Source: Dicyema japonicum | Lineage: Eukaryota; Dicyemida; Rhombozoa; Dicyemidae | DNA: 64,000 nt | Assembly (NCBI GenBank): GCA_011109175.1 | Contig: RDEW01000001.1 | Location: 651,862 to 715,861 of the forward strand | Direction of reading: 5' to 3' | Shown: piece by piece, positions 1-64,000 of the stretch | How positions within the stretch are numbered: position 1 is the stretch's first letter | Layout: each line of letters starts with the position of its first letter | Program-made: the position numbers and the translations under genes | Notes under the pieces: model-generated | The model's input: only the letters and a program-made list of their open reading frames with translations | Told to the model about the DNA's origin: nothing | The model's database searches: none

Positions 1-420
1 CTCTTCTACGAGACATTAAATCATCTAAGAACTCTCTCGACGCCTCCGTTCTTCTGATTAAACGGAAGCTTGCCACTCAAAAGCAAGTCTTAAACTAACA
101 TGTAGTAAAGTGAGATATTTTTCTTGACACGTGGAGCAGCTTTTTAAACGTGTGTGTCAAAGGAGACTGATTTGACGACTGCTATCGTCCGGGTGAGCCA
201 ATAGGTTATTATGAGGTATAACTCGGACTGGCCCCACAAGATGTGAAGAACATCTTAAGGACTCACACGACTGCGACAACTACCAAGATGTTGTATAAGC
301 TGTCCCAGAAGGAGTTTAAACCTATGAAGTATTTTTTGATCGACCGTGTTTTAAGCGAGGAAATATCGTCTAAAGAGGATGCTCAAAGAGATGTGAACAA
401 TTTGAAAAAAAATTCTACAC
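1..420 (+). pseudogene. possible phenylalanyl-tRNA synthetase alpha (FARSA) relic
   Basis: A translated stretch at about 240-400 reads [10 protein letters not shown], then [20 protein letters not shown]. This resembles the class II synthetase region of cytosolic PheRS alpha (LLRTHTTSASARALYRLAQ...PVKYFSIDRVF). Just upstream, RYNSDWPHK resembles the GYKYDWK segment but lies in another frame, and stops interrupt the region. The conserved block that should follow (FRNETLDATHLAEFHQIEG in the family) is missing; it is replaced by unrelated low-complexity sequence. I read it as a broken copy or the edge of a damaged gene. A normal gene with a short unseen intron at the frame change is possible but would still lack motif 2. 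The similarity is recognised by eye only. Confidence 0.4.
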
Positions 421-910
421 GAAAATTTCACACAATGAACACAAGAAGTCAAATAAAATATATCACGCAGAAAAATGAAGAAAGTGTAAATCCCCTCTTC
501 TTTCATGAGAGCTATGTTACACTACATTCCGCAAACACCACACTCTCACGGTTATTCTATTAAAAATCTTTCATACCCCATGTTGGGAAACACTGGTGTA
601 TAGGATTGTCCTAAAAGTTGGTTTCATCACCAGACGAATTAAATTGAGACTGAAAACTCTACTAAATTAAGTTGGCATAAATTAAAAAAAATCTTATTAA
701 ATAGAGCAGCGATTTTCTTCGTATTATCAAGAATGTTCGTCGAAAAATTTAACAGATCGCTAAAGACACTGTGGTTTGAAACTTGGACCAAATTGATAAA
801 TCCTCAGATTGAGATGTTTTTATGTTAAAAGTGAAATTATGAGTGACAAAATAATTATTAAAACCATTTAATCCCTTAAAAACGAAAAGTTAACTAATCA
901 AACGATCAAA

Positions 911-2079
911 TTATTCGATTATAGGATAAACTGGACCGAAAGGAAATCCACAGTTATATTTCCCACGTGACAGTTTGAAGTATCCTTGTATTCCCCATGC
1001 TTTTCCCCATCCATTTTTGATAAGCCAATACTTTTCACCTTTCATAATTCCATAACCAACAACAGAAATTACATGATTATAGTTCAAGTTATAACAATTC
1101 CTGATATGGTATACTCCTAAAACGTTTCATTTATATTTACCTCGGAGATAAGTTTGCATGCTTACAAAAGACCCATCAACTCGAACAGTAATAGGACCAA
1201 CATTAATGAGATAGCGCATAAGCATTTCTTCGTCACCATCATCAAGTCTTTTATAATCAGTCAATTTAAGTTTAATATTTGGTTTACCATCATATTTACA
1301 TTTACCCTCCTATAGAGTTATCGATAGAGATATTACCTTAGCCACATATGGATATCGTTTTTCAGAATTAATTCCTCCGTTATTTTTAATGTAATCATAA
1401 ACATCTTCGACAGATCCACCTCTGCATCCATGATCTAGACAATCTACCATGTTTTGTTCACTCATAGATATCAGAATATTGTGTTTGATTGCAAAATGTG
1501 ACTCCAACGTAGCCAACTAAATATATTAAACATTTGTTAACTGCTCCAAATGCATAGCAAGACCCACAAAAACCTCCTTGCATTTTTATATCAGTTACAC
1601 AGTTTCGTTTTACCCAACTAAATGATTTGGGATATTTTGCTTTATTTGCATACATATTATAATCTTCTAATAATTCATCTGTGTTTGTTTGATTAGAATA
1701 AGAATTAAACTTGAATTTGTTTGGTTTTCTAAATTCCCTTCTTGTCTACAAAAATATATTGTAATTAAACCAGGTCAGCGAACTGATTAATTCCCAATTC
1801 ATACAAAAATCTTCCTTGATTAAAAAGTATATTGTGGTTGTCAATGAAGATTAAGTTTTCAGTAAAAATAGCCTTTCTAACCTGTAGTTCTAAGCCAGAA
1901 TATGATCTATCTTAAAATAAGTAAAAATAAATTTAACTATATTTTTCAATGAAATTATTCCATTGGATTTCATAATATTCATCGTCTTTAAGTGAATAAT
2001 TGATTGATTCGTATTTGAAATGAATTTTAGATGAATTAAAGTTATTCAAAAATATAACAAGGAAAATTATGTTGATCAT
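911..2079 (-). CDS. cathepsin L-like cysteine peptidase (6 exons)
   Basis: Papain-family (C1A) endopeptidase, made as a secreted or lysosomal zymogen. Exons on the minus strand: 2079-1938, 1910-1771, 1745-1542, 1516-1337, 1309-1141, 1116-911. The five introns are 27, 25, 25, 27 and 24 nt, all GT-AG. The joined frame is 1041 nt, 346 residues, with no stop. Residues 1-17 are a hydrophobic signal peptide (MINIIFLVIFL...). An I29 propeptide follows with an ERFNIN-like helix (RKAIFTENLIFIDNHN) and NQFADL. Mature enzyme starts near PKSFSW (residue 133). The catalytic set is complete: Gln150, Cys157 in CGSCYAF, His293 in NHVISVVGYG, Asn313 in KNGWG. Length matches the family. The start is the only ATG giving a signal peptide. 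Neighbours are LINE relics, so context says nothing about function; digestion or host-tissue proteolysis in a parasite is inference. Confidence 0.93.
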
Positions 2080-2204
2080 TTTAATTAATTCTGTCTATTT
2101 TTTATTTAAATAATTTTAAAAAATATATATATTTTTTTTTCATTAAAAAAATATATATTTTTGTTTTTTATGAGTTTATCCAGATAAAATTGATAATCGC
2201 ATTA

Positions 2205-3095
2205 TCTTCGCTAGATGGTCTTTCTTTGATCTTTTACCAGCTCTTTGGGTTCGGGTTCTGTTCTGGTCACGTTGGATTAGGTCTTCTCTGTTATTAGTGG
2301 TAACTTAGGTTACTAAAAATAGGAACTAGCTTGAAGACAGATAGAATATTCCCAAGGAAGACTTGTCTTCATTGTTCTCCATCTCCCTCTGCTTTACGCA
2401 TCTGTCCGTAGATCTTCTAGGTCACTGCAGATTAAAGTTTCTTCCAATTCCGTTAATATCCTTGTTTAGAGCCACAGAGAGGGTGACTCTAGGCCTTCCT
2501 CTGAATGATGGTTTGTTCTCATTGTTAAACTAATTGTCCATTATTATATTTGCAGGGGCGTTTATGTCCATTCTAGTTAATATCCTTGTTTAGAGCCACA
2601 GAGAGGGTGACTCTAGGCTTTCCTCTGAACGATGGTTTGCTCTCATTGTTAAACTAATTGTCCATTATTATATTTGCAGGGGCGTTTATGTCCATTCTAA
2701 GCACGTGCCTAAACAGTTTCTATCTTGATTCAATAATGTCAATCATTTTTGCCTCTCTTGTGCCACAGAGTATAATTACTTATTTGAAATCTTCTTAGGG
2801 AAGCCTAGCCCTATTAAATTTCGTAATTGTTTTCGATGAAATATATCCATTTTTTTGGGCTCTAGCTCTGTGACTTCCCATGTACCCGAGTTTACATAAG
2901 CACAGGTTTTATATATGAGTCTTATTTTTAGATTTGTTTTTATTAGTTTTCGTCGACTTCATATCTTCTGCATTTTCTTATACTCGGCAGTGGCTAGAAC
3001 TAAGTGTAATGGGAGGACTTTTCCTTTGGCATTTAATTTCTGTTCAACCATTAATGAAATCTGTTCAAAGTAGTTTGCAATGTGTTCATAGCCGT
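2205..3095 (-). mobile_element. LINE-A 3' relic
   Basis: Minus-strand translation gives the C-terminal part of the LINE-A reverse transcriptase: a LFRHVLRMD-like segment, PANIIMDN, then FRGRPRVTLSVALNKDI. This matches the FGHVLR...AMEDY...RGRPR blocks in better copies at 20.2-21.8 and 39.1-41.7 kb. Stops and frameshifts are frequent. The RGRPR block occurs twice because 2452-2575 is repeated directly at 2576-2699 with only a few differences. The last 85 bp (2205-2290) resemble a segment at 60205-60325. Confidence 0.75.
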
Positions 3096-3437
3096 CGCAA
3101 CATGGCCTGATTAAAATCACAGCCAGCAGATTCAAGAGAATTGTCCTTAATAAACCAGCTCACCTTTCTGACTATCCTCAATATCTCCAGAAAGCACATT
3201 AGGACTCCTTACAAGGAAAACGAATCATTAACGTCCCCAGACATTACCCTCTGCTCTCAAAACCTTGCACCGGACACATCTTGGACGGTACATTATGAAT
3301 TATCATCTGACCATAATCTGACCATAATTAATTCTGACCATAACCATCATTATTCGCATCTAAAAGTTCTTTACTATAGGAAAGAGACTTTCATTTTTAA
3401 CTATAAAAAAGAAAATTGGAGTGGCTATTCAAAATAC

Positions 3438-3635
3438 TTCCCCTCTGCCTGAATAACGATTACGCACGAATTGGCGGTCAACTCAAAACTGGAGACTATC
3501 TTGAGGATATTCGTAAACGCGCGAAGAACAGAGCTAGATGGAGAGGGCTGACTGGGAGGATAGTCGAGTGTACGGCACGAGCGAAACCCTAGGCATTTTA
3601 CGTGCTTATGGCAGTGCGGGAGTGCTATTAACTAA
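3438..3635 (+). mobile_element. 5'-truncated LINE-A tail with 13-bp target-site duplication
   Basis: A 198-bp insert flanked by perfect copies of ctattcaaaatac (3425-3437 and 3636-3648). It translates to the extreme LINE-A C-terminus, LKTGDYLEDIRKRAKNRARW, comparable to the copy ending near 21.65 kb. Its 3' end carries a GTGCT-rich tail like other LINE-A tails. Removing it and one TSD restores the host LINE-B reading (ENWSGYSKY then INQALLNF), a clean sign of a real insertion. Confidence 0.85.
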
Positions 3636-4052
3636 CTATTCAAAATACATCAATCAAGCTCTACTAAACTTTGATAGATGAAGCTATAGACTTTTTGAAT
3701 AAACTTATTCTCATGACGCGGAGAACATAAATTAATCGTGGATCATTTAAATTCTACAATGAAAAACTCTATCAGAACACTAAATTATTAAAGAAACCTC
3801 CTAAAAAGGCACATACTTTCTTTCCATGAGATAAAATTCGAACAAAAACTCTCAATGACGAAATATCAAAAAAGATTAGAAGAGCTAAAGCCAACAAATG
3901 GGAAAAATTAGTATCGTCCCTCCCGTTTCAGAAATCCGCTGAGGCCTCATGGAGAGAAATCAAACAAGTTGGCCCAAAAGGAAATTTGAACACAAGGCAA
4001 CAGGCAGATCAGCACAGTCTTAACAAACTTATGAAATATTATGCCAGTATAA

Positions 4053-4246
4053 ACCTACCTCCCATCCGAAGAAGGACTCTTCGGACGACGGCCTCTTCCC
4101 TATCTTAATCCCTTTTGGGTGAATGGGTATCTGATAATTCTCGCAGTGACATTGAACTTAATCCAGGCTCCCCACTCTCAATTCTAACGGCCAAAAGAAA
4201 TTTTAAACATTAACAGCCCAAAAGCTTTTTTTACAGAAAAAAGACG
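4053..4246 (+). mobile_element. LINE-B 5' fragment with 2A-like motif
   Basis: This 194-bp stretch sits between two 46-bp direct repeats (4007-4052 and 4247-4292). One frame reads RSDIELNPGSPLSIL, matching the D-[VI]-E-x-N-P-G-P core of 2A ribosome-skipping peptides except that the last Pro is Ser. It therefore looks like the N-terminal leader of a LINE-B copy displaced into the middle of another. The 46-bp repeat is long for a target-site duplication, so a template jump or assembly artefact is possible. Confidence 0.5.
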
Positions 4247-5132
4247 GATCAGCACAGTCTTAACAAACTTATGAAATATTATGCCAGTATAAGCCACACA
4301 ACTTTCAGGAAAATGAATTGGCCTTCTTTATCTTCTATGAGACCGAAGAGAACCAAGCCGATCAACTTTATCTCACATTCAGATGTCAGTAAAGGTTTGA
4401 AGAGGATGAATTCTTCCCTCTCATGTGGGCCTGATTCTATTCCTGTTGCGATTGATGCAATCACAGTAATTTTCAACTATTCAATAGACATGAATACCAT
4501 TCCAATATCTGGAAACTGTCCAATCTTTAAGCCTGGGATGTCTAAGGACAATCTTGCATCATTTCGACCAATCTCTTTACTATGCAGCCCTAGATCACAA
4601 TCTACTGAAGGTTTTAGAAAAACTTAAGAATACCTTCACAAGATTCAAATTTGGCTAAATTATAACCGGCTTGATATATCACTGGAAAATCTTCGTCCTT
4701 ATTTACCTAAGACAAACTACTTAGACAAATGGATATATTTATCAACCAGACAAAAATAGCTTTCACTAAGAAACTGAAAATCTAGGGGATCACTTTCGAC
4801 ACAAATGTTTGGTTCATCTCATGTCGACGGCATCTCTGGAAGCTCAAGAAAGCTAGGGATAATCAAATCTATTTTCTGTGGCATTAAAACCCCTTTCCAA
4901 GCTTTGAAATTGTTGTACAAACAATTCATTGAGCCATCTGTCAGCTATGTCTGTACGTCATGGAAATCAATCTGTCCTGGACAAACAAACAAAGAATCCG
5001 CGACATTCAGTCCTTAACAGCCTCTACCATTAGTAACCTCGAGAAACTAGAAAAACTAATTTTTTCATCACTTGAAGACCTTATCTGAAAAAATGGAAAG
5101 GGATTTGCTACCCTGTGCAGGCAGTGCAACTC

Positions 5133-5800
5133 TTAACAATACACAGTCAAAACTTGTCTTATGAGAAGGGTATACATCACCCTTCTCCAATTTCTATCCC
5201 CTGAGCCACCCCGCCCACAGAGAAGTTGCGTTGGATCCAGAAGGAGCACGAGGAGAAGATGAACAATCTGATTGAGGACTTCGAGATCACTTAAATAAGT
5301 AATTAAATTAACTATTGTTGTTCTTGGTTTAATAATGTTGGTCAGCATAGCATTGACTAATCTTTCGCCAATTAGCGTGTTTTTCAACCGGGTGAATCTA
5401 TTGAGTTGGGGGCGGTAGCCGCTTGGGTATGACGGTAGAGGATGCATTTACATATTGAAAACTGTCAATCGGAGAGATGGTAAGCAGATTCTCAGAGTTA
5501 ATTGTTCCAGTGAGTCGTCTTGGGGGAACGGGTCCAGTATGTCATCCTAAATATAGCTGGCCAGTATATGCTTCCTGATTAGCGTAATAAGGAATTCCAA
5601 CGTTGCAGACAAGAGGTTTCCAGGCTTTAAAGGAGAAAATGATCATCACATCGAGTCGTTCCCTGTCACGTCTGCAAAGACTGACTGTTTCGAGTATAGA
5701 AGGGTGACCGGCATCGTCCCAATCTTGCCTAACGACTTCTTTCAAGGCCATGATCTGCCAGCACTTTTCCTGTAGGAAAGAGGATGCAGGCAAAAACAGT
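5133..5800 (-). mobile_element. element D relic (retroelement C-terminal domain)
   Basis: Minus-strand open segments at 5542-5793 and 5133-5447. The first reads ALKEVVRQDWDDAGHPSILE then CRRDRERLDVMIIF. This resembles a domain often seen at the C-terminus of uncharacterised invertebrate retroelement proteins (HNALNDVV...AGVPSILEP...GKRPDG..LIPW..GK.LVWD). I recognise the pattern but cannot name the clade. The RPDG and VWD core suggests a PD-(D/E)XK-type nuclease fold, which is inference. Three other relics of the same domain occur in the window. Confidence 0.55.
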
Positions 5801-7863
5801 CAAATCGTCCTCCCCACTGGATGCGGCACAAAACTTTGAATCTGTATTCATAATATATTCTTCTAAAACTCCCATTTCTCATACTTTTATAACGATTAAA
5901 ACCCAATTTTTGGATATCCGTAAAATTGCTATTCTATCAATATTCAGTTTTGATTTATTGCCATCTGAAGGACCACTTGTCAATTCAGACATGTAGGTTC
6001 ACACTTTGCTGTCGGATTATAAGGGCTGAGGAATAATTCAAAACTGGAAAGACTTATTTATTAAACATCACTAATGTTTGTAATAAAATACCACTCAGTC
6101 GTTTAAATTTTCATAAATTTGCCAATTTTAGTAATACATGTCCAAACAATTTTCGACTAATCATATATTCTTACGGTGGATGGATTCTAGGGGTTTCACA
6201 CTCACCAATTAAAATGTTTTCTCGGTTCACAGGATGAAGAATAAGTTTTCTTGGTTTCTGAATTGTCTCTACTGCTTTTCACAATTCCATGGAATCCTGT
6301 GACAAAGAATACCACTTCAAAAAATTATAGCCTCATAAACATTTATGCAGTGGGTATAGAGTATGAAGGTTACAGGTGGGAATAAATTTAATGTATCCAA
6401 TCAGATTAATAATAAAACTCATTTAAGACCTATTAGACAAGTGGTTAATTGGTCGGAAGGTCAAAATAGAGAGTACTTATATTGTACTTTTTTCATTATT
6501 TAGTGCCATGTGGCTACTTGATTGAAGATTTCTCATCCTTCCCTCTCGTGGCTTCATTGGATCCACCTTACTTAGGAGACGCATAATGCATGACTGGCAT
6601 TCAAAAGGATTCATCTATTCATTCCACATGGAGACCCCTTTCCTGGCAACGAGTTCTGGAATCGATCACAGCCTCCTGGAAAACGTCCTCTGGATCACAG
6701 TGCTTGGGTGAGGGTTCTGTTTGAACGTGTCAGGATTAAGGAATAAGTTCGGTTTTACCATTCGTCTTTCGAATAATTAATATTATTTAATTATTAAACC
6801 CAGGTTCATATATCTTTTAGTGAACATGGGTATTGTGACCGAGAGACATTAGAAGTTTTGAGAAAAGGAAATAACTGATTCACGTAAGATCCAAGTTCTA
6901 ACCCCATCCAGCACAGAAATGAACTTTCACGGTCGTCTCCCAGAAACCCCACCTATTTTCTTCTTGGACGTTTTTAATATTAATGGCTTTCTTACAGAAA
7001 AGTTCACTCCTTTAATGGGAGAAACTAATTTGTTATTACAAATTTTATTTTTGAAGATATCCTATGATGCACGTGAGACTCAGTGGCCTCTCTAGTTGAT
7101 CTCTGTTGCGATCGTGACAGGTAACGTAGATTGGCAGGGATCATTTTTGATTGATTTTTGTGTTTTTGATTAATAAATTCTTTCATTTTAAGGATTAACA
7201 AAGTATAATTAAATTCTGATTTTCTATCTTATAATCTTTGATATTTATGATTTTGATCCACCTGATTGACAGTGTCAGATACTAAATATTGAAATGTGTT
7301 TTGCCAGATAAAATCGAATGGCTTAGCAACCACGTGACTACAATCAATTTTAAATATTTATTTAATGAGAGATCGTCATTGAATGATTGTCATTACTGTA
7401 TTTCAATTTAGCACTCTGTTAGGAAGAACAGTAACTATCCCATGTGGACAATAGACAGAATATTGTAGTACCATCTGTCGAATCACATCTGTTAATATAA
7501 AAAGTAAACTAATTGGATGTAAAGAAATAACCCATCAATCAGATAAGTTGCCAGGATATTGGAATGTGGCAAATTAATTGACTGTAAACAATTTGTCATC
7601 TTATTATTCCGAGAGTATTCTACTCAAGATAATCACCCATAGACATAAGCACAGTTGAAATTCTAATGAGGGTTATAGTCACACTTGATTAGACAGTCTC
7701 AAACCATTGACGAGTTGGTGTTATGAGGGTAGTGACTTGGATTGAGGGTATGCAGTTATTGGCCAAAAGTGATCAATACAAAATAATATTCACACATTGA
7801 TTTATTATTTTTTGCGCTTAATTAATTGTTATAATTTGATGCACGTAATGGTATTCTCAGTTT
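5801..7863. other. intergenic, nothing recognised
   Basis: AT-rich sequence with no convincing exon chain, SINE or LINE motif on either strand. A weakly conserved patch near 7050-7160 (reverse strand) resembles 26600-26690 and may be an old unnamed repeat. The C2H2 gene starts immediately after. Confidence 0.4.
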
Positions 7864-8484
7864 ATGAACAATCAGTGGACTACCCAGGCTAATTTAATCA
7901 AATGGATCTACCAAAAGTGGATCACCTACAGTAGTCATTTACCATCAATTTTAGATTTTATGGGTCTTCAGAATCGGACAAACACACCGAATGAGGCAGA
8001 CGAGGGTGGAAACTATAGTCAAGTAAACAAGCCAGTGGATGGGAGGGAAACTGGTAATTATACCATGGAGTTTCAAATGATGATGTTACAACACGCATAC
8101 TATATGCAGTCACTTAGTATATGGCAACGCTCAAACTGGGACAATGCTTTCATACACAATAAATATCCCCAAATACAAAATAGTGAATTTGGACAAACTC
8201 CCAGTGAAGAAAGGGAAAGCAAAGTTCATTTATGTGGAGAATCGATTTTATTTAATGGAAAGAAGCATGTTAAATGCACAATTTGTAAAAAGGTCGTGAC
8301 AGAAGGGGCATTTTACAGACATTCTCAGAGTCATAGCAAGATTTATAAGCACGTGTGCGAGAAATGCAGTAAGAGATTTTATAGGAAAGATAAATGGAAG
8401 GAACATCATGTGTTATGTGATGGAACTCCTCGATATCGTGGAAGACCTTCTAATTCAAAATTTTTATATAAAACTAATAATTAA
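7864..8484 (+). CDS. C2H2-type zinc-finger protein, 206 aa
   Basis: Single open frame starting MNNQWTTQ and ending in TAA. The N-terminal 130 residues are unrecognised, polar and Gln/Asn-rich. The C-terminal third has two adjacent fingers. Finger 1 is CTICKKVVTEGAFYRHSQSH (C-x2-C-x11-H-x3-H, one residue short of the usual spacing). Finger 2 is CEKCSKRF...WKEHHVLC (C-x2-C-x12-H-x3-C, a C2HC finger). The tail RYRGRPSNSK is basic and AT-hook-like. Nuclear nucleic-acid binding is the expected role. No intron is needed, unusual among its neighbours, so an upstream exon or an origin from a retrotransposed copy cannot be excluded. An AT-rich region with 7.8-kb poly-T tracts lies just upstream. Confidence 0.75.
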   Translation: MNNQWTTQANLIKWIYQKWITYSSHLPSILDFMGLQNRTNTPNEADEGGNYSQVNKPVDGRETGNYTMEFQMMMLQHAYYMQSLSIWQRSNWDNAFIHNKYPQIQNSEFGQTPSEERESKVHLCGESILFNGKKHVKCTICKKVVTEGAFYRHSQSHSKIYKHVCEKCSKRFYRKDKWKEHHVLCDGTPRYRGRPSNSKFLYKTNN

Positions 8485-8654
8485 TATGGCATTTCATAAA
8501 TATTATTTTCACAAATTGATTTCACACATAAACTTACCCCCATCGACGAACATTGGCATTGTAGACTAATAATGGGGGACACTAAGTGTGTCTTGTTAGT
8601 AAGTAAATATCGTGGAATCTAGATGTTGTTCTTGTTACGTGATCCGATAATAAT

Positions 8655-8972
8655 AATAACAGCCTTTTTCACGGAGCCGTGGTATTAGCTCCGCATAGGC
8701 AGGACACACACTTTATTTAAGTAAAGAACAGTTAATTTTAACTAATCGTAGAACCAAGGAATGATCTTCACTTCTTTTTTCTTTTTCTTGTGTGAGTGTC
8801 CTTTCTAGACAATCCAGTTCCGCAGTGAGTATCCACTGATGACGGCGTCACTCGTCAAGCCTTTTTAGCATCGTAGATGCGTGGAACCTTCCACCAGGTG
8901 AACAACAGCGAGAATCGAACTCGTAACATTAATCACTTTAGCTTGACATTTAACCACTATGCCACCCGGGGA
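8655..8972 (-). mobile_element. SINE-1, tRNA-derived
   Basis: Reading the minus strand, the head has an A-box-like GGTGGCATAGTGGTTAA and a B-box-like GAGTTCGATTCTC at tRNA spacing. A 200-bp unrelated body follows, then a tail with GGCTCCGTGAAAAAGGCT and (TTA)n. About 90 percent identical over its length to 48770-49088. It is a SINE, not a tRNA gene, because no acceptor stem closes and the body continues. The tail resembles LINE-A 3' ends. Confidence 0.85.
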
Positions 8973-9551
8973 CTATGCCATCCGATATTCCATCGAATTC
9001 AGGGATTCTAAATTTGTGAATAATTTGTTAGTAATTCTAACAATTATAAAAATGTTGATTCAAATCGATTTTGGTTCAAAATTGATAATATTTTTAGTTA
9101 TTATAAAAAACCATAACTAAGCGATAACTATCAAATTATTTACACACGTGGGATTAATAATCTTTGGGTGGTCGGAATAATAATAATAAATGAAAATCTT
9201 AATTTTGTATCTTTTGCATGATCAAAGTTATGTCATCTGTTGCATCAGTGAAACAACCAATATCACAAACTTTATAGAATTAGAAGACAGAATTGATGAA
9301 TTAAACTTACCCCTTAATATTAACCATGTTAACAGTGTTTATTAGTACTTTCAAGACAACCATATTTATAGACCCACAACAAAAGAAACAATTTTGGATG
9401 TCAATCTTTCCGCCACACCTCTATTATTAGACTTAATGGGAATGTCATCCTAGGCCTGTACTGAGACTAAAAACTTAACGTCTTCAAATAGACAAATAGA
9501 AGAGTTCTTAGCCACATTTGAATAAAATGAAATAATTTACTAATAACAGAA

Positions 9552-10635
9552 TCATTTAGCCTCAACTTCTTCCTTATTAATCATGTCGTGGAGAAATTCA
9601 CAGTCCACAGAGTATCTCGACTGAAAGTCAGCTGCATAGCAAATGACCTGTCTTATCATAAATGGGCCGACTCCTGGCTTCTTATGACTCAACAGATTTT
9701 TAAGTAAAAAGATAGAATTATCCACCAACTCAGAATGAGACATTTTAATCTAAAAGTAATATCAAAGCAAACAATGCCGACAGGGAAATCCAGACTTGAA
9801 ATATTGGAGGTCTCTGGTCTGATAGCCTTGTATGTACTCCCAGACAAGTAATTATGAATACGAGAGGACAGATCAGTCAGATTACCTACAAATGATAAAG
9901 AACCTCACCAAATTTAGAGACAGGAGCCTTATCCCTCAAAATCGGTCTGATTTTTCCAATTCCTGTAAAATTCTCATTCCCAAGGAATGAATAGTCGAAC
10001 TTGTCGTATCTAATTACTGCATCTCTTATCTAAATTAAGGAATTATAATACTTTTCTTATAAGTTCAGGTCCACCAGCATCATATGCTCCCAACTCCATG
10101 GAATCCTTGCATTCCTTATAGTTCTAACTTAGAGACACGCATGTACATTTTAAAACACGAGAAAACGTTTGGGGAGTCCGTCTTTGAACACGTGGAGATA
10201 TCGGATGGTCCTGAGAATCAATTTTAGGGTATCTCTCTGCACTTACATAAACAACTACCTTTTTGGGATCAGAAAAATCCATTTCTACTTTGAGTTTTAC
10301 GTGGAGGTGTTGTCTGTCAAACATTGAAGGGTGAAGAAGTTGTTGTAGCATCAAAATGGAATCCGAGAGACTGAATTTTTGTGGGAGATACCAATTTCCA
10401 ATGACTATTCGGCTATCCTTTGGGGCCTCAGTGAGGGCTGTGGGGGTGTTGGAATCGATTTTCTTAACTCGTCTAAGATTTTTATGATTTTTAACTTTTT
10501 CTTTTTATCCTTAGGTCTGAATATGTACTTTTTGTGGATTTTCCTGCCATACCTGACAGTTTCCAAGAGTGGAAATGGTCTCTGAGTGATCACATTTGTC
10601 ATTCCAAAAACTGACTTTATCAGTCCAGTCATCAC
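9552..10635 (-). CDS. MRPL1: mitochondrial ribosomal protein uL1m (6 exons)
   Basis: Large-subunit mitoribosomal protein L1, expected in the mitochondrial matrix at the L1 stalk. Exons (minus): 10635-10406, 10370-10139, 10114-10052, 10029-9909, 9885-9773, 9749-9552. Introns are 35, 24, 22, 23 and 23 nt. The joined frame is 957 nt, 318 residues, close to human MRPL1. The N-terminus is basic (MMTGLIKSVFGM...YGRKIHKKY), as for a presequence. Conserved blocks: the L1 strand KLKVEMDFSDPKK, GAYDAGGPELIRKI, FTGIGKIRPILRDK, VGIIKMSHSELVDN, and PGVGPFMIRQVICY. The assignment rests on order and spacing of these blocks. Intron 2 could be 15 rather than 24 nt without changing frame; 24 fits the local size range better. 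The gene ends just before LINE-free AT-rich DNA. Confidence 0.88.
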
Positions 10636-10699
10636 TTAGTTAATAACACTTCAACAATTATTTAAATTTGATCAACAATTATTTAAATTTAATCAACAA

Positions 10700-11500
10700 T
10701 TATTTAAATTTAAAGAAATGTTCCTATGGCTGAAGGAATATTTAACTGGGAGGATATCTCACGTGGTAAGATATTCGCATGGTATATCGTTTAAAAGGGG
10801 AGTGACACAGGGATCTATCTCAAGCCCCCCTGCTATTCAACATATTTATGGAAGATTTTCCGTCACCGCAAGACGTCAGGACCAAGCTGATGATATACGC
10901 GGACGACATCTTAATCCTGGATTCGTCTCTGAAGGCATACATCTCAGAGCGGCGACTAGGAGCTTTTATCGACGAAGTCCAGGGTTGGTGCGATCGGAGA
11001 GGCATGAAACTCTCCACGGAAAAATCCAGTTACTTGAGGATAAGCAGGCCGAGTAGGCATCAGGAAGAGCCCTACACTCTTAGTATACCGAGAGTTTCAT
11101 CCCTGAAATACCTGGGGATTGCAGTAAATGGGAGAGGATCATACCTGAAGGACATCGAAGAGCGAAGGAAGAAGGCTTTCAAACACTGTTCTGCACTAGA
11201 AGACTAAAGTTGGATGTTGATTCCATGCTCTTTGTCTTTCGGAATGTGATTCTTCCCAGACTTATTTACAGAAGTGAGGGATGGTTCTACACCCCCTCGA
11301 CAGAGAAGATTCTCGCCCGACTAGAGAAAACAAGGCGAGCGGCAATCAAACAATCCCATGGTAGAAATTGTACGAAGGCCTGACTGAGGAAGAGAACAAA
11401 CTTGTCAGACCAGTAAGGGAGGATATTCAAATCAGGATGTTTAATTAATAGACAAGTAATTGATGGATATCAAGGAAAAAGGGGTACTCAGATGAACAGT
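10700..11500 (+). mobile_element. LINE-C RT fragment
   Basis: Third LINE family. In sequence: WLKEYLTGRISHVVRYS, a GVTQGS palm entry, IFMEDFPSPQDV, IYADDILILDSS catalytic box, GWCDRRGMKLSTEKS, SSLKYLGIAVNGRGS, then after a frameshift near 11203 VILPRLIYRSEGWFY. The first part shifts frame around 10830. The 5' end is truncated after three AT-rich 27-bp repeats (10650-10710). No endonuclease domain is present. Confidence 0.8.
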
Positions 11501-11689
11501 CCAGGCCAACCGGTGGACTGATACCTATTCCATAACTTGTTGACTTAATTTATTTAAATTTAACAAGAAATTAAATTTTATTATAGAACCAAACAGATTA
11601 TATTATTAGAAATATATAATCACCACTTACAAGATTTACTGCATAGCCTGAGCAGTGGGATTACGAGGAACCTATTACACACAAGCCCT

Positions 11690-12265
11690 GAGCATAATGA
11701 TTTTTCCTTTAATTAGCAGAATCACAAACTAAACAGCATTTTGACCCATAATGGAATGTCACTCCCTTCCACTAACAATTTCAAATTACTGGGGATCATA
11801 TCAGCAAGCATGTCAGCAATGTCATCATTTTTTTCCAACAAAAACTAAACCTATAAAATCACTTTTTGGATACCATAAAGGGTGTTTCCACTCAACCTTA
11901 AGTTACCTTTATACGCAATACAATTAGCTACGGCTGTACGGCCACGTATCTTTTTATCTCGGTGATCCTTGGTTATAATTAATATGGATTCATCGATGGA
12001 CTTTTGTTGCTGAAATAACCTCTTTCGTGCAAATAAAAAATTAATAAATGTTTACTAAACTTTTATAGACCATAAAAGGTGTTTCCACTCAACCTTAAGT
12101 TACCTTTATACGCAATACAATTAGCTACGGCTGTACGGCCACGTATCTTTTTATCTTGGTGATCCTTGGTTATAATTAATATGGATTCATCGATGGACTT
12201 TTGTTGCTGAAATAACCTCTTTCGTGCAAATAAAAAATTAATAAATGTTTACTAAACTTTTATAG
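11690..12265 (+). mobile_element. LINE-B thumb fragment with a 197-bp direct duplication
   Basis: 11700-11960 reads as scattered LINE-B RT C-terminal pieces (NGMSLPSTNNFKLLGIISAS, then LSYLYTQYN), matching the NKPKILGVTFD and LLYKQFI segments of better copies. 11872-12068 is repeated at 12069-12265 with about three differences, similar to other probable assembly duplications here. Confidence 0.4.
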
Positions 12266-12749
12266 ACCAAGACTGGATGAGGATGACCGAACATACATAG
12301 CGAAATTGAACTACATGTTAACTTTCCTGAATGTGCAAAAGTACCCCCAAGTAGATTCCCTGTCTCAAATTATTTTCTATTAATCTGGAGGCAATGGAAT
12401 GTAAAAATGTTTTGATCTAGTAATGGTATACCAGATCAGCGTGAATTAATCGATAATCTAATTTGACACTTCGCATCATCACTTACACCAAGGAGGCAGG
12501 TTATTATTATTAACCCAAAAATCACCATGATATTATCTAATTATAAGGGAAGCCCACCCAAGTCCCTCTGAATAGCGACTTCATCGTTTCCTGACGTTTC
12601 TCTCGGAAACCAAGCATTTTCTATATATACAATTTTGGGAATTTTGGGCGATCTTCCAGGGTGGAAGAACAGGGTAGCAAAAATACTCACGAGAAATTTG
12701 AAAATTTTAATTCAAATCATTTTATTTAAAATAATGAAAATTAGGCAAT

Positions 12750-13260
12750 AATTAGGACGACAGAATGGCGAAGGCTTTACCTCTGATAATCGCCATTTCG
12801 AGCCTCTGCCTCAACCAGAGTCCCCCCGTGGCTCGCACCTTTTTGAAGCGAGTTTGCTTCCAATACTGTGGAGAAAGGTGTCCGTCTTCGCGCCTACAGT
12901 TCCAGTTGTCTCCACAGCAATGTGGGAGAAATGGTAATGGTCTCCGAGGGATTCGTACTTATGGATCTTTTTGAGCTCCGCCTGATCAGCTGCGTCTCCA
13001 GGAGAGTGCATTGCTGTCAGCAATATGGCTCCTAAGAAGGTGTGCGTCTCCAACAAGAGAGTGGATGCAAGCCTTTCGTATCAACGTCCCCGCCGCAACG
13101 GCATTTGTGTCTCTGGCATATGTTTAGTCCTAGGCGCAGTGCCACCCCGATCCTCAGGCTGTTTTCGTCAAGGAGGGTCCCCAGATGTGGGCAAGGTAGG
13201 GCCTCGAACCAGACTCCATTTCCGCGATGTGCGGCCGACTTAATGCTTACTAGTCGGGTT
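12750..13260 (-). mobile_element. element D relic
   Basis: Minus-strand reading gives MHSPGDAADQAELKKIHKYE, then HFSHIAVETTGTVG, then FLHSIGSKL. This follows the AA.QAE..K..KY..L...F.PIA.ETLG..G pattern found downstream of the RPDG/VWD motif in element D proteins. The locus is noticeably more GC-rich than its surroundings. Frameshifts separate it from upstream pieces near 13100-13250. Confidence 0.6.
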
Positions 13261-13309
13261 CATGAGAAAAGTTGTTTCTCCCATTCGAGATTCCTCTTCA
13301 AATTTTACT

Positions 13310-13470
13310 GAAAGGTGATTGTCATCGATACAGGAAAGCCGTGGGTACTCTGAAAGAACATAAGAAAAACTTCTCGATCTTTTTGAGGTGTACATGGATC
13401 ACTTAATTAGTTGGTTTACACCTTCTTTCTTGGTGTTCCCTTCTCGGAGTTATTAAATAATAATAATAAT
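13310..13470 (+). mobile_element. LINE-B 3' end
   Basis: Closely matches the last 160 bp of the intact LINE-B at 49.9-51.1 kb: the frame RKAVGTLKEHKKN, then GGATCACTTAATTAGTTGG, TTCTTGGTGTTCCC, a CGGAGTTATT hairpin arm and an (ATA)n tail. It is a 5'-truncated insertion. Confidence 0.85.
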
Positions 13471-14509
13471 TAAATCGGAAAACTCAATCTTGTCAGGGCC
13501 AAATACTCCAGACGTCTTAACATAAATAGACTGATAGAAGAATTTATGCGTCAGTTTTTTGCATTCCTAATTAATCGATTTTACTGTTACAGTAGTTAGG
13601 AATGTCCAGCACTAAAATTGAGTGATAATTATTCTTAACATTGGACGGTGTTGCTAAGAATGCTTATGAATCTCACTTGAGAGCTATAGCAAATGACGCA
13701 CCAACTAGAACATGCATTAAATCTGCTGTCCTCAAGAAGACGTTGAGAGCATACTGATGGAGTATAGATATTGAATGCGCACCATCGATGAAGATTTGAT
13801 TAAAGCAACCAATCACCTGGTGGAATTAGAAAATCAGTTCGATGACGTTCCAGGCAACCCAAATGAAGAGGAAACGGAAAGTGTTGTTCCGTTCTGTCTT
13901 GGACTAAAAATGTGTTAGACGATGAGAGTTTCATCATCAATAATCGATTTGGGTTCAACGTTTACGAACCTTACCTGTTGACCTGACCGGAAAAGATTTA
14001 TCCTCCTTTCTACAAAAGAAGCGTTTGGAATTTTATTAAACACATAGCTCTCAAAAATATCATCAAATGTGTTTTGGAGTCACTGAATTCCCATCAAAAC
14101 CTTGGAACTTGACCAAAAAAAATAGGAGATCTTATGGGCTGACCATTTGTTATTTTCGAATGGAGGATCTATCGTTTGGAATGTGATGTCATTACCTTAT
14201 TCACTGCTTCACAATTTCCGTTGACACTCTCCCCAAATGCAGAAAACTGTAAAATACTCAGTTTTGGAAATCATTTCGCTTCGCCTCCGTCAAAACCTAT
14301 GGAGCGGTTAAAAGAAGAAGTAAAAAACTGTCAATAAAACCGGGAATGTGATTGGTTGACTCAGAGATCCCTGTGAACAGAGATGTTTCATGTAACCTGG
14401 AAATAATCGTACGCGGCAACAATCAGTGTTAATTATTTACTAATGTTTTTGTTAATAAAAATAATTTATTTAAATTAATAATTAGTGATTTAATTAAAAT
14501 ATAAATTCC
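13471..14509. other. intergenic, unassigned
   Basis: Contains some coding-like stretches on the plus strand (for example around 13640-13760, AYESHLRAIANDAP) broken by stops. They do not resolve into exons with the short introns seen elsewhere. Probably decayed mobile DNA, not identified. Confidence 0.3.
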
Positions 14510-14840
14510 ATGGTTATGAGTAAAGAAGTAGTGATAGAATATGGTCCTTACAATTCTTGTGGAATTGTGAAATACAAGCATGAAAGACTGGAAGGATTAA
14601 CATGTACTCATTCATTATCTACTTTCAGCTTTATTAAATAACATGAATGTGAAAAATGTAGAATTTAAGAAAATACCACATTTTGACGTTATTAAAATAT
14701 ACATTTATGGACATATGATTTATCATGGAAAGATGCAAAGTCTTCTCTTTGGTAGGATATTTGTTTTACTAATAGGAGGGGATGGAATGCTTGATGAACT
14801 GTGCCAGGGTATTGCTACTACCATTATAGATTCTATGTGA
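14510..14840 (+). CDS. UPF0728 family protein, 93 aa (3 exons)
   Basis: Homologue of the small conserved UPF0728 protein (human C10orf53). The function is not established, and the family is often found with ciliated-cell genes. Exons 14510-14603, 14629-14751, 14776-14840; introns 25 and 24 nt. The joined frame is 282 nt, 93 residues, the same length as I recall for the human protein. Diagnostic motifs: the N-terminal strand VVIEYGPYNSCGIV (family VVLRYGPYSAAGLPV), RLEGL, and LLFGGDGMLDELC (family LEFGGDGKLDPLC), which is formed exactly across the second splice junction. An alternative start lies two codons downstream (14516). Confidence 0.92.
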
Positions 14841-15039
14841 CTAACTATTAAATAATATTTATGATTAACTATTAATAATATTTACTTTTGTAGATTCCAC
14901 CAGAATAGTAGTTCAATCTTATTATAAAGACACAAGAACTTGTAAAGATAGAAAAACCCATTAGTCAAATATAAAATTCAACTTTATAAATATTCTTGAA
15001 TTTATAATTTAATATTAGTTAGAAGCCACGGCTATAACT

Positions 15040-15375
15040 TTGGCTATTCCTCCTCAGAATTGGGAGGGAAATCCATTCATATATCCAACGATTTCGTTTA
15101 AAGCTTTTCGCACTTCATGCAAGCGAGTGAATGCAGTCGAAAACAGTCAATATGGTCACTCAGCACACAGATCTTCATTCCAAGGCGAACAAAGACACCA
15201 ATTCGGATTAATCATCATCGAAATAAACCACAAAACTATATTTGGGATAACATTAATGCCCCACTTTCTAGAGATTTTTCGGATAACATCATACATGAAG
15301 GAGTTGGGTAGAGAATTCCAAGAGTTTATCAAAAAAAGTCCAGAAAGGTACCCAAATAAAAATGGTAATTTTTAA
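15040..15375 (+). CDS. unassigned open frame
   Basis: A 111-codon open frame beginning near IPPQNWEGNPFIYP. A second frame over the same DNA (NHHRNKPQNYIWDNI...) is about equally protein-like, and a possible 30-nt GT-AG intron starts at 15365. Not recognised; it may be a fragment of a multi-exon gene interrupted by the assembly gap at 15597, or chance. Confidence 0.2.
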   Translation: MAIPPQNWEGNPFIYPTISFKAFRTSCKRVNAVENSQYGHSAHRSSFQGEQRHQFGLIIIEINHKTIFGITLMPHFLEIFRITSYMKELGREFQEFIKKSPERYPNKNGNF

Positions 15376-15596
15376 TGCTTTTGAGTCTTTTTAGTATTTC
15401 GATTTACAAACCATGTTTTGCTTTTACAGGGGTTCCTATAAAATATTATTTATTAACTATGGGGGAGAATGGATGCTGACATAAATAAATGGAAAGTTCC
15501 CATAAATAAACGGGATGACAACATTCTCTATTTCTAATGGTCGAGACATGCTTTGGAACGCTGCGTGTGTTGATATATACTCTCTGAAAAAATTGG

Positions 15597-15671
15597 NNNN
15601 NNNNNNNNNNNNNNNNNNNNNNNNNNNNNNNNNNNNNNNNNNNNNNNNNNNNNNNNNNNNNNNNNNNNNNN
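15597..15671. other. assembly gap (75 N)
   Basis: Run of N. Sequence on either side does not resemble the other, so the gap is not flanked by a visible duplication. Confidence 0.99.
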
Positions 15672-15799
15672 TTTGATTTATTAAAGAATCGAAAATCTGT
15701 TGTTTCAAATGACGACTAAGCTCCGCAGGCATGCTGACAATTATTTGAAAATTAATAAATTAAAGATAAAAATTAAATAATAGATTTTTAAATTTTCTA

Positions 15800-15963
15800 T
15801 AGAGAAAGTGCCCCAAAAAGCGGGGTTTTTATTTTGAATTTATTGAACGAAAAATGTGAAAAAAATGTAAAAGATCATTTATAATTATATTTATTTAAAA
15901 AATCGCCCCAAATATAGAGGGTGCCCCAGGGCCGGGGTTTGATTGGGGCGGGGTCCTACTGTA
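15800..15963. repeat. possible DNA-transposon terminal region
   Basis: Two GC-rich blocks in an AT-rich setting: GTGCCCCAAAAAGCGGGG near 15810 and a block ending GGGGCGGGGTCCTACTGTA. Read in reverse, the latter begins CAGTAGGACCCCGCCCC, which looks like a pogo/Tigger-type inverted-repeat end. No transposase or second full end is visible, so this may be a MITE or solo end. Confidence 0.25.
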
Positions 15964-16229
15964 CTAGTTAAAGTTAAGAAGCATGTTTGGATTCTGTATT
16001 TAATTTGTCAATTTAATATTTTCGAAATTAACCAAAAGCTCGACGAACATTCTTCTTTTCGTCTCGTACTATTTTTAACATTGCTATATTTTTCGTTCGT
16101 ATGTTATAACTTTAAAAGATCCGTTCTGATGACACTTAAAGTATTTACAATACCCTGATTTAGCCCATATCGGCCAAAAAGTTAATTTATTTCATGTTCT
16201 GTGATATTTAGAACAGTTTTTTCTAGGAA

Positions 16230-16690
16230 TAAGGATATTATTTCTGTTTGTATTGGTTATGATGAACAGTTAATAACTAAATTATTTATTATTGTTTCAC
16301 AAAAATGTAATGAACTAGTTATTTTATGTTTATCCAGTTAAGTCATGTCCGACCCTTGGAGATCTCATTAACAAGTTTCCTCCATTCTCTCCGATCCGNT
16401 AAGGATAATATTTCTGTTTGTATTGGTTATGATGAACAGTTAATAACTAAATTATTTATTATTGTTTCACAAAAATGTAATGAACTGATTATTTTATGTT
16501 TATCCAGTTAAGTCGTGTCCGACCCTTGGAGATCTCATTAACAAGTTTCCTCCATTCTCTCCGATCCGTCGCAATTTGGAGTAGCCTTGATATAGGCATT
16601 CCCGTGACGTCTTCCACCAATGAATTAGTGGACTACATAAAATTCCTTGTTTCACGGATGTACTTAATAGAATTGTCCTTTCGAAAATGA
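16230..16690 (-). mobile_element. LINE-A-like 3' fragment, duplicated across a single N
   Basis: Minus-strand reading near 16500-16590 gives LQIATDRREWRKLVNEISKG, the LINE C-terminal A-x-DR-x-W-x-x-L pattern. 16230-16398 recurs at 16400-16568, with one N at 16399 between the copies, which points to unmerged contig ends. Confidence 0.55.
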
Positions 16691-17599
16691 CTAATATAGT
16701 GATCAGAGTATAATGTGATTAATATTATATATTCTTTATTACAAATTAAGATAATTGAGATTTAATCACTTTGTGCTGAGGAATGTACATGGAGGAGGAC
16801 AATGATCTTGTGTCTTTATGACTTTCCCTCGCCTGTGAGTTGATATCCTTTCATAATAGATCGTCCGATAATGAGTACGCAAAACACAAATTCAAACCCC
16901 ACGTAGACATATACGAGGAAATCAAAACAGATAAAACAATCTCATGTTTCTCAAATAGAAAATGATGTATTGTCAAAGAAAAGTGACAAAAATATGATTT
17001 TACGGAAGAAATTGCTTGAACTATAAAATAAAAGGTTTCTTTTTAATCGGACTTAAGGGAGGAGATCCGGGAAAATATAAACCTCTAATAAAGAGCAAGA
17101 GTCCAAAATACAATCATTTACTTATTATCAGTTAGTTGAAGAGGCCCAGCAAATTTAGAGGTCAAAATAATAGTTGAATTCCTTGATGTGATCGATCCAT
17201 TAGAGGACTATGTGAATTCTTTTCATAGGTTCGTCATTTTAGTAATTATACTGAGTTTATTCCGTCTATAATGCCAATAATTTCACTCTTGAAAATTTTA
17301 GTGATGTTTAAATAGCCGGAAAACCTGTTTATTCCGACAGTTGTTTTCTGACGGAATCGGTTGGCGGCTGAAGCTGTGTTTGTCTTAACCTCAGAATGGA
17401 ACTGAAGAAGTAAAAAAAGAAGTTTTTTATCTCATTAAGGTGTGGATCAAAATGCATTTGATTGTAGTGAAGACCAAAAAATATATCTAGGCTCCTGATG
17501 CCTGCTGGACATATCATGAGTTCTGTTGCTTCAATTGTTTGGAGAGTGAAGGATTCATATTAAACAACATTATCACCAATTAATGAGTGTTCGACCAAC

Positions 17600-17790
17600 C
17601 AAAAATTATTATTATTAATAGCAATGTCCGCGGAACCAGAAAAGGCACTTTTGCCATGCATCTCTGGATACGCGCTGTAAGTTGTTTCCATACTCCCCTG
17701 TTTCTCCCAACAACCCTCAGATCATCCAGATCTTCTCCTGTTTTCAGTTTTCTTTTTATGTAAGTGTTTTTAGCTTTCTTCCTATGCAAG
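17600..17790 (-). mobile_element. LINE-A 3' end
   Basis: Minus-strand frame KTGEDLDDLR...NRGVWKQLTARI equals the extreme C-terminus of LINE-A. It is followed by a tail GGTTCCGCGGACATTGCTATTAATAATAATAAT with the conserved stem-loop and TAA repeats. 5'-truncated copy. Confidence 0.75.
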
Positions 17791-18317
17791 TGACAAAAAA
17801 TACAATATCTTAAAAAAGTAGAGGAATGGTTATTTAAAGCCATATTCTCAGATCTGAAGGGGATCATCTATTTTGATGAATTTATTTGTGATGTTAGAAT
17901 GATAGTGATTCCTTGAAGATAATCAACACAACTAATTGTGATGCTAATGATATTTGTACAACTGACACGTTGGATCAGTTAACATTAATGATAGTGATGA
18001 TTTCCATTCTATGGTTTCTTCTAAAACTAATTAGTTTCAACGAACAACTCTCTTTGTTGCAACTTTCTATTTGATTCTTTAAAATTATTGTCTAACAGGA
18101 AGACTTGAAAATAAAATAAGATTTTTTGGTAAAAGATTGTAAAAATATGTTAATGACGATTAAGGGTCTTTAGAATCACGTGTTTCTGCTGCAGAAGCAT
18201 TGGGATTAGAGACATACTCCTTCAAAATATTAGTCAAAGATTCATGAAGGGCATAACATTTTTAAAACATTATACAATTTACCAACTCCCAAAGTTTTCG
18301 AAATTGAAAGCCTCCGA

Positions 18318-18539
18318 TGACATTTGTTATCATGATGCGGATTCCATTATTGACTGGTTCTCTCCAATTATTTGAAAAAATACTCCTTTCGCGAGCACAA
18401 CCATCCACGTACTACCCAAAGTGGCAATAATTTGTTATCATGATGCGGATTCCATTATTGACTGGTTCTCTCCAATTATTTGAAAAAATACTCCTTTCGC
18501 GAGCACAACCATCCACGTACTACCCAAAGTGGCAATAAT
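18318..18539. repeat. 110-bp direct tandem duplication
   Basis: 18318-18428 and 18429-18539 are essentially identical. No coding potential recognised. Likely the same class of assembly duplication as elsewhere. Confidence 0.7.
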
Positions 18540-18892
18540 TTTCACTTATAATGTCTACACAATTTCTATCTATGATTAAACTCAAAGTGATGTCTTCTGT
18601 AGCGGCACCGGACTTCATAAGTTGACATTTTTTCATTTTTATATATAGACACCTTTATTTCTTACCTGATTCTAATAAGGTCGTTAACGTCCCTCTTATT
18701 TGCCAAATGACGTTATAGCATAAACCGCACCAATTCCTTCTTTATAATCTGATATTTTTGTGCCACTTTAGAGATAGGTGGATCATTTGTCTCACTCTAT
18801 TATAACGAGAAAAGATTAAGAGCAAATGTGAATAAAAGAAACTTTCGACGAAATATCTAGTGAAGATAATTTTATTTATTTTTTTATTTATT

Positions 18893-19345
18893 AACCCCAG
18901 GCTTACAATATTTGATAAGCCCAGCGCAAAAAGGTTCAACTAATAATACAATGAAGGAACTCAAAGGAGAACATCAGCTTGTGCTCACCAAATCAATCCT
19001 CCAATAGTCCATTATAGACTTCTTCTTCTGAAGAGAGGTGGAAGTACGTCCACCCTCTTCCATTTTTGTTGCACGTCCTACCGTCGCGGGCATAACTTAA
19101 TTCTATAACGGGAGAGTTTTCATAATGTAATATCTTTATCAGTGGATTCGAACAGGGAGAAAGGTTGGAAGATCCCATTCAACAACTGTGTCGTGCAGAA
19201 AGACTCGTCGCCTCACGGATGGAATCTGTTTTACGAGAATTGACCCCGTTGAAAATTCCATCTTTCGAATTCAAACCCACGATAGTCCGTCATCAGATGT
19301 CACCAGACGTCAGCCAGAAGGCCACTGAGTAGAATCGAGCTCGAG
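18893..19345 (-). mobile_element. SINE-2, full-length-like copy
   Basis: Minus strand. A B-box-like GGGTTTGAATTCGAAAG head, then TTCTGCACGACACAG, ATTATGAAAACTC, GCGACGGTAGGACGTG, GATTGATTTGGTGAGCACAAG, and a tail GCTGGGCTTAT...GTAAGCCTGGGGTTAATAAA. Collinear with the plus-strand copy at 55.3-55.8 kb over about 450 bp. The head suggests a tRNA origin, though the A box is weak. Confidence 0.8.
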
Positions 19346-19969
19346 ACCATTTTTATGTAGTGATAATTCAATTAAAAAATAAATTATTTAATTTTTACCA
19401 GATTTGTCTAAAGCAGTTTCTACGAGAACCATCAGTGATAATAAAATAATAATCAGATCGGAATTAAAAAATGCACTCCGATAGAATTTCTCTGCAGAAA
19501 TAAAAGAAGAGACTTCAGAAACGCTGCTGGTTCATTGGAGCATTCGATGAGAATTTGAGAAATGTTGGAGGCTGTGATCACTTAATCTAGCAAGTTAATT
19601 TTTTCTTGGTGGTCTTGGGATTTTAAAATAAAAAAAATAAAATAAAATAATACACCGGCCCCCTCCTCCAACATACCAATCCTTTCTTCCAAGAAACATC
19701 CGGATAAACCTGGTTCGTCTAGATGTGGGAGCCACTCCTTCTCAACCGACTTAAGATGTCCTTTATCCTTTTTGCAACCTCTAAGAGTTAAAATTACCTA
19801 TTTGAATGTCATGAATTAGAACAATGTTCGTGTACAATGCCAGGACTGACCAATCTATGGGAGCAAACGGCATTTGCTTTGTCCTTTTAATTCCTGCGGG
19901 CCTTTTACAAGTTAGTGAGGTCGGGGTTATTCATATAACTAATAAAGTTTATTATAAATTTTGTATTGT

Positions 19970-20165
19970 CTCTGTCACACTGTTTACCACTTACAAAAGA
20001 CAGCTTTCTATAGAACCAAAAATCTTTATGAAGAACGAGGCTATTCCTATTAACAAAAAACAGAAAAATTTGTTTACCACTTACAAAAGACAGCTTTGTA
20101 TAGAACCAAAAATCTTTATGAAGAACGAGGCTATTCCTATTAACAAAAAACAGAAAAATTTTTAA
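19970..20165 (+). mobile_element. LINE-B RT fragment, tandemly duplicated
   Basis: Encodes LFTTYKRQLCIEPKIFMKNE twice in one frame (19980-20070, 20071-20161). The segment matches the RT region at 28.9-29.0 kb on the minus strand. Flanks are not LINE-B. Confidence 0.6.
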
Positions 20166-20199
20166 ATGTGACTACAGCAATCCCCCCATTCAAAGGAAA

Positions 20200-21760
20200 G
20201 CCTAGACCCTTAAAAGAACCAATTACAATTTGAAAGTAAAAACAGCATGTCAAAAACTAAAAAATAACAGAAACCCCGAACCAGATACGATAAACCCAGA
20301 ATTACTGAAATACGACCCTGACCCCCTTTTTGAAAAAAATCGCTACACTACTAAATGAAATGTTTTCAACTAACTTAACTTTACATCCTGGTAACGGGAT
20401 TACAAATACAAAAACCAAATAAACCCAAAGGACCGGTTGAAAACTTACGACCTATTATATTATCAAATTCTCTACGGAAAGTGTTAGCTAACATTGTATT
20501 GGAACGAATAAAAGGACCCGCCTATGACTACCTACCCGAAAGTCAAAATGGGATCAGAGAAGGAAGATCAACAGCTGATGCAGTCTGGAGTCACAGATAG
20601 AGATGTGCAACACATCAAAGATATTGCAATGCCACCCACATTCTGGGAATAGATCTATCAAAAGCCTTTGATTCGGTAAACAGGAACAAATTGATGACAG
20701 TGCTGGAAGGATTTATTGACGAATCCAAATCTTTCTATTTAACACAGAGCTCTTTGTGAGAGTTGGAAAAACCTACTCAAGAAAATTTGAAACAAACACA
20801 GGCACTCCTCAAGGAGACTCCTTCTCTCCGCTACTATTCACAATATACTTGGAGGCCGCTATGAGGGAACTGAGACCATTATACCAAGGAAAAATAGAAG
20901 AAGTGATTTATGCTGATGATGTCGACCTAATCTCTGAAGACAAAGAACTCCTGGAACATGTACTAGAAAAAACACCAGATATAGTTGGGAAATGGTTTCT
21001 CACCGTGAACAGGGAGAAAACAGAACGGATAGAAATAAGACGAAAGAATAACTCACTCGAAGAGAAATGGAAACACATAAAGAAACTTGGATCTTTATTC
21101 TTAGATAGTAAAGATATCAAACGGAGAAAAACCATGGCAAACGCGGCACTACACAGGCTGAAAAATCTTTGGCTAAAACGGAAAGGGTATAACATAAAAC
21201 AAAGGATTATGTTATACGACACCTTCATCAAACCAATCCTACTATACAACTCTGGGACCTGGGCCACCTCTAAAGAGGAATTGGAGAAGCTAGACTCATT
21301 TCACAGGAATCATCTAAGAAACATAACTGGAATGTCCTGGCAATCCAAAATCTCGCGGAATGGACTGTACAATAAGTGTGACTGTATGCCATTAAGCCAC
21401 GAGATCATTAGCTCTTGTTGGAGACTTTTTGGGCACGTCCTGAGGTTTGATCCGATATCCCCTCCGAATATCGCAATGGAAGATTACTACTCCTCCAATT
21501 TAAAACGCTTTCGTGGAAGACCGAGAACTACCCTCCCGGTCGTTCTACAAAACGATCTGAAAGTCGTGAAGAAAACATTGGCATCTGGTGACGATCTGGA
21601 CTCACTGAGGGACCTAGCAAAGAACAGAAGAGCTTGGAGCAACCTAACTAATTCTCTTATATTTTTTGCTGCACATGCGGCTCGTGAAAGTGCTAATAAT
21701 AACCATTCGGTTGTCATAAAGATAACACTACCATAAATCTCTTCAAAGTAACACATCTGA
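20200..21760 (+). mobile_element. LINE-A, RT half, nearly intact
   Basis: The best plus-strand LINE-A. From about 20400 the fingers are readable in shifting frames (KPKGPVENLRPIILSNSLRK, REGRSTADAVWSH, GIDLSKAFDSV). From 20756 one 326-codon frame covers NTGTPQGDSFSPLLFTIYLE, the catalytic YADDVDLIS, KWFLTVNREKTE, GSLFLDSKDI, NSGTWA, CWRLFGHVLRF, FRGRPRTTLPVVLQNDL and the C-terminal DLAKNRRAWSNLT. The 3' UTR is GCACATGCGGCTCGTGAAAGTGCTAATAATAA. No endonuclease is present, so it is 5'-truncated near 20.2 kb. Frameshifts before 20756 imply an inactive copy. Confidence 0.9.
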
Positions 21761-22312
21761 TTAGATCAAGGAATACCGTTAAGACTTTGAGAATGTTGGG
21801 TTCTCGGTGTCTGGCATTCCTTCCTCAGTCCCCATGTTTTAATTGACTTCTTTAAATAAGAAATTTATAGTCTTCTGAATATCTCGTATTCTTCTCTTTA
21901 GAAATTCTCGATCCATACAATCCTGATACCGTCTTAGTTCAACCTGAAAATTTCATTTTGAAATCTCCAGTTTATTATGGGTTCGAGAAAGCAGGTTTAG
22001 TAAAATAATGTAGATACTCATCCATAGCATCCACATGTTTGCTCTAACATAGTCCGCATCACGTGGCAAAAACATAGACGTCGATAAAGAAAAAAGTTGA
22101 TGCGTCATGAAAGTTCAGTAATGACTCCAATTGACATTATTAGTATCTTTTAAAAATATCTATTGGTTTTAGAAACACAGAATTGGGATTTATTGGGACA
22201 GGGGCGTACTGCAAAATTTTATTATTATTATTAAAATAGACAAACAAATCAATTATAATTATTTTTAAATATTTATAAAAATTATTATAAATTAAATAAA
22301 AATTCAACACTG

Positions 22313-23041
22313 ATGCGGTGTGGTCAATTTAGTAAATAATCTAGTTCTCTCTTATTACATAATTTTATCCCAAAATGTGATTACTTGCGTTACTATAATG
22401 ACACAAATCACATAGAAAACCGTGGAACATATATAAAAATCCTCAACAATTCGGAAAGTGGATACATTTTTGTCGATGCCATTTCCAAATATGGGTTTCG
22501 TCTCTCATCCGGTATCCACGTTTGTGGCCCATGTATTCTATTCCCCAAGGACGTCTTCCACTGGAATGTACTGTCCTTTTTGACTTCCCAAGGTTTCCTC
22601 CATCGAGGACATTGCTCAAGATAAAATCAGCTTCCTGAGACACCTCCATCCGCCATTAGGTCCACAATTCCCTGATTCCCTAGATTTCCTTATCCTCGGA
22701 ATAACTGTAAAGGACAATGATTATCTAAAACTGTCCACGTGGGTGACAAGTAATGGGATAAAACACGAAATAATGTCACCTGTTAGCAGTTGTTTTATTG
22801 TAGGAAAATGCAGTGAGTGCCTTCAACTTTATGAATTCAGAGAGGAGATCTGTTGCCTGTGCTGTTATTCCTCCTGAAACTGAGGATTTGGTGGCTGAGG
22901 ATGTACGTGTTATTTCTCAACTTTATGAATTCAGAGAGGAGATCTGTTGCCTGTGCTGTTATTCCTCCTGAAACTGAGGATTTGGTGGCTGAGGATGTAC
23001 GTGTTATTTCCAATATTAAAAAGAATAGGAACTTAATTTAA
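22313..23041 (+). CDS. NDUFAF3: complex I assembly factor NDUFAF3 (4 exons; 3' end duplicated)
   Basis: Mth938-like mitochondrial protein that helps assemble NADH dehydrogenase. Conserved blocks: KYGFRLSSGIHVCGPCILFP (family SRGFTINGNRVLGPCALLP), FHWNV, DFLILGITVKDN, TSNGIKHEIMSP, ENAVSAFNFMNSERRSVACA, VIPPETEDL. Exons 22345-22567, 22593-22781 and 22804 onward, introns 25 and 22 nt. A first exon of only five coding bases (22313-22317, ATGCG) with a 27-nt intron gives a plausible presequence MRSLLLHNFIPKCDYLRYY; this is tentative. The last exon is broken as assembled: 22827-22918 recurs at 22919-23010 and shifts frame to an early stop. If one copy is dropped the protein would end in VISNIKKNRNLI. 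Confidence 0.85.
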
Positions 23042-23149
23042 TTTTTAAATTTATTTAATGTTTGTTTTTAGTTATGTTGTGTAATAATCAAATAATAGAG
23101 CCGCGTGGCGCTATGTGGTACTATGGAGAAACTCGTACTCTGGAAAATT

Positions 23150-23870
23150 AAACCCCATTTGCCCGACTGCCACTTTTTAGCCAATTTTCTCTCCGGAAGT
23201 AGAGGACGTGTCTGTATAGACCACGCAAGATCGAGGTCCCGTCTCCTAAATAAATGGCGTCCCTCGAGGATCGCCCCTCTTTCCAGCGTTGTTCAACTTA
23301 TTCCTCAACGATTTACCCTGCCCTGGAGGACCAGATTCGATGCTTCTCACTTATGCTGACGACCTAATCACCGCTAGCAGAAACAAATACGTGGGTACAG
23401 CAAAATCAGAGCTTCAGTCACATATAGACGACCTGGGAGTCTGGTTGAAGTTGAATCGTCTTTCCATATCCAGGGACAAATCAACGTATACAATCTTCAC
23501 CACGGACAGAAAAGAAAAACATACAATGGATTTGAACATTTATGAAGACTCCTTACCACTATAGATTCGTCCAACTATCCTGGGAGTGACATTTGACCTT
23601 TTGATGACATTTTCTCAACATGTGAAGAACGTTATGACAAAAGGTCTCAGGAAACTTAATATAACCAAACCGCTCTTAAAGTCCAGGCCGTCACAGGAAT
23701 GCGCCCTCGTCGTGTTCAATCAACTCCTAAAACCGACGATTGAGTATGCTTGTGCCTCATGGGCCTATGGAGCTTCGATATCAAATTCACTCAAGATCAA
23801 TACCCTAATTGGCAAACTAGCACGTCTAACGAATCTACCCCCGATCTTTTCTACCACTGGTAAATGTAGA
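23150..23870 (+). mobile_element. LINE-B RT fragment, recent
   Basis: About 95 percent identical by eye to 50120-50790. It covers ANFLSG, the palm entry, LTYADDLITASRNK, TIFTTDRKEKHT, KPLLKSRPSQECA, IEYACASWAYGAS and LARLTNLPP. It has frame disruptions near 23250 and a premature TAG after DSLPL (23563). Both ends are cut, the 3' end at about 23850. Confidence 0.9.
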
Positions 23871-23959
23871 TAATCAAATCCTTCTTTGACATTTGGTCGC
23901 ATTGAAGGATGAGATTCTAGTAGATTATAGGATTGTTATGACAATCTTAGTTTATGGAT

Positions 23960-24840
23960 TTACAAAAATCACTTACAGGCAAGTGTAGAAAAGACAACCT
24001 TGACTTTGTTCACAACTAACTTGGAAACTTTGCTATAGATATCATTCTCGATAGAAATAAAATATACCTTGGTATGCATTTATCTTTTCTCCCGTATGTC
24101 GAAAATGTGATAGTAGCTTGCGCAAAGAAGCTTAATTTTTTGAAGGCTCGTTTATGGATTTTCAGAGATCTCAATATTAAATGTTCTTTACAGACGATAC
24201 ATTGAACCTAAAATGAATTATGTTTGTGTTGCTTCGGGAACATATCTAGCTGTTACAAACTTAAAAAATAATAATGTTCAAGCAAAAGAAGTAAAACTGT
24301 TGAATTTTATATCAAAGAATATAAACACCCAAATGTTGAAGAAATTTACAAGGCGTCTTGAAGAGACTAAAGAACTTTGTCCAATAAGAAAATGTGCTGG
24401 AACGCAGTCTGGACACAAGGGAAAAGTGTGAGGCATGGATCACTTAGAATAATTTTTTCTATGGTGAGTAATTACTGGTTTAAAATAATCTTATCGTTTA
24501 GCTAGCCTATTATGGATAATAGTTCAAAATGTCCTTTTCCGCCGGCTTAGTTAAGTGAATTATTCTTTCTANTCAAAGAATATAAACACCCAAATGTTGA
24601 AGAAATTTACAAGGCGTCTTGAAGAGATTAAAGAACTTTGTCCAATAAGAAAATGTGCTGGAACGCAGTCTGGACACAAGGGAAAAGTGTGAGGCATGGA
24701 TCACTTAGAATAATTTTTTCTATGGTGAGTAATTACTGGTTTAAAATAATCTTATCGTTTAGCTAGCCTATTATGGATAATAGTTCAAAATGTCCTTTTC
24801 CGCCGGCTTAGTTAGGTGAATTATTCTTTCTATTAAACCC
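23960..24840 (+). mobile_element. older LINE-B-like relic with duplication across an N
   Basis: Scattered matches: TTLTLFTTNLETLL, KKLNFLKA, IEPKMNYVCVASG, the thumb of a diverged LINE-B. Then a C-terminal region ending GKV and GCATGGATCACTTAGAATAA, like other LINE-B ends. 24312-24570 is repeated at 24573-24832 with a single N at 24572. Confidence 0.55.
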
Positions 24841-25357
24841 AATGATTCTGGAGAATCATAATAATTCTTGCAGATAATCGTCTCTCTTGATACTTTTCAA
24901 ATCAACTGATGAACTACTAGCTTCTAAGTGTGACCCCTTAAATTCATAAGGAAAAAAAAGACTACCAACTTATAGCAATGAATTGTGAGCATCGAGTGAC
25001 GAGCACGGAATTCATACTGGTATAAATCCATTGTGATCAATGCTTACAAAAACTATATATTAGATGCTAAGGTTTGTTAAATCGCATTATAATTTGTAAT
25101 CGTATTGTATAATTACTTAACTAAATTTAAGTAATTTTATTTGTGAGAAAAGTTTGGTATCTTCTGTTTAAAATCATCTTAATTTTCTTTGTAGGACAGG
25201 TGACTCATTGTATATATTTTAAATATTTGCTGTTAACTATTATTTTTGATTTTTTTATTTTTAATTAATAAAAATAAATAATTTAATTAAATTAAAAAAT
25301 TAATAAAAATCAAATTTGATATAAATATTAATAAATATAGAGATTAAGTTATTATTA

Positions 25358-26135
25358 ATGCAACTAATAAGTTGTAAACATATTATAGTGATTCTGATTT
25401 ATGTAATATTCTCTACAAAAATGAAAGAAACTGTCATTGGATATAAACAAACAGATTGTCCTATTCCTACGTGGATAGTCCCAATAAAGTCAAATCATCA
25501 GACCTTTTCAGTCTTATTTCAAGGTATAGTAAATCTATTGTTTTATGATGATGCTAAAAAAGTATTAATTTTATAAATGAAGATAAAATACGCTAATTTG
25601 AATGATTCTACAATCATTTATACAAAAAATACTTACACACAAGAATATGTTATAACTCTGAAATATTGGGAGCTAGGATTTTCGTTCTCTTTTGTTGAAA
25701 CTTATGGTAAAACTTTCGAAATCCAATATTTCGAAATAATTTTTTATGGTAATAAAGCAGTTTAAATAAACCAAGATCATGGTCACTTGAATGAGACCAA
25801 GTATTCCAATCAAGTTTGGGATGGTAAATTCTTGGACTGTTTCAGCTTGAGGATAATATTTGAACAAGTTTACATAGTGACCATTTCTCATTTGAAATTT
25901 CAAATTTTTTATGGAAAAAATGGCACAACTTTTATCGGACAAGGTTAAATTTATTATAATTATTAGGATTGACGTGTGACCGTAGATTGACAATCACTTC
26001 ATACACTACACTTATTGGTAAAATTATATTTATTTTATAGAAAATGATTTTGGTACTTTAGAACAGTGCAGTTCCATAAACCCTACAATGTTGGGCAAAT
26101 TAATGATTCTCCTGTTGGGAATATTAGTTATTTAA
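25358..26135 (+). CDS. secreted 227-aa protein, paralogue 1 (5 exons), family unrecognised
   Basis: Exons 25358-25561, 25583-25748, 25776-25943, 25967-26017, 26041-26135; introns 21, 27, 23 and 23 nt, all GT-AG. The joined frame is 684 nt with no stop. Residues 1-20 (MQLISCKHIIVILIYVIFST) form a signal peptide. The body is strand-rich with aromatic/hydrophobic alternation and few charged runs. It has Cys in TDCP, FLDC, TCDRRLTI and EQCSS, and sequons such as LNETKYSN and NGTT. The protein ends in a purely hydrophobic tail (MLGKLMILLLGILVI) with nothing after it, as in GPI-anchor signals or a terminal membrane segment. I do not recognise the domain. The paralogue at 32277-33054 has the same exon phases and exactly the same length. 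An extracellular surface role is inferred. Confidence 0.85.
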
Positions 26136-26823
26136 TTATAATTTGGACTTTATTTTTGGACTTTTGTCTTTGGACGTAATCACTATTTAACATTCTACCA
26201 CAGAGTGGCCAGGTGGGCTTGTTTTTCTTGCAATGGTTACATAATGTCCCCGACGTAGAAAATAACAAATTCCTGTCTTGTAAATAAGTTATTCCTTAGT
26301 CACATAAATGAACTGTTTGGTTCACAGGAAATGCAATTAAGTGTTCTGTAATTAGTGTAGCATCTTAATTAATCTGGGAGGTCGATTCTTAAATGAACAT
26401 CAATAGATTTATATTCGAAATTTTTTATTTCTAATTACGAAAACAATTTAATCACTATTGTTTCTATCGGTTGATTAGCCGTCACATAATAAATATTCCA
26501 AATCTGGGATTAACATAAATTCACTATGTGAATAGGGTCTTCACAAAGTTGTCTTGTTCAGTGATTTATGCCATTTTATAATATTTAATGGTACCCGTCT
26601 ATGTTCGTTGTCTCTTACGATTGCAACGGAGATCAATTAAAGAAACTAGTTGTCTCACGTGCGTCGTGATTTGAGTGTAGTCAGATGTCATAGCTTCTTG
26701 AGGAATCGAAACGATTTCCCTCTTATTCTTTCAGTCGTCTCAACTATCAATGTGAACCGGTCTAACAGCACTTTGTATTTTTTCCTTCCTTAATAGCTTT
26801 TTCTGCAGTATGCAACGTGTTTA
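26136..26823. other. AT-rich flank, nothing recognised
   Basis: The first 30 bp continue the similarity with the flank of the second paralogue. No exon chain or RNA gene seen. Around 26600-26690 a patch resembles the reverse strand of 7050-7160. Confidence 0.35.
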
Positions 26824-27230
26824 TCACGCTCCCGACAGTGTTAAATGGTAGATACACATGGCATCCCATACCAATCGCTTCCCCTCCTCGAACGGAAGGA
26901 TTGTAATTCCGTCCGGCTGTTTTCCATCTCCTCTGTCAAAGACGACCAGTTCTAGTATGTTGGGCTTCACAATTCCGTTTATCGCCTTATATCTTGGGAA
27001 TCGTTCTGCGCTTTTTCGGCAAGAAAGGTCATAATGTCCATAACAGTCCACGATACCACCGCACCGGCACAGCAGTCAGCCAGTAGCGTCAGTGTTTGAT
27101 TGATGCAGAAGTTTCTCATATTCATTTTCGTAGATGGACCTGTAAAGATTTCTCTGTTTAGGCTTCCAGATGATCCACTTCTCTGATCTGTTGAAAGTTG
27201 AAGAATCATCACTATAAGCAGCTCTCTGGA
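26824..27230 (-). mobile_element. element D relic, best-preserved core
   Basis: Minus strand: YGHYDLSCRKSAERFPRYKA, then NILELVVFDRGDGKQPDGIT, then LPFEEGKRLVWDAMC. This is the most readable copy of the element D pattern (GLSCRRSAGR..RH..LN..., GKRPDG.TLIPW..GR.LVWD.T). Upstream is a second frame with remnants. One key residue differs: the usual RPDG is QPDG. Confidence 0.65.
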
Positions 27231-27599
27231 ACTAAATGAGGACAGATATGCAGGGTCTGCTAAATCGAGGTTTCTTGGTCGTTAAATTTAACATTTGTAA
27301 GACGTTCGGTAGTGGTCCGGAAGAGGAGATCGATAGTTTTGAGTTGTTTTATTTTTTATAAAATCACACGAATTTTTTAATTTAAAATTATAAAACTTAT
27401 CCTCTTAAACAGTTTGTATGCCACAATCATGTTTACAGCTATAATCTTAAATACTTTATCATCTAGGACTTGGGGAAAACGGTAGTTGTCACAAGCATAA
27501 ACTTTGTATTCTTTATAGATTGATATCTGGTTCAGCTTTCAAATATGTCACAGGCGCTACTCGTTACACTAATGGACTTAGAAAAATCGCTCCGATGTC

Positions 27600-28065
27600 G
27601 AACGGAAGATCCCGCCAATATGTGGGATTTAGTCGAATTTTCGCTGGTTGTATTGTCATTGAATCAATTACCATTAACGTCATGTCCATTCCATACATTA
27701 TTCCACTCCAACTGTTTCCTTTATGTTTTTAGTCCAACACTTATCTTCGGACATCATCTTAGATAGAGATTATCTGATTGAACCGTTCGATAATCCCTTG
27801 ACTCCTTGGATTGTTAGGCCTACTATGAAATTGTTAGACGTTGAAGCAGTCACATAATGCTCTTACATGGAATGTCACATTCTGACACCACTTTCCGAAT
27901 AATTTCTCTTTTCACGAAAAAAATCTTTCATTGCAATATTGTTCCAATGTGTTGTGTCCACAATCGGTCAATTGATGAATTTGCGAGGCCATTAATTCCA
28001 TTCTTCATGATTATCAGAAAAGATGACAATTTTGTGGTTTCCATTTGTGTCTTTAAGGTATAACC
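27600..28065 (-). mobile_element. retroviral-type integrase relic
   Basis: Minus strand at about 27780-27835 reads RPNNPRSQGIIERFNQ, the GRPRHPQSQG-x-x-ERxN motif of DDE integrases around the catalytic Glu. Further upstream DTNGNHKIVIFSDNHEEWN may be the region with the second Asp. Many stops. It is the only DDE-integrase trace in a window otherwise dominated by non-LTR elements; LTR-type, Polinton-type or domesticated origin cannot be separated. Confidence 0.5.
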
Positions 28066-28404
28066 TCCCATTGATAGATAAAAAATTCTTTGACTTTTGA
28101 GTTAATCGGTATTTTTTGTCTTGTCATTATATCGAAGATCCCCTTCTCTTCCATTATATAAATTTATTCCTGGGTTGTTTTTACGAAACACAGAGCCGTC
28201 AGTTTAACTTTATAAAACACGCCTGTATTATGCTATTTAAAATTTAAAAACTGCGACTTCCAAAAATATTTAACTTAGAATTTTTTTTACTTTTAAATAT
28301 AATAAATGAGAAAGACGTGTAAAGTTTTATAAAAAATGCTTGAAATTATTTTGTTTGAGTATTATGTAACGCGTAGCGCTCGGTAACGCGTAACGCATGT
28401 GACA

Positions 28405-31100
28405 TATTATTATTACCCCCAGGATCACTGGGTCAAAGAGAAAGAAATAAAAGTTCTCATCTAACTAAGTGATCCCAGACTGACAAAGGAGAGGACGAGT
28501 CTGGCGGGGTTGAGAATCCTGAACAGCTCTTCTCATTGGACATGGCATCGGCTCAAAATTTCTGTATGATTGTAGATATTTCGATAGTGTATGGTATATA
28601 GGGCAGCTGGGTAAACTAGCCTCCTTTAATAGTTTCCGTTGTAATTAGATTAAGAAGTTTTCAATGGGCTGGATTTTGTGTTTTGGTCCAATTAACCTTA
28701 TTGCAGTCTCCTCGATTGCGGATAGTTTCAATGAGGAAGATCGTGAGATCTGCATTGCCCATGAAGGACTTGCATACGTCATCGTTGGTCGGATAAATTG
28801 TTCATAAATCGTGGCAAGGCCACCAGTTTGGTCTCTAAGTGTTTTTGAGAGCACTTTTAAAATTCTCATTTTTTCAGAGCAGAAGTTACTTTGTTTTCAA
28901 CATGCCGGATAAAGGTGAGTCCCTGATCAAAGGTTACTCCCAGAATCTTCGGTGTTTTGTTAATAGAGATAGCTTCGTTCTTCATAAAGACTTTTGGTTC
29001 GATACAGAGCTGTCTTTTGTAGGTGGTAAACAGTGTGACAAAGGACTTTGCTGCTGATATGTCGAGTCTCCGCTTCGAGAGCCATAGTTCCAGCTTGTTG
29101 AGCCATCTGAGTCGTGGTAAACAGTGTGACAAAGGACTTTGCTGCTGATGTGTCGAATCTCCGCTTCGAGAGCCATAGTTCCAGCTTGTTGAGCCATCTG
29201 AGTCGCTGATTGTATGCTTCTGTTTTTGGAGGCAAGACTGATATCGTCGGCATAGGAGAGGATTAGACAGTTTTCATTACAGGTTTGTGGCATGTCGTTT
29301 ATGTAAAGATTGAATAGTTGGGGTGATAGTGAGGAGCCTAGAGGGACTCCATTTGGGAAATAGCGAGATCTTGATTTAATGTTATTGTGCTCGTCTTCCA
29401 TTTAGGAAGTTTTCAAGCCAAAGTTTCAGGTTCGGATGGATGTTGGTTTCAAATATTTTCTTTGTTAGGAGTTTCCTAGGGACTGAGTCGAACGCTTTTG
29501 TGATGTCCACGGATATAAGTACTGTCTTCTGATAGGGATTGGGGGAGTTAAATCCTTCCGCAATGAATTGTGTGAGGGTTGTAAGGTGTGTTGTTGTCGA
29601 ACGGTTATCTCGGAATCCGTGCTGGTTAAAGGTATTGAGATTGAGTCTTGTATTTTTTCCAAAACAAGGGGAGGTTTTTGCAGAGAGTCTTCGATAGTCT
29701 CGTCCATCTATTTGCATTTTCTGCCTTTATGTTGTTGTCGATCTCTCTGTTCAATTTTCGTATTTTCCTGATGTTCTCTTCTGTTGGCGATTTTACCATC
29801 TTTAGATTATTTCGTTCTCTGATCAGATGTTTCGTCGTTGTGTTGAAACGTTTTGATGACGTAGGTTGTCTCCCCATAGGAATGTACTTCTTTTTCGCAG
29901 CGTTTATAATGGAGTTGAACCATTTCACTAATTGTTCGACGGAGAGAGGAGTGGGGAAATTTAATAGTCCAATACAATTATCGACGTATTCCTTGAATCC
30001 TCACCAATTCGGAAGGCTGTAGTTAGTTATCGTTGGGCATTGTCCTTTTATCTGTGACCTTGTTTTGACCTCCAAAAATATTGGATTGTGGTCACTCCTG
30101 GTGTCATACTTCACTGACCAGTCAATAAGTGGGGCCAAGGACGGTGATGACAATGAGATGTCGATAGAAGAAGGTCTATCGTTACGTCGAGTAGGTGTTC
30201 TTGTATGAGATGCAGGATCGTTAAGTATACATAGACTGTGGAAGTCCTCAATTATCATCTTCCCAAATTTGTCGTAGGTTTGTCTTGTTAGCCACAGTGA
30301 GTGCTTTGCATTGAAGTCACCACAGATAATCACATCCTTCAGTGATGTGAGAGGAGTCAATCTGGGAACACTGGACGAGCAGGAACTCAGCAGGGGGAGA
30401 TATGCGTTGATAATCATTATCGATAGTTTTGGGAATCGTACTTTGGTAACCAAAGGTTCGAGATTTCCATATCATTTAAACATAGTGTAAGCACTGTTAG
30501 TTAAGTCCTCAAACAGAATTCCGTTGCGGATAACTGTGAGAAGACCCCCACCAAGTTTGCCAATTCTGTCACGGCGAATTATTGTGAATCCCGGAAATAC
30601 TTGTGTTGAATTCTTTGGAGAAAATTTAAACTCTTTAATTAGCAACAGATCAATGTGATTTTCTNACAATTATTATTGATAGCCTTGGGAATCGTACTTT
30701 GGTAACCAAAAGTTCGAGATTTCCATATCCTTTAAGCATAGTGTAAGCACTGTTAGCTAAGTCCTCAAACAGAATGCCGTTGCGGATAACTGTGAGAAGA
30801 CCCCCACCAAGTTTGCCAATTCTGTCACGGCGAATTACTGTGAATCCCGGAAATACTGGTGTTGAATTCTTTGGAGAAAGTTTAGACTCTTGAATTAGCA
30901 ACAGATCAATGTGATTTTCTTTCACAAATGTCTTAAATTCGAGTATTTTGTTCTTGATTCCATTTATGTTGAGTTGGACTATTCTGGCTGGTCCAGGGTT
31001 TGCCTCATCGTCTCCGCAGCGGCGCAGGCCTTCCTTATTGGTCCACTCGTGAAGATAGGGGAAAGTGTGGTTCTTTTTTTCCAAATACCACCACGTCGTC
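28405..31100 (-). mobile_element. LINE-B, nearly full length (2A-like, APE endonuclease, RT)
   Basis: Read on the minus strand from 31100. A leader ends in GDDEANPGP, similar to a 2A ribosome-skipping site. Then the AP-endonuclease: VQLNINGIK, LLLIQESKL, GGGLLTVIRNG, ICGDFNAKHSLW, SDHNPIFLEV. Then RT: QHGFRDNRSTTTH, DITKAFDSVPRK, NGVPLGSSLSPQLF, LSYADDISLASKN, NKTPKILGVTFD, IYEQFIRPTMTYA. The 3' end is near 28405 with GTGATCC...GGGGGTAATAATAAT. Frames shift several times. Two direct duplications interrupt it: 30418-30664 with 30666-30912 around a single N at 30665, and about 29025-29115 with 29116-29205. Inactive as assembled. Confidence 0.93.
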
Positions 31101-31859
31101 GGCGAACCACATTCAAAAAATAGTGAACAAAAATCGTAAAAATAAGACTTGTAGACAAAATGGATATTTTAGTTAGATTAACTGCAATAGGAAGGGAACT
31201 CAGCTAATATTGAGAATAAACATGGAGTTTCTCTAATTTTTTTAATAAAAAGTACAAAAAATATAATAATGCACAATATATTAAGAAAGTAAAAGTATTA
31301 TTGAAGCAAAGAAAAATAGTTAGGAATCTTAATGTCACATGCACTGACTAGACGTTCCATATCAATTTTTATTATTATTTTAGTAAAGTTACATATATCT
31401 TTTTGATGTCATTAAATTCGATTTATTGTTAATTTTATAAATAATTTAATATTAAACTTAATAACACTATACTCAAATACCTTATACTTTAGGGAATATT
31501 CCCTACTAATGAAGTCATTCAAAAACGGCATGGTGCCTCCAAAAACTTTCTTCTTCATAAACAGAAATTCTTCAATACGCAGGACAGCCGCTATATGACC
31601 ATTTGTTCAATTTTTTTCTAAATAAAATATTTAACATTTACAATCAAAAATGAAATAAATATATTAGCAGAATTAGGCATAAAACAAAATTCCTATAGGA
31701 TTTGTTTAATCATATTAAAGTTTTTAATCGTATTACTTTATACTCAAACTTAGTAATTTTATTTGTTAGAAAACTAAATTTTAAATTCCAATTTTCTGTT
31801 TAATTCATCTTTTTTTCAAAACAGGTGAGTGTATAAATACTTGTCTTTAGCAATATTAG
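31101..31859. other. AT-rich intergenic
   Basis: About 75 percent A+T. Poly-A/T tracts and no gene, SINE or LINE signature recognised. Confidence 0.35.
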
Positions 31860-32116
31860 TTATAGCTACTCCCAGAGAGAACAGTTATCATAACTAATCG
31901 AAGAGGGAGAATTAAGGAATGCTCTTCAATTATTTTTTCTTTTTGTTAATGGGTCCTTTTGTTGACGATTCGGTTACGCAGTTAAATGTTCATTGATGAT
32001 GGCGTCACTCGTCAAATCAAAGCATCACAGATGTGTGGAACCTTCAGCCGAATGGTACAGCAGCGAGATTTGAGTTAGGAGCGACCAGGATTCGTTACAC
32101 TGCGCCACCCTGGGAT
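31860..32116 (-). mobile_element. SINE-1, diverged copy
   Basis: Shares with the 8.7- and 48.8-kb copies the segments AACTAATCG, AGGAATG, TGATGACGCC/TGATGGCGTCACTCGTCAA, GTGTGGAACCTTC and CAGCAGCGAGAT, ending in a degraded tRNA-like head (GCGCCACCCTGGG). The LINE-like tail is lost. Confidence 0.7.
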
Positions 32117-32276
32117 TCTATATATTTTAAATTTATTTTTGTTATTTTAATTTTAATTAATAAAAATATAAATATAATGCTAACATGAAAAATGAATAAT
32201 TTATATTAAATTAAAAAATTAATAAAAATCAAATTTGACATAAATATTAATAAATATAGAGATTAAGTTATTATTA

Positions 32277-33054
32277 ATGCAACTAAAAAGTTATAAACAA
32301 ATTATAGTGATTCTGATTTATGTAATATTCTCTACAAAAATGAAAGATACTGTCATTGGATATAAACAAACAGATTGTCCTGTTCCTACGTGGATAGTCC
32401 CAATAAAGTCAAACCGTCAGAGCTTTTCAGTGTTATTTCGAGGATTAATAAATATTAATTATTATCATGATAACACAGTATTAATTTTATAAATGTAGTT
32501 ACATGCACTTAATTTAAATGATTCTGAAATAACTTATTATAAAGATAATACATTTACACCACCATATGCTATATCTTTACAATTAGAAAAAATTGCAATT
32601 GAATTTGATTTTGAAGTTACTAGTGCTGGTGTTAATATAATTCACATCGGACTTATTATCAATGGTGATTTGTTATAATTTAAAACCAAGGAATATTTCA
32701 TATCAATGCTACTAAATATTCGAATAAAGTAGCATATAGTGGTCACTTGGATTGTCCTAATTTGTTGATACATTTCGATTCAATTCACTTAGTGAAGATT
32801 AATTATATGAAATTTCAAATTTTTAATGGAATAAATGTCACAACTTTTTCTGGAAAACGTTAAATTTATAATAATCGATAGAATCAACATGTGATGCAAG
32901 ATTAACTATAAATGAAAAAGTTAAGCCACTTACTGGTAAATATATATTTTATTTTATAGATTGTAACCATAAAAAACAACATAAAAGATGTTCTATAAAA
33001 TCTACAATGTTAGGTGAATTATTGATTTTCCTGTTGGGAATATTAGTTATTTGA
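32277..33054 (+). CDS. secreted 227-aa protein, paralogue 2 (5 exons), family unrecognised
   Basis: Exons 32277-32477, 32499-32664, 32691-32858, 32882-32935, 32960-33054; introns 21, 26, 23 and 24 nt. The joined frame is 684 nt, 227 residues. Same plan as paralogue 1: signal peptide MQLKSYKQIIVILIYVIFST, TVIGYKQTDCPVPTWIVPIK, the sequon block INATKYSN, HLDC, MKFQIFNG, TCDARLTI, and the terminal MLGELLIFLLGILVI. Extra Cys occur in LTDC and KRCS. By eye exon 1 is about 80 percent identical to its partner and exon 5's tail is nearly identical. Exons 2-4 fall to about 30-45 percent amino-acid identity, whereas introns 1, 3 and 4 and the 5' flank stay clearly alignable. Not recognised as any known domain; cell-surface or secreted role inferred. 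Confidence 0.85.
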
Positions 33055-33089
33055 TTATAATTTGAATTTTTCTTGTTATTTTCACACTT

Positions 33090-34080
33090 TATTAATAAGT
33101 AACCAAACAAAGGAGTTTGAGGCTAAATAGTATGATGAGATTGATGTTGTCATCCGTAAAGTACTCAGAATACCATTTCCATGTGATGGCAGCTAATAAC
33201 GAAAGACTATATTTACCTCGTGATGAATATGGCCGTACTATGTGGAGTATTCCAACCTTAATGAGCGTATCCTTATGAGAATCATCACACCTTGATAGCT
33301 GGGTCGAGTGTGTCTCTAGGAAGCATGACACAATAAGGACTGAGAAAATATGGGCAACTCACCTATGCACTATCAGATCTTTTTTGTTTTCTAAGTGTGA
33401 TGTTGATGATGGTCTAGGAAGCATGACACAATAAGGACTGAGAAAATATGGGCAACTCACCTATGCACTATCAGATCTTTTTTGTTTTCTAAGTGTGATG
33501 TTGATGATGGTGAGCTAGCAAATGGAATGACAAAATTAATAATTTGAATGAAAAGATCAACTTAACAAGTCTTCATAAGATCCTCTTCATAGAATTGGAC
33601 AACCCACACGTCGTCCTTAAGTCGCCGACAGCATGGGTAAAATATTGTGACAACTCACCGTTATCGGCGTTATACACGTATATTCAAGATCTCAATATTT
33701 TGGGGGTCACAATTGTTTGTCAAAGAACATGCCAGTTGATCATTTTGTCACTCGGTGTGGATCCAGGCTCTACCATGACTTTTTAGGGATGCATAACGAG
33801 GTTGTGAAGAGTCTTAATCTTCTATTATAAGTATGGTATTCTCCACATAAGAAAGTTACGGACTCATAGATGCAATCTGAGATAGACAAAACCAGGGTCC
33901 AGTGTTGTCCGAACGTCGGTAGTAGCCAAGCACAGTAGACCTGACATTGTGGTACACGATAAGGAGTCTGACCAAGTCCTTATCATAGAAGTAGGCATCA
34001 TTTCCTAAGACCGTTTGCAGACTGTGGGGGTAGAGAAAAAAGTAAATATGACATCCTTGCAGCGAGATGGGGCAGATCCT
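33090..34080 (+). mobile_element. R2/NeSL-like element relic (RT end and nuclease domain)
   Basis: Plus strand: IDVVIRKVL, NERLYLPRDEYGR (the RLYLPR-x-x-GRG block typical of R2-like thumbs), then a zinc-knuckle-like MPVDHFVTRCGSRLYHDF, HNEVVKSLNLLL, and RPDIVVHDKESDQVLIIEV, the restriction-like endonuclease core. Many frameshifts. 33312-33411 is directly repeated at 33412-33508. Unlike LINE-A and LINE-B it shows no AP-endonuclease. Confidence 0.75.
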
Positions 34081-34546
34081 AGGTTGTATCTACCGCTTTC
34101 CTAATGGAAGAGAGTTTTCCCGTCAGGTCTTTTGTTAGCTGAGGCCAGTCTGAGGGGCTCCAACAGAACGTAAATCCGGTGGTTTCTATTCTACATGCAA
34201 TTACTTCGTGCCTTATACTCCTTCCAACGCTCCTATGGCAGGAGTGGATGTGAAGCCCTTGAACGTCTACCATCTTTCCACATGTACAACAATGCAGACA
34301 CGGACTACTATTGTCGTAGAGTGGTCGGCCAATAACGTAAGTGAAAGTTCTAAGCCAAGCACCGCATTCGTTCGTTGATGCAAAAGCAAAGCATGTTAAT
34401 GAAAAAAAGATGGAAATTCCTAAAAATAGTGCTTCGTTGTAATCGAAAGGTAATAGGTTAGATGAAAATAGTTGGACAGATACATATTTTTCTTTGGTAA
34501 AAGTTGACACTAACCGGTGATATAACGGAGATCCTACGAAAATCAT
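34079..34546 (-). mobile_element. element D relic with internal deletion
   Basis: A 155-codon minus frame: ECGAWLRTF, RPLYDNSSPCLHCCTCGKMV, DVQGLHIHSCHRSVGRSIRH, then directly CRIETTGF and LTKDLTGKL. The zinc-ribbon-like and GLH-SC-RS-GRS-RH block is joined straight to the ETLG block, so the RPDG/VWD nuclease core has been deleted in frame. It lies tail to tail with the R2-like relic. Confidence 0.6.
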
Positions 34547-35186
34547 GTTCTCTTTTTAAGATATTTGTAAATTATGTCGAAATCATAGCCAGTGCTTAGT
34601 CGTCCTCCGTGCAGGCAACGTTAATGACTTTGCACTCTATGATTCCACCTCTACGAATGCATTTGAAGCATAGCTAATGTCGTTACTAAATTATTTTGAG
34701 TATTTGGTGGATTAGCAATGAAATTCTAATTGACATCTGCAAAAAATCTCAACTCCTTATCATAACCCACCACAAGGGTTTCTGAAGGAAATTAATTTTA
34801 ATACAAACAGGAGTTCCCGGGAATGTACGAGTCATCATTGAATTGGGGGTGTTTCCCCTATCTGTGGCCGTAACAAAGGTGAGGTCGTAAATATACCACC
34901 TGAAAGAGCACTGCTATTTCCTGGGAAATATGAAATAGCATATCGATATCTGGTAGTTGTCAAATGTGGAATTTCTATCCCAATCCGTTACGCGTATCTA
35001 ATGGAGCTTTTGAACGATCTGTGCTAGTAATTTTGTTGTTGTTAAAAGAACCTTGTTACTGTGTACGTAGCTGAGAGTTTGTACCTTCCAATATCCAATC
35101 ATTACCAGTCGTCCGTCTATTTGTGATATCTTTATTAGCCACATATTCCTTATTACCCAGACAGGAAATATAATATTAGTAAAACA
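34547..35186. other. unassigned
   Basis: Minus-strand stretches such as LVVGYDKELRFFADVN look protein-like but do not resolve. Possibly more element D or RT debris, downstream of TBC1D23. Confidence 0.25.
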
Positions 35187-37217
35187 TCATAAATCATTCA
35201 TTAACAATTTTATAGACTTTACCAATTTATCTGGATTACTGATTTTAACGACACACATTGACTCAACCACCAATCCAGAATCTTCAAATCTTCCAAATCT
35301 AAATGTCAGATGTTCTGGATCAGTCGATTTCGTGGATATCCTCACTATTTCGGTCAGTCCCTTCGATCTATACAACTGACAATCTCCCCCGTCCATCCTC
35401 TTGTGAAAATTTATACATTGATTAGTCAAAAACACGAAACTACATAAAGTGGTTACGAAACATCAAACATGTTGATCTCTTCATCAGTGCTAGTTAATTC
35501 CCGACAGTCAAAACAGAATCTGTGATCGGGATTTGACATGAGGGATTCCATCGAACAGATGGGTTCAGAAGTAACACCAAGACTTTCACTGAAGGAAGAA
35601 TACTGAGATTTTATGAATGAAAAAAAGGGTGACTTTTTCGACTTGTCGTATGTCTTTTTAACTGTGGATTTAATTTCGTCGAACAGTTTGGTCCCCTGTT
35701 ACCGTAAAACATGTAAAGTGACCTTTTCAATAGTTTCTGATAAAAATTTGGAAGTTTGCGAGTCCATACTTGCGCAGTAAGAACAAAATCTAGGGTTATG
35801 GTTCTCTAGTAAGTTCGGTTCCTCAAAAAAACAATCGTGAATCCCTGAAATAATTGATAACAAACCTCGGTACCCTTCAATCAAGTAACTGACACGTGGA
35901 TACTTCATATTCAACATTTGAGATAAAATTGGGTATATTGTGGTGGAAATAAGCTTAGATACCAAAACTGGATCATCACACGTGTAGCCTATTAGACATA
36001 TATGGTCTTGCCCTGAAGTGACCTTAATAAATAACCCTTCTTGCACGTGGTCCTGAACTTGTTCAAGGCCTGGTTAAGCTCGTCCATTATTGATGAAGGT
36101 TCATCAAGGAACTGAAGGATTAAGAATATAGCTCAACTGCTTCACTGTCCACATGAAATGACCCGACATTATGACCTTTTTCAAAATCCTCAGTAGTCCT
36201 ACAGTCGATGAAAAAGAACTTTATCCGCTTTCTGACTGATTCGTCCCGATGATAAGACAGAATATCCCTTACTGATATGGGAATGCATAAGGAAGACACA
36301 GATATATCTCCAAAGTGAGGACTGCAAGTCCCTCCGTGGAAAATATGAGCGTAAACGTCGCGGAATGTACTTGGGGTACGATTAAGGAAGTAGTTGGCGA
36401 ACATAATACAGTCATTAACGTCCTCTTCTTGCATGGACTGTGGATATCGACTTATAAATTCTGTAATTTATGTGAAAATTCAACCATGTGCGTTTTCGTC
36501 AGTTAATTCTGTCAGTTTCTCCCTATTTAAGTGAATTGTATAGTAAACCCCACGCTGGTCAACAGTGCATAAGCAATGAAGATGATAAGGAATGGATCTG
36601 GTTGGGAGAACACGTGGGACCAAATATTTGCAGTGACAGAATCGCTACAGACGCCTGCGAAGGCTGTGGAAAGCCAACAGGAAGCGATGTTCTCAATTGA
36701 TACTCTTTTTGACTCCAAATTAAAGGAAAGCTGAGGATCATGGTAAATTATCAGGAGTCTGAATAAATTTGAGAGGGATTTTCTGCTGTCAGCCCTAAAA
36801 GTAGAAAAAAAAACAAAACTCAGGGATGAAGTGGTTACAAAAGGACAGGAAGCACCATTGAAGGTCCTCCAGGTCGTGTATGGCACCTTCCTGTCTGAGA
36901 ATGTAGGCGATTTTTGGTAATCTGCGTTCAGAAGAGTAGGCTTCATTTTTGGCAGAACAGTAGAATTCGATAGTGGAAACAAGGAAGCTGTGGATTAGCT
37001 GAATGGAAGAGGTTGGGACTGCTTTCGAGTCCAAAACTGATTGGACGTCCTGTGAGAGATTCCCACTGTCTGATTGTGAACGACTTATTTCAGTATCTTT
37101 TGAGTCGATTAATTGAGACAGATCACTGAGTAGAAAAGCCTAAAGTGTCAAAAGATTTGTTACTTTCCAAGAAGCTGAACGAAGTTTGTCATGACAAGTT
37201 TCCTCTGTCTTGCTCAT
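35187..37217 (-). CDS. TBC1D23: TBC1D23-type TBC domain protein (9 exons)
   Basis: Adaptor at the trans-Golgi that captures endosome-derived vesicles with golgins and the WASH complex (family knowledge). Exons: 37217-37164, 37139-36820, 36794-36549, 36522-36485, 36460-36138, 36111-36036, 36012-35723, 35695-35469, 35439-35187. Introns 24, 25, 26, 24, 26, 23, 27 and 29 nt. The joined frame is 1827 nt, 608 residues (human about 690). TBC domain near residues 50-215 (IEFYCSAKNEAY, LLIIYHDPQLSF, WSHVFSQPDPFLIIFIAYAL). Rhodanese-like near 300-390 (KFFFIDCRTTEDFEKGH, DHICLIGY) without an active-site Cys, as in the family. The C-terminal domain at 525-608 has LTEIVRISTKSTDPEHLTFR. Odd: the linker carries two CxxC motifs, RFCSYC and RFCFDC. 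Intron 8 could be 17 nt with the same frame. Confidence 0.92.
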
Positions 37218-37384
37218 TTAAATTTAAATTATCAACAAATAATATTTCAATTAATTTTTATATTTTTTATTAAAATGACGTATTATTACGTATTATTAAA
37301 TTGACTTAATTTTCGATTACTAATATGTTGTTATTATTACTAATATCGTTCTCGCTAAGGTATCAGCGTCACTCACTTTGTTAG

Positions 37385-37445
37385 ATGGTTTACTCCTTTC
37401 TTGGTGTTCCTTTTTCGGGTTTATTAAATAAAATAAAACAAATAA
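37385..37445 (+). mobile_element. LINE-B 3' tail only
   Basis: GGTTTACTCCTTTCTTGGTG, TTCGGGTTTATTAAATAAAA: the last 60 bp of LINE-B, a severely 5'-truncated copy. Confidence 0.75.
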
Positions 37446-37539
37446 TAGGTATCAGCGTTACTTTAATTTTACTTGCCAGGACCGTCTCAAAACTTTTAAT
37501 ATTAAGGAAGTGTCTATTGATGGAGATGGTCAAACTTTA

Positions 37540-39095
37540 CATGGTTGTTTAGCACGGCAATAGGCTGACGATATTGATTTTGTTTGCCAAGACTCAAATA
37601 AACTTCTACCTGTAGTTGTTTCTGAAGACGTGCATACGAAGAGAAGTCAACCAAAAGGGCGAATCCTAAAATTAAGAAACTAGTTGGAGATGTTCTTACT
37701 ACATTATTAATACAAAAATATCGTGTGCATTTTGTCTTGTGGCTATAGTTCTCTCTTATGGATAAAGAAAGAAGAATCCACGAACAAATAAAGTGTGAAG
37801 AGAAAGTTTCCAAGATCGAAAAACACAACACACATACCCAAGAGACTGGATCTGATATGATCTTCGTGCGGTTGGCAATGCACGCAAGTATGGACTTTTC
37901 TTCCTCCAGGACAAGAAAATATATCCTCAGAACTGTAAAAATATAGCCCAGCAGAACTTGCAGAGAAACTCTCGAGATTGTTGAATAATATGATAGCTAA
38001 CTTTCAGAGTTTAGAAAAGGGGTATTAACACCAGTCCAGGAAGAAAATAAACCCACCGGTCCTGTTGCAAACGTGTGTCTTGTCATCCTTTTAAATACCC
38101 TGCAAAAGATCCTTGCCTTGATCTTACCAAAGCTTTCGACACTGTCCGTCAAGGACAACTCATTAAAGTGCTGGAAAGTTTCCTGGACTCAGTCACCTTA
38201 ATACGGAACCTCATCAAACAATGTTACGAGTGCGTATTGGAAAATGTATGTCGCAAGAAATCATAACAAAGGTGGGCACACCTCAAGAAGACTCCCTCTT
38301 TACAGTAAACCTTGAATCTGCTCTAAGAAATCTCCGGAGTTATTACATCGACGATATTATGGAAATTGTTTACGACAATGATGTCAACTTTTTCTTAAGT
38401 AACACAGATGCACTTATACGTTTTCTGGGGGTAGCACCAACCGGCTGGCTAAAAACGCTTTGAAGACAGATATCGTCAAGATCAAGCGGACGCAGTACCG
38501 AGAACTGGAGGAAGACCATAAAACTTGGCTCGCTTCTTTGGGACTCAGAGACATTGCCAGGAGAAAATTGTTATCTACGGTGACTTGCAAAAGCTTTTGA
38601 AAGAGTGGATCCTAAGGCTTACAGTCTGGAAATCACTACGACTCAGATTGTGGAGACTTTCGTGAAACCTATCCTTACGTACAACTCTGGAACATAAGGA
38701 ATCTCGAAAACCGACGGACAAAAAGTTGACTCCTTTCATATGATTCAACTTTGGTCTCTCTTGGGATTGAAGTGACCAATGCGTGTAAGGAGTGAAACAA
38801 TATTATTATTATTAAGGAGTGAAACATTGTACAAAAGATGCTCCTCTGAACCTCTGAGCACCCTGATCGTGAAGATGTGCTGGAAACTGTTTGGTCCCAT
38901 TGTAAGAATGGAACGAGATACGCCAGCGAACATCATCATGGAAGAATTCTTTGAAAGTCCTTAATGGAGATTTGAAAGCAGTAAACAGGGCACTAAAAAA
39001 CGGAAAAGACTCAGCATTATGCGGAGTCTGGCATCGAATAGGAGAAGATGGGAGAAACTAAAATCGAGGATCATTCAAACGTGTCACGAATGGAA
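37540..39095 (+). mobile_element. LINE-A relic
   Basis: Fragments in order: ADDIDFVCQDSNKLL (37560), then from 38040 LTKAFDTVRQGQL, KVGTPQEDSLF, LESALRNLRSYY, VYDNDVNF (the catalytic YADD has become YDND), later CWKLFGPIVRME, and SLASNRRRWEKLKSRI at the end. The order (palm box before fingers) means at least two copies are stitched together. Inactive. Confidence 0.75.
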
Positions 39096-41700
39096 TATGT
39101 ATGTTGTTGCTTATTATTATTAGTAAAGCACTTTCACGAAAGCCATAAAGTAACCTCGCATGTGCAACACTCATAAAACAATATTTATAGTTAATCTTTT
39201 CCATCTTCCTCTGTCGAATGCTAGTGATCTCAATTCGTCCAGGTCGTTCCCCGTCTTTAGATTTTTTCACACAATTTAGATCTTTGTTTAAGGCTGTCGG
39301 AAGTGTCAATCTAGGTCGTCCGCGGAAGGGTTTGTCGCAACTGTCAAAGTAATCTTCCATCGCTTTGTTAGCGGGTGCGTCCGGGTTCATTCTTAATACA
39401 TGCCCAAATAGCCTCCACTGGGCATCTATCACATCCTTGCTGATGTACGAACACATACACTTGTTGTAGATACCAGTGGTTGATATTCTACGTGGCCACT
39501 CCATTCCGAGTAAGCTTCTTAGTTGCCTTCTATGGAACGAATCCAGTTTCAATAGTTTGTTGAAGGAACCTCCCCAGGTCCCAGCGTTGTAAAGCCTGCA
39601 TCTGATGTCAATTCCAAGTCCTTTGGCTCTTAACCATCCTTTCCTCAGTTTAGCCATTGCTGCATTTGCCAGTGTTTTCCTCCTTAGTACATCTTCAGCG
39701 TCTTCTAGTAGAGATCCCAAGCTTATTATTACATCTCCATCTTTTATGAGTAATATCGTCTTCCTTAATTTCAGTTTTGTTTACATTTACGCTGAGAAAC
39801 CATTTCTCAAGCACCGCAGGTGCATTTTCTAGTAGGTGTTGGAGTGTGGTCGCGTCCCGTGATACGAAATCCACATCATCCGCATAAGATGTCTCTTCTA
39901 TGTCTCCTATATAGCATTTACGGAGGTCGCGGAGTGGAGATTTAAGGTATATGGTGAATAGTAAAGGGGAGAAGAAATCACCCTGGGGTGTCCCAATCGA
40001 TGTTATGAAACTGCGGGAAGTTGCTCTTTCTGTCCTCACAGATAGTCTTGTGTTTGCAAGTAGTAGTCCGATTATCCTAACCGACGATTTGTCCAATATT
40101 TCCTCAAGTACATTCATCAGTTTCTGTCTGTTTATTGAGCTCTAGAGTTGCGCTCTTGAATCTTTGGTGCGTTGCACAGCGCCATCTATGGCTCCATACA
40201 ATGTCCGCCGTAGACCTCCCTTCTCGGAACCCACTTTGACTTGCTGGTGGGTATAGATTCGCCACACCCTTTATCCGGCTCAGTGCAATGTTTGCCAGCA
40301 CCTTGCGTATCGAGTTCAGAAGTATTATCGGGCGGAGATGTTCGACTGGTCCTTTTGCTTTGTTCGGTATTTGTATGGGAATTAATAATCCATTTCCTAG
40401 ATCGGTATTAGTTTCCACTTCTTCCACTGTGATTGGATTCTTAAGTGTCCTCGGTTCTCCCTGGAAAATTTTCTGTATTCAACAATATTTCAAAGTGTCG
40501 TGCAATCAATTCTGCTTTTTCTTTTGGGTTGCCCACGAATTTTCCTTCTTTGTCTGTGATGTGGAGGACGTTTTGTCCTTTCTTTGTCCACAGCAGCCGC
40601 AAACATCCTTGAATTGTCCTCTAGGCATTCCACATCTTTTAATATGGATGTAATAATTTATCGTGAGTGTTGTCTATTCATCTTTTTGATTTTCCATTTT
40701 AGTTCCCTATGTTGGGTTTTAAGCTCTTTTTAATACTCTCGTCTGACGTGTTTGCTGCTTTTAGCCGTAGCTCTCTGCAATTCTTTGCCATATCTGGCAC
40801 GTTCGAATCAAATTTAGAGGCGTGATATCTCGAACTCCAAGGCAAATATCGGCCGACTTGGAGATTGCCTGCTTTGTTTGATCCCACAGAGTTCGTATTG
40901 ATGATTCCGGTGCGGTTTTCTCCATGAGAGTCACGATTTGTTTTTGATATTTAGCCCTACAGGTGGGCTCTAACCACAATTTTTCTGTCTGAAAGTATAT
41001 ATTGGGCCTTTGTCTCGCCTTCTTGCGTTTTCAATATATTTTTTCCCAGTCAAGTGCTTTTTTACAGACAATTCTGCAATAACGATCCTATGGTCGCTGT
41101 CAGTTGTTGTCCCCTGGTAGGAACGTGCATCATTTAGCAGGTGTTCATCAGACTTTTGGCAGATAATGTAGTCGATTTGATTATATATATTCACAGACTC
41201 CCCGTCAGATTTTTTTGTTTGTCCGTGCCATGTCGTCTTGTGGCAAGCTGAGTGCGTGAAGGCCGTTAGTTTCGCAGAAGTTTACCAGATGCATTTCCCT
41301 TCCGCGCCCGTGTCTTCCAATAGAGGATTCTTTGGGTCCCATTCGCATTCCGGCCTTTGCATTCATATCTCCCGCAACAAAGACAAGAGACGAGGAAGCA
41401 TTATTAGAGTATGTTCTTGATAGTTCTGAGTAGAATTCTCGATCTCACCGGGGTTCTTGATTACTCGTCCGCAGTGTGGTGCATAGACATTTATGACAGC
41501 TAATAGACTCTTTTGCATTCATATCTCCCGCAACAAAGACAAGAGACGAGGAAGCATTATTAGAGTATGTTCTTGATAGTTCTGAGTAGAATTCTCGATC
41601 TCACCGGGGTTCTTGATTACTCGTCCGCAGTGTGGTGCATAGACATTTATGACAGCTAATAGACTCTTGGACGGGCTTAGTAAGTTATTATAAAGAAAAA
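39096..41700 (-). mobile_element. LINE-A, nearly full length (endonuclease and RT)
   Basis: Minus strand from 41700: AP-endonuclease (LLAVINVYAPHCGRV, IDYIICQKS, TDSDHRIVIAEL), linker, then RT (VEHLRPIILLNSIRK, SGFREGRSTADIVW, GTPQGDFFSPLLFTIYL, SYADDVDFVS, EKWFLSVNVNKTE, GSLLEDAEDVLRR, NAGTWG, QWRLFGHVLRMNP, FRGRPRLTLPTALNKDLN). The tail is TATGGCTTTCGTGAAAGTGCTTTACTAATAATAATAA. Broken by several frameshifts and by a direct repeat (41357-41512 with 41513-41668). It is the only copy here showing that LINE-A carries an APE domain. Confidence 0.9.
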
Positions 41701-42290
41701 GCACTGTAAATTAAGTGATGGGGAAGTAATATGAAACGGTAGGGCATGTCAACCGACTTCTACCCCGACAGTCTCCCCAAAAAAATCCGTAAACACAGGG
41801 TCATCTCTGAAGATATGTGCCAGATACTTTAGTGCGATTTTTGAAATCTCGAATAAGATTTTCGATAGTTCCGCCAACCTTGCACATTTTTCCTTCCAAC
41901 CATGGGGGAATTGGCATACGAGGACTTTTCCCGTAAGCAAGCTTTAGAGCAAAATTTCGCGTTTTCTCAAATTTCTTGAGGATAGAGTCTATCTTTTTCA
42001 AATCGTACCATCCTTCTAAACCGTATAACATTGCAGGCAGTATTGCAGTGTTGAAGACATAAACAAAGCTTTAATTTTTTAACGCAGTAAAAAGCGTTTC
42101 GTTCAGTAGTTGTTCCATGTCTCATCGCGTCCATTTTCGATTTTCGTCTCTTGTAGACAGCCAATAGATATTTTGTATTTCTCGAGATCATCACAAAGTA
42201 CTTTCCTTGTCCAACCTTTCGATATTCCACGTACGTTAACGTCATTAGCCTGAGTTCTCGATTGTATAAGTGTTTTTCAGACATTTTTCT
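41700..42290 (-). mobile_element. LINE-C C-terminal fragment
   Basis: Minus frames read VYKRRKSKMDAMRHGTT, MLYGLEGWYDLKKIDSILKK, FALKLAYGKSP and PPWLEGKMCKVGG. The GLEGWY motif matches LINE-C at 46.7-47.2 kb (ALFYGLEGWYY). It abuts the LINE-A 5' end. Confidence 0.6.
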
Positions 42291-42394
42291 TAACTGTTAT
42301 CTAATTAAGAAACAAGACACGTCACCACCTCACCAAAAAATATTATTATTAAAGTTGGTTATTATTATTGCTTCCAGTAAACTCTTAGACTAAG

Positions 42395-42780
42395 GAACAA
42401 TTTTCATTGAATTTGGCAATTCTCTTCTCCACGTTCTCCCTCCAAAAGATTTGTTTTGCTTCTTTGTCATATTCTCATATGCGCATTGTGCAGCATAAGT
42501 AATGTCAGTAATTCAAGTCCGTTGGCGGAGATGATGACAAGTAATTTGATATCAATGCATTTAAAATAGACATCCTTTTTAAGCAACTTATATGGAATCT
42601 TTTGTGTAGGTTTCCTTCCATCTCGGGGAACTGATTTAACTCTCAATTTGAACATAAAATTCTTCTTTGCATCTTTCATACATGGAAATTTCTGTAAGCT
42701 GTTCTCTGAGCTAATAAACAATATATAAATAAAAATATTAAATTTAAATAAAACATTAAATAAATTATTTAATTTACCAT
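42395..42780 (-). pseudogene. unassigned coding-like region divergent from THOC3
   Basis: Minus strand: LREQLTEISMYERCKEEFY, a 23-nt GT-AG intron (gttcaaa...atcag), then FPEMEGNLHKRFHISCLKRM, NALISNYLSSSPPTDLNY and a TGA. The same frame then continues through a second TGA into EYDKEAKQIFWREN...CSLV before TAA. This may be a small gene ending at the first TGA, a pseudogene, or a gene whose last intron I cannot place. Not recognised. Its 5' side faces the THOC3 start, so the two could share a promoter. Confidence 0.3.
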
Positions 42781-42782
42781 TA

Positions 42783-43821
42783 ATGGTGGATAAACTCAGC
42801 GATAACTTTCGTGATAAACTGAAACTGCTCTTCACTGTCAATGCAAATAAGAACCCTCACACTCAACCAGGGAGAATCTATACCCTTGTTTGGAGTCCCA
42901 ATGGGGATTCTATTGCCTTCAACTCATCAGACAAGTCAATTGTGATCGCCAAAGTGGAACAAAACAAAATCGTAGCCTTATTGCTTAATTAGAGACCACC
43001 TCAAAAGTTCTCGCTGGACATACTGACGAGGTCATTCAACTACAATTTTGCCCAGTCAACGACCAAGTGATCCTATCTGCCTCATACGACAAGAGTATTA
43101 GATTGTGGGACCTCAAGACAGCCTCGGTCTTAGCCAAGGTCAAAGGTTGATACTTTAACTAATTTTAGTGGACTGCAGTCACTTCGACTGGTCCTTGGAT
43201 GCGAAAGAGATCGCTGCAGTAGGCAGAGATTCCGTGATTTATTTTCTTGACGGAAAAAACCTTAAAATCCTAAAGAAAATGCCTTTAAAAATGGACATTA
43301 AGGGAATAAAATGGGGGACCGATCAGTCTCTTATATACATTATAACTGGTGAAAGTTCTATCCTCATTATAAGGTATTATCAGTGTATAATGTCAGTCAC
43401 CTTCAACAGAAGGTTATTCTTACTCTGAATGCCCACACAGCGAGTTGTCAGTGCTTGGAATTCGATAGAACAGGAAGATTCTTTGCTGTGGGTAGTTCAG
43501 ATGCCACTGTGAGTGTGTGGACTACAAAGGAACACATATGCTTGTACAGTCAGTTGCGATTAGATTGGCCTGTCCGTTCTTTGGGGTTCAGTTTTGATGG
43601 TAATGTGTTGGCGGCTAGTTCTGAGGAGGACTCTAATATTGATGTCTCAATGACATGTAATGGTTTTGGTTGTGTTTATTTAAGGAACTTGTCTGTTTTT
43701 GATTGCTTCCAAGCATTGCCAGTTGTTAGAGTGGAGTCCTTGTTCCTATATGCTGTGTTGTGTATGTGAAGATGTCGATAAGAATGTTAGTACTATTAAA
43801 CTTTATGGGAAAGCCGATTAG
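42783..43821 (+). CDS. THOC3: THO complex subunit 3, WD40 protein (5 exons)
   Basis: Beta-propeller subunit (TEX1) of THO/TREX, coupling transcription and splicing to mRNA export in the nucleus. Exons 42783-42971, 42995-43145, 43169-43373, 43397-43662, 43685-43821; introns 23, 23, 23 and 22 nt. The joined frame is 948 nt, 315 residues (human 351). WD repeats are visible throughout: GRIYTLVWSPNGDSIAFNSS, AGHTDEVIQLQFCPVNDQVI with IRLWDLKT, FDWSLDAKEIAAVGRD, NAHTASCQCLEFDRTGRFFA. The most diagnostic block is RLDWPVRSLGFSFDGNVLAA (human RLDWPVRTLSFSHDGKMLAS). The C-terminus CCVCEDVDKNVSTIKLYG aligns with FACDDKDG...TVKLFG. The N-terminus is about 35 residues shorter than human. Confidence 0.92.
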
Positions 43822-45670
43822 TTTGACTTTTTGTCAATTTGTATTCTTTTTTATTTCTTTTTATTAAGACTATGGTCATCAGAGATATCAATCTTAGACA
43901 TCACAAATTAGATCATTGGTTCCAACAAAGATGATTGGCCGCATTTCTATACAAATCGAGTTTAGAATTAAAAGATAATAACAACTATTTGTGCCCTCAG
44001 AATTTTTCCTGACGAATTGAAGGTAATGAATAAGACTTCTTTTTTAATACGTTTGATACACTGGATGTCCCTTGAATTTGATTCTCCTCATTATTGACTT
44101 GGCTATAAAGATACGACCATGAAAGTAAATAGTTAACTCTGTTATCCCTATACACCCTTATATTGATGTCCCCAGCTTAACATTGTCAATTTTATTTGAA
44201 TGATTCAATAAATTAATATACAAACAAACAAAAATAGTACTGCGTTGATTGAAAAATTAAAATATTCCTGTTGGTGAGGAAAGAAATGGTGACACTTGTT
44301 ATTGGAACCATCAATGTGATCAAGAAATCAGCAATCCAAGAGATGCACTGTAAGTACAAAAATAACTATGGAATTCCGACATCACATTAACCTATATGAT
44401 GAGTAAGAAGTAAAATAATTTGAGTATCTGCGAAAAGGGGGACATCAGAGTGGATTTTACTAAAGAATCCCAAATCTAAACAGTTAAGGGTCACATTAAC
44501 AATGATTTAATAAAAATACTAATAATCACATTACTATGCTTATTATGAAGAGGTTAATTATAGGGTTTCCCCATCAGTAGCCTCACTTTCTACTCATTAA
44601 CATTGGGATAAAGGAAAATATATTTTTTGATAAAATAACATCTTAGAACTCATAATAGGTCGGATTTTAAGCATCCTAAAGACCAAGAGAAAGAGCTGTT
44701 TCAGGATCTTTTACCTCTATTGCTGTGGGGTCATCAGAACCAGAAATTGCATCAATGACTAATATTAAAAAAAATATTATTTCAGAATAAAAATTTAGTG
44801 ACGCTATTTGTCGGGAAACTCTATATTTTACAAGGCAATAATTTTCTCATGTGAGAGATACAAAAAAGGTTTATAAACACTTCTTCAAAAAAATATTAAA
44901 TGAACCTGAGCGCCAATAGTGTATAAAAATTATATAACAACGGAGGAACATTCATAAACCAGGATTAATAAAATCAACAGGCCTACCCACAGAATCGACT
45001 GATAAACCATATTTTCTTGGCAAACGAATTCCAAAAAAAAACCTGAGAAAAGTACGTTATAAAACTTTCAGGTAATAATAACAAAGTTAAGCAAAATCTC
45101 TCATGTTCTGAATATAAACTCATATTGGATTAAATGGATGGTAACATTCACATAAAATTTCTGGATTTCGACATGAATAAAAATTGTTAACTGTTGAAAG
45201 CATTATGACACGTCATACTCACATTGATGACTCTAGTATCTCAAAGAGGTTCAATGTCCTAAATACAACAACTTATTTGAAGACATGAGGTCTTGGTAGG
45301 AACTAATAATATGAATATGTACTCACATGTATCATCGGACTGAACTACAAAGACAGAGGACAGAAACAAACGAATCCTCAAGGAAATTTGGGAAACTAGG
45401 TTTGTCGTATAAAACACGAAAAATAAGAAAATGTTGTCGACAATTACAAAAATAAATAGGATTTTGTAAAGTTAACGATAGAATGCAAAATACTATGCAT
45501 AATCCCAAATTAATATTGATTTGTTTTATTGAAGGAATCTTCCGACCATCATGGACTTTAATCAAAAGACTATATTCTTTATCCAAAATCAGGAAATAAT
45601 TGAAGGTAACTCTATAAAATTGGTGGAAACCTTTTGGACATCTTCTACACTTTAACATTACAATCCCGAC
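43822..45670. other. unassigned, possible weak exons on minus strand
   Basis: Mostly AT-rich. Minus-strand pieces such as LKCRRCPKGFHQFYR (within a 108-codon frame, 45658-45332), GIRLPRKYGLSVDSVGRPVD (about 44960-45030) and VIDAISGSDDPTAIE (about 44720-44765) look coding. I could not chain them with consistent introns or recognise a family, so I do not call a gene. Confidence 0.3.
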
Positions 45671-45759
45671 TGACTACATGATAAAAATTACTCTAAAATA
45701 TCGAAACAAATTAAAAATGAATGATTGTACATCCAAAAATAAAAATGAAATTGTTAACC

Positions 45760-46680
45760 CGGAGGAGTTAAATAATCAACGTCACAGTCCATTGATACTC
45801 TCCTTTGTTGTGCTAGATCGGATTTCAGGCCTTGTAAATGAGTTCCTGAACCCAAGTCAAAGTGGAGTCAGACTCGGAAGGTCGAAGGTAAGCTGGCTGT
45901 GTACAATGTGCCAGAAACACAAAGAAGAAATCTCAATCCTTGTAATTGACTTATCTTCTGCTTTCTAGACTATCAACTGCAAGAAGCTAATGCATGTACT
46001 GGAGAGTATTCTAGACGAGGATGCATTACGTATGATCAGATTTTTATTCTCCAACACATCAGTGCTCGTGAGAAATTACAACTCAACAAGATTTAGAACC
46101 GACACCGGCGCACCAAGGGAGACTCGTTATCCCCGGTCCTATTCATAATATACCTGGAGACAGTTCTAAGGAAAAGAACTGTTTCACTAACGTGATGGAA
46201 GTAATTTACGCCGATGATATTGATTTCGTCTGCCTGGATAGGGATACGCTGAAAACTATACTAAAAGTGATCCCTCGAGGCTTGGAGGAATGGACCCTGG
46301 TAGTAAACCCAGACAAAACGGAAAGAACTAGCATATCCCGTTGTACGACGAGAAACAAGGAAAAGTGGAAAACATGCAAAAAAGTTGGATCTCTCCTCAA
46401 TGACTCAAAGGACGTTATTCACAGGAAAGTTTTGGCGACTGATTCTTTCAAAAAATTATCGGCGATCTGGATGCGACAAAAGTACATAGGCACTCGCTTT
46501 CGAATTCGGTTGTACAAATCCTTTATAGAACTAATTCTACTTTATAACGCGGGGTCCTGGGGCCAAATAACTGGAAAACCTCAACTCTCGAAAAAAACAA
46601 CTACGACTTCTGGGAGTCTACTGCCCAAAACAGATGACCAACGACGAGCTCTAAAGAATTACTCAAACAACACAGATCGG
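45760..46680 (+). mobile_element. LINE-A RT fragment
   Basis: LNPSQSGVRLGRSK (fingers), ILVIDLSSAF, TDTGAPRETRY (damaged GTPQGD), IYADDIDFVCLD catalytic box, EEWTLVVNPDKTE, GSLLNDSKDVIHRK, LILLYNAGSWG. It stops abruptly at about 46680 where LINE-C begins. Confidence 0.8.
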
Positions 46681-46683
46681 TAA

Positions 46684-47330
46684 TTGTTTAATGTTATAAT
46701 GACCGGTTTCCCGTCTCCGAGTACACCAAGTACGAGATCTCTGATATACGCAGACGACGTGCTACTGTTTGATGTGTCTAGATTTAACATGATCTCAGAG
46801 AGGAGACTCAATGTGTATATGGAAGAGATAAAAGACTGGTGCGGTCTTCATGAGTTAAAACTGTCAGAAGAAAAATCTAACGTAATGAGATTCTTCGGTC
46901 GAAATGGTCAAGGAAATCAGAAAGACTCCATATGCGGAATCAACATTGTGAGTTCCCTGAAGTATCTCGGAACAACTTTTGAGAAATCTGGGAGTACATT
47001 GTGCGGTTTTAAACTCAATAGAAAGAAAGCCCACTATGCGATATTGTGTATGAGGAAACTGAGACTCGAAATAGATATTTTCTTATTTATTTTTTCACGT
47101 ACGATCATTCCAGCACTCTTTTATGGACTGGAAGGATGGTATTACACTGCATACAAAGAGCGTTCAAGGAGAGCAGGGGATCAAGATTGCCCTGCGCAAA
47201 AAGGCTCGACGAGAAGCTTGATGAAGATGAAAATTTTCTAGCAATGTCGATCAGAAATGAAGCAAAAAAAATTGGAAAACTTCCTAAAAAGAGATGCCAT
47301 CATTGACTCTTATGTTGTAGCACAGACTGA
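46684..47330 (+). mobile_element. LINE-C RT fragment
   Basis: A 185-codon frame: FNVIMTGFPSPSTPS, SLIYADDVLLFDVS, RRLNVYMEEIKDWCG, KLSEEKSNVMRF, VSSLKYLGTTFEKSGS, IPALFYGLEGWYY. Homologous to 10.7-11.4 kb. The 5' end is fused directly to LINE-A. Confidence 0.8.
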
Positions 47331-47738
47331 ACGATAAGAGGGGTCTGAGAAAGAGAAAAAAGTCCAAGCGATTGCAGGACTTTCGGTGAGATGCCAACTA
47401 ACTTTTATTCCCTTGTTAATAAAAGTTGTTATATTTTTGAAAAAGCAACAAGTTTTTTTTCTCCAGTTAATCTCTATGAAAGGCAAAGTCGATGATAAAT
47501 AATTATAATTTAATAAATCTTATTTTTTAAATAAATTTAAACTTCGTCACACATGAATTTGTTGTTGTACTATTTTACAAACATCTCACTATCAATAATT
47601 TTGATCTTCTTTGTTGTCAGCAGTATTGTAGAATAATATAAATCACGGTTAGGTGTGTTCTGCAAATTCAAACCGGATTAGTCAGTATAGTGGTTGTGGA
47701 CTCATCACTGTTGTAGTCTCTTTTTATTCATATATTTT

Positions 47739-48318
47739 CTATAAAATATATTTATCTCCATTCTTTGATAACCCCAAACTTCTAAAGGATTAGTTATAAT
47801 GTACCAGCTGACTTGAATATTGATTACTTTGTTAATCTTATTTTTTATTATGAGGGTATTATTGCTAAGCCACATGGGGGAGTAATAGGTTATAAAATAT
47901 ATTTATCTCCATTCTTTGATAACCCCAAACTTCTAAAGGATTAGTTATAATGTACCAGCTGACTTGAATATTGATTACTTTGTTAATCTTATTTTTTATT
48001 ATGAGGGTATTATTGCTAAGCCACATGGGGGAGTAATAGGTCATTTCAATATTGATTGCTTATCGTGCACAAATCAAAAGAATCCCCCTTCATGCATAAA
48101 CTCATAGAGCAACACAATAAACAAATCAATTACACACCCGCAAACAAGAAGACTGATTGATCCACATTATTATGGAGTCAGCATGACCAGGAACAAAAAA
48201 TTATTTGGAAAACCTATTTCTATAAAGAATGAAACAAGAAGACTGATTGATCCACATTATTATGGAGTCAGCATGACCAGGAACAAAAAATTATTTGGAA
48301 AACCTATTTCTATAAAGA
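47739..48318. repeat. two direct tandem duplications
   Basis: About 47739-47892 recurs at 47893-48041, and 48137-48226 recurs at 48227-48318. Non-coding AT-rich sequence. Probably assembly-derived like the others. Confidence 0.65.
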
Positions 48319-48499
48319 ATGAATTCAACCATGAATGAGGTAATCAGCCGTAAACCTTAACACTTATAACCTTGTAATTACAAAAACATAGAAATCGACA
48401 AATATTTAACAACAAATATCAAGGGAATCGAGAAACACAATTTCCAATACATTAAAACTCTTCTCTGGAATATCAGAGGCTTTTGGGATCAGGTAAGTC

Positions 48500-48705
48500 A
48501 ATATTTGAAAATAAGAACTAATTATTCACGAGAAAGGTCATCTGAGATATTAACTAACAAAACTAATTTAATAACTGAAGTGGTATATGATGACGACGTA
48601 AACTTGACAAGTCGACTCTCGAATAGCATGCGCCATCAAAAAAAGATAATCAAAAACAATGTTATGCAACCACAAATCATAACCTTTTTTTATCCCCAAC
48701 TATAA
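48500..48705 (+). mobile_element. small LINE-A-like RT fragment
   Basis: ITEVVYDDDVNLTSRLS resembles the LINE-A EEVIYADDVDLIS box. No other block present. Confidence 0.4.
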
Positions 48706-48769
48706 CATGCTTTAAGGGACACTTCTGAATAAAGACATATTATTTTGTCAGTTGTTCTCGGATTTGATT

Positions 48770-49088
48770 TATAATAATAAAGCCTTTTCACAAGAGCCAT
48801 AGTATTTATAGCTCCGCATAGGCAGAACACACACTTTATTTAAGTAAAGAACAGTTAATTTTAACTAATCGTAGAACCAAGGAATGATCTCCACTTCTAT
48901 TTTCTTTTTCTTGTGTGTGGGTCCTTTCTAGACAATCCAGTTCTGCAGTGAGAGTCCACTGATGACGGCGTCACTCGTCAAGCCTTTTTAACAGATGCGT
49001 GGAACCTTTCACCAGGTGAACAGCAGCGAGATTCGAACCCGTAGCCTAAGCTACTTAAGCCCGACACCTAACCACTATGCCACCCGAT
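48770..49088 (-). mobile_element. SINE-1, well-preserved copy
   Basis: Minus strand: head GGGTGGCATAGTGGTTAGG, B box GGGTTCGAATCTC, body as at 8.7 kb, tail ATGGCTCTTGTGAAAAGGCT and TTATTAT. The A- and B-box spacing is tRNA-like. Best copy for defining the family. Confidence 0.88.
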
Positions 49089-49149
49089 TTGATTTATATC
49101 CTCGACATACTAAAATAGTCCATGTTATTGATTTATAATTTGTCATTTA

Positions 49150-49275
49150 AATTTTAGACACAATACAATCCCTCACCAAATCCACTTGTGAAGATTACCA
49201 TTCTGAAAACTCTTTTGTCGGAGAATAAAGTGATGTCCGCGACTTTAGGATGTGTGATGAAAACAAAGTTACGCA
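49150..49275 (+). mobile_element. SINE-2 internal fragment
   Basis: CTCACCAAATCC, ATTCTGAAAACTC, GGAGAATAAAGTGATGTCCG, CGACTTTAGGATGTG: the middle of SINE-2, lacking head and tail. Confidence 0.55.
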
Positions 49276-49899
49276 ACGTTGAAAAAAGTGTCTATAGATT
49301 CTGTAAAAGCACGATTCTGAATTTCGGTCTGGCATTGTGTGTTTTCTGAGTAAAGTAAATCCAATGACTTCACCAGAGGAAGGGAAGAGATCCTACAAGG
49401 GCAATTATTATTATAAGCAAAAAATATAATCATATTAGCTATAATTCCATTCGTACCGCGTTTGTACGATCCTCGATATTAATTTCTTCCATCTTCTATT
49501 CGATGCCAAAGACGATTTTATGACAATAAATTCGAAAATTTGACCTTTTTAGCTTTTTAATTTTAAAATAATTTTCAAAATAATAAAAAAGCTTTCAACA
49601 ACTGCAATTAACTCCCCACATGACTGAATTATTTTGACTATGTAACAATTTTGTTAAATAAAACTTTTTAGTGGATAGTCAATTTCAATGAATCTTTGTC
49701 TTGCATGAGATTGTAGCACTCTTATCCAAAAAATAAAAAGATCAAACAGTTGTAAAAATGTATACTCAAGTAAATTTGCATATAAAACTTTCGATACTTG
49801 AGCAGTACTATGCGCACATGTCGCAAAATATCGGTTCTGTCAATCAAAACAATCCCAAAAATCTTCAGAGGAATCTAAAACGAAAGGATTAAAATTATA

Positions 49900-51105
49900 C
49901 TTTAAAAGATATTCAACATGGTTTCAAATGTGAGCGTTCAACTACGACACATTTGACTTCACTGTCTCAATTTATATCAGAAGGGTTCAACGTACCGAAA
50001 CGCCATCTACGGACAATAATGGTTTCCCTGGATATCCAGAAGGCGTTCGATTCTGTCTCGAGAATATCACTCACGAAGAAGGTTTTTGACACCACCATTC
50101 AGACGGATTTGAAAAGATGGATAGCCAATTTTCTCTCCGGAAGAAGAGGACGTGTCTGTATAGGCCACGCAAGATCGAGGTCCCGTCTCCTACCAAATGG
50201 CGTCCCTCAAGGATCGCCCCTCTCTCCGGCATTATTCAACTTGTTCCTCAACGATTTACCCTGCCCTGGAGGACCAGATTCAATGCTTCTCACTTATGCT
50301 GACGACCTAATCATCGCTAGCAGGAACAAATACGTGGGTACAGCAAAATCAGAGCTTCAGTCACATATTGACGACCTGGGAGCCTGGTTGAAGTTGAATC
50401 GTCTCTCCGTATCCAGGGACAAATCAACATATACAATTTTCACCACGGACAGAAAAGAAAAACATACACTTGATTTGAACATTTTTGGAGACTCCTTACC
50501 ACTACAGACTCGTCCAACTATCCTGGGAGTGACATTTGACCCTTTGATGTCATTTTCTCAACATGTGAAGAACGTTATGACAAAGGGTCTCAGGAAACTT
50601 AATATTATCAAACCGCTCTTGAAGTCCAAACCTTCACAGGAATGCGCCCTCGTCGTGTTCAATCAACTCCTAAAACCGACGATTGAGTACGCCTGTGCCT
50701 CATGGGCCTATGGAGCTTCGATATCAAATTCACTCAAGATCAATACCCTAATTGGAAAACTAGCACGTCAAACGAATCTACCCCCCGATCTTTTCCCTCC
50801 AATGCTTGACCACGCCGCAATCAAAAATAATGGCTCCGGCTTCATCTGTCTGTGTGGCCAAGAAACAAGTCGTTTCTTCCATTCAAGGCTAAAGGCTTCA
50901 AATACACGAAATTTGGGGAAAAACCCCACTCCTCTTCAAACCCTAATGAAAGATGATCGTCGTTTATTCAGGAAAGCCGTGGGTACTCTGGAGGAACACA
51001 GGAAAAACCTCTCGATCCTGTTGAGGCGTACCGGGATCACTTAATTAGTTGGATTACTCCTTCTTTCTTGGTGTTCCCTTTTCGGGGTTATTAAATAAAT
51101 AATAT
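49900..51105 (+). mobile_element. LINE-B, 5'-truncated with intact RT frame
   Basis: From about 49905 one uninterrupted frame runs to the natural stop at 51044: FKCERSTTTHLTSL, SLDIQKAFDSVSR, PNGVPQGSPLSPALFN, LLTYADDLIIASRNK (catalytic box), RLSVSRDKSTYTIF, TRPTILGVTFDPLMS, IEYACASWAYGAS, CLCGQETSRFFHSR, KDDRRLFRKAVGTLEEHRKN. The cysteine-containing C-terminus and 3' UTR (ATTAGTTGG...TTCGGGGTTATTAAATAA) are intact, so it is a recent insertion. It lacks the endonuclease and could not move itself. Confidence 0.93.
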
Positions 51106-51589
51106 GAAGAAACAAAGAAGGCAAACTAATGAAATTATTTGATCAACACTGTATACCTTCACACTAATGCTTTTATTTCCTTCTTTTATAGAGAATTTTA
51201 ATTATGAGAAAAGATTAATGATACACATTCGAAATGGTTATACATTACTCACAGATAAATTATATATTGGGAATGCCAGGAGCAAGTGAAAGATGGTGAT
51301 TTTGTTACTAGTTTCTCGAGTTGCACATACTCCATATTCCTTGCAGGAGTTAAAAAGAATTTACAGTATTCGTCCAAAGGCTTACTTTGCCCTCATTATT
51401 CCTATTTTAAGACAAGTCATGAATGTGATAACCTTGTGTTTTACTTCTGAGGTTGTTGTTTCTACCTCTATCAGATAAAAAAGTATCAGGTTTTTTTACG
51501 TTTCCCGCCACTAAGTTTATGCAGCATAGCTAGTGCGTAAGGTAACTAGTTGTCCTTTTTTATTAATAAATTAATATCAATTTTCGTTG

Positions 51590-51840
51590 AGGCATAGTAA
51601 TGTTTCGATACTGAACCTCCACTAAGGCAGGACACACTGTTTATTTAAAAAGGAAAAGATAATTTGGAAAGAAACTCAAGAATGATCATAACCTTTCATT
51701 TTTGTTGCGTGCTACTTTCAGTAGATAATTTAGTTCCGCAGTTACTAATCAATGATTTCGGGGTCACTGGTCAACCCATGAGGCATCATTGATGCATTGA
51801 ACTTTCAATGGACAGCAGTGATATTCAGACCGATACTTTT
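51590..51840 (-). mobile_element. SINE-1, old copy
   Basis: Shares GGCAGGACACACTGTTTATTTAA, CAAGAATGATC, TTCCGCAGT, CATTGATGCATTGAACTTTC and ACAGCAGTGATATTC with SINE-1 order, heavily mutated. Confidence 0.5.
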
Positions 51841-52549
51841 TAATATTTTCCCGTTTATTTTCATAATATTTGAGAATATTATTGGTACTTTATATTATAT
51901 AATTGGATTACGTTTAAATACGATGACCTTTCCCAGCTGCATCATCATTCTTGAAAGTCAACAATGCGAATTATAAGAGCTCTTGATATTCTAATAGCTT
52001 ATTTGAGATGTTTCGAAGACTTTGAAATAAAACGGAAACATTCTCTCAAGCTCGAGTATTTGTGCTAAACTTTTAGTTGAGTTCAAATATTAAAGATTAC
52101 ATATTTCAATACTTAATATAATAACTAAAAAGTTCAAAATAATGACAAATGGCGTAACCAAATAACAGAGTGGACTCTGTTCCTTATTGAAAACTCAGAC
52201 CGAGTAATCCTCTGACTATCATAGCTGACCAAAATAACAGCTGATTACCACAGTCAATTAACAAATTTTCCCCTCATAAATTGATTTCACACTGAGATTG
52301 CTTTAATCTGTTCGTTTTACTCATTACCAGAACCATACAAATTATTTATGAATTCATTTTTTTCCTTTATCATTTTAAAATAATTGTCGATGTGAAAACT
52401 ATTCTGTTTCTATATTAATATTTACAACTTTCGATGACTGTTAAGATTTATTGAGGAGATTCACATTTTTGTATTGCCAGACTTGTTATTCCACCTTCAA
52501 TTGTCATTTCCACATTGAGATTTTTAAAATAGTCGATTTAAATTAGTTT

Positions 52550-53450
52550 TTGCTTGGTCCATCCAGTACGTCAAAATTTATAGGACTTCTCGACCGGATG
52601 CAGGCTGTGGAAGGGAGAGCCTAGAAAGATTCCCATGACATTGGGCTCACAATCAAGAGGGGGTAATTCATATTTTGTGCTCAATGGGCGCAGACCATAA
52701 TGACCTCTTTTTTCCATCCTTCTGATTTCCATTACTTCCGTTTAGGAAGCATTCATTGCTAGGTACTATTTCTTAAGTTTATTAGGAACTACTTCCGATA
52801 AGCGAAGAAGAGGTCTATCATTTATATGAAGTCGATGTCATCAGCATAGATGAATTCTCCATGTTACCTTCATAGTACTTTTTAATGTCGCGTAGCACAG
52901 TTTCCAAGTATGACAAACAATAAGGGAGAGACTAAGTCCTATTGAGGAGTACCACTCTTGATATTGTTTACCAACTCGAACTCTTGGCTTCGTGTTGGAC
53001 AAAATGAATCATATTTTCAGAGATTCAGAAATCCTTCCACTGCTTCACTATTAGATCTCAACAGAATACGTCGATAATAATTCTATGTCAAGGATTGTAG
53101 TTTTGTTCTAGTTTTCACCATTTGAGGGTTCACACTATATAAATCGTTGATCTCCAAGTCTTGAATCCACTATTATTTGGTGCAAGACAGTCGTCCCTGA
53201 TGTGATTATAACCAAAGCCAAGACTTTCAGCAGAATATTAACCAACTGGGCTTTTTAGGTTTCTGGATAGTTATTAGTATTCCAGGTCCAAGGGATAGGT
53301 ATTCCTTATCCAGCAAACCTAGTATTTAGAAAACTGCATATCATTTTTGGACTCACACCTTCAGATTCCTCTATTAACATCGGTTTCCTATAAAAGTGAA
53401 ATGACGTTTCTCCAATTATATATAAGGCTATCTGTTTGAAGAGGTCGATA
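52550..53450 (-). mobile_element. LINE-A relic
   Basis: Minus strand near 52850-52960 reads SYLETVLRDIKKYYEGNMEN, equal to the LINE-A YLE-x-x-LR-x-L...G-IEE block just before YADD. Surroundings are too decayed to define ends. Confidence 0.55.
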
Positions 53451-53629
53451 ATCCTACAAATACCTAAAACAGACAAAATGAACATGGGAACGATTGAATG
53501 ATTTATTTCATCTTTAATTTCTAAAAAAATTCACGACTGAATACGATTAATGCATGTATAAATGTGGAGAATATTCAAGGGGTAATAAACAAAACATTGT
53601 ACTGTCTTTTGCCAGTCATGAATTAGTTT

Positions 53630-53990
53630 TTTTATAAAGTAGGGAATCTATTTGCGATCACTGAAGTAGTAAAATATCAAGCAGTTACTTAGGAAGACAT
53701 AATGGGGTCGTTTCTCTATAGGAAATATGATAAAGTGGAGTAGACTAAAGTCATAATATCTACCTGAAAATTGAAATTCGCGTTGATACATCATTCTTAA
53801 CAAATAACCAGATAATTCCAAACACAATAATTGAAGATTGAAATTACAGTAATTGAAGTTGGAATAACCTCCCAGGGTCTCCTCAAACAAGTTAAGGTGG
53901 AAAACTTACAAATTCGACCTCCGTACTCTCGATCCTGTATGATGTTTAAGTAAAAATGCGGATGAGAAGGAATTGTCTCAAAATGTTATA
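53630..53990 (-). CDS. unassigned multi-exon coding-like region
   Basis: Minus strand: HPHFYLNIIQDREYGGRI, RPWEVIPTSITVISIFNYC, a 28-nt intron (gtttgg...gttaag), NDVSTRISIF, a 19-nt intron, LLHFIIFPIEKRPHYVFL, a 28-nt intron, then MIANRFPTL and TAA. The introns match the local style. No start codon found and no family recognised. It lies about 100 bp downstream of CTU2 on the same strand. Confidence 0.3.
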
Positions 53991-54099
53991 GAAATTGATT
54001 CCAATTTTGACAATAATAAAGTAATATAAAAGTCAATAATTTAAAAGATGAGCAGTAAATTCATCAAAATATTGAATTCCGTCCTCAAACTACAATAAA

Positions 54100-55206
54100 T
54101 CACAAATCTACCGTTGATTCCATCACATTCTGACAACGATGACAATAATATTTTAAATTATCCTTACTACTCGCCGTTCCCCCAATAAGATCATTCGAAA
54201 ACTTCATAAATTCAACAACAGAGGACTCCCCCATAAAGGATCTCTTACACAACACACAACAGTCATTACTCATTTCAGGTAATTTCAGTTTTTTACAAGT
54301 TCTGAAGGCAGTATTCGTTGTACTCACATGACCCTTCTGTATCCTGCTAATAAAGTTTGAAATGTCATTCCTAAGTCGACAATCCACGTGGGATGGTTTC
54401 TAAAATCAACCATAAGCCTACTGGCTCATCAATATTAAACATTATTCCATGAATATTTGAGTAGTCGTCAATTTCACTGACAGTAAGTCCAGCCAAAGCG
54501 TTTATCACTGTGATTTCACCAAAAGAATCAGTCTCCAACTAAACAAGGATCACTACAACTAGAAACTGCTGCAAAGAGACTGTTTCTCCCATTACCGATA
54601 CTCATATCATACAAAAACGACTCTAAAGTGTTTGTTCTGCTCTTTGCAACCAAAATCTTTGATATGTTAAGTTTAGCTGCCACAAAGAGTAGAATTTGTC
54701 GACTTAATAAAATAAAATATTACATAATTATTTCCATCAAGGTCTCTCGCATTCTCGCTGTGTCTAATAAACCCTTGACAATTTGAGCCCTCTCTGTCAT
54801 GGTTTTCTCATCAGCCAATAGATCAAGAAACTTTAGTTAGATTACAATATACAGAGTAAATGCTCAGACTTATTTTATCCCCAGTAACAATAAAATCATC
54901 AATATCTTCTGTGATTTTGATGTATGTTGGTGTGAATCTTCTTTCTGTCTATTAAATTAAACATTGTAATACAAATTCAATCAAATGTGTTAAAACAGCG
55001 AACAATTTAGTATCTTCTCGGTGGATCAAAACACGTGTTGAAGTGAAAATTTCATTTTTCTTGCCGACCACGGCTCTGAATTTCTTATCACAGTAATTTA
55101 AGAAGCATTTTCTGTTATATTAATTAAATTATAACTTGCAGAAGCCCACGTCCTGGCACGTGTAGACATATGAAAATTCTGTACAACGACGGCATGAAGA
55201 CTTCAT
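54100..55206 (-). CDS. CTU2: cytoplasmic tRNA 2-thiolation protein 2 (7 exons)
   Basis: Partner of CTU1 in the URM1 pathway that thiolates wobble U34 of Lys/Glu/Gln tRNAs in the cytosol. Exons: 55206-55136, 55111-54973, 54948-54853, 54830-54724, 54702-54567, 54538-54422, 54399-54100. Introns 24, 24, 22, 21, 28 and 22 nt. The joined frame is 966 nt, 321 residues. The N-terminal Cys pairs CRRC and CKKC plus FRAVVGKKNEIF match the family's CVKC...CRDC...KFRAMLGKNRLIF. Later blocks: LNISKILVAKSRTNTLESF (KVMTGDSCTRLAIKL), FGEITVINALAGLTVSEIDD (VVVVRPMRDHTLKEVAFY). C-terminal zinc-like Cys occur in CCVLC and YYCHRC. Clearly shorter than human (about 515), with much of the central PP-loop-like region missing. 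Confidence 0.9.
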
Positions 55207-55311
55207 CGTGATTAGTCTATTTCATTTTTCAAAAATTAATATAAAAATTAATGATATATAAAATTATTTTTTATTAATTTGGTTATTTTTAGTTATCTTA
55301 TGTGGTTCTGT

Positions 55312-55785
55312 ATTCTCTATTGGAAGAACATGACTTTCTAACTGAACGTAACGTTGATGATATCGGATCTGAAGGTCGTGGTTTCGAATCCGAAAGCTGG
55401 AGTTTTTCAGCGAAAGTCAATTTTTGTCAAACAGATCCCACCTGTGACGCTACGAGTTTTTCTGGCACGACACAGTAGTTAAAAATAATCATCCTACGTT
55501 TCTTCCTCACCAAAATCCTCTAATGAAGATAGCATTATGAAAACTACTCTGCTAAAGAATGAAGTAATGTCAGCGACGGTAGGACGTGGGACAAAAATGG
55601 AAGAGGGCGGACCTACTTCTCTAACTCTCTTTGAAAACGGAAGCCTGTGTTGAAGTATTGGAAGATTGATTTGGTCGGCACAAGCAAATGTTCTCCCTTT
55701 AGTTACTACCTTGGATTAGTTAGTTATGACTTTGTGCTGGGCTTACAATGGTAAGCCTGGGGTTAATAATAATAATTATTGGAGG
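55312..55785 (+). mobile_element. SINE-2, full-length-like copy
   Basis: Head with B-box-like GTGGTTTCGAATCCGAAAG, then CTGGCACGACACAG, ATTATGAAAACTAC, GCGACGGTAGGACGTGGG, AAAATGGAAGAGGG, GATTGATTTGGTCGGCACAAG, and a tail GCTGGGCTTACAATGGTAAG then CCTGGGGTTAATAATAATAAT. The tail forms a short hairpin before the repeat. Collinear with 18893-19345 on the other strand. Confidence 0.82.
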
Positions 55786-55929
55786 AACATCTGCATTTTC
55801 TACTGTCCTCCTACAAGTTAGTGAGGCTGGGGTCACTTAACTAACTGACTATTGGAGGGACATCAATCTTTTCAAACTTTATCTTGCAAAGTTGCCTTTA
55901 AGGGTTTTCACAACCGTCTGATCTCAATG

Positions 55930-56560
55930 ACGTGCAGTCTCAATAATGTACACACTGCTAGATGTTAGTTCTTATGACGATTATTCCGAATTGATAGATA
56001 ACGACAACGCATTTGTCAACTCTATCCTAATTAATTATTGACGACAAAAAGATGACCACCACATACAAAAAATGACTTGGATCGATGTTCAAAAAGCGAC
56101 TCTTTCGAAAACACAGATAGAACTGATACCAATATTCACCCTATCTCATTATCTTTTTGAAAACGACTTGTCCGGAAAGTGTTAAGGTTACATAATACTT
56201 CAACACTTTCAATAATATTTTGGTGACAGCAGGTCGAGATCTTGATTATTACCAAATGGAGAACCACAGGCATACCCAATTCCTCCAATTTTGTTTAATT
56301 TAGTTCTGACATCTTTCAATTTTACAATCTTGACACACTACTCCTTGCTCTATGCATACAATGTCGACCAAAAGCACATTAATGTTTTTTTAGGAATCGT
56401 AACAGAAACTTAATAATGCTGTATGCAAGACGGCTTTAGATAAGCTCTAAAATCCTCGAACTACACCATCGTGCATATATGTTTTCTCCCAAAAGTTTGA
56501 CATGGCTAGATACTATTCAAAATTGAGTTTTGAGAACTTTTTTCGACAATGATTAGTGTC
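55930..56560 (+). mobile_element. LINE-B relic
   Basis: TWIDVQKATLSKTQ (IDVQKAFDSV), LLPNGEPQAYPIPPILFNLV (LPNGVPQGSPLSPALFNLF), then SLLYAYNVDQKH (the YADD position, destroyed). Old copy. Confidence 0.6.
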
Positions 56561-57499
56561 TCCTTTCAATTTGAACTGAACGTCTGTGTGCAATAATAGC
56601 GAATGCGCAGTAAGCATGTTGATGATTGTGGAATACATCCACTCGATTGCAGGACAAGGTCAGCAGAACCTCCATAAAAAGTTGCAGTTTAAAAATAAAG
56701 ATTTGTGTGAAGTTGAGATTATATGCTGACTCGGGTGTCCAAATGGATTAGAGAAATTTTGTCAGAACCTCAGGCACGTGAACTTACAATAATTTTAAAA
56801 TTGTTTGCGTGGGAAGGACTGTTCCTCGGTTTATGGGAATGCATTTCGATACTTAAAACTGATTTCCAAGTAGTGTTTCATAAATAGGTTAGGATGTATA
56901 CTCTGAGAAGAACCGTCATGTTCCATCTCTGATAATTTTATGTTTTAACAATATTAGAAATGGTGACAAGAACTTTTAGTGACTGACCACATGTCGTCAT
57001 CTCCGGGCGGCTGCTGTGACTGCGTGGCTATTTCCTCTCAGGAGTGTGAACGAGATTCACTCAAATATTCAGCAGCGTTTCTGTACTTAATTAATTTACA
57101 TTCAACTTGATGTGTCTCTCCGTCACTAGAAAACAATAATTCATTTTCCATGTAATAAGTTAACGAGGGGGAGCATATAAATTTGGAAATTTGTTGATGT
57201 CGTTGCTTCTTAATAAAGTTATTGTGTAATCTTTGGGGTCATTTAATAAAACAGGATCATATTTGCTATGAGTTTGGTGATCAGAGACTTATGTCAGTGA
57301 TAGATCATTAACACTATATAGGGAAGGAAATGTAAGCTTGATTAAGGCAGAGAGAACTCTGTTTTGTAATGAAAAACACTAGCGGACATAATAAATCATA
57401 AAAATTAATAAAAACAAGGCAGGTGACGATAAATCATTAATGACATGTGTTACAACGGGTCAACAACTATAAAGATCATTAGGCAATAATCCATTTACG
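56561..57499. other. upstream region of the RASEF-like gene, nothing firm
   Basis: Contains a 56-codon frame near 56719 (MLTRVSKWIREILSEPQARE...) that looks protein-like but is not recognised. The rest is AT-rich. An EF-hand exon of the downstream gene was looked for and not found. Confidence 0.25.
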
Positions 57500-59493
57500 A
57501 TGTGTGACAGAGAAGTGGTAAATTATAAAAAATCTGATAAAATTTGTGAAAATATTAGAAAAATATCACACTCTTTGGCTAATCTATCAAATACTGAACA
57601 GATTTATCCAAATAATAAGCATCCATCGAGTAAAATCAGTGCAAATGTATTTGAAAACACATTTTGGCAACTCAAATGGTAATTTTAAAAGATCATCTAG
57701 CACCAACAAAATCATTGAGTTCTACCAGAATCTCTACGACTCACTAAACCCCGAAATAATCCGCCAGTTCGAAGGGCTTTTAATCTCCTTTCTGACAGAA
57801 TATGATAGTCTTGCCTGTGAAATAAGAACCACAATCACACAGCATAAACTGTATGATTACCCACTTAATTCAGGGAGATGGAATATCAGGACAAGTATAT
57901 CGAAACACTGGAAAATCAATACCAAATGGATTTCGAACTCAAAGAGACAGAAATCCGATCCAAGGTCACTCTAATAAGTACTCCAAGGAGCAGGTCCTAG
58001 CAAAAAGGCATATTGACGAAATCAATGAAGGATATTCATCAAAAATCGAGGAATTAAAGTTATTTATAGAGCAGGTAATATTATGGGCTTATTAAGCATA
58101 TTGAACTCGCAAAACAAAAGAATGGAACCAGCGAAAACACGGATTTTGAAACATGTCGACTTAAATCCAGAATTAATGAATTAAAGACTGAAAATTTGTT
58201 ATTAAGCAGTGAGTTGGTTTACTTTCAAAGTATAATACAAACAAATAAAGTTGAAAAGGAAAAGTATATTTTATGTTATTTTATTAAAATTATTTTTAAT
58301 AAAAATTAAATTTAGAGAACGAAAAAAAATTATCGAAGTTGAGTACGTAAACGACGATTTAACAAAACAGTTAAACATTGCCTAGTAAAATTGATAATAC
58401 AACAAAAGTTTAGTGATGCAAATAAAAGATTACAACAAGTTAACGAAGATTTAAGAAATTTTATACAACAATCATTCAACAAAACAGTCGAATTGAACCA
58501 TTTTGTACTTATTGGTAATCATCATAGGAAGTTGACCTTAATAGACGAATAAATGAGAGTCTCGACAATTTGGAGACTCGGTATATTGATAAACTTATTT
58601 TGAAGGAATGAAGAACATATCGAGGACTGCTACAGTTCCCTCATGTCTTCGCATAGGCTCATAAATGCCGGTTATTTGATTTCATGTGAATTTTAGAGGA
58701 AAATTTGTCCATGACATCACACGTGGTCAAATGTACTGTAAGTGTTATTTGTTAATATAGAATCCCCCGGTGACTTTTACAGCCAAGAGGAGAATGTATA
58801 GAATTGTCATGGCGGGGGATTCTTCTGTGGGGAAAACTAGTTTTGTGATGAAACTCTGTCATAGAAAGTTCGAACCAACAATATCGTCTACTTTAGGTTG
58901 AATTTGGTTTAACATTTAAAAGGGATTGATTTTCACTCAGTGACCTTAAATATCGACAAGGAACCTATTCAACTTCAAATATGGGATACAGCTGGGCAAG
59001 AAAGGTAGCTTCCTTATGGTTTATGGTAGATTCAAAGGACTAACAAAGTCATATTTTAGACGAGGAGACTGCATACTGTTAATGTATGACATTAGCTGTG
59101 AACAATCTTTTCTCAGCATTCAGTCATGGATGGAATCAATTCGGGTATTTAAGAATGTCCCTAAGGCAGGAGAATATTAAGGAGTCGACCGTGGTGATGA
59201 TTTGTGGGAATAAAACAGACTTGAGGGTAGTTAACTCTGATTTTATAAGCAAGCAGGACGGTTATAGACTGGCTGTGGTATTGATTGTGATTATTGTAGG
59301 AGAATAATGCTTTATTTATGGAGATTAGTGCCAAGAATGGAGTCAATGTGGAGGAAACAGCTATTCAGATTACAAAGTAAGGATTGAAGTTATTAGTATA
59401 TTACGATTGAATGAGGAGATTGAGGTTTATGAGGGAGGAGTTATGCTCTCTAATGCACAACTAGGGAATTTTAGAAATAGAAAATGTTGTTGA
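57500..59493 (+). CDS. RASEF/Rab45-like coiled-coil Rab GTPase (16 exons)
   Basis: Large Rab-family GTPase for membrane trafficking, C-terminally prenylated. Exons: 57500-57678, 57701-57850, 57874-57964, 57988-58074, 58097-58263, 58316-58384, 58414-58504, 58528-58580, 58606-58670, 58697-58737, 58761-58896, 58923-59004, 59030-59144, 59170-59277, 59300-59376, 59397-59493. Introns are 20-29 nt except intron 5 (52 nt). The joined frame is 1608 nt, 535 residues. Residues 60-300 are charged coiled coil ([36 protein letters not shown]). The GTPase starts at 343: GDSSVGKT 350-357, [16 protein letters not shown] 397-405, GNKTD 455-459, ISAK 487-490, ending [25 protein letters not shown] matches RASEF [20 protein letters not shown]. 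No EF-hand is visible, unlike vertebrate RASEF; the start may lie further upstream. Confidence 0.9.
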
Positions 59494-60204
59494 TTTAATA
59501 ATATTTAATTCACTTATATCGTTAGGTTGTTGGATGTATTGGGTCTCATATCTAAATTTATAGTTTTAATAATAACCACCCAGTCAGCTATCTCGGTTAT
59601 TTTCTTAAAATTATATTCAAACGATAAAAATGTATGGAATATTTCAGGTAATCGCAGAGCCATTATGTTGTAGTTGTCCAGTAATTATAATCTTTACACA
59701 TAAAAGGTTAGACTTTTTAGTAAATTTTGAATATAAAGTCAAAACCATTTACCCAAATAAAAGAAAAATAAAGTATTGCAGCGTCTGAAGCACTGGAACT
59801 CCAGGCGTTATTGATTTTGACAAAATTAATAATTACTCAGAAAACACTCACACCTCAAACGAATGAAAAAATTCGATAACTACACCAATTTTAAAATCTG
59901 AAAAGTCTAAAATCATATCGACCGATTTCTTTAGCACTCTTTCAAAGGTGTTAGATTAGTTACACTTTGTTATGATTACTCCCACTCTAGTAGAACAAAG
60001 GAAAAAAACACGGGAAAGTAAAAAACAACAAATAATCAGTATTGTGGTAAATTAATATAAATATTCCTGTAGAATACCCATGAGTTTTTCTTTGTTGATG
60101 CTGTCAGTTGACCCACGTGGCAATATTATTGAAATACATATTTAATTAAGTTAGTCATAAAACATGACTAATTGTTAATACTAATTGATATATCATTTCA
60201 AACA
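59494..60204. other. AT-rich intergenic, nothing recognised
   Basis: Downstream of the Rab gene. No exon chain, repeat family or RNA gene seen. Confidence 0.35.
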
Positions 60205-60325
60205 TTAACAATCTCAACAGATTTTATCCAGACTCTTCGGTCGATGTTCGTACTTCGATTCTACACAAGCTCGTTGGGGTCGGGTTTTCTCCTGATTGCG
60301 TTTGATCAAGTCTCCTCCGAACTCC
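60205..60325 (-). repeat. repeat shared with 2205-2290
   Basis: In reverse complement both loci read GAAGACCTAATCCAACG-like, AGAACCCGAACCC-like and AGAGCTGGTAAAAGATC-like segments at about 70 percent identity. At 2.2 kb it adjoins a LINE-A relic, so it may be part of a LINE-A variant tail. Confidence 0.35.
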
Positions 60326-60481
60326 ATCAGATAAGGATCTCCATGGGTATTGCATCATGCTCATTTCGGTCATAGACCACTTCCTGTCACTTTAATCCCT
60401 TTTTTGAAGCTGCAATTTTTTGTGCATAATCCAAGAGAGAGGTTCCCATGTGACATAATAATAATATGAAATTATTATTAT

Positions 60482-60705
60482 TTTATTAACCCCGAAAAAA
60501 GAACACCAAGAAAGAAGGAGTAAACCAACTAATTAAGTGATCCCGGTACGCCTCAACAGAGAGGTTTTTCCTATGTTCCTCCGGAGTACCCACGGCTTTC
60601 CTGAATAGACGACGATCATCTTTCATTAGAGTTTGAAGAGGGGTAGGTTTTTCTCCAAATTTCGTGTATTTGAGGCCTCTAGCCTTGAATGGAAGAAACA
60701 ACACA
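60482..60705 (-). mobile_element. LINE-B 3' end
   Basis: Minus frame PTPLQTLMKDDRRLFRKAVG, EEHRKNLS, then YRDHLISWFTPSFLVFF and the AACCCCGAAAAAAG tail. Nearly identical to 50915-51090; 5'-truncated. Confidence 0.85.
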
Positions 60706-60759
60706 TATGAAATGCACGGCTCAATGTACTAAAAGTAAAGTGGTTTTATTATTATTATA

Positions 60760-63700
60760 ACCCCGGGAACACAGGAAAAAGTTATCGTCTAATTAAGTGA
60801 TCCAGGTGTCAGTGCGTCCTCTTTTATTTCGAAAGAAACAACACATATGAAATGCACGGCTCAATGTACTAAAAGTAAAGTGGTTTTATTATTATTATAA
60901 CCCCGGGAACACAGGAAAAAGTTATCGTCTAATTAAGTGATCCAGGTGTCAGTGCGTCCTCTTTTATTTCGACTTTGTCTGCAATGTTTTCTGATCTTCT
61001 AAAAGGGAGAAGGTTTTATCTCAAATTTGCGAGCATCTGGTAGGCAAGAAACTCATCTTCAAGGGGGTTACCAGAAGATCGCACCATTTTCAAGAATTTT
61101 TGTTGTTCGTTACAGAGATGTTCCATAACTTTTTTGAGATCTAATTTGTTCCTCATTTCTGACATAGGCGTCATTCTGTCACATTTAAGAAGGATCCGGA
61201 GGCATTGATTTTGTATGACCTCTAATTTGTTCTGCGTGGACATTGACGAGGGTGTAATCCACGCATGTTCCATTATCGGTAGAATATACTGTTTGTATAA
61301 TAATTTGAGATGAGAAAGTTGGCGATCTAGCAAAGGTCTTGAGGATCCCCATCTTTTTTTGAACTTTTGAAATTATTGTGTCCACATGACGTGTGAACGT
61401 CATTAACGGGTCATATGTAACTCCAAGGATTGATGGGTTCTTATTAACTGGGATAAGCTCTCCATTCCAAATTAATTTAGGATCGAAAGATGTATGTTTC
61501 CTGTAGGAGGAGATAATCGCAGTGCTCGACTTCCCAGGGGATATTTTCATGTGGTTTTTGAGGAACCATGGGTTCATAATGTCGAGGGTCTCCTGAACCA
61601 TTCGTGCAGCTTCTTTATGGTCTTGCTGCGACAATGAGATCGTCGGCATAAGACCAAAGGATGGTATTTTGGATGATTGGATTTGGAAGGTCTCTTATAA
61701 ATAAATTGAACAAGGTTGGTGATAAAGGGGATCCTTGAGGGCCCCGTTTGGGAGGTATCGTTGTCTTGATTTTCTATTATTCATGACAACTTGGCCTTTT
61801 CTACCATTAATGAAATTGGGCACATTTGTCATAGGGACATACACATTTGCTATAGTCATTCGGAGTGAGTGTAACTTTTTCACTGTGAGTTGTTCTAATG
61901 GATCTTCAGTGTCCATAAAACTTGATATGTAATTTGAAAGGTACACAGCATTAATCTGATTATGGACAATGGTAAGTAAGCCTCCACCTCTTCCAAATTT
62001 TCGGTCTTCCGGAGCACGTAATATCCAAAAAACGTTAAAGTTGAATCTTTATGAGTAAGCTTTGATTCTTGAATTAAAGCGATATCCACTGAGTTGGACT
62101 GAAAAAATCGTAAGTTCAATTATCTTTGTTCGAATTCCATTTATGTTGATTTGGGCAATAATCGGGGAGAGATCACTCAAAAACAAATTAAAAAAGATTG
62201 GTGACAGAGGAGATCCTTGGGGTACACCATTGGGTAATAATCCCGATCTGGAACTCTTGTTTCCGACGGACACTTTCCCTCGGCGTCCACTTACGAAATT
62301 TGCTTACCATAACTTTAGTGGTGCATCAATTTTTGTCAAAAATATTTTTCGTATGAGGATCTTCCTTGGGACAGAGTCGAAAGCTTTTTGAATGTCGATT
62401 GTACATATGACCGATTTTTCCTGTTTTGGCTTGTTCTTGTGTCCTTCAGTTATGAACTTTATTAATGTTGTTAGGAAGGAGGTTGTTGATAATCCTTCCT
62501 TGAAGCCATGTTGGAATGTAGGTTGTGGGAGAGAAGGGCGAATAACTTTCTCCAGGATCCTCGACAAAACACATATAAGGGAAACTGGTCTGTAAGAGCC
62601 GGGATCGTTCTTCGGTCTTCCCGGCTTCAATATTGGTCGAATTTTTGATAGTTTCCATAAAGTCGGTATGGTATTTATGTTCAGCGATGTGTTGTAGATG
62701 ATTGTTAATGCATTTATTGATGCTGGGCCCAAGTGTTTCAGCAGAATAAGAGGAATTCCGTCTGGGCCACATGAGTTTGTTTTTTTCTGATTTGATATTG
62801 CTGTTCAGCGATGTGTTGTAGATGATTGTTAATGCATTTATTGATGCTGGGCCCAAGTGTTTCAGCAGAATAAGAGGAATTCCGTCTGGGCCACATGAGT
62901 TTGTTTTTTTCTGATTTGATATTGCTTTGGATACATCTTTAGGGGGAAAATAAATCAGCGGGGCAAATTTGGATGGTTTTCTCTTTATTTTCGTTTGTGT
63001 GTTAATCTTTTTATAAGGAATGTGACTGATTCGAATAGAATGTTTCATATATTTATTCAGATTGAGCTGGCATNAAAATAAATCAGCGGGGCAAATTTGG
63101 ATGGTTTTCTCTTTATTTTCGTTTGTGTGTTAATCTTTTTATAAGGAATGTGACTGATTCGAATAGAATGTTTCATATATTTATTCAGATTGAGCTGGCA
63201 TGTTCTTTGTTATCTTCGTATTCTGGGTTCTTCAGACGTCTCAACATCTTCCACATGTTGGAAATTGAGGTCTGATTATTCATGGCAGCAGAGATTCGCA
63301 TGAGTTTCTTCCTTTGGGTGTTGTTTGTGCTTTTCGTGATAAGAATGTTTAGTGACCTGATTCGATTAATGACCTCTCGTGAACGATGTATCATTCTCTT
63401 AAGGTTGTTTCCATAATTATTTTCTTTGTTTTTGAGTCGTATTTCAATTTTCGTTTTTTATATATGCTTTTCTGATAAAAATATTTCTCCCATCAATAAT
63501 TGTTTTGTTGAAATAGTATACAGCTTTGTCTATGGAGGAGAAATTTTCAGGTTGGAAATGTTGCAGTTTTGAATCAACAAAATTTGTAAAGCCAGTCCAA
63601 TTTGCATTTTTGTAATCATAAAAATGAATAGGCTTCGGTATAAAGCGTGGCTCGCGTTCAGCTTCATTAACATTGAATGGTGGTCGCTCCGGAGGTCATA

Positions 63701-64000
63701 ACGGACCGACCAATTAAGATCAGGGAAAGACGAGGTGAGCAGACGGATAAGTCCGGAGATGTCACCATGTCCTTCGTGTTGTATGGTGTCCTAGTGTTCT
63801 TTTTCGGGTTGTTGATGATTAAGTTTTGCATTTGGGATAATAGCAGGTTTCCTCTGTTATCAGTGGATTGGTAACGAAACCAAGAAGGGTGCTTCGCATT
63901 CAGGTCTCCACATAAAAGCAAGTTCTCCAGTTTGTCCAAGGTAGATAAGTCAAAAGAGAAATTTTTCTTGTAGGAGCCAAGAGGAGGAACATAAACATTC
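60760..64000 (-). mobile_element. LINE-B, long but internally rearranged, continues past window
   Basis: Minus strand from the window edge: endonuclease (LLCGDLNAKHPSW, TRTPYNTKDMVTSPDLSVCS), linker (INRIRSLN), RT fingers (SCGPDGIPLILLKHLGPASI, PGSYRPVSLICVLSRI, QHGFKEGLSTTS, IDIQKAFDSVPRK), palm entry (PNGVPQGSPLSPIFFNLFLS). It then jumps to another endonuclease start (AQININGIRTK, ALIQESKLTHKDS) and back to a second palm entry (RYLPNGALKDP...), catalytic region (about 61640) and thumb (LKLLYKQYILPIMEHAW). Direct repeats: 62681-62800 with 62801-62925, and 62947-63073 with 63075-63201 around an N at 63074. 60693-60829 repeats at 60830-60970. The tail is GTGATCCAGG...CCCGGGGTTATAATAATAATAA. 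Confidence 0.88.

Follow-up and report, generated by a model that had tools for sequence, protein, structure and literature searches.

Variable surface-protein multigene families of parasites comprise many copies, broken ones among them, and their products are secreted or anchored. LAMPs are lysosome-associated membrane glycoproteins, located in lysosomes and heavily glycosylated; their luminal domain is a beta-prism, and after it come one transmembrane helix with a conserved Pro and two Gly and a short cytosolic tail that carries a sorting motif. Humans have five LAMP proteins, and the first Cys pair of DC-LAMP (274-311) is 37 residues apart (excerpts of PMC3409847). Dicyemids consist of about 30 cells, of which the peripheral ones feed endocytically on the urine of the host (excerpts of PMC6736024 and PMC6854800). 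The published Dicyema japonicum genome was described as 67.5 Mb with 36.7% GC, a mean intron of 38 bp, 49% repeats, and 5,012 genes (excerpts of PMC6736024).

The window, that is, the whole stretch of 64,000 nucleotides that was analyzed, belongs to a D. japonicum assembly of 64.67 Mb in 191 contigs and is AT-rich (GC 36%). The assembly size, this composition, the tiny introns, and the retroelements agree with the published genome. It carries two similar genes on the same strand. In our judgment it is fairly probable that both are members of a LAMP-like superfamily, that the branch to which they belong (branch A) is held at the cell surface, and that the pair is an old duplicate with a gene-converted 5ʹ end. 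The features are as follows; the exons of both copies are models built from homology and GT-AG splice motifs only.

25258..25357, + strand: 5ʹ flank of copy 1, 92% identical to the flank of copy 2
25358..26135, + strand: copy 1 gene, 227 aa, 5 exons (homology and GT-AG model)
25358-25561, 25583-25748, 25776-25943, 25967-26017, 26041-26135, + strand: copy 1 exons (homology and GT-AG)
25358..25423, + strand: copy 1 predicted signal peptide region, residues 1-22 (sequence, hydropathy)
25424..26081, + strand: copy 1 LAMP-like ectodomain and short linker, with Cys145-Cys183 and 3 sequons; introns 1-4 lie inside
26082..26132, + strand: copy 1 hydrophobic C-terminal tail, residues 211-227, GPI-like, without cytosolic tail (hydropathy)
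30001..30471, - strand: LINE-type endonuclease fragment (Exo_endo_phos_2, E 2.5e-16), retrotransposon debris between the copies and outside both genes
32177..32276, + strand: 5ʹ flank of copy 2
32277..33054, + strand: copy 2 gene, 227 aa, 5 exons (homology and GT-AG model)
32277-32477, 32499-32664, 32691-32858, 32882-32935, 32960-33054, + strand: copy 2 exons (homology and GT-AG)
32277..32342, + strand: copy 2 predicted signal peptide region, residues 1-22 (sequence, hydropathy)
32343..33000, + strand: copy 2 LAMP-like ectodomain and linker, with Cys144-Cys182 and 3 sequons; introns 1-4 lie inside
33001..33051, + strand: copy 2 hydrophobic C-terminal tail, residues 211-227 (hydropathy)

The similarity of the copies was far above chance (blastn E 6e-158). 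An earlier note had described two five-exon genes of 227 residues with equal phases, and the coordinates and models agreed with it: the modeled introns are 21-27 nt long, with phases 0, 1, 1, 1 in each copy. The signal peptide and hydrophobic C-terminus that it proposed for both proteins were borne out by sequence and hydropathy. The conserved Cys were also recovered (C34, C145/144, and C183/182); the single N-x-T sequon was an undercount, as each copy has three N-x-S/T sequons at matching positions.

The two proteins were 53% identical overall, and this identity was unevenly distributed. Exon 1 was 76% identical, exons 2, 3, and 4 were 35%, 48%, and 47% identical, respectively, and the last 17 residues were again 76% identical. 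The aligning flank, introns, and tail were reproduced, with 20/21 identical positions in intron 1 and 19/23 in intron 3; intron 2 aligned poorly.

The note had taken exons that change faster than introns as the signature of diversifying selection. A reading of the pair as host-facing antigens whose central exons are changed by positive selection could draw on the low identity of exons 2-4 (35-48%) beside conserved introns 1, 3, and 4, on the predicted secretion or anchoring of both proteins, and on w values of 0.87-1.14 in 5 of 17 family pairs. All selection tests were pairwise, covering the copy pair and these 17 family pairs. For codons 56-207 the Nei-Gojobori estimates were dS 0.76 and dN 0.55, and maximum likelihood (ML) gave w 0.35, significantly below 1 (LRT 10.5 versus w = 1), with dS 1.8; synonymous sites were thus as diverged as replacement sites. 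Across the 17 family pairs, which are mutually dependent and in part include broken copies, w ranged from 0.07 to 1.14, with none significantly above 1 and nine significantly below; of the five pairs near 1, all but one contain a copy interrupted by in-frame stops. In the fast region of the copy pair, w is below 1 overall, and we regard positive selection as quite improbable. As proof of selection, the intron/exon contrast was rejected because these exons have diverged at their synonymous sites as well; it sets AT-rich introns of 21-27 nt against exons with a probably homogenized 5ʹ part. Among 11 B-type genes (a second branch, described below), intron 1 also changed less (0.16) than synonymous sites (0.25-0.30), and so did intron 3 of the window pair. 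In introns of 21-26 nt, most of the length may be splice signal.

The 5ʹ part of the pair behaved differently from the center. In codons 1-55, dS was only 0.056, and synonymous differences numbered 2 at 36.8 sites in the 5ʹ part versus 46.2 at 96.5 sites in the center (p 1.6e-6). Copy 2 was nearest to copy 1 in the 5ʹ part alone (0.93, versus 0.72-0.77 to five other A members), whereas in the center its similarity to copy 1 (0.61) was lower than that to the same five (0.67-0.70). Judged from these sequences, neighboring parts of one gene seem to have separate histories, and gene conversion that covered the 5ʹ flank and exon 1 is the simplest and best explanation of the mosaic. A constraint on the function of the 5ʹ DNA, whether in regulation or in splicing, would agree with 5ʹ flanks that are conserved among A members in general (0.74-1.00) and with the slow B-type intron 1; we consider it unlikely, since synonymous differences in exon 1 and exon 2 of the 11 B-type genes are alike (0.246 and 0.298), so that constraint cannot give a tenfold drop, and since it leaves the shift in the nearest relative of copy 2 unexplained. 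If the center of copy 1 had a faster clock, some of the central pattern would follow from it, but the synonymous contrast would be left unaccounted for. Under gene conversion, the pair looks fast mainly because copying from one gene to the other reached only the front ends, and driving selection is unsupported.

The genes do not form an isolated pair, as had been supposed. Searches with copy 1 and then with successive relatives gave 90 entries, or 89 loci once clustered, which fall into branches A (the window type, 8 loci), B, C, and D; branch E added 69 loci, and the union amounts to at least 157 loci on 60 contigs (E<=1e-3, compiled by hand from match lists, with broken and gap-cut copies counted). 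At the weak end of the E search, four loci that were read are plainly of the same kind as the other members and are termed branch F: L098 and L101 within the threshold, and L099 and L100 above it, the latter being the two read among 22 matches picked there. Profile-profile probabilities were 98.4% for A-B, 99.0% for A-C, 97.4% for B-C, 96.8% for E-F, 94.4% for B-F, 91.8% for C-E, and 85.3% for C-F, and fell to 57.2% for A-E, 6.1% for B-E, and 2.2% for A-F; the maximum among 40 reversed or permuted control profiles was 1.6%. Branches A, B, and C also have common intron phases (0 after exon 1, and 1 after an 'FTGxG' motif). By sequence comparison, the ectodomain is homologous across these three branches, and the spacing of its Cys pair is in most cases 38 residues. 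In two A loci the ectodomain unit occurs three times in tandem, and the splice sites there are decayed. Two giant open frames (C41:15031 and C159:1014149) were rejected as fusions, as they result from assembly gaps (N).

Because the genome is rich in repeats, the copies are numerous and dispersed, and the layout is signal-ectodomain-membrane, one might also think of a mobile element or of a glycoprotein captured from a virus. All of the 46 models examined have at least one tiny intron left, which argues against retrocopying, and the best match in a viral fold library had an E of 0.015, with none confident; this origin is highly improbable. The superfamily resembles the variable surface-protein families in its dispersed and clustered copies, its broken copies, its secreted or anchored products, and the conversion-like mosaic of the window pair. 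It differs in that positive selection and switching are unsupported here.

The ectodomain is probably a divergent LAMP luminal domain. An unselected fold comparison pointed to this domain below the formal threshold, and PF01299 was the sub-threshold best match for 2 of 8 C-type proteins, also unselected. Five E-type loci matched PF01299, all sub-threshold, having been found through the PF01299 model itself, and the best PF01299 score (20.6 bits, L093) lay under the curated cut-off of 27.2 bits. A PDB profile search returned just two matches, both LAMP-1 and both below the formal threshold. The Pfam and PDB-profile pointers are incompletely independent, and the agreement between the E-type loci and the PDB profile is partly circular because the E loci and most of that profile were found or picked through PF01299. 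In other searches, the window proteins did not match PF01299 (best Pfam E 0.08), LAMP was absent from the six PDB matches of an A4 profile and from a search with a single E-type piece (one match, E 0.13), three F-type domains had no Pfam match, and a structure prediction for a single window protein was not usable. The note recognized no known domain; the domain is probably LAMP-like. TMEM154, RIFIN, and Mid2 matches of B-type proteins (E 0.001-0.07) were discarded as transmembrane or stalk matches below the cut-off.

The likeness to LAMPs extends to the architecture. The domain is probably all-beta and about 150 residues long, with a Y-x-C ... K-x-Q ... C signature in its C-terminal half and a second Cys pair near its C-terminus, 38 residues apart in the window proteins (C145-C183 and C144-C182) and predicted to form a disulfide; this spacing recurred in 21 of the 29 models with a matched pair among 46 scanned. 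N-glycan sequons, at which glycosylation is predicted, number three per window protein and 2-7 in 12 B ectodomains, and the E loci, which lack complete models, read as two luminal domains followed by a membrane helix. There are also differences. The first disulfide, which links two sheets in LAMPs, is missing, with only C34 in the mature part before C145/C144. At least 157 loci stand against the five human proteins, introns are tiny, two A loci have tandem units in threes, and Pfam matches are sub-threshold; the window branch ends in a GPI-like signal in place of a transmembrane helix plus tail.

That the family is instead a lineage-specific secreted beta-domain family with a convergent or chance likeness to LAMP is rather unlikely. 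In its favor, no LAMP match reached its threshold and some of the matches were selected, the family lacks the first disulfide of LAMPs, and a word-based search of 5.8 billion proteins, limited in reach, gave no relatives at E<=10 with the alignments A2, A4, and A6 (3237, 4178, and 1649 candidates, respectively). The unselected fold comparison and the two unselected C-type matches, however, agree on LAMP, the PDB profile search gave LAMP-1 alone, and the B-type architecture and tail fit LAMP. Among the papers listed for dicyemid genomes and lysosomes and for LAMP evolution and expansion, none dealt with such a family. The clusters named as expanded in the section of PMC6736024 on multi-copy clusters are actin, dynein, mannose receptor, SLC46A3, and vitellogenic carboxypeptidase, not a LAMP-like family. 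A LAMP-like family this large seems to be new. The earlier proposals of secreted or membrane-anchored proteins and of an apparently undescribed family are supported.

Branch B is built like a LAMP: a signal peptide and the beta domain are followed by an often Thr-rich stalk, one transmembrane helix, and a short basic tail, for example YKRRRRYYPLQIGIFNY. Among the 25 B models that reach the C-terminus, 11 have Gly-Gly in the helix as read by eye, and 16 have a basic cluster with [YF][YFH][PS]L, a YxxL-type motif. The LAMP tail pattern, which we take to be that of PROSITE, matched seven. The window pair ends differently: a hydrophobic stretch of about 15 residues closes both proteins (Kyte-Doolittle means of 2.64 and 2.73 over the last 15), and no cytosolic tail or sorting motif follows it. 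Since both proteins stop after 'LLGILVI', they cannot carry a YxxL-type sorting signal, and sequence features make a GPI anchor the likely alternative.

We speculate that the family members form a glycoprotein coat on the endolysosomal and/or surface membranes of the endocytosis-feeding cells. By analogy with LAMPs, the YxxL-type tail would direct B-type proteins to endolysosomes, while the tail-less A proteins, which have no sorting motif, would stay at the cell surface, where a GPI anchor probably fixes them; we infer a host-facing role. The window pair would be an old duplicate in which gene conversion homogenized the 5ʹ flank and first exon, and in which weak purifying selection allowed the central exons to diverge. 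A bolder version, in which a housekeeping lysosomal LAMP gave rise in dicyemids to perhaps the largest family of the genome, with well over 150 variants kept as a mosaic by conversion and with tail-less branches such as the window pair relocated from the lysosome to form a GPI coat that faces the urine of the cephalopod host, is doubtful. Counted with their broken copies, the 157 loci correspond to about 3% of the published count of 5,012 genes and serve one membrane-coat domain. If the proposal is true, they offer a way into the question of how an animal parasite of reduced organization makes the membranes that face its host or its endolysosomes, and they show to what extent duplication and re-anchoring of the LAMP fold are possible.

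The GPI-like tail suggested earlier is plausible, as a prediction from hydropathy and sequence. Besides the hydrophobic end, the genome contains a C13-peptidase exon above the Pfam cut-off with a PIG-K-like motif, as well as a weak Gaa1-like exon.

In the B-type branch of the LAMP-like superfamily, a different branch from that of the window's A-type genes, the signal exons of L053, L057, L060-L062, L089, and L092 carry an identical in-frame stop as codon 8; these family loci lie on several contigs, and their reading frames are mostly open apart from this codon. Between paralogues carrying the stop, dN/dS was near 1 within the L060-L062 trio and 0.34 for the L060-L089 pair. The common stop may reflect shared decay, or else the use of another start. 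Intron 1 of B-type loci is 23-26 nt long and of the GTAATCACATTATATTTAATAAAG type (for example, L071 1089-1112), and across B-type paralogues it varies less than synonymous sites.

Two A-type loci at about 358-371 kb of contig G000:C1 contain three ectodomain units each, arranged head-to-tail, with a single signal peptide and a single terminal tail per locus:

L027, 1658-3917, A-type, three ectodomain units
L028, 1656-3913, A-type, three ectodomain units

Some splice sites are gone from these loci, and some frame breaks are present. Elsewhere in the assembly, family genes at G000:C41:15031 and C159:1014149 are interrupted by assembly gaps and resemble giant open frames; the huge frames at C87:409855 and C115:1911842 may likewise be gap-cut family genes.

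In addition to the endonuclease fragment located between copies 1 and 2 of the gene pair, the window holds three LINE-type reverse transcriptase fragments (PF00078), and a tandem duplication was seen by eye shortly downstream of copy 2:

20723-21733, +, reverse transcriptase fragment
49896-51041, +, reverse transcriptase fragment
62307-62804, -, reverse transcriptase fragment
about 33313-33512, tandem duplication of ~100 bases

Other coding exons in the window were as follows:

1461-1742, -, Peptidase_C1 exon, papain-family cysteine protease (E 1.3e-5)
43353-43766, +, THOC3-like WD40 exon (E 7e-27)
54103-54399, -, CTU2-like exon, tRNA thiolation protein (E 1.2e-6)
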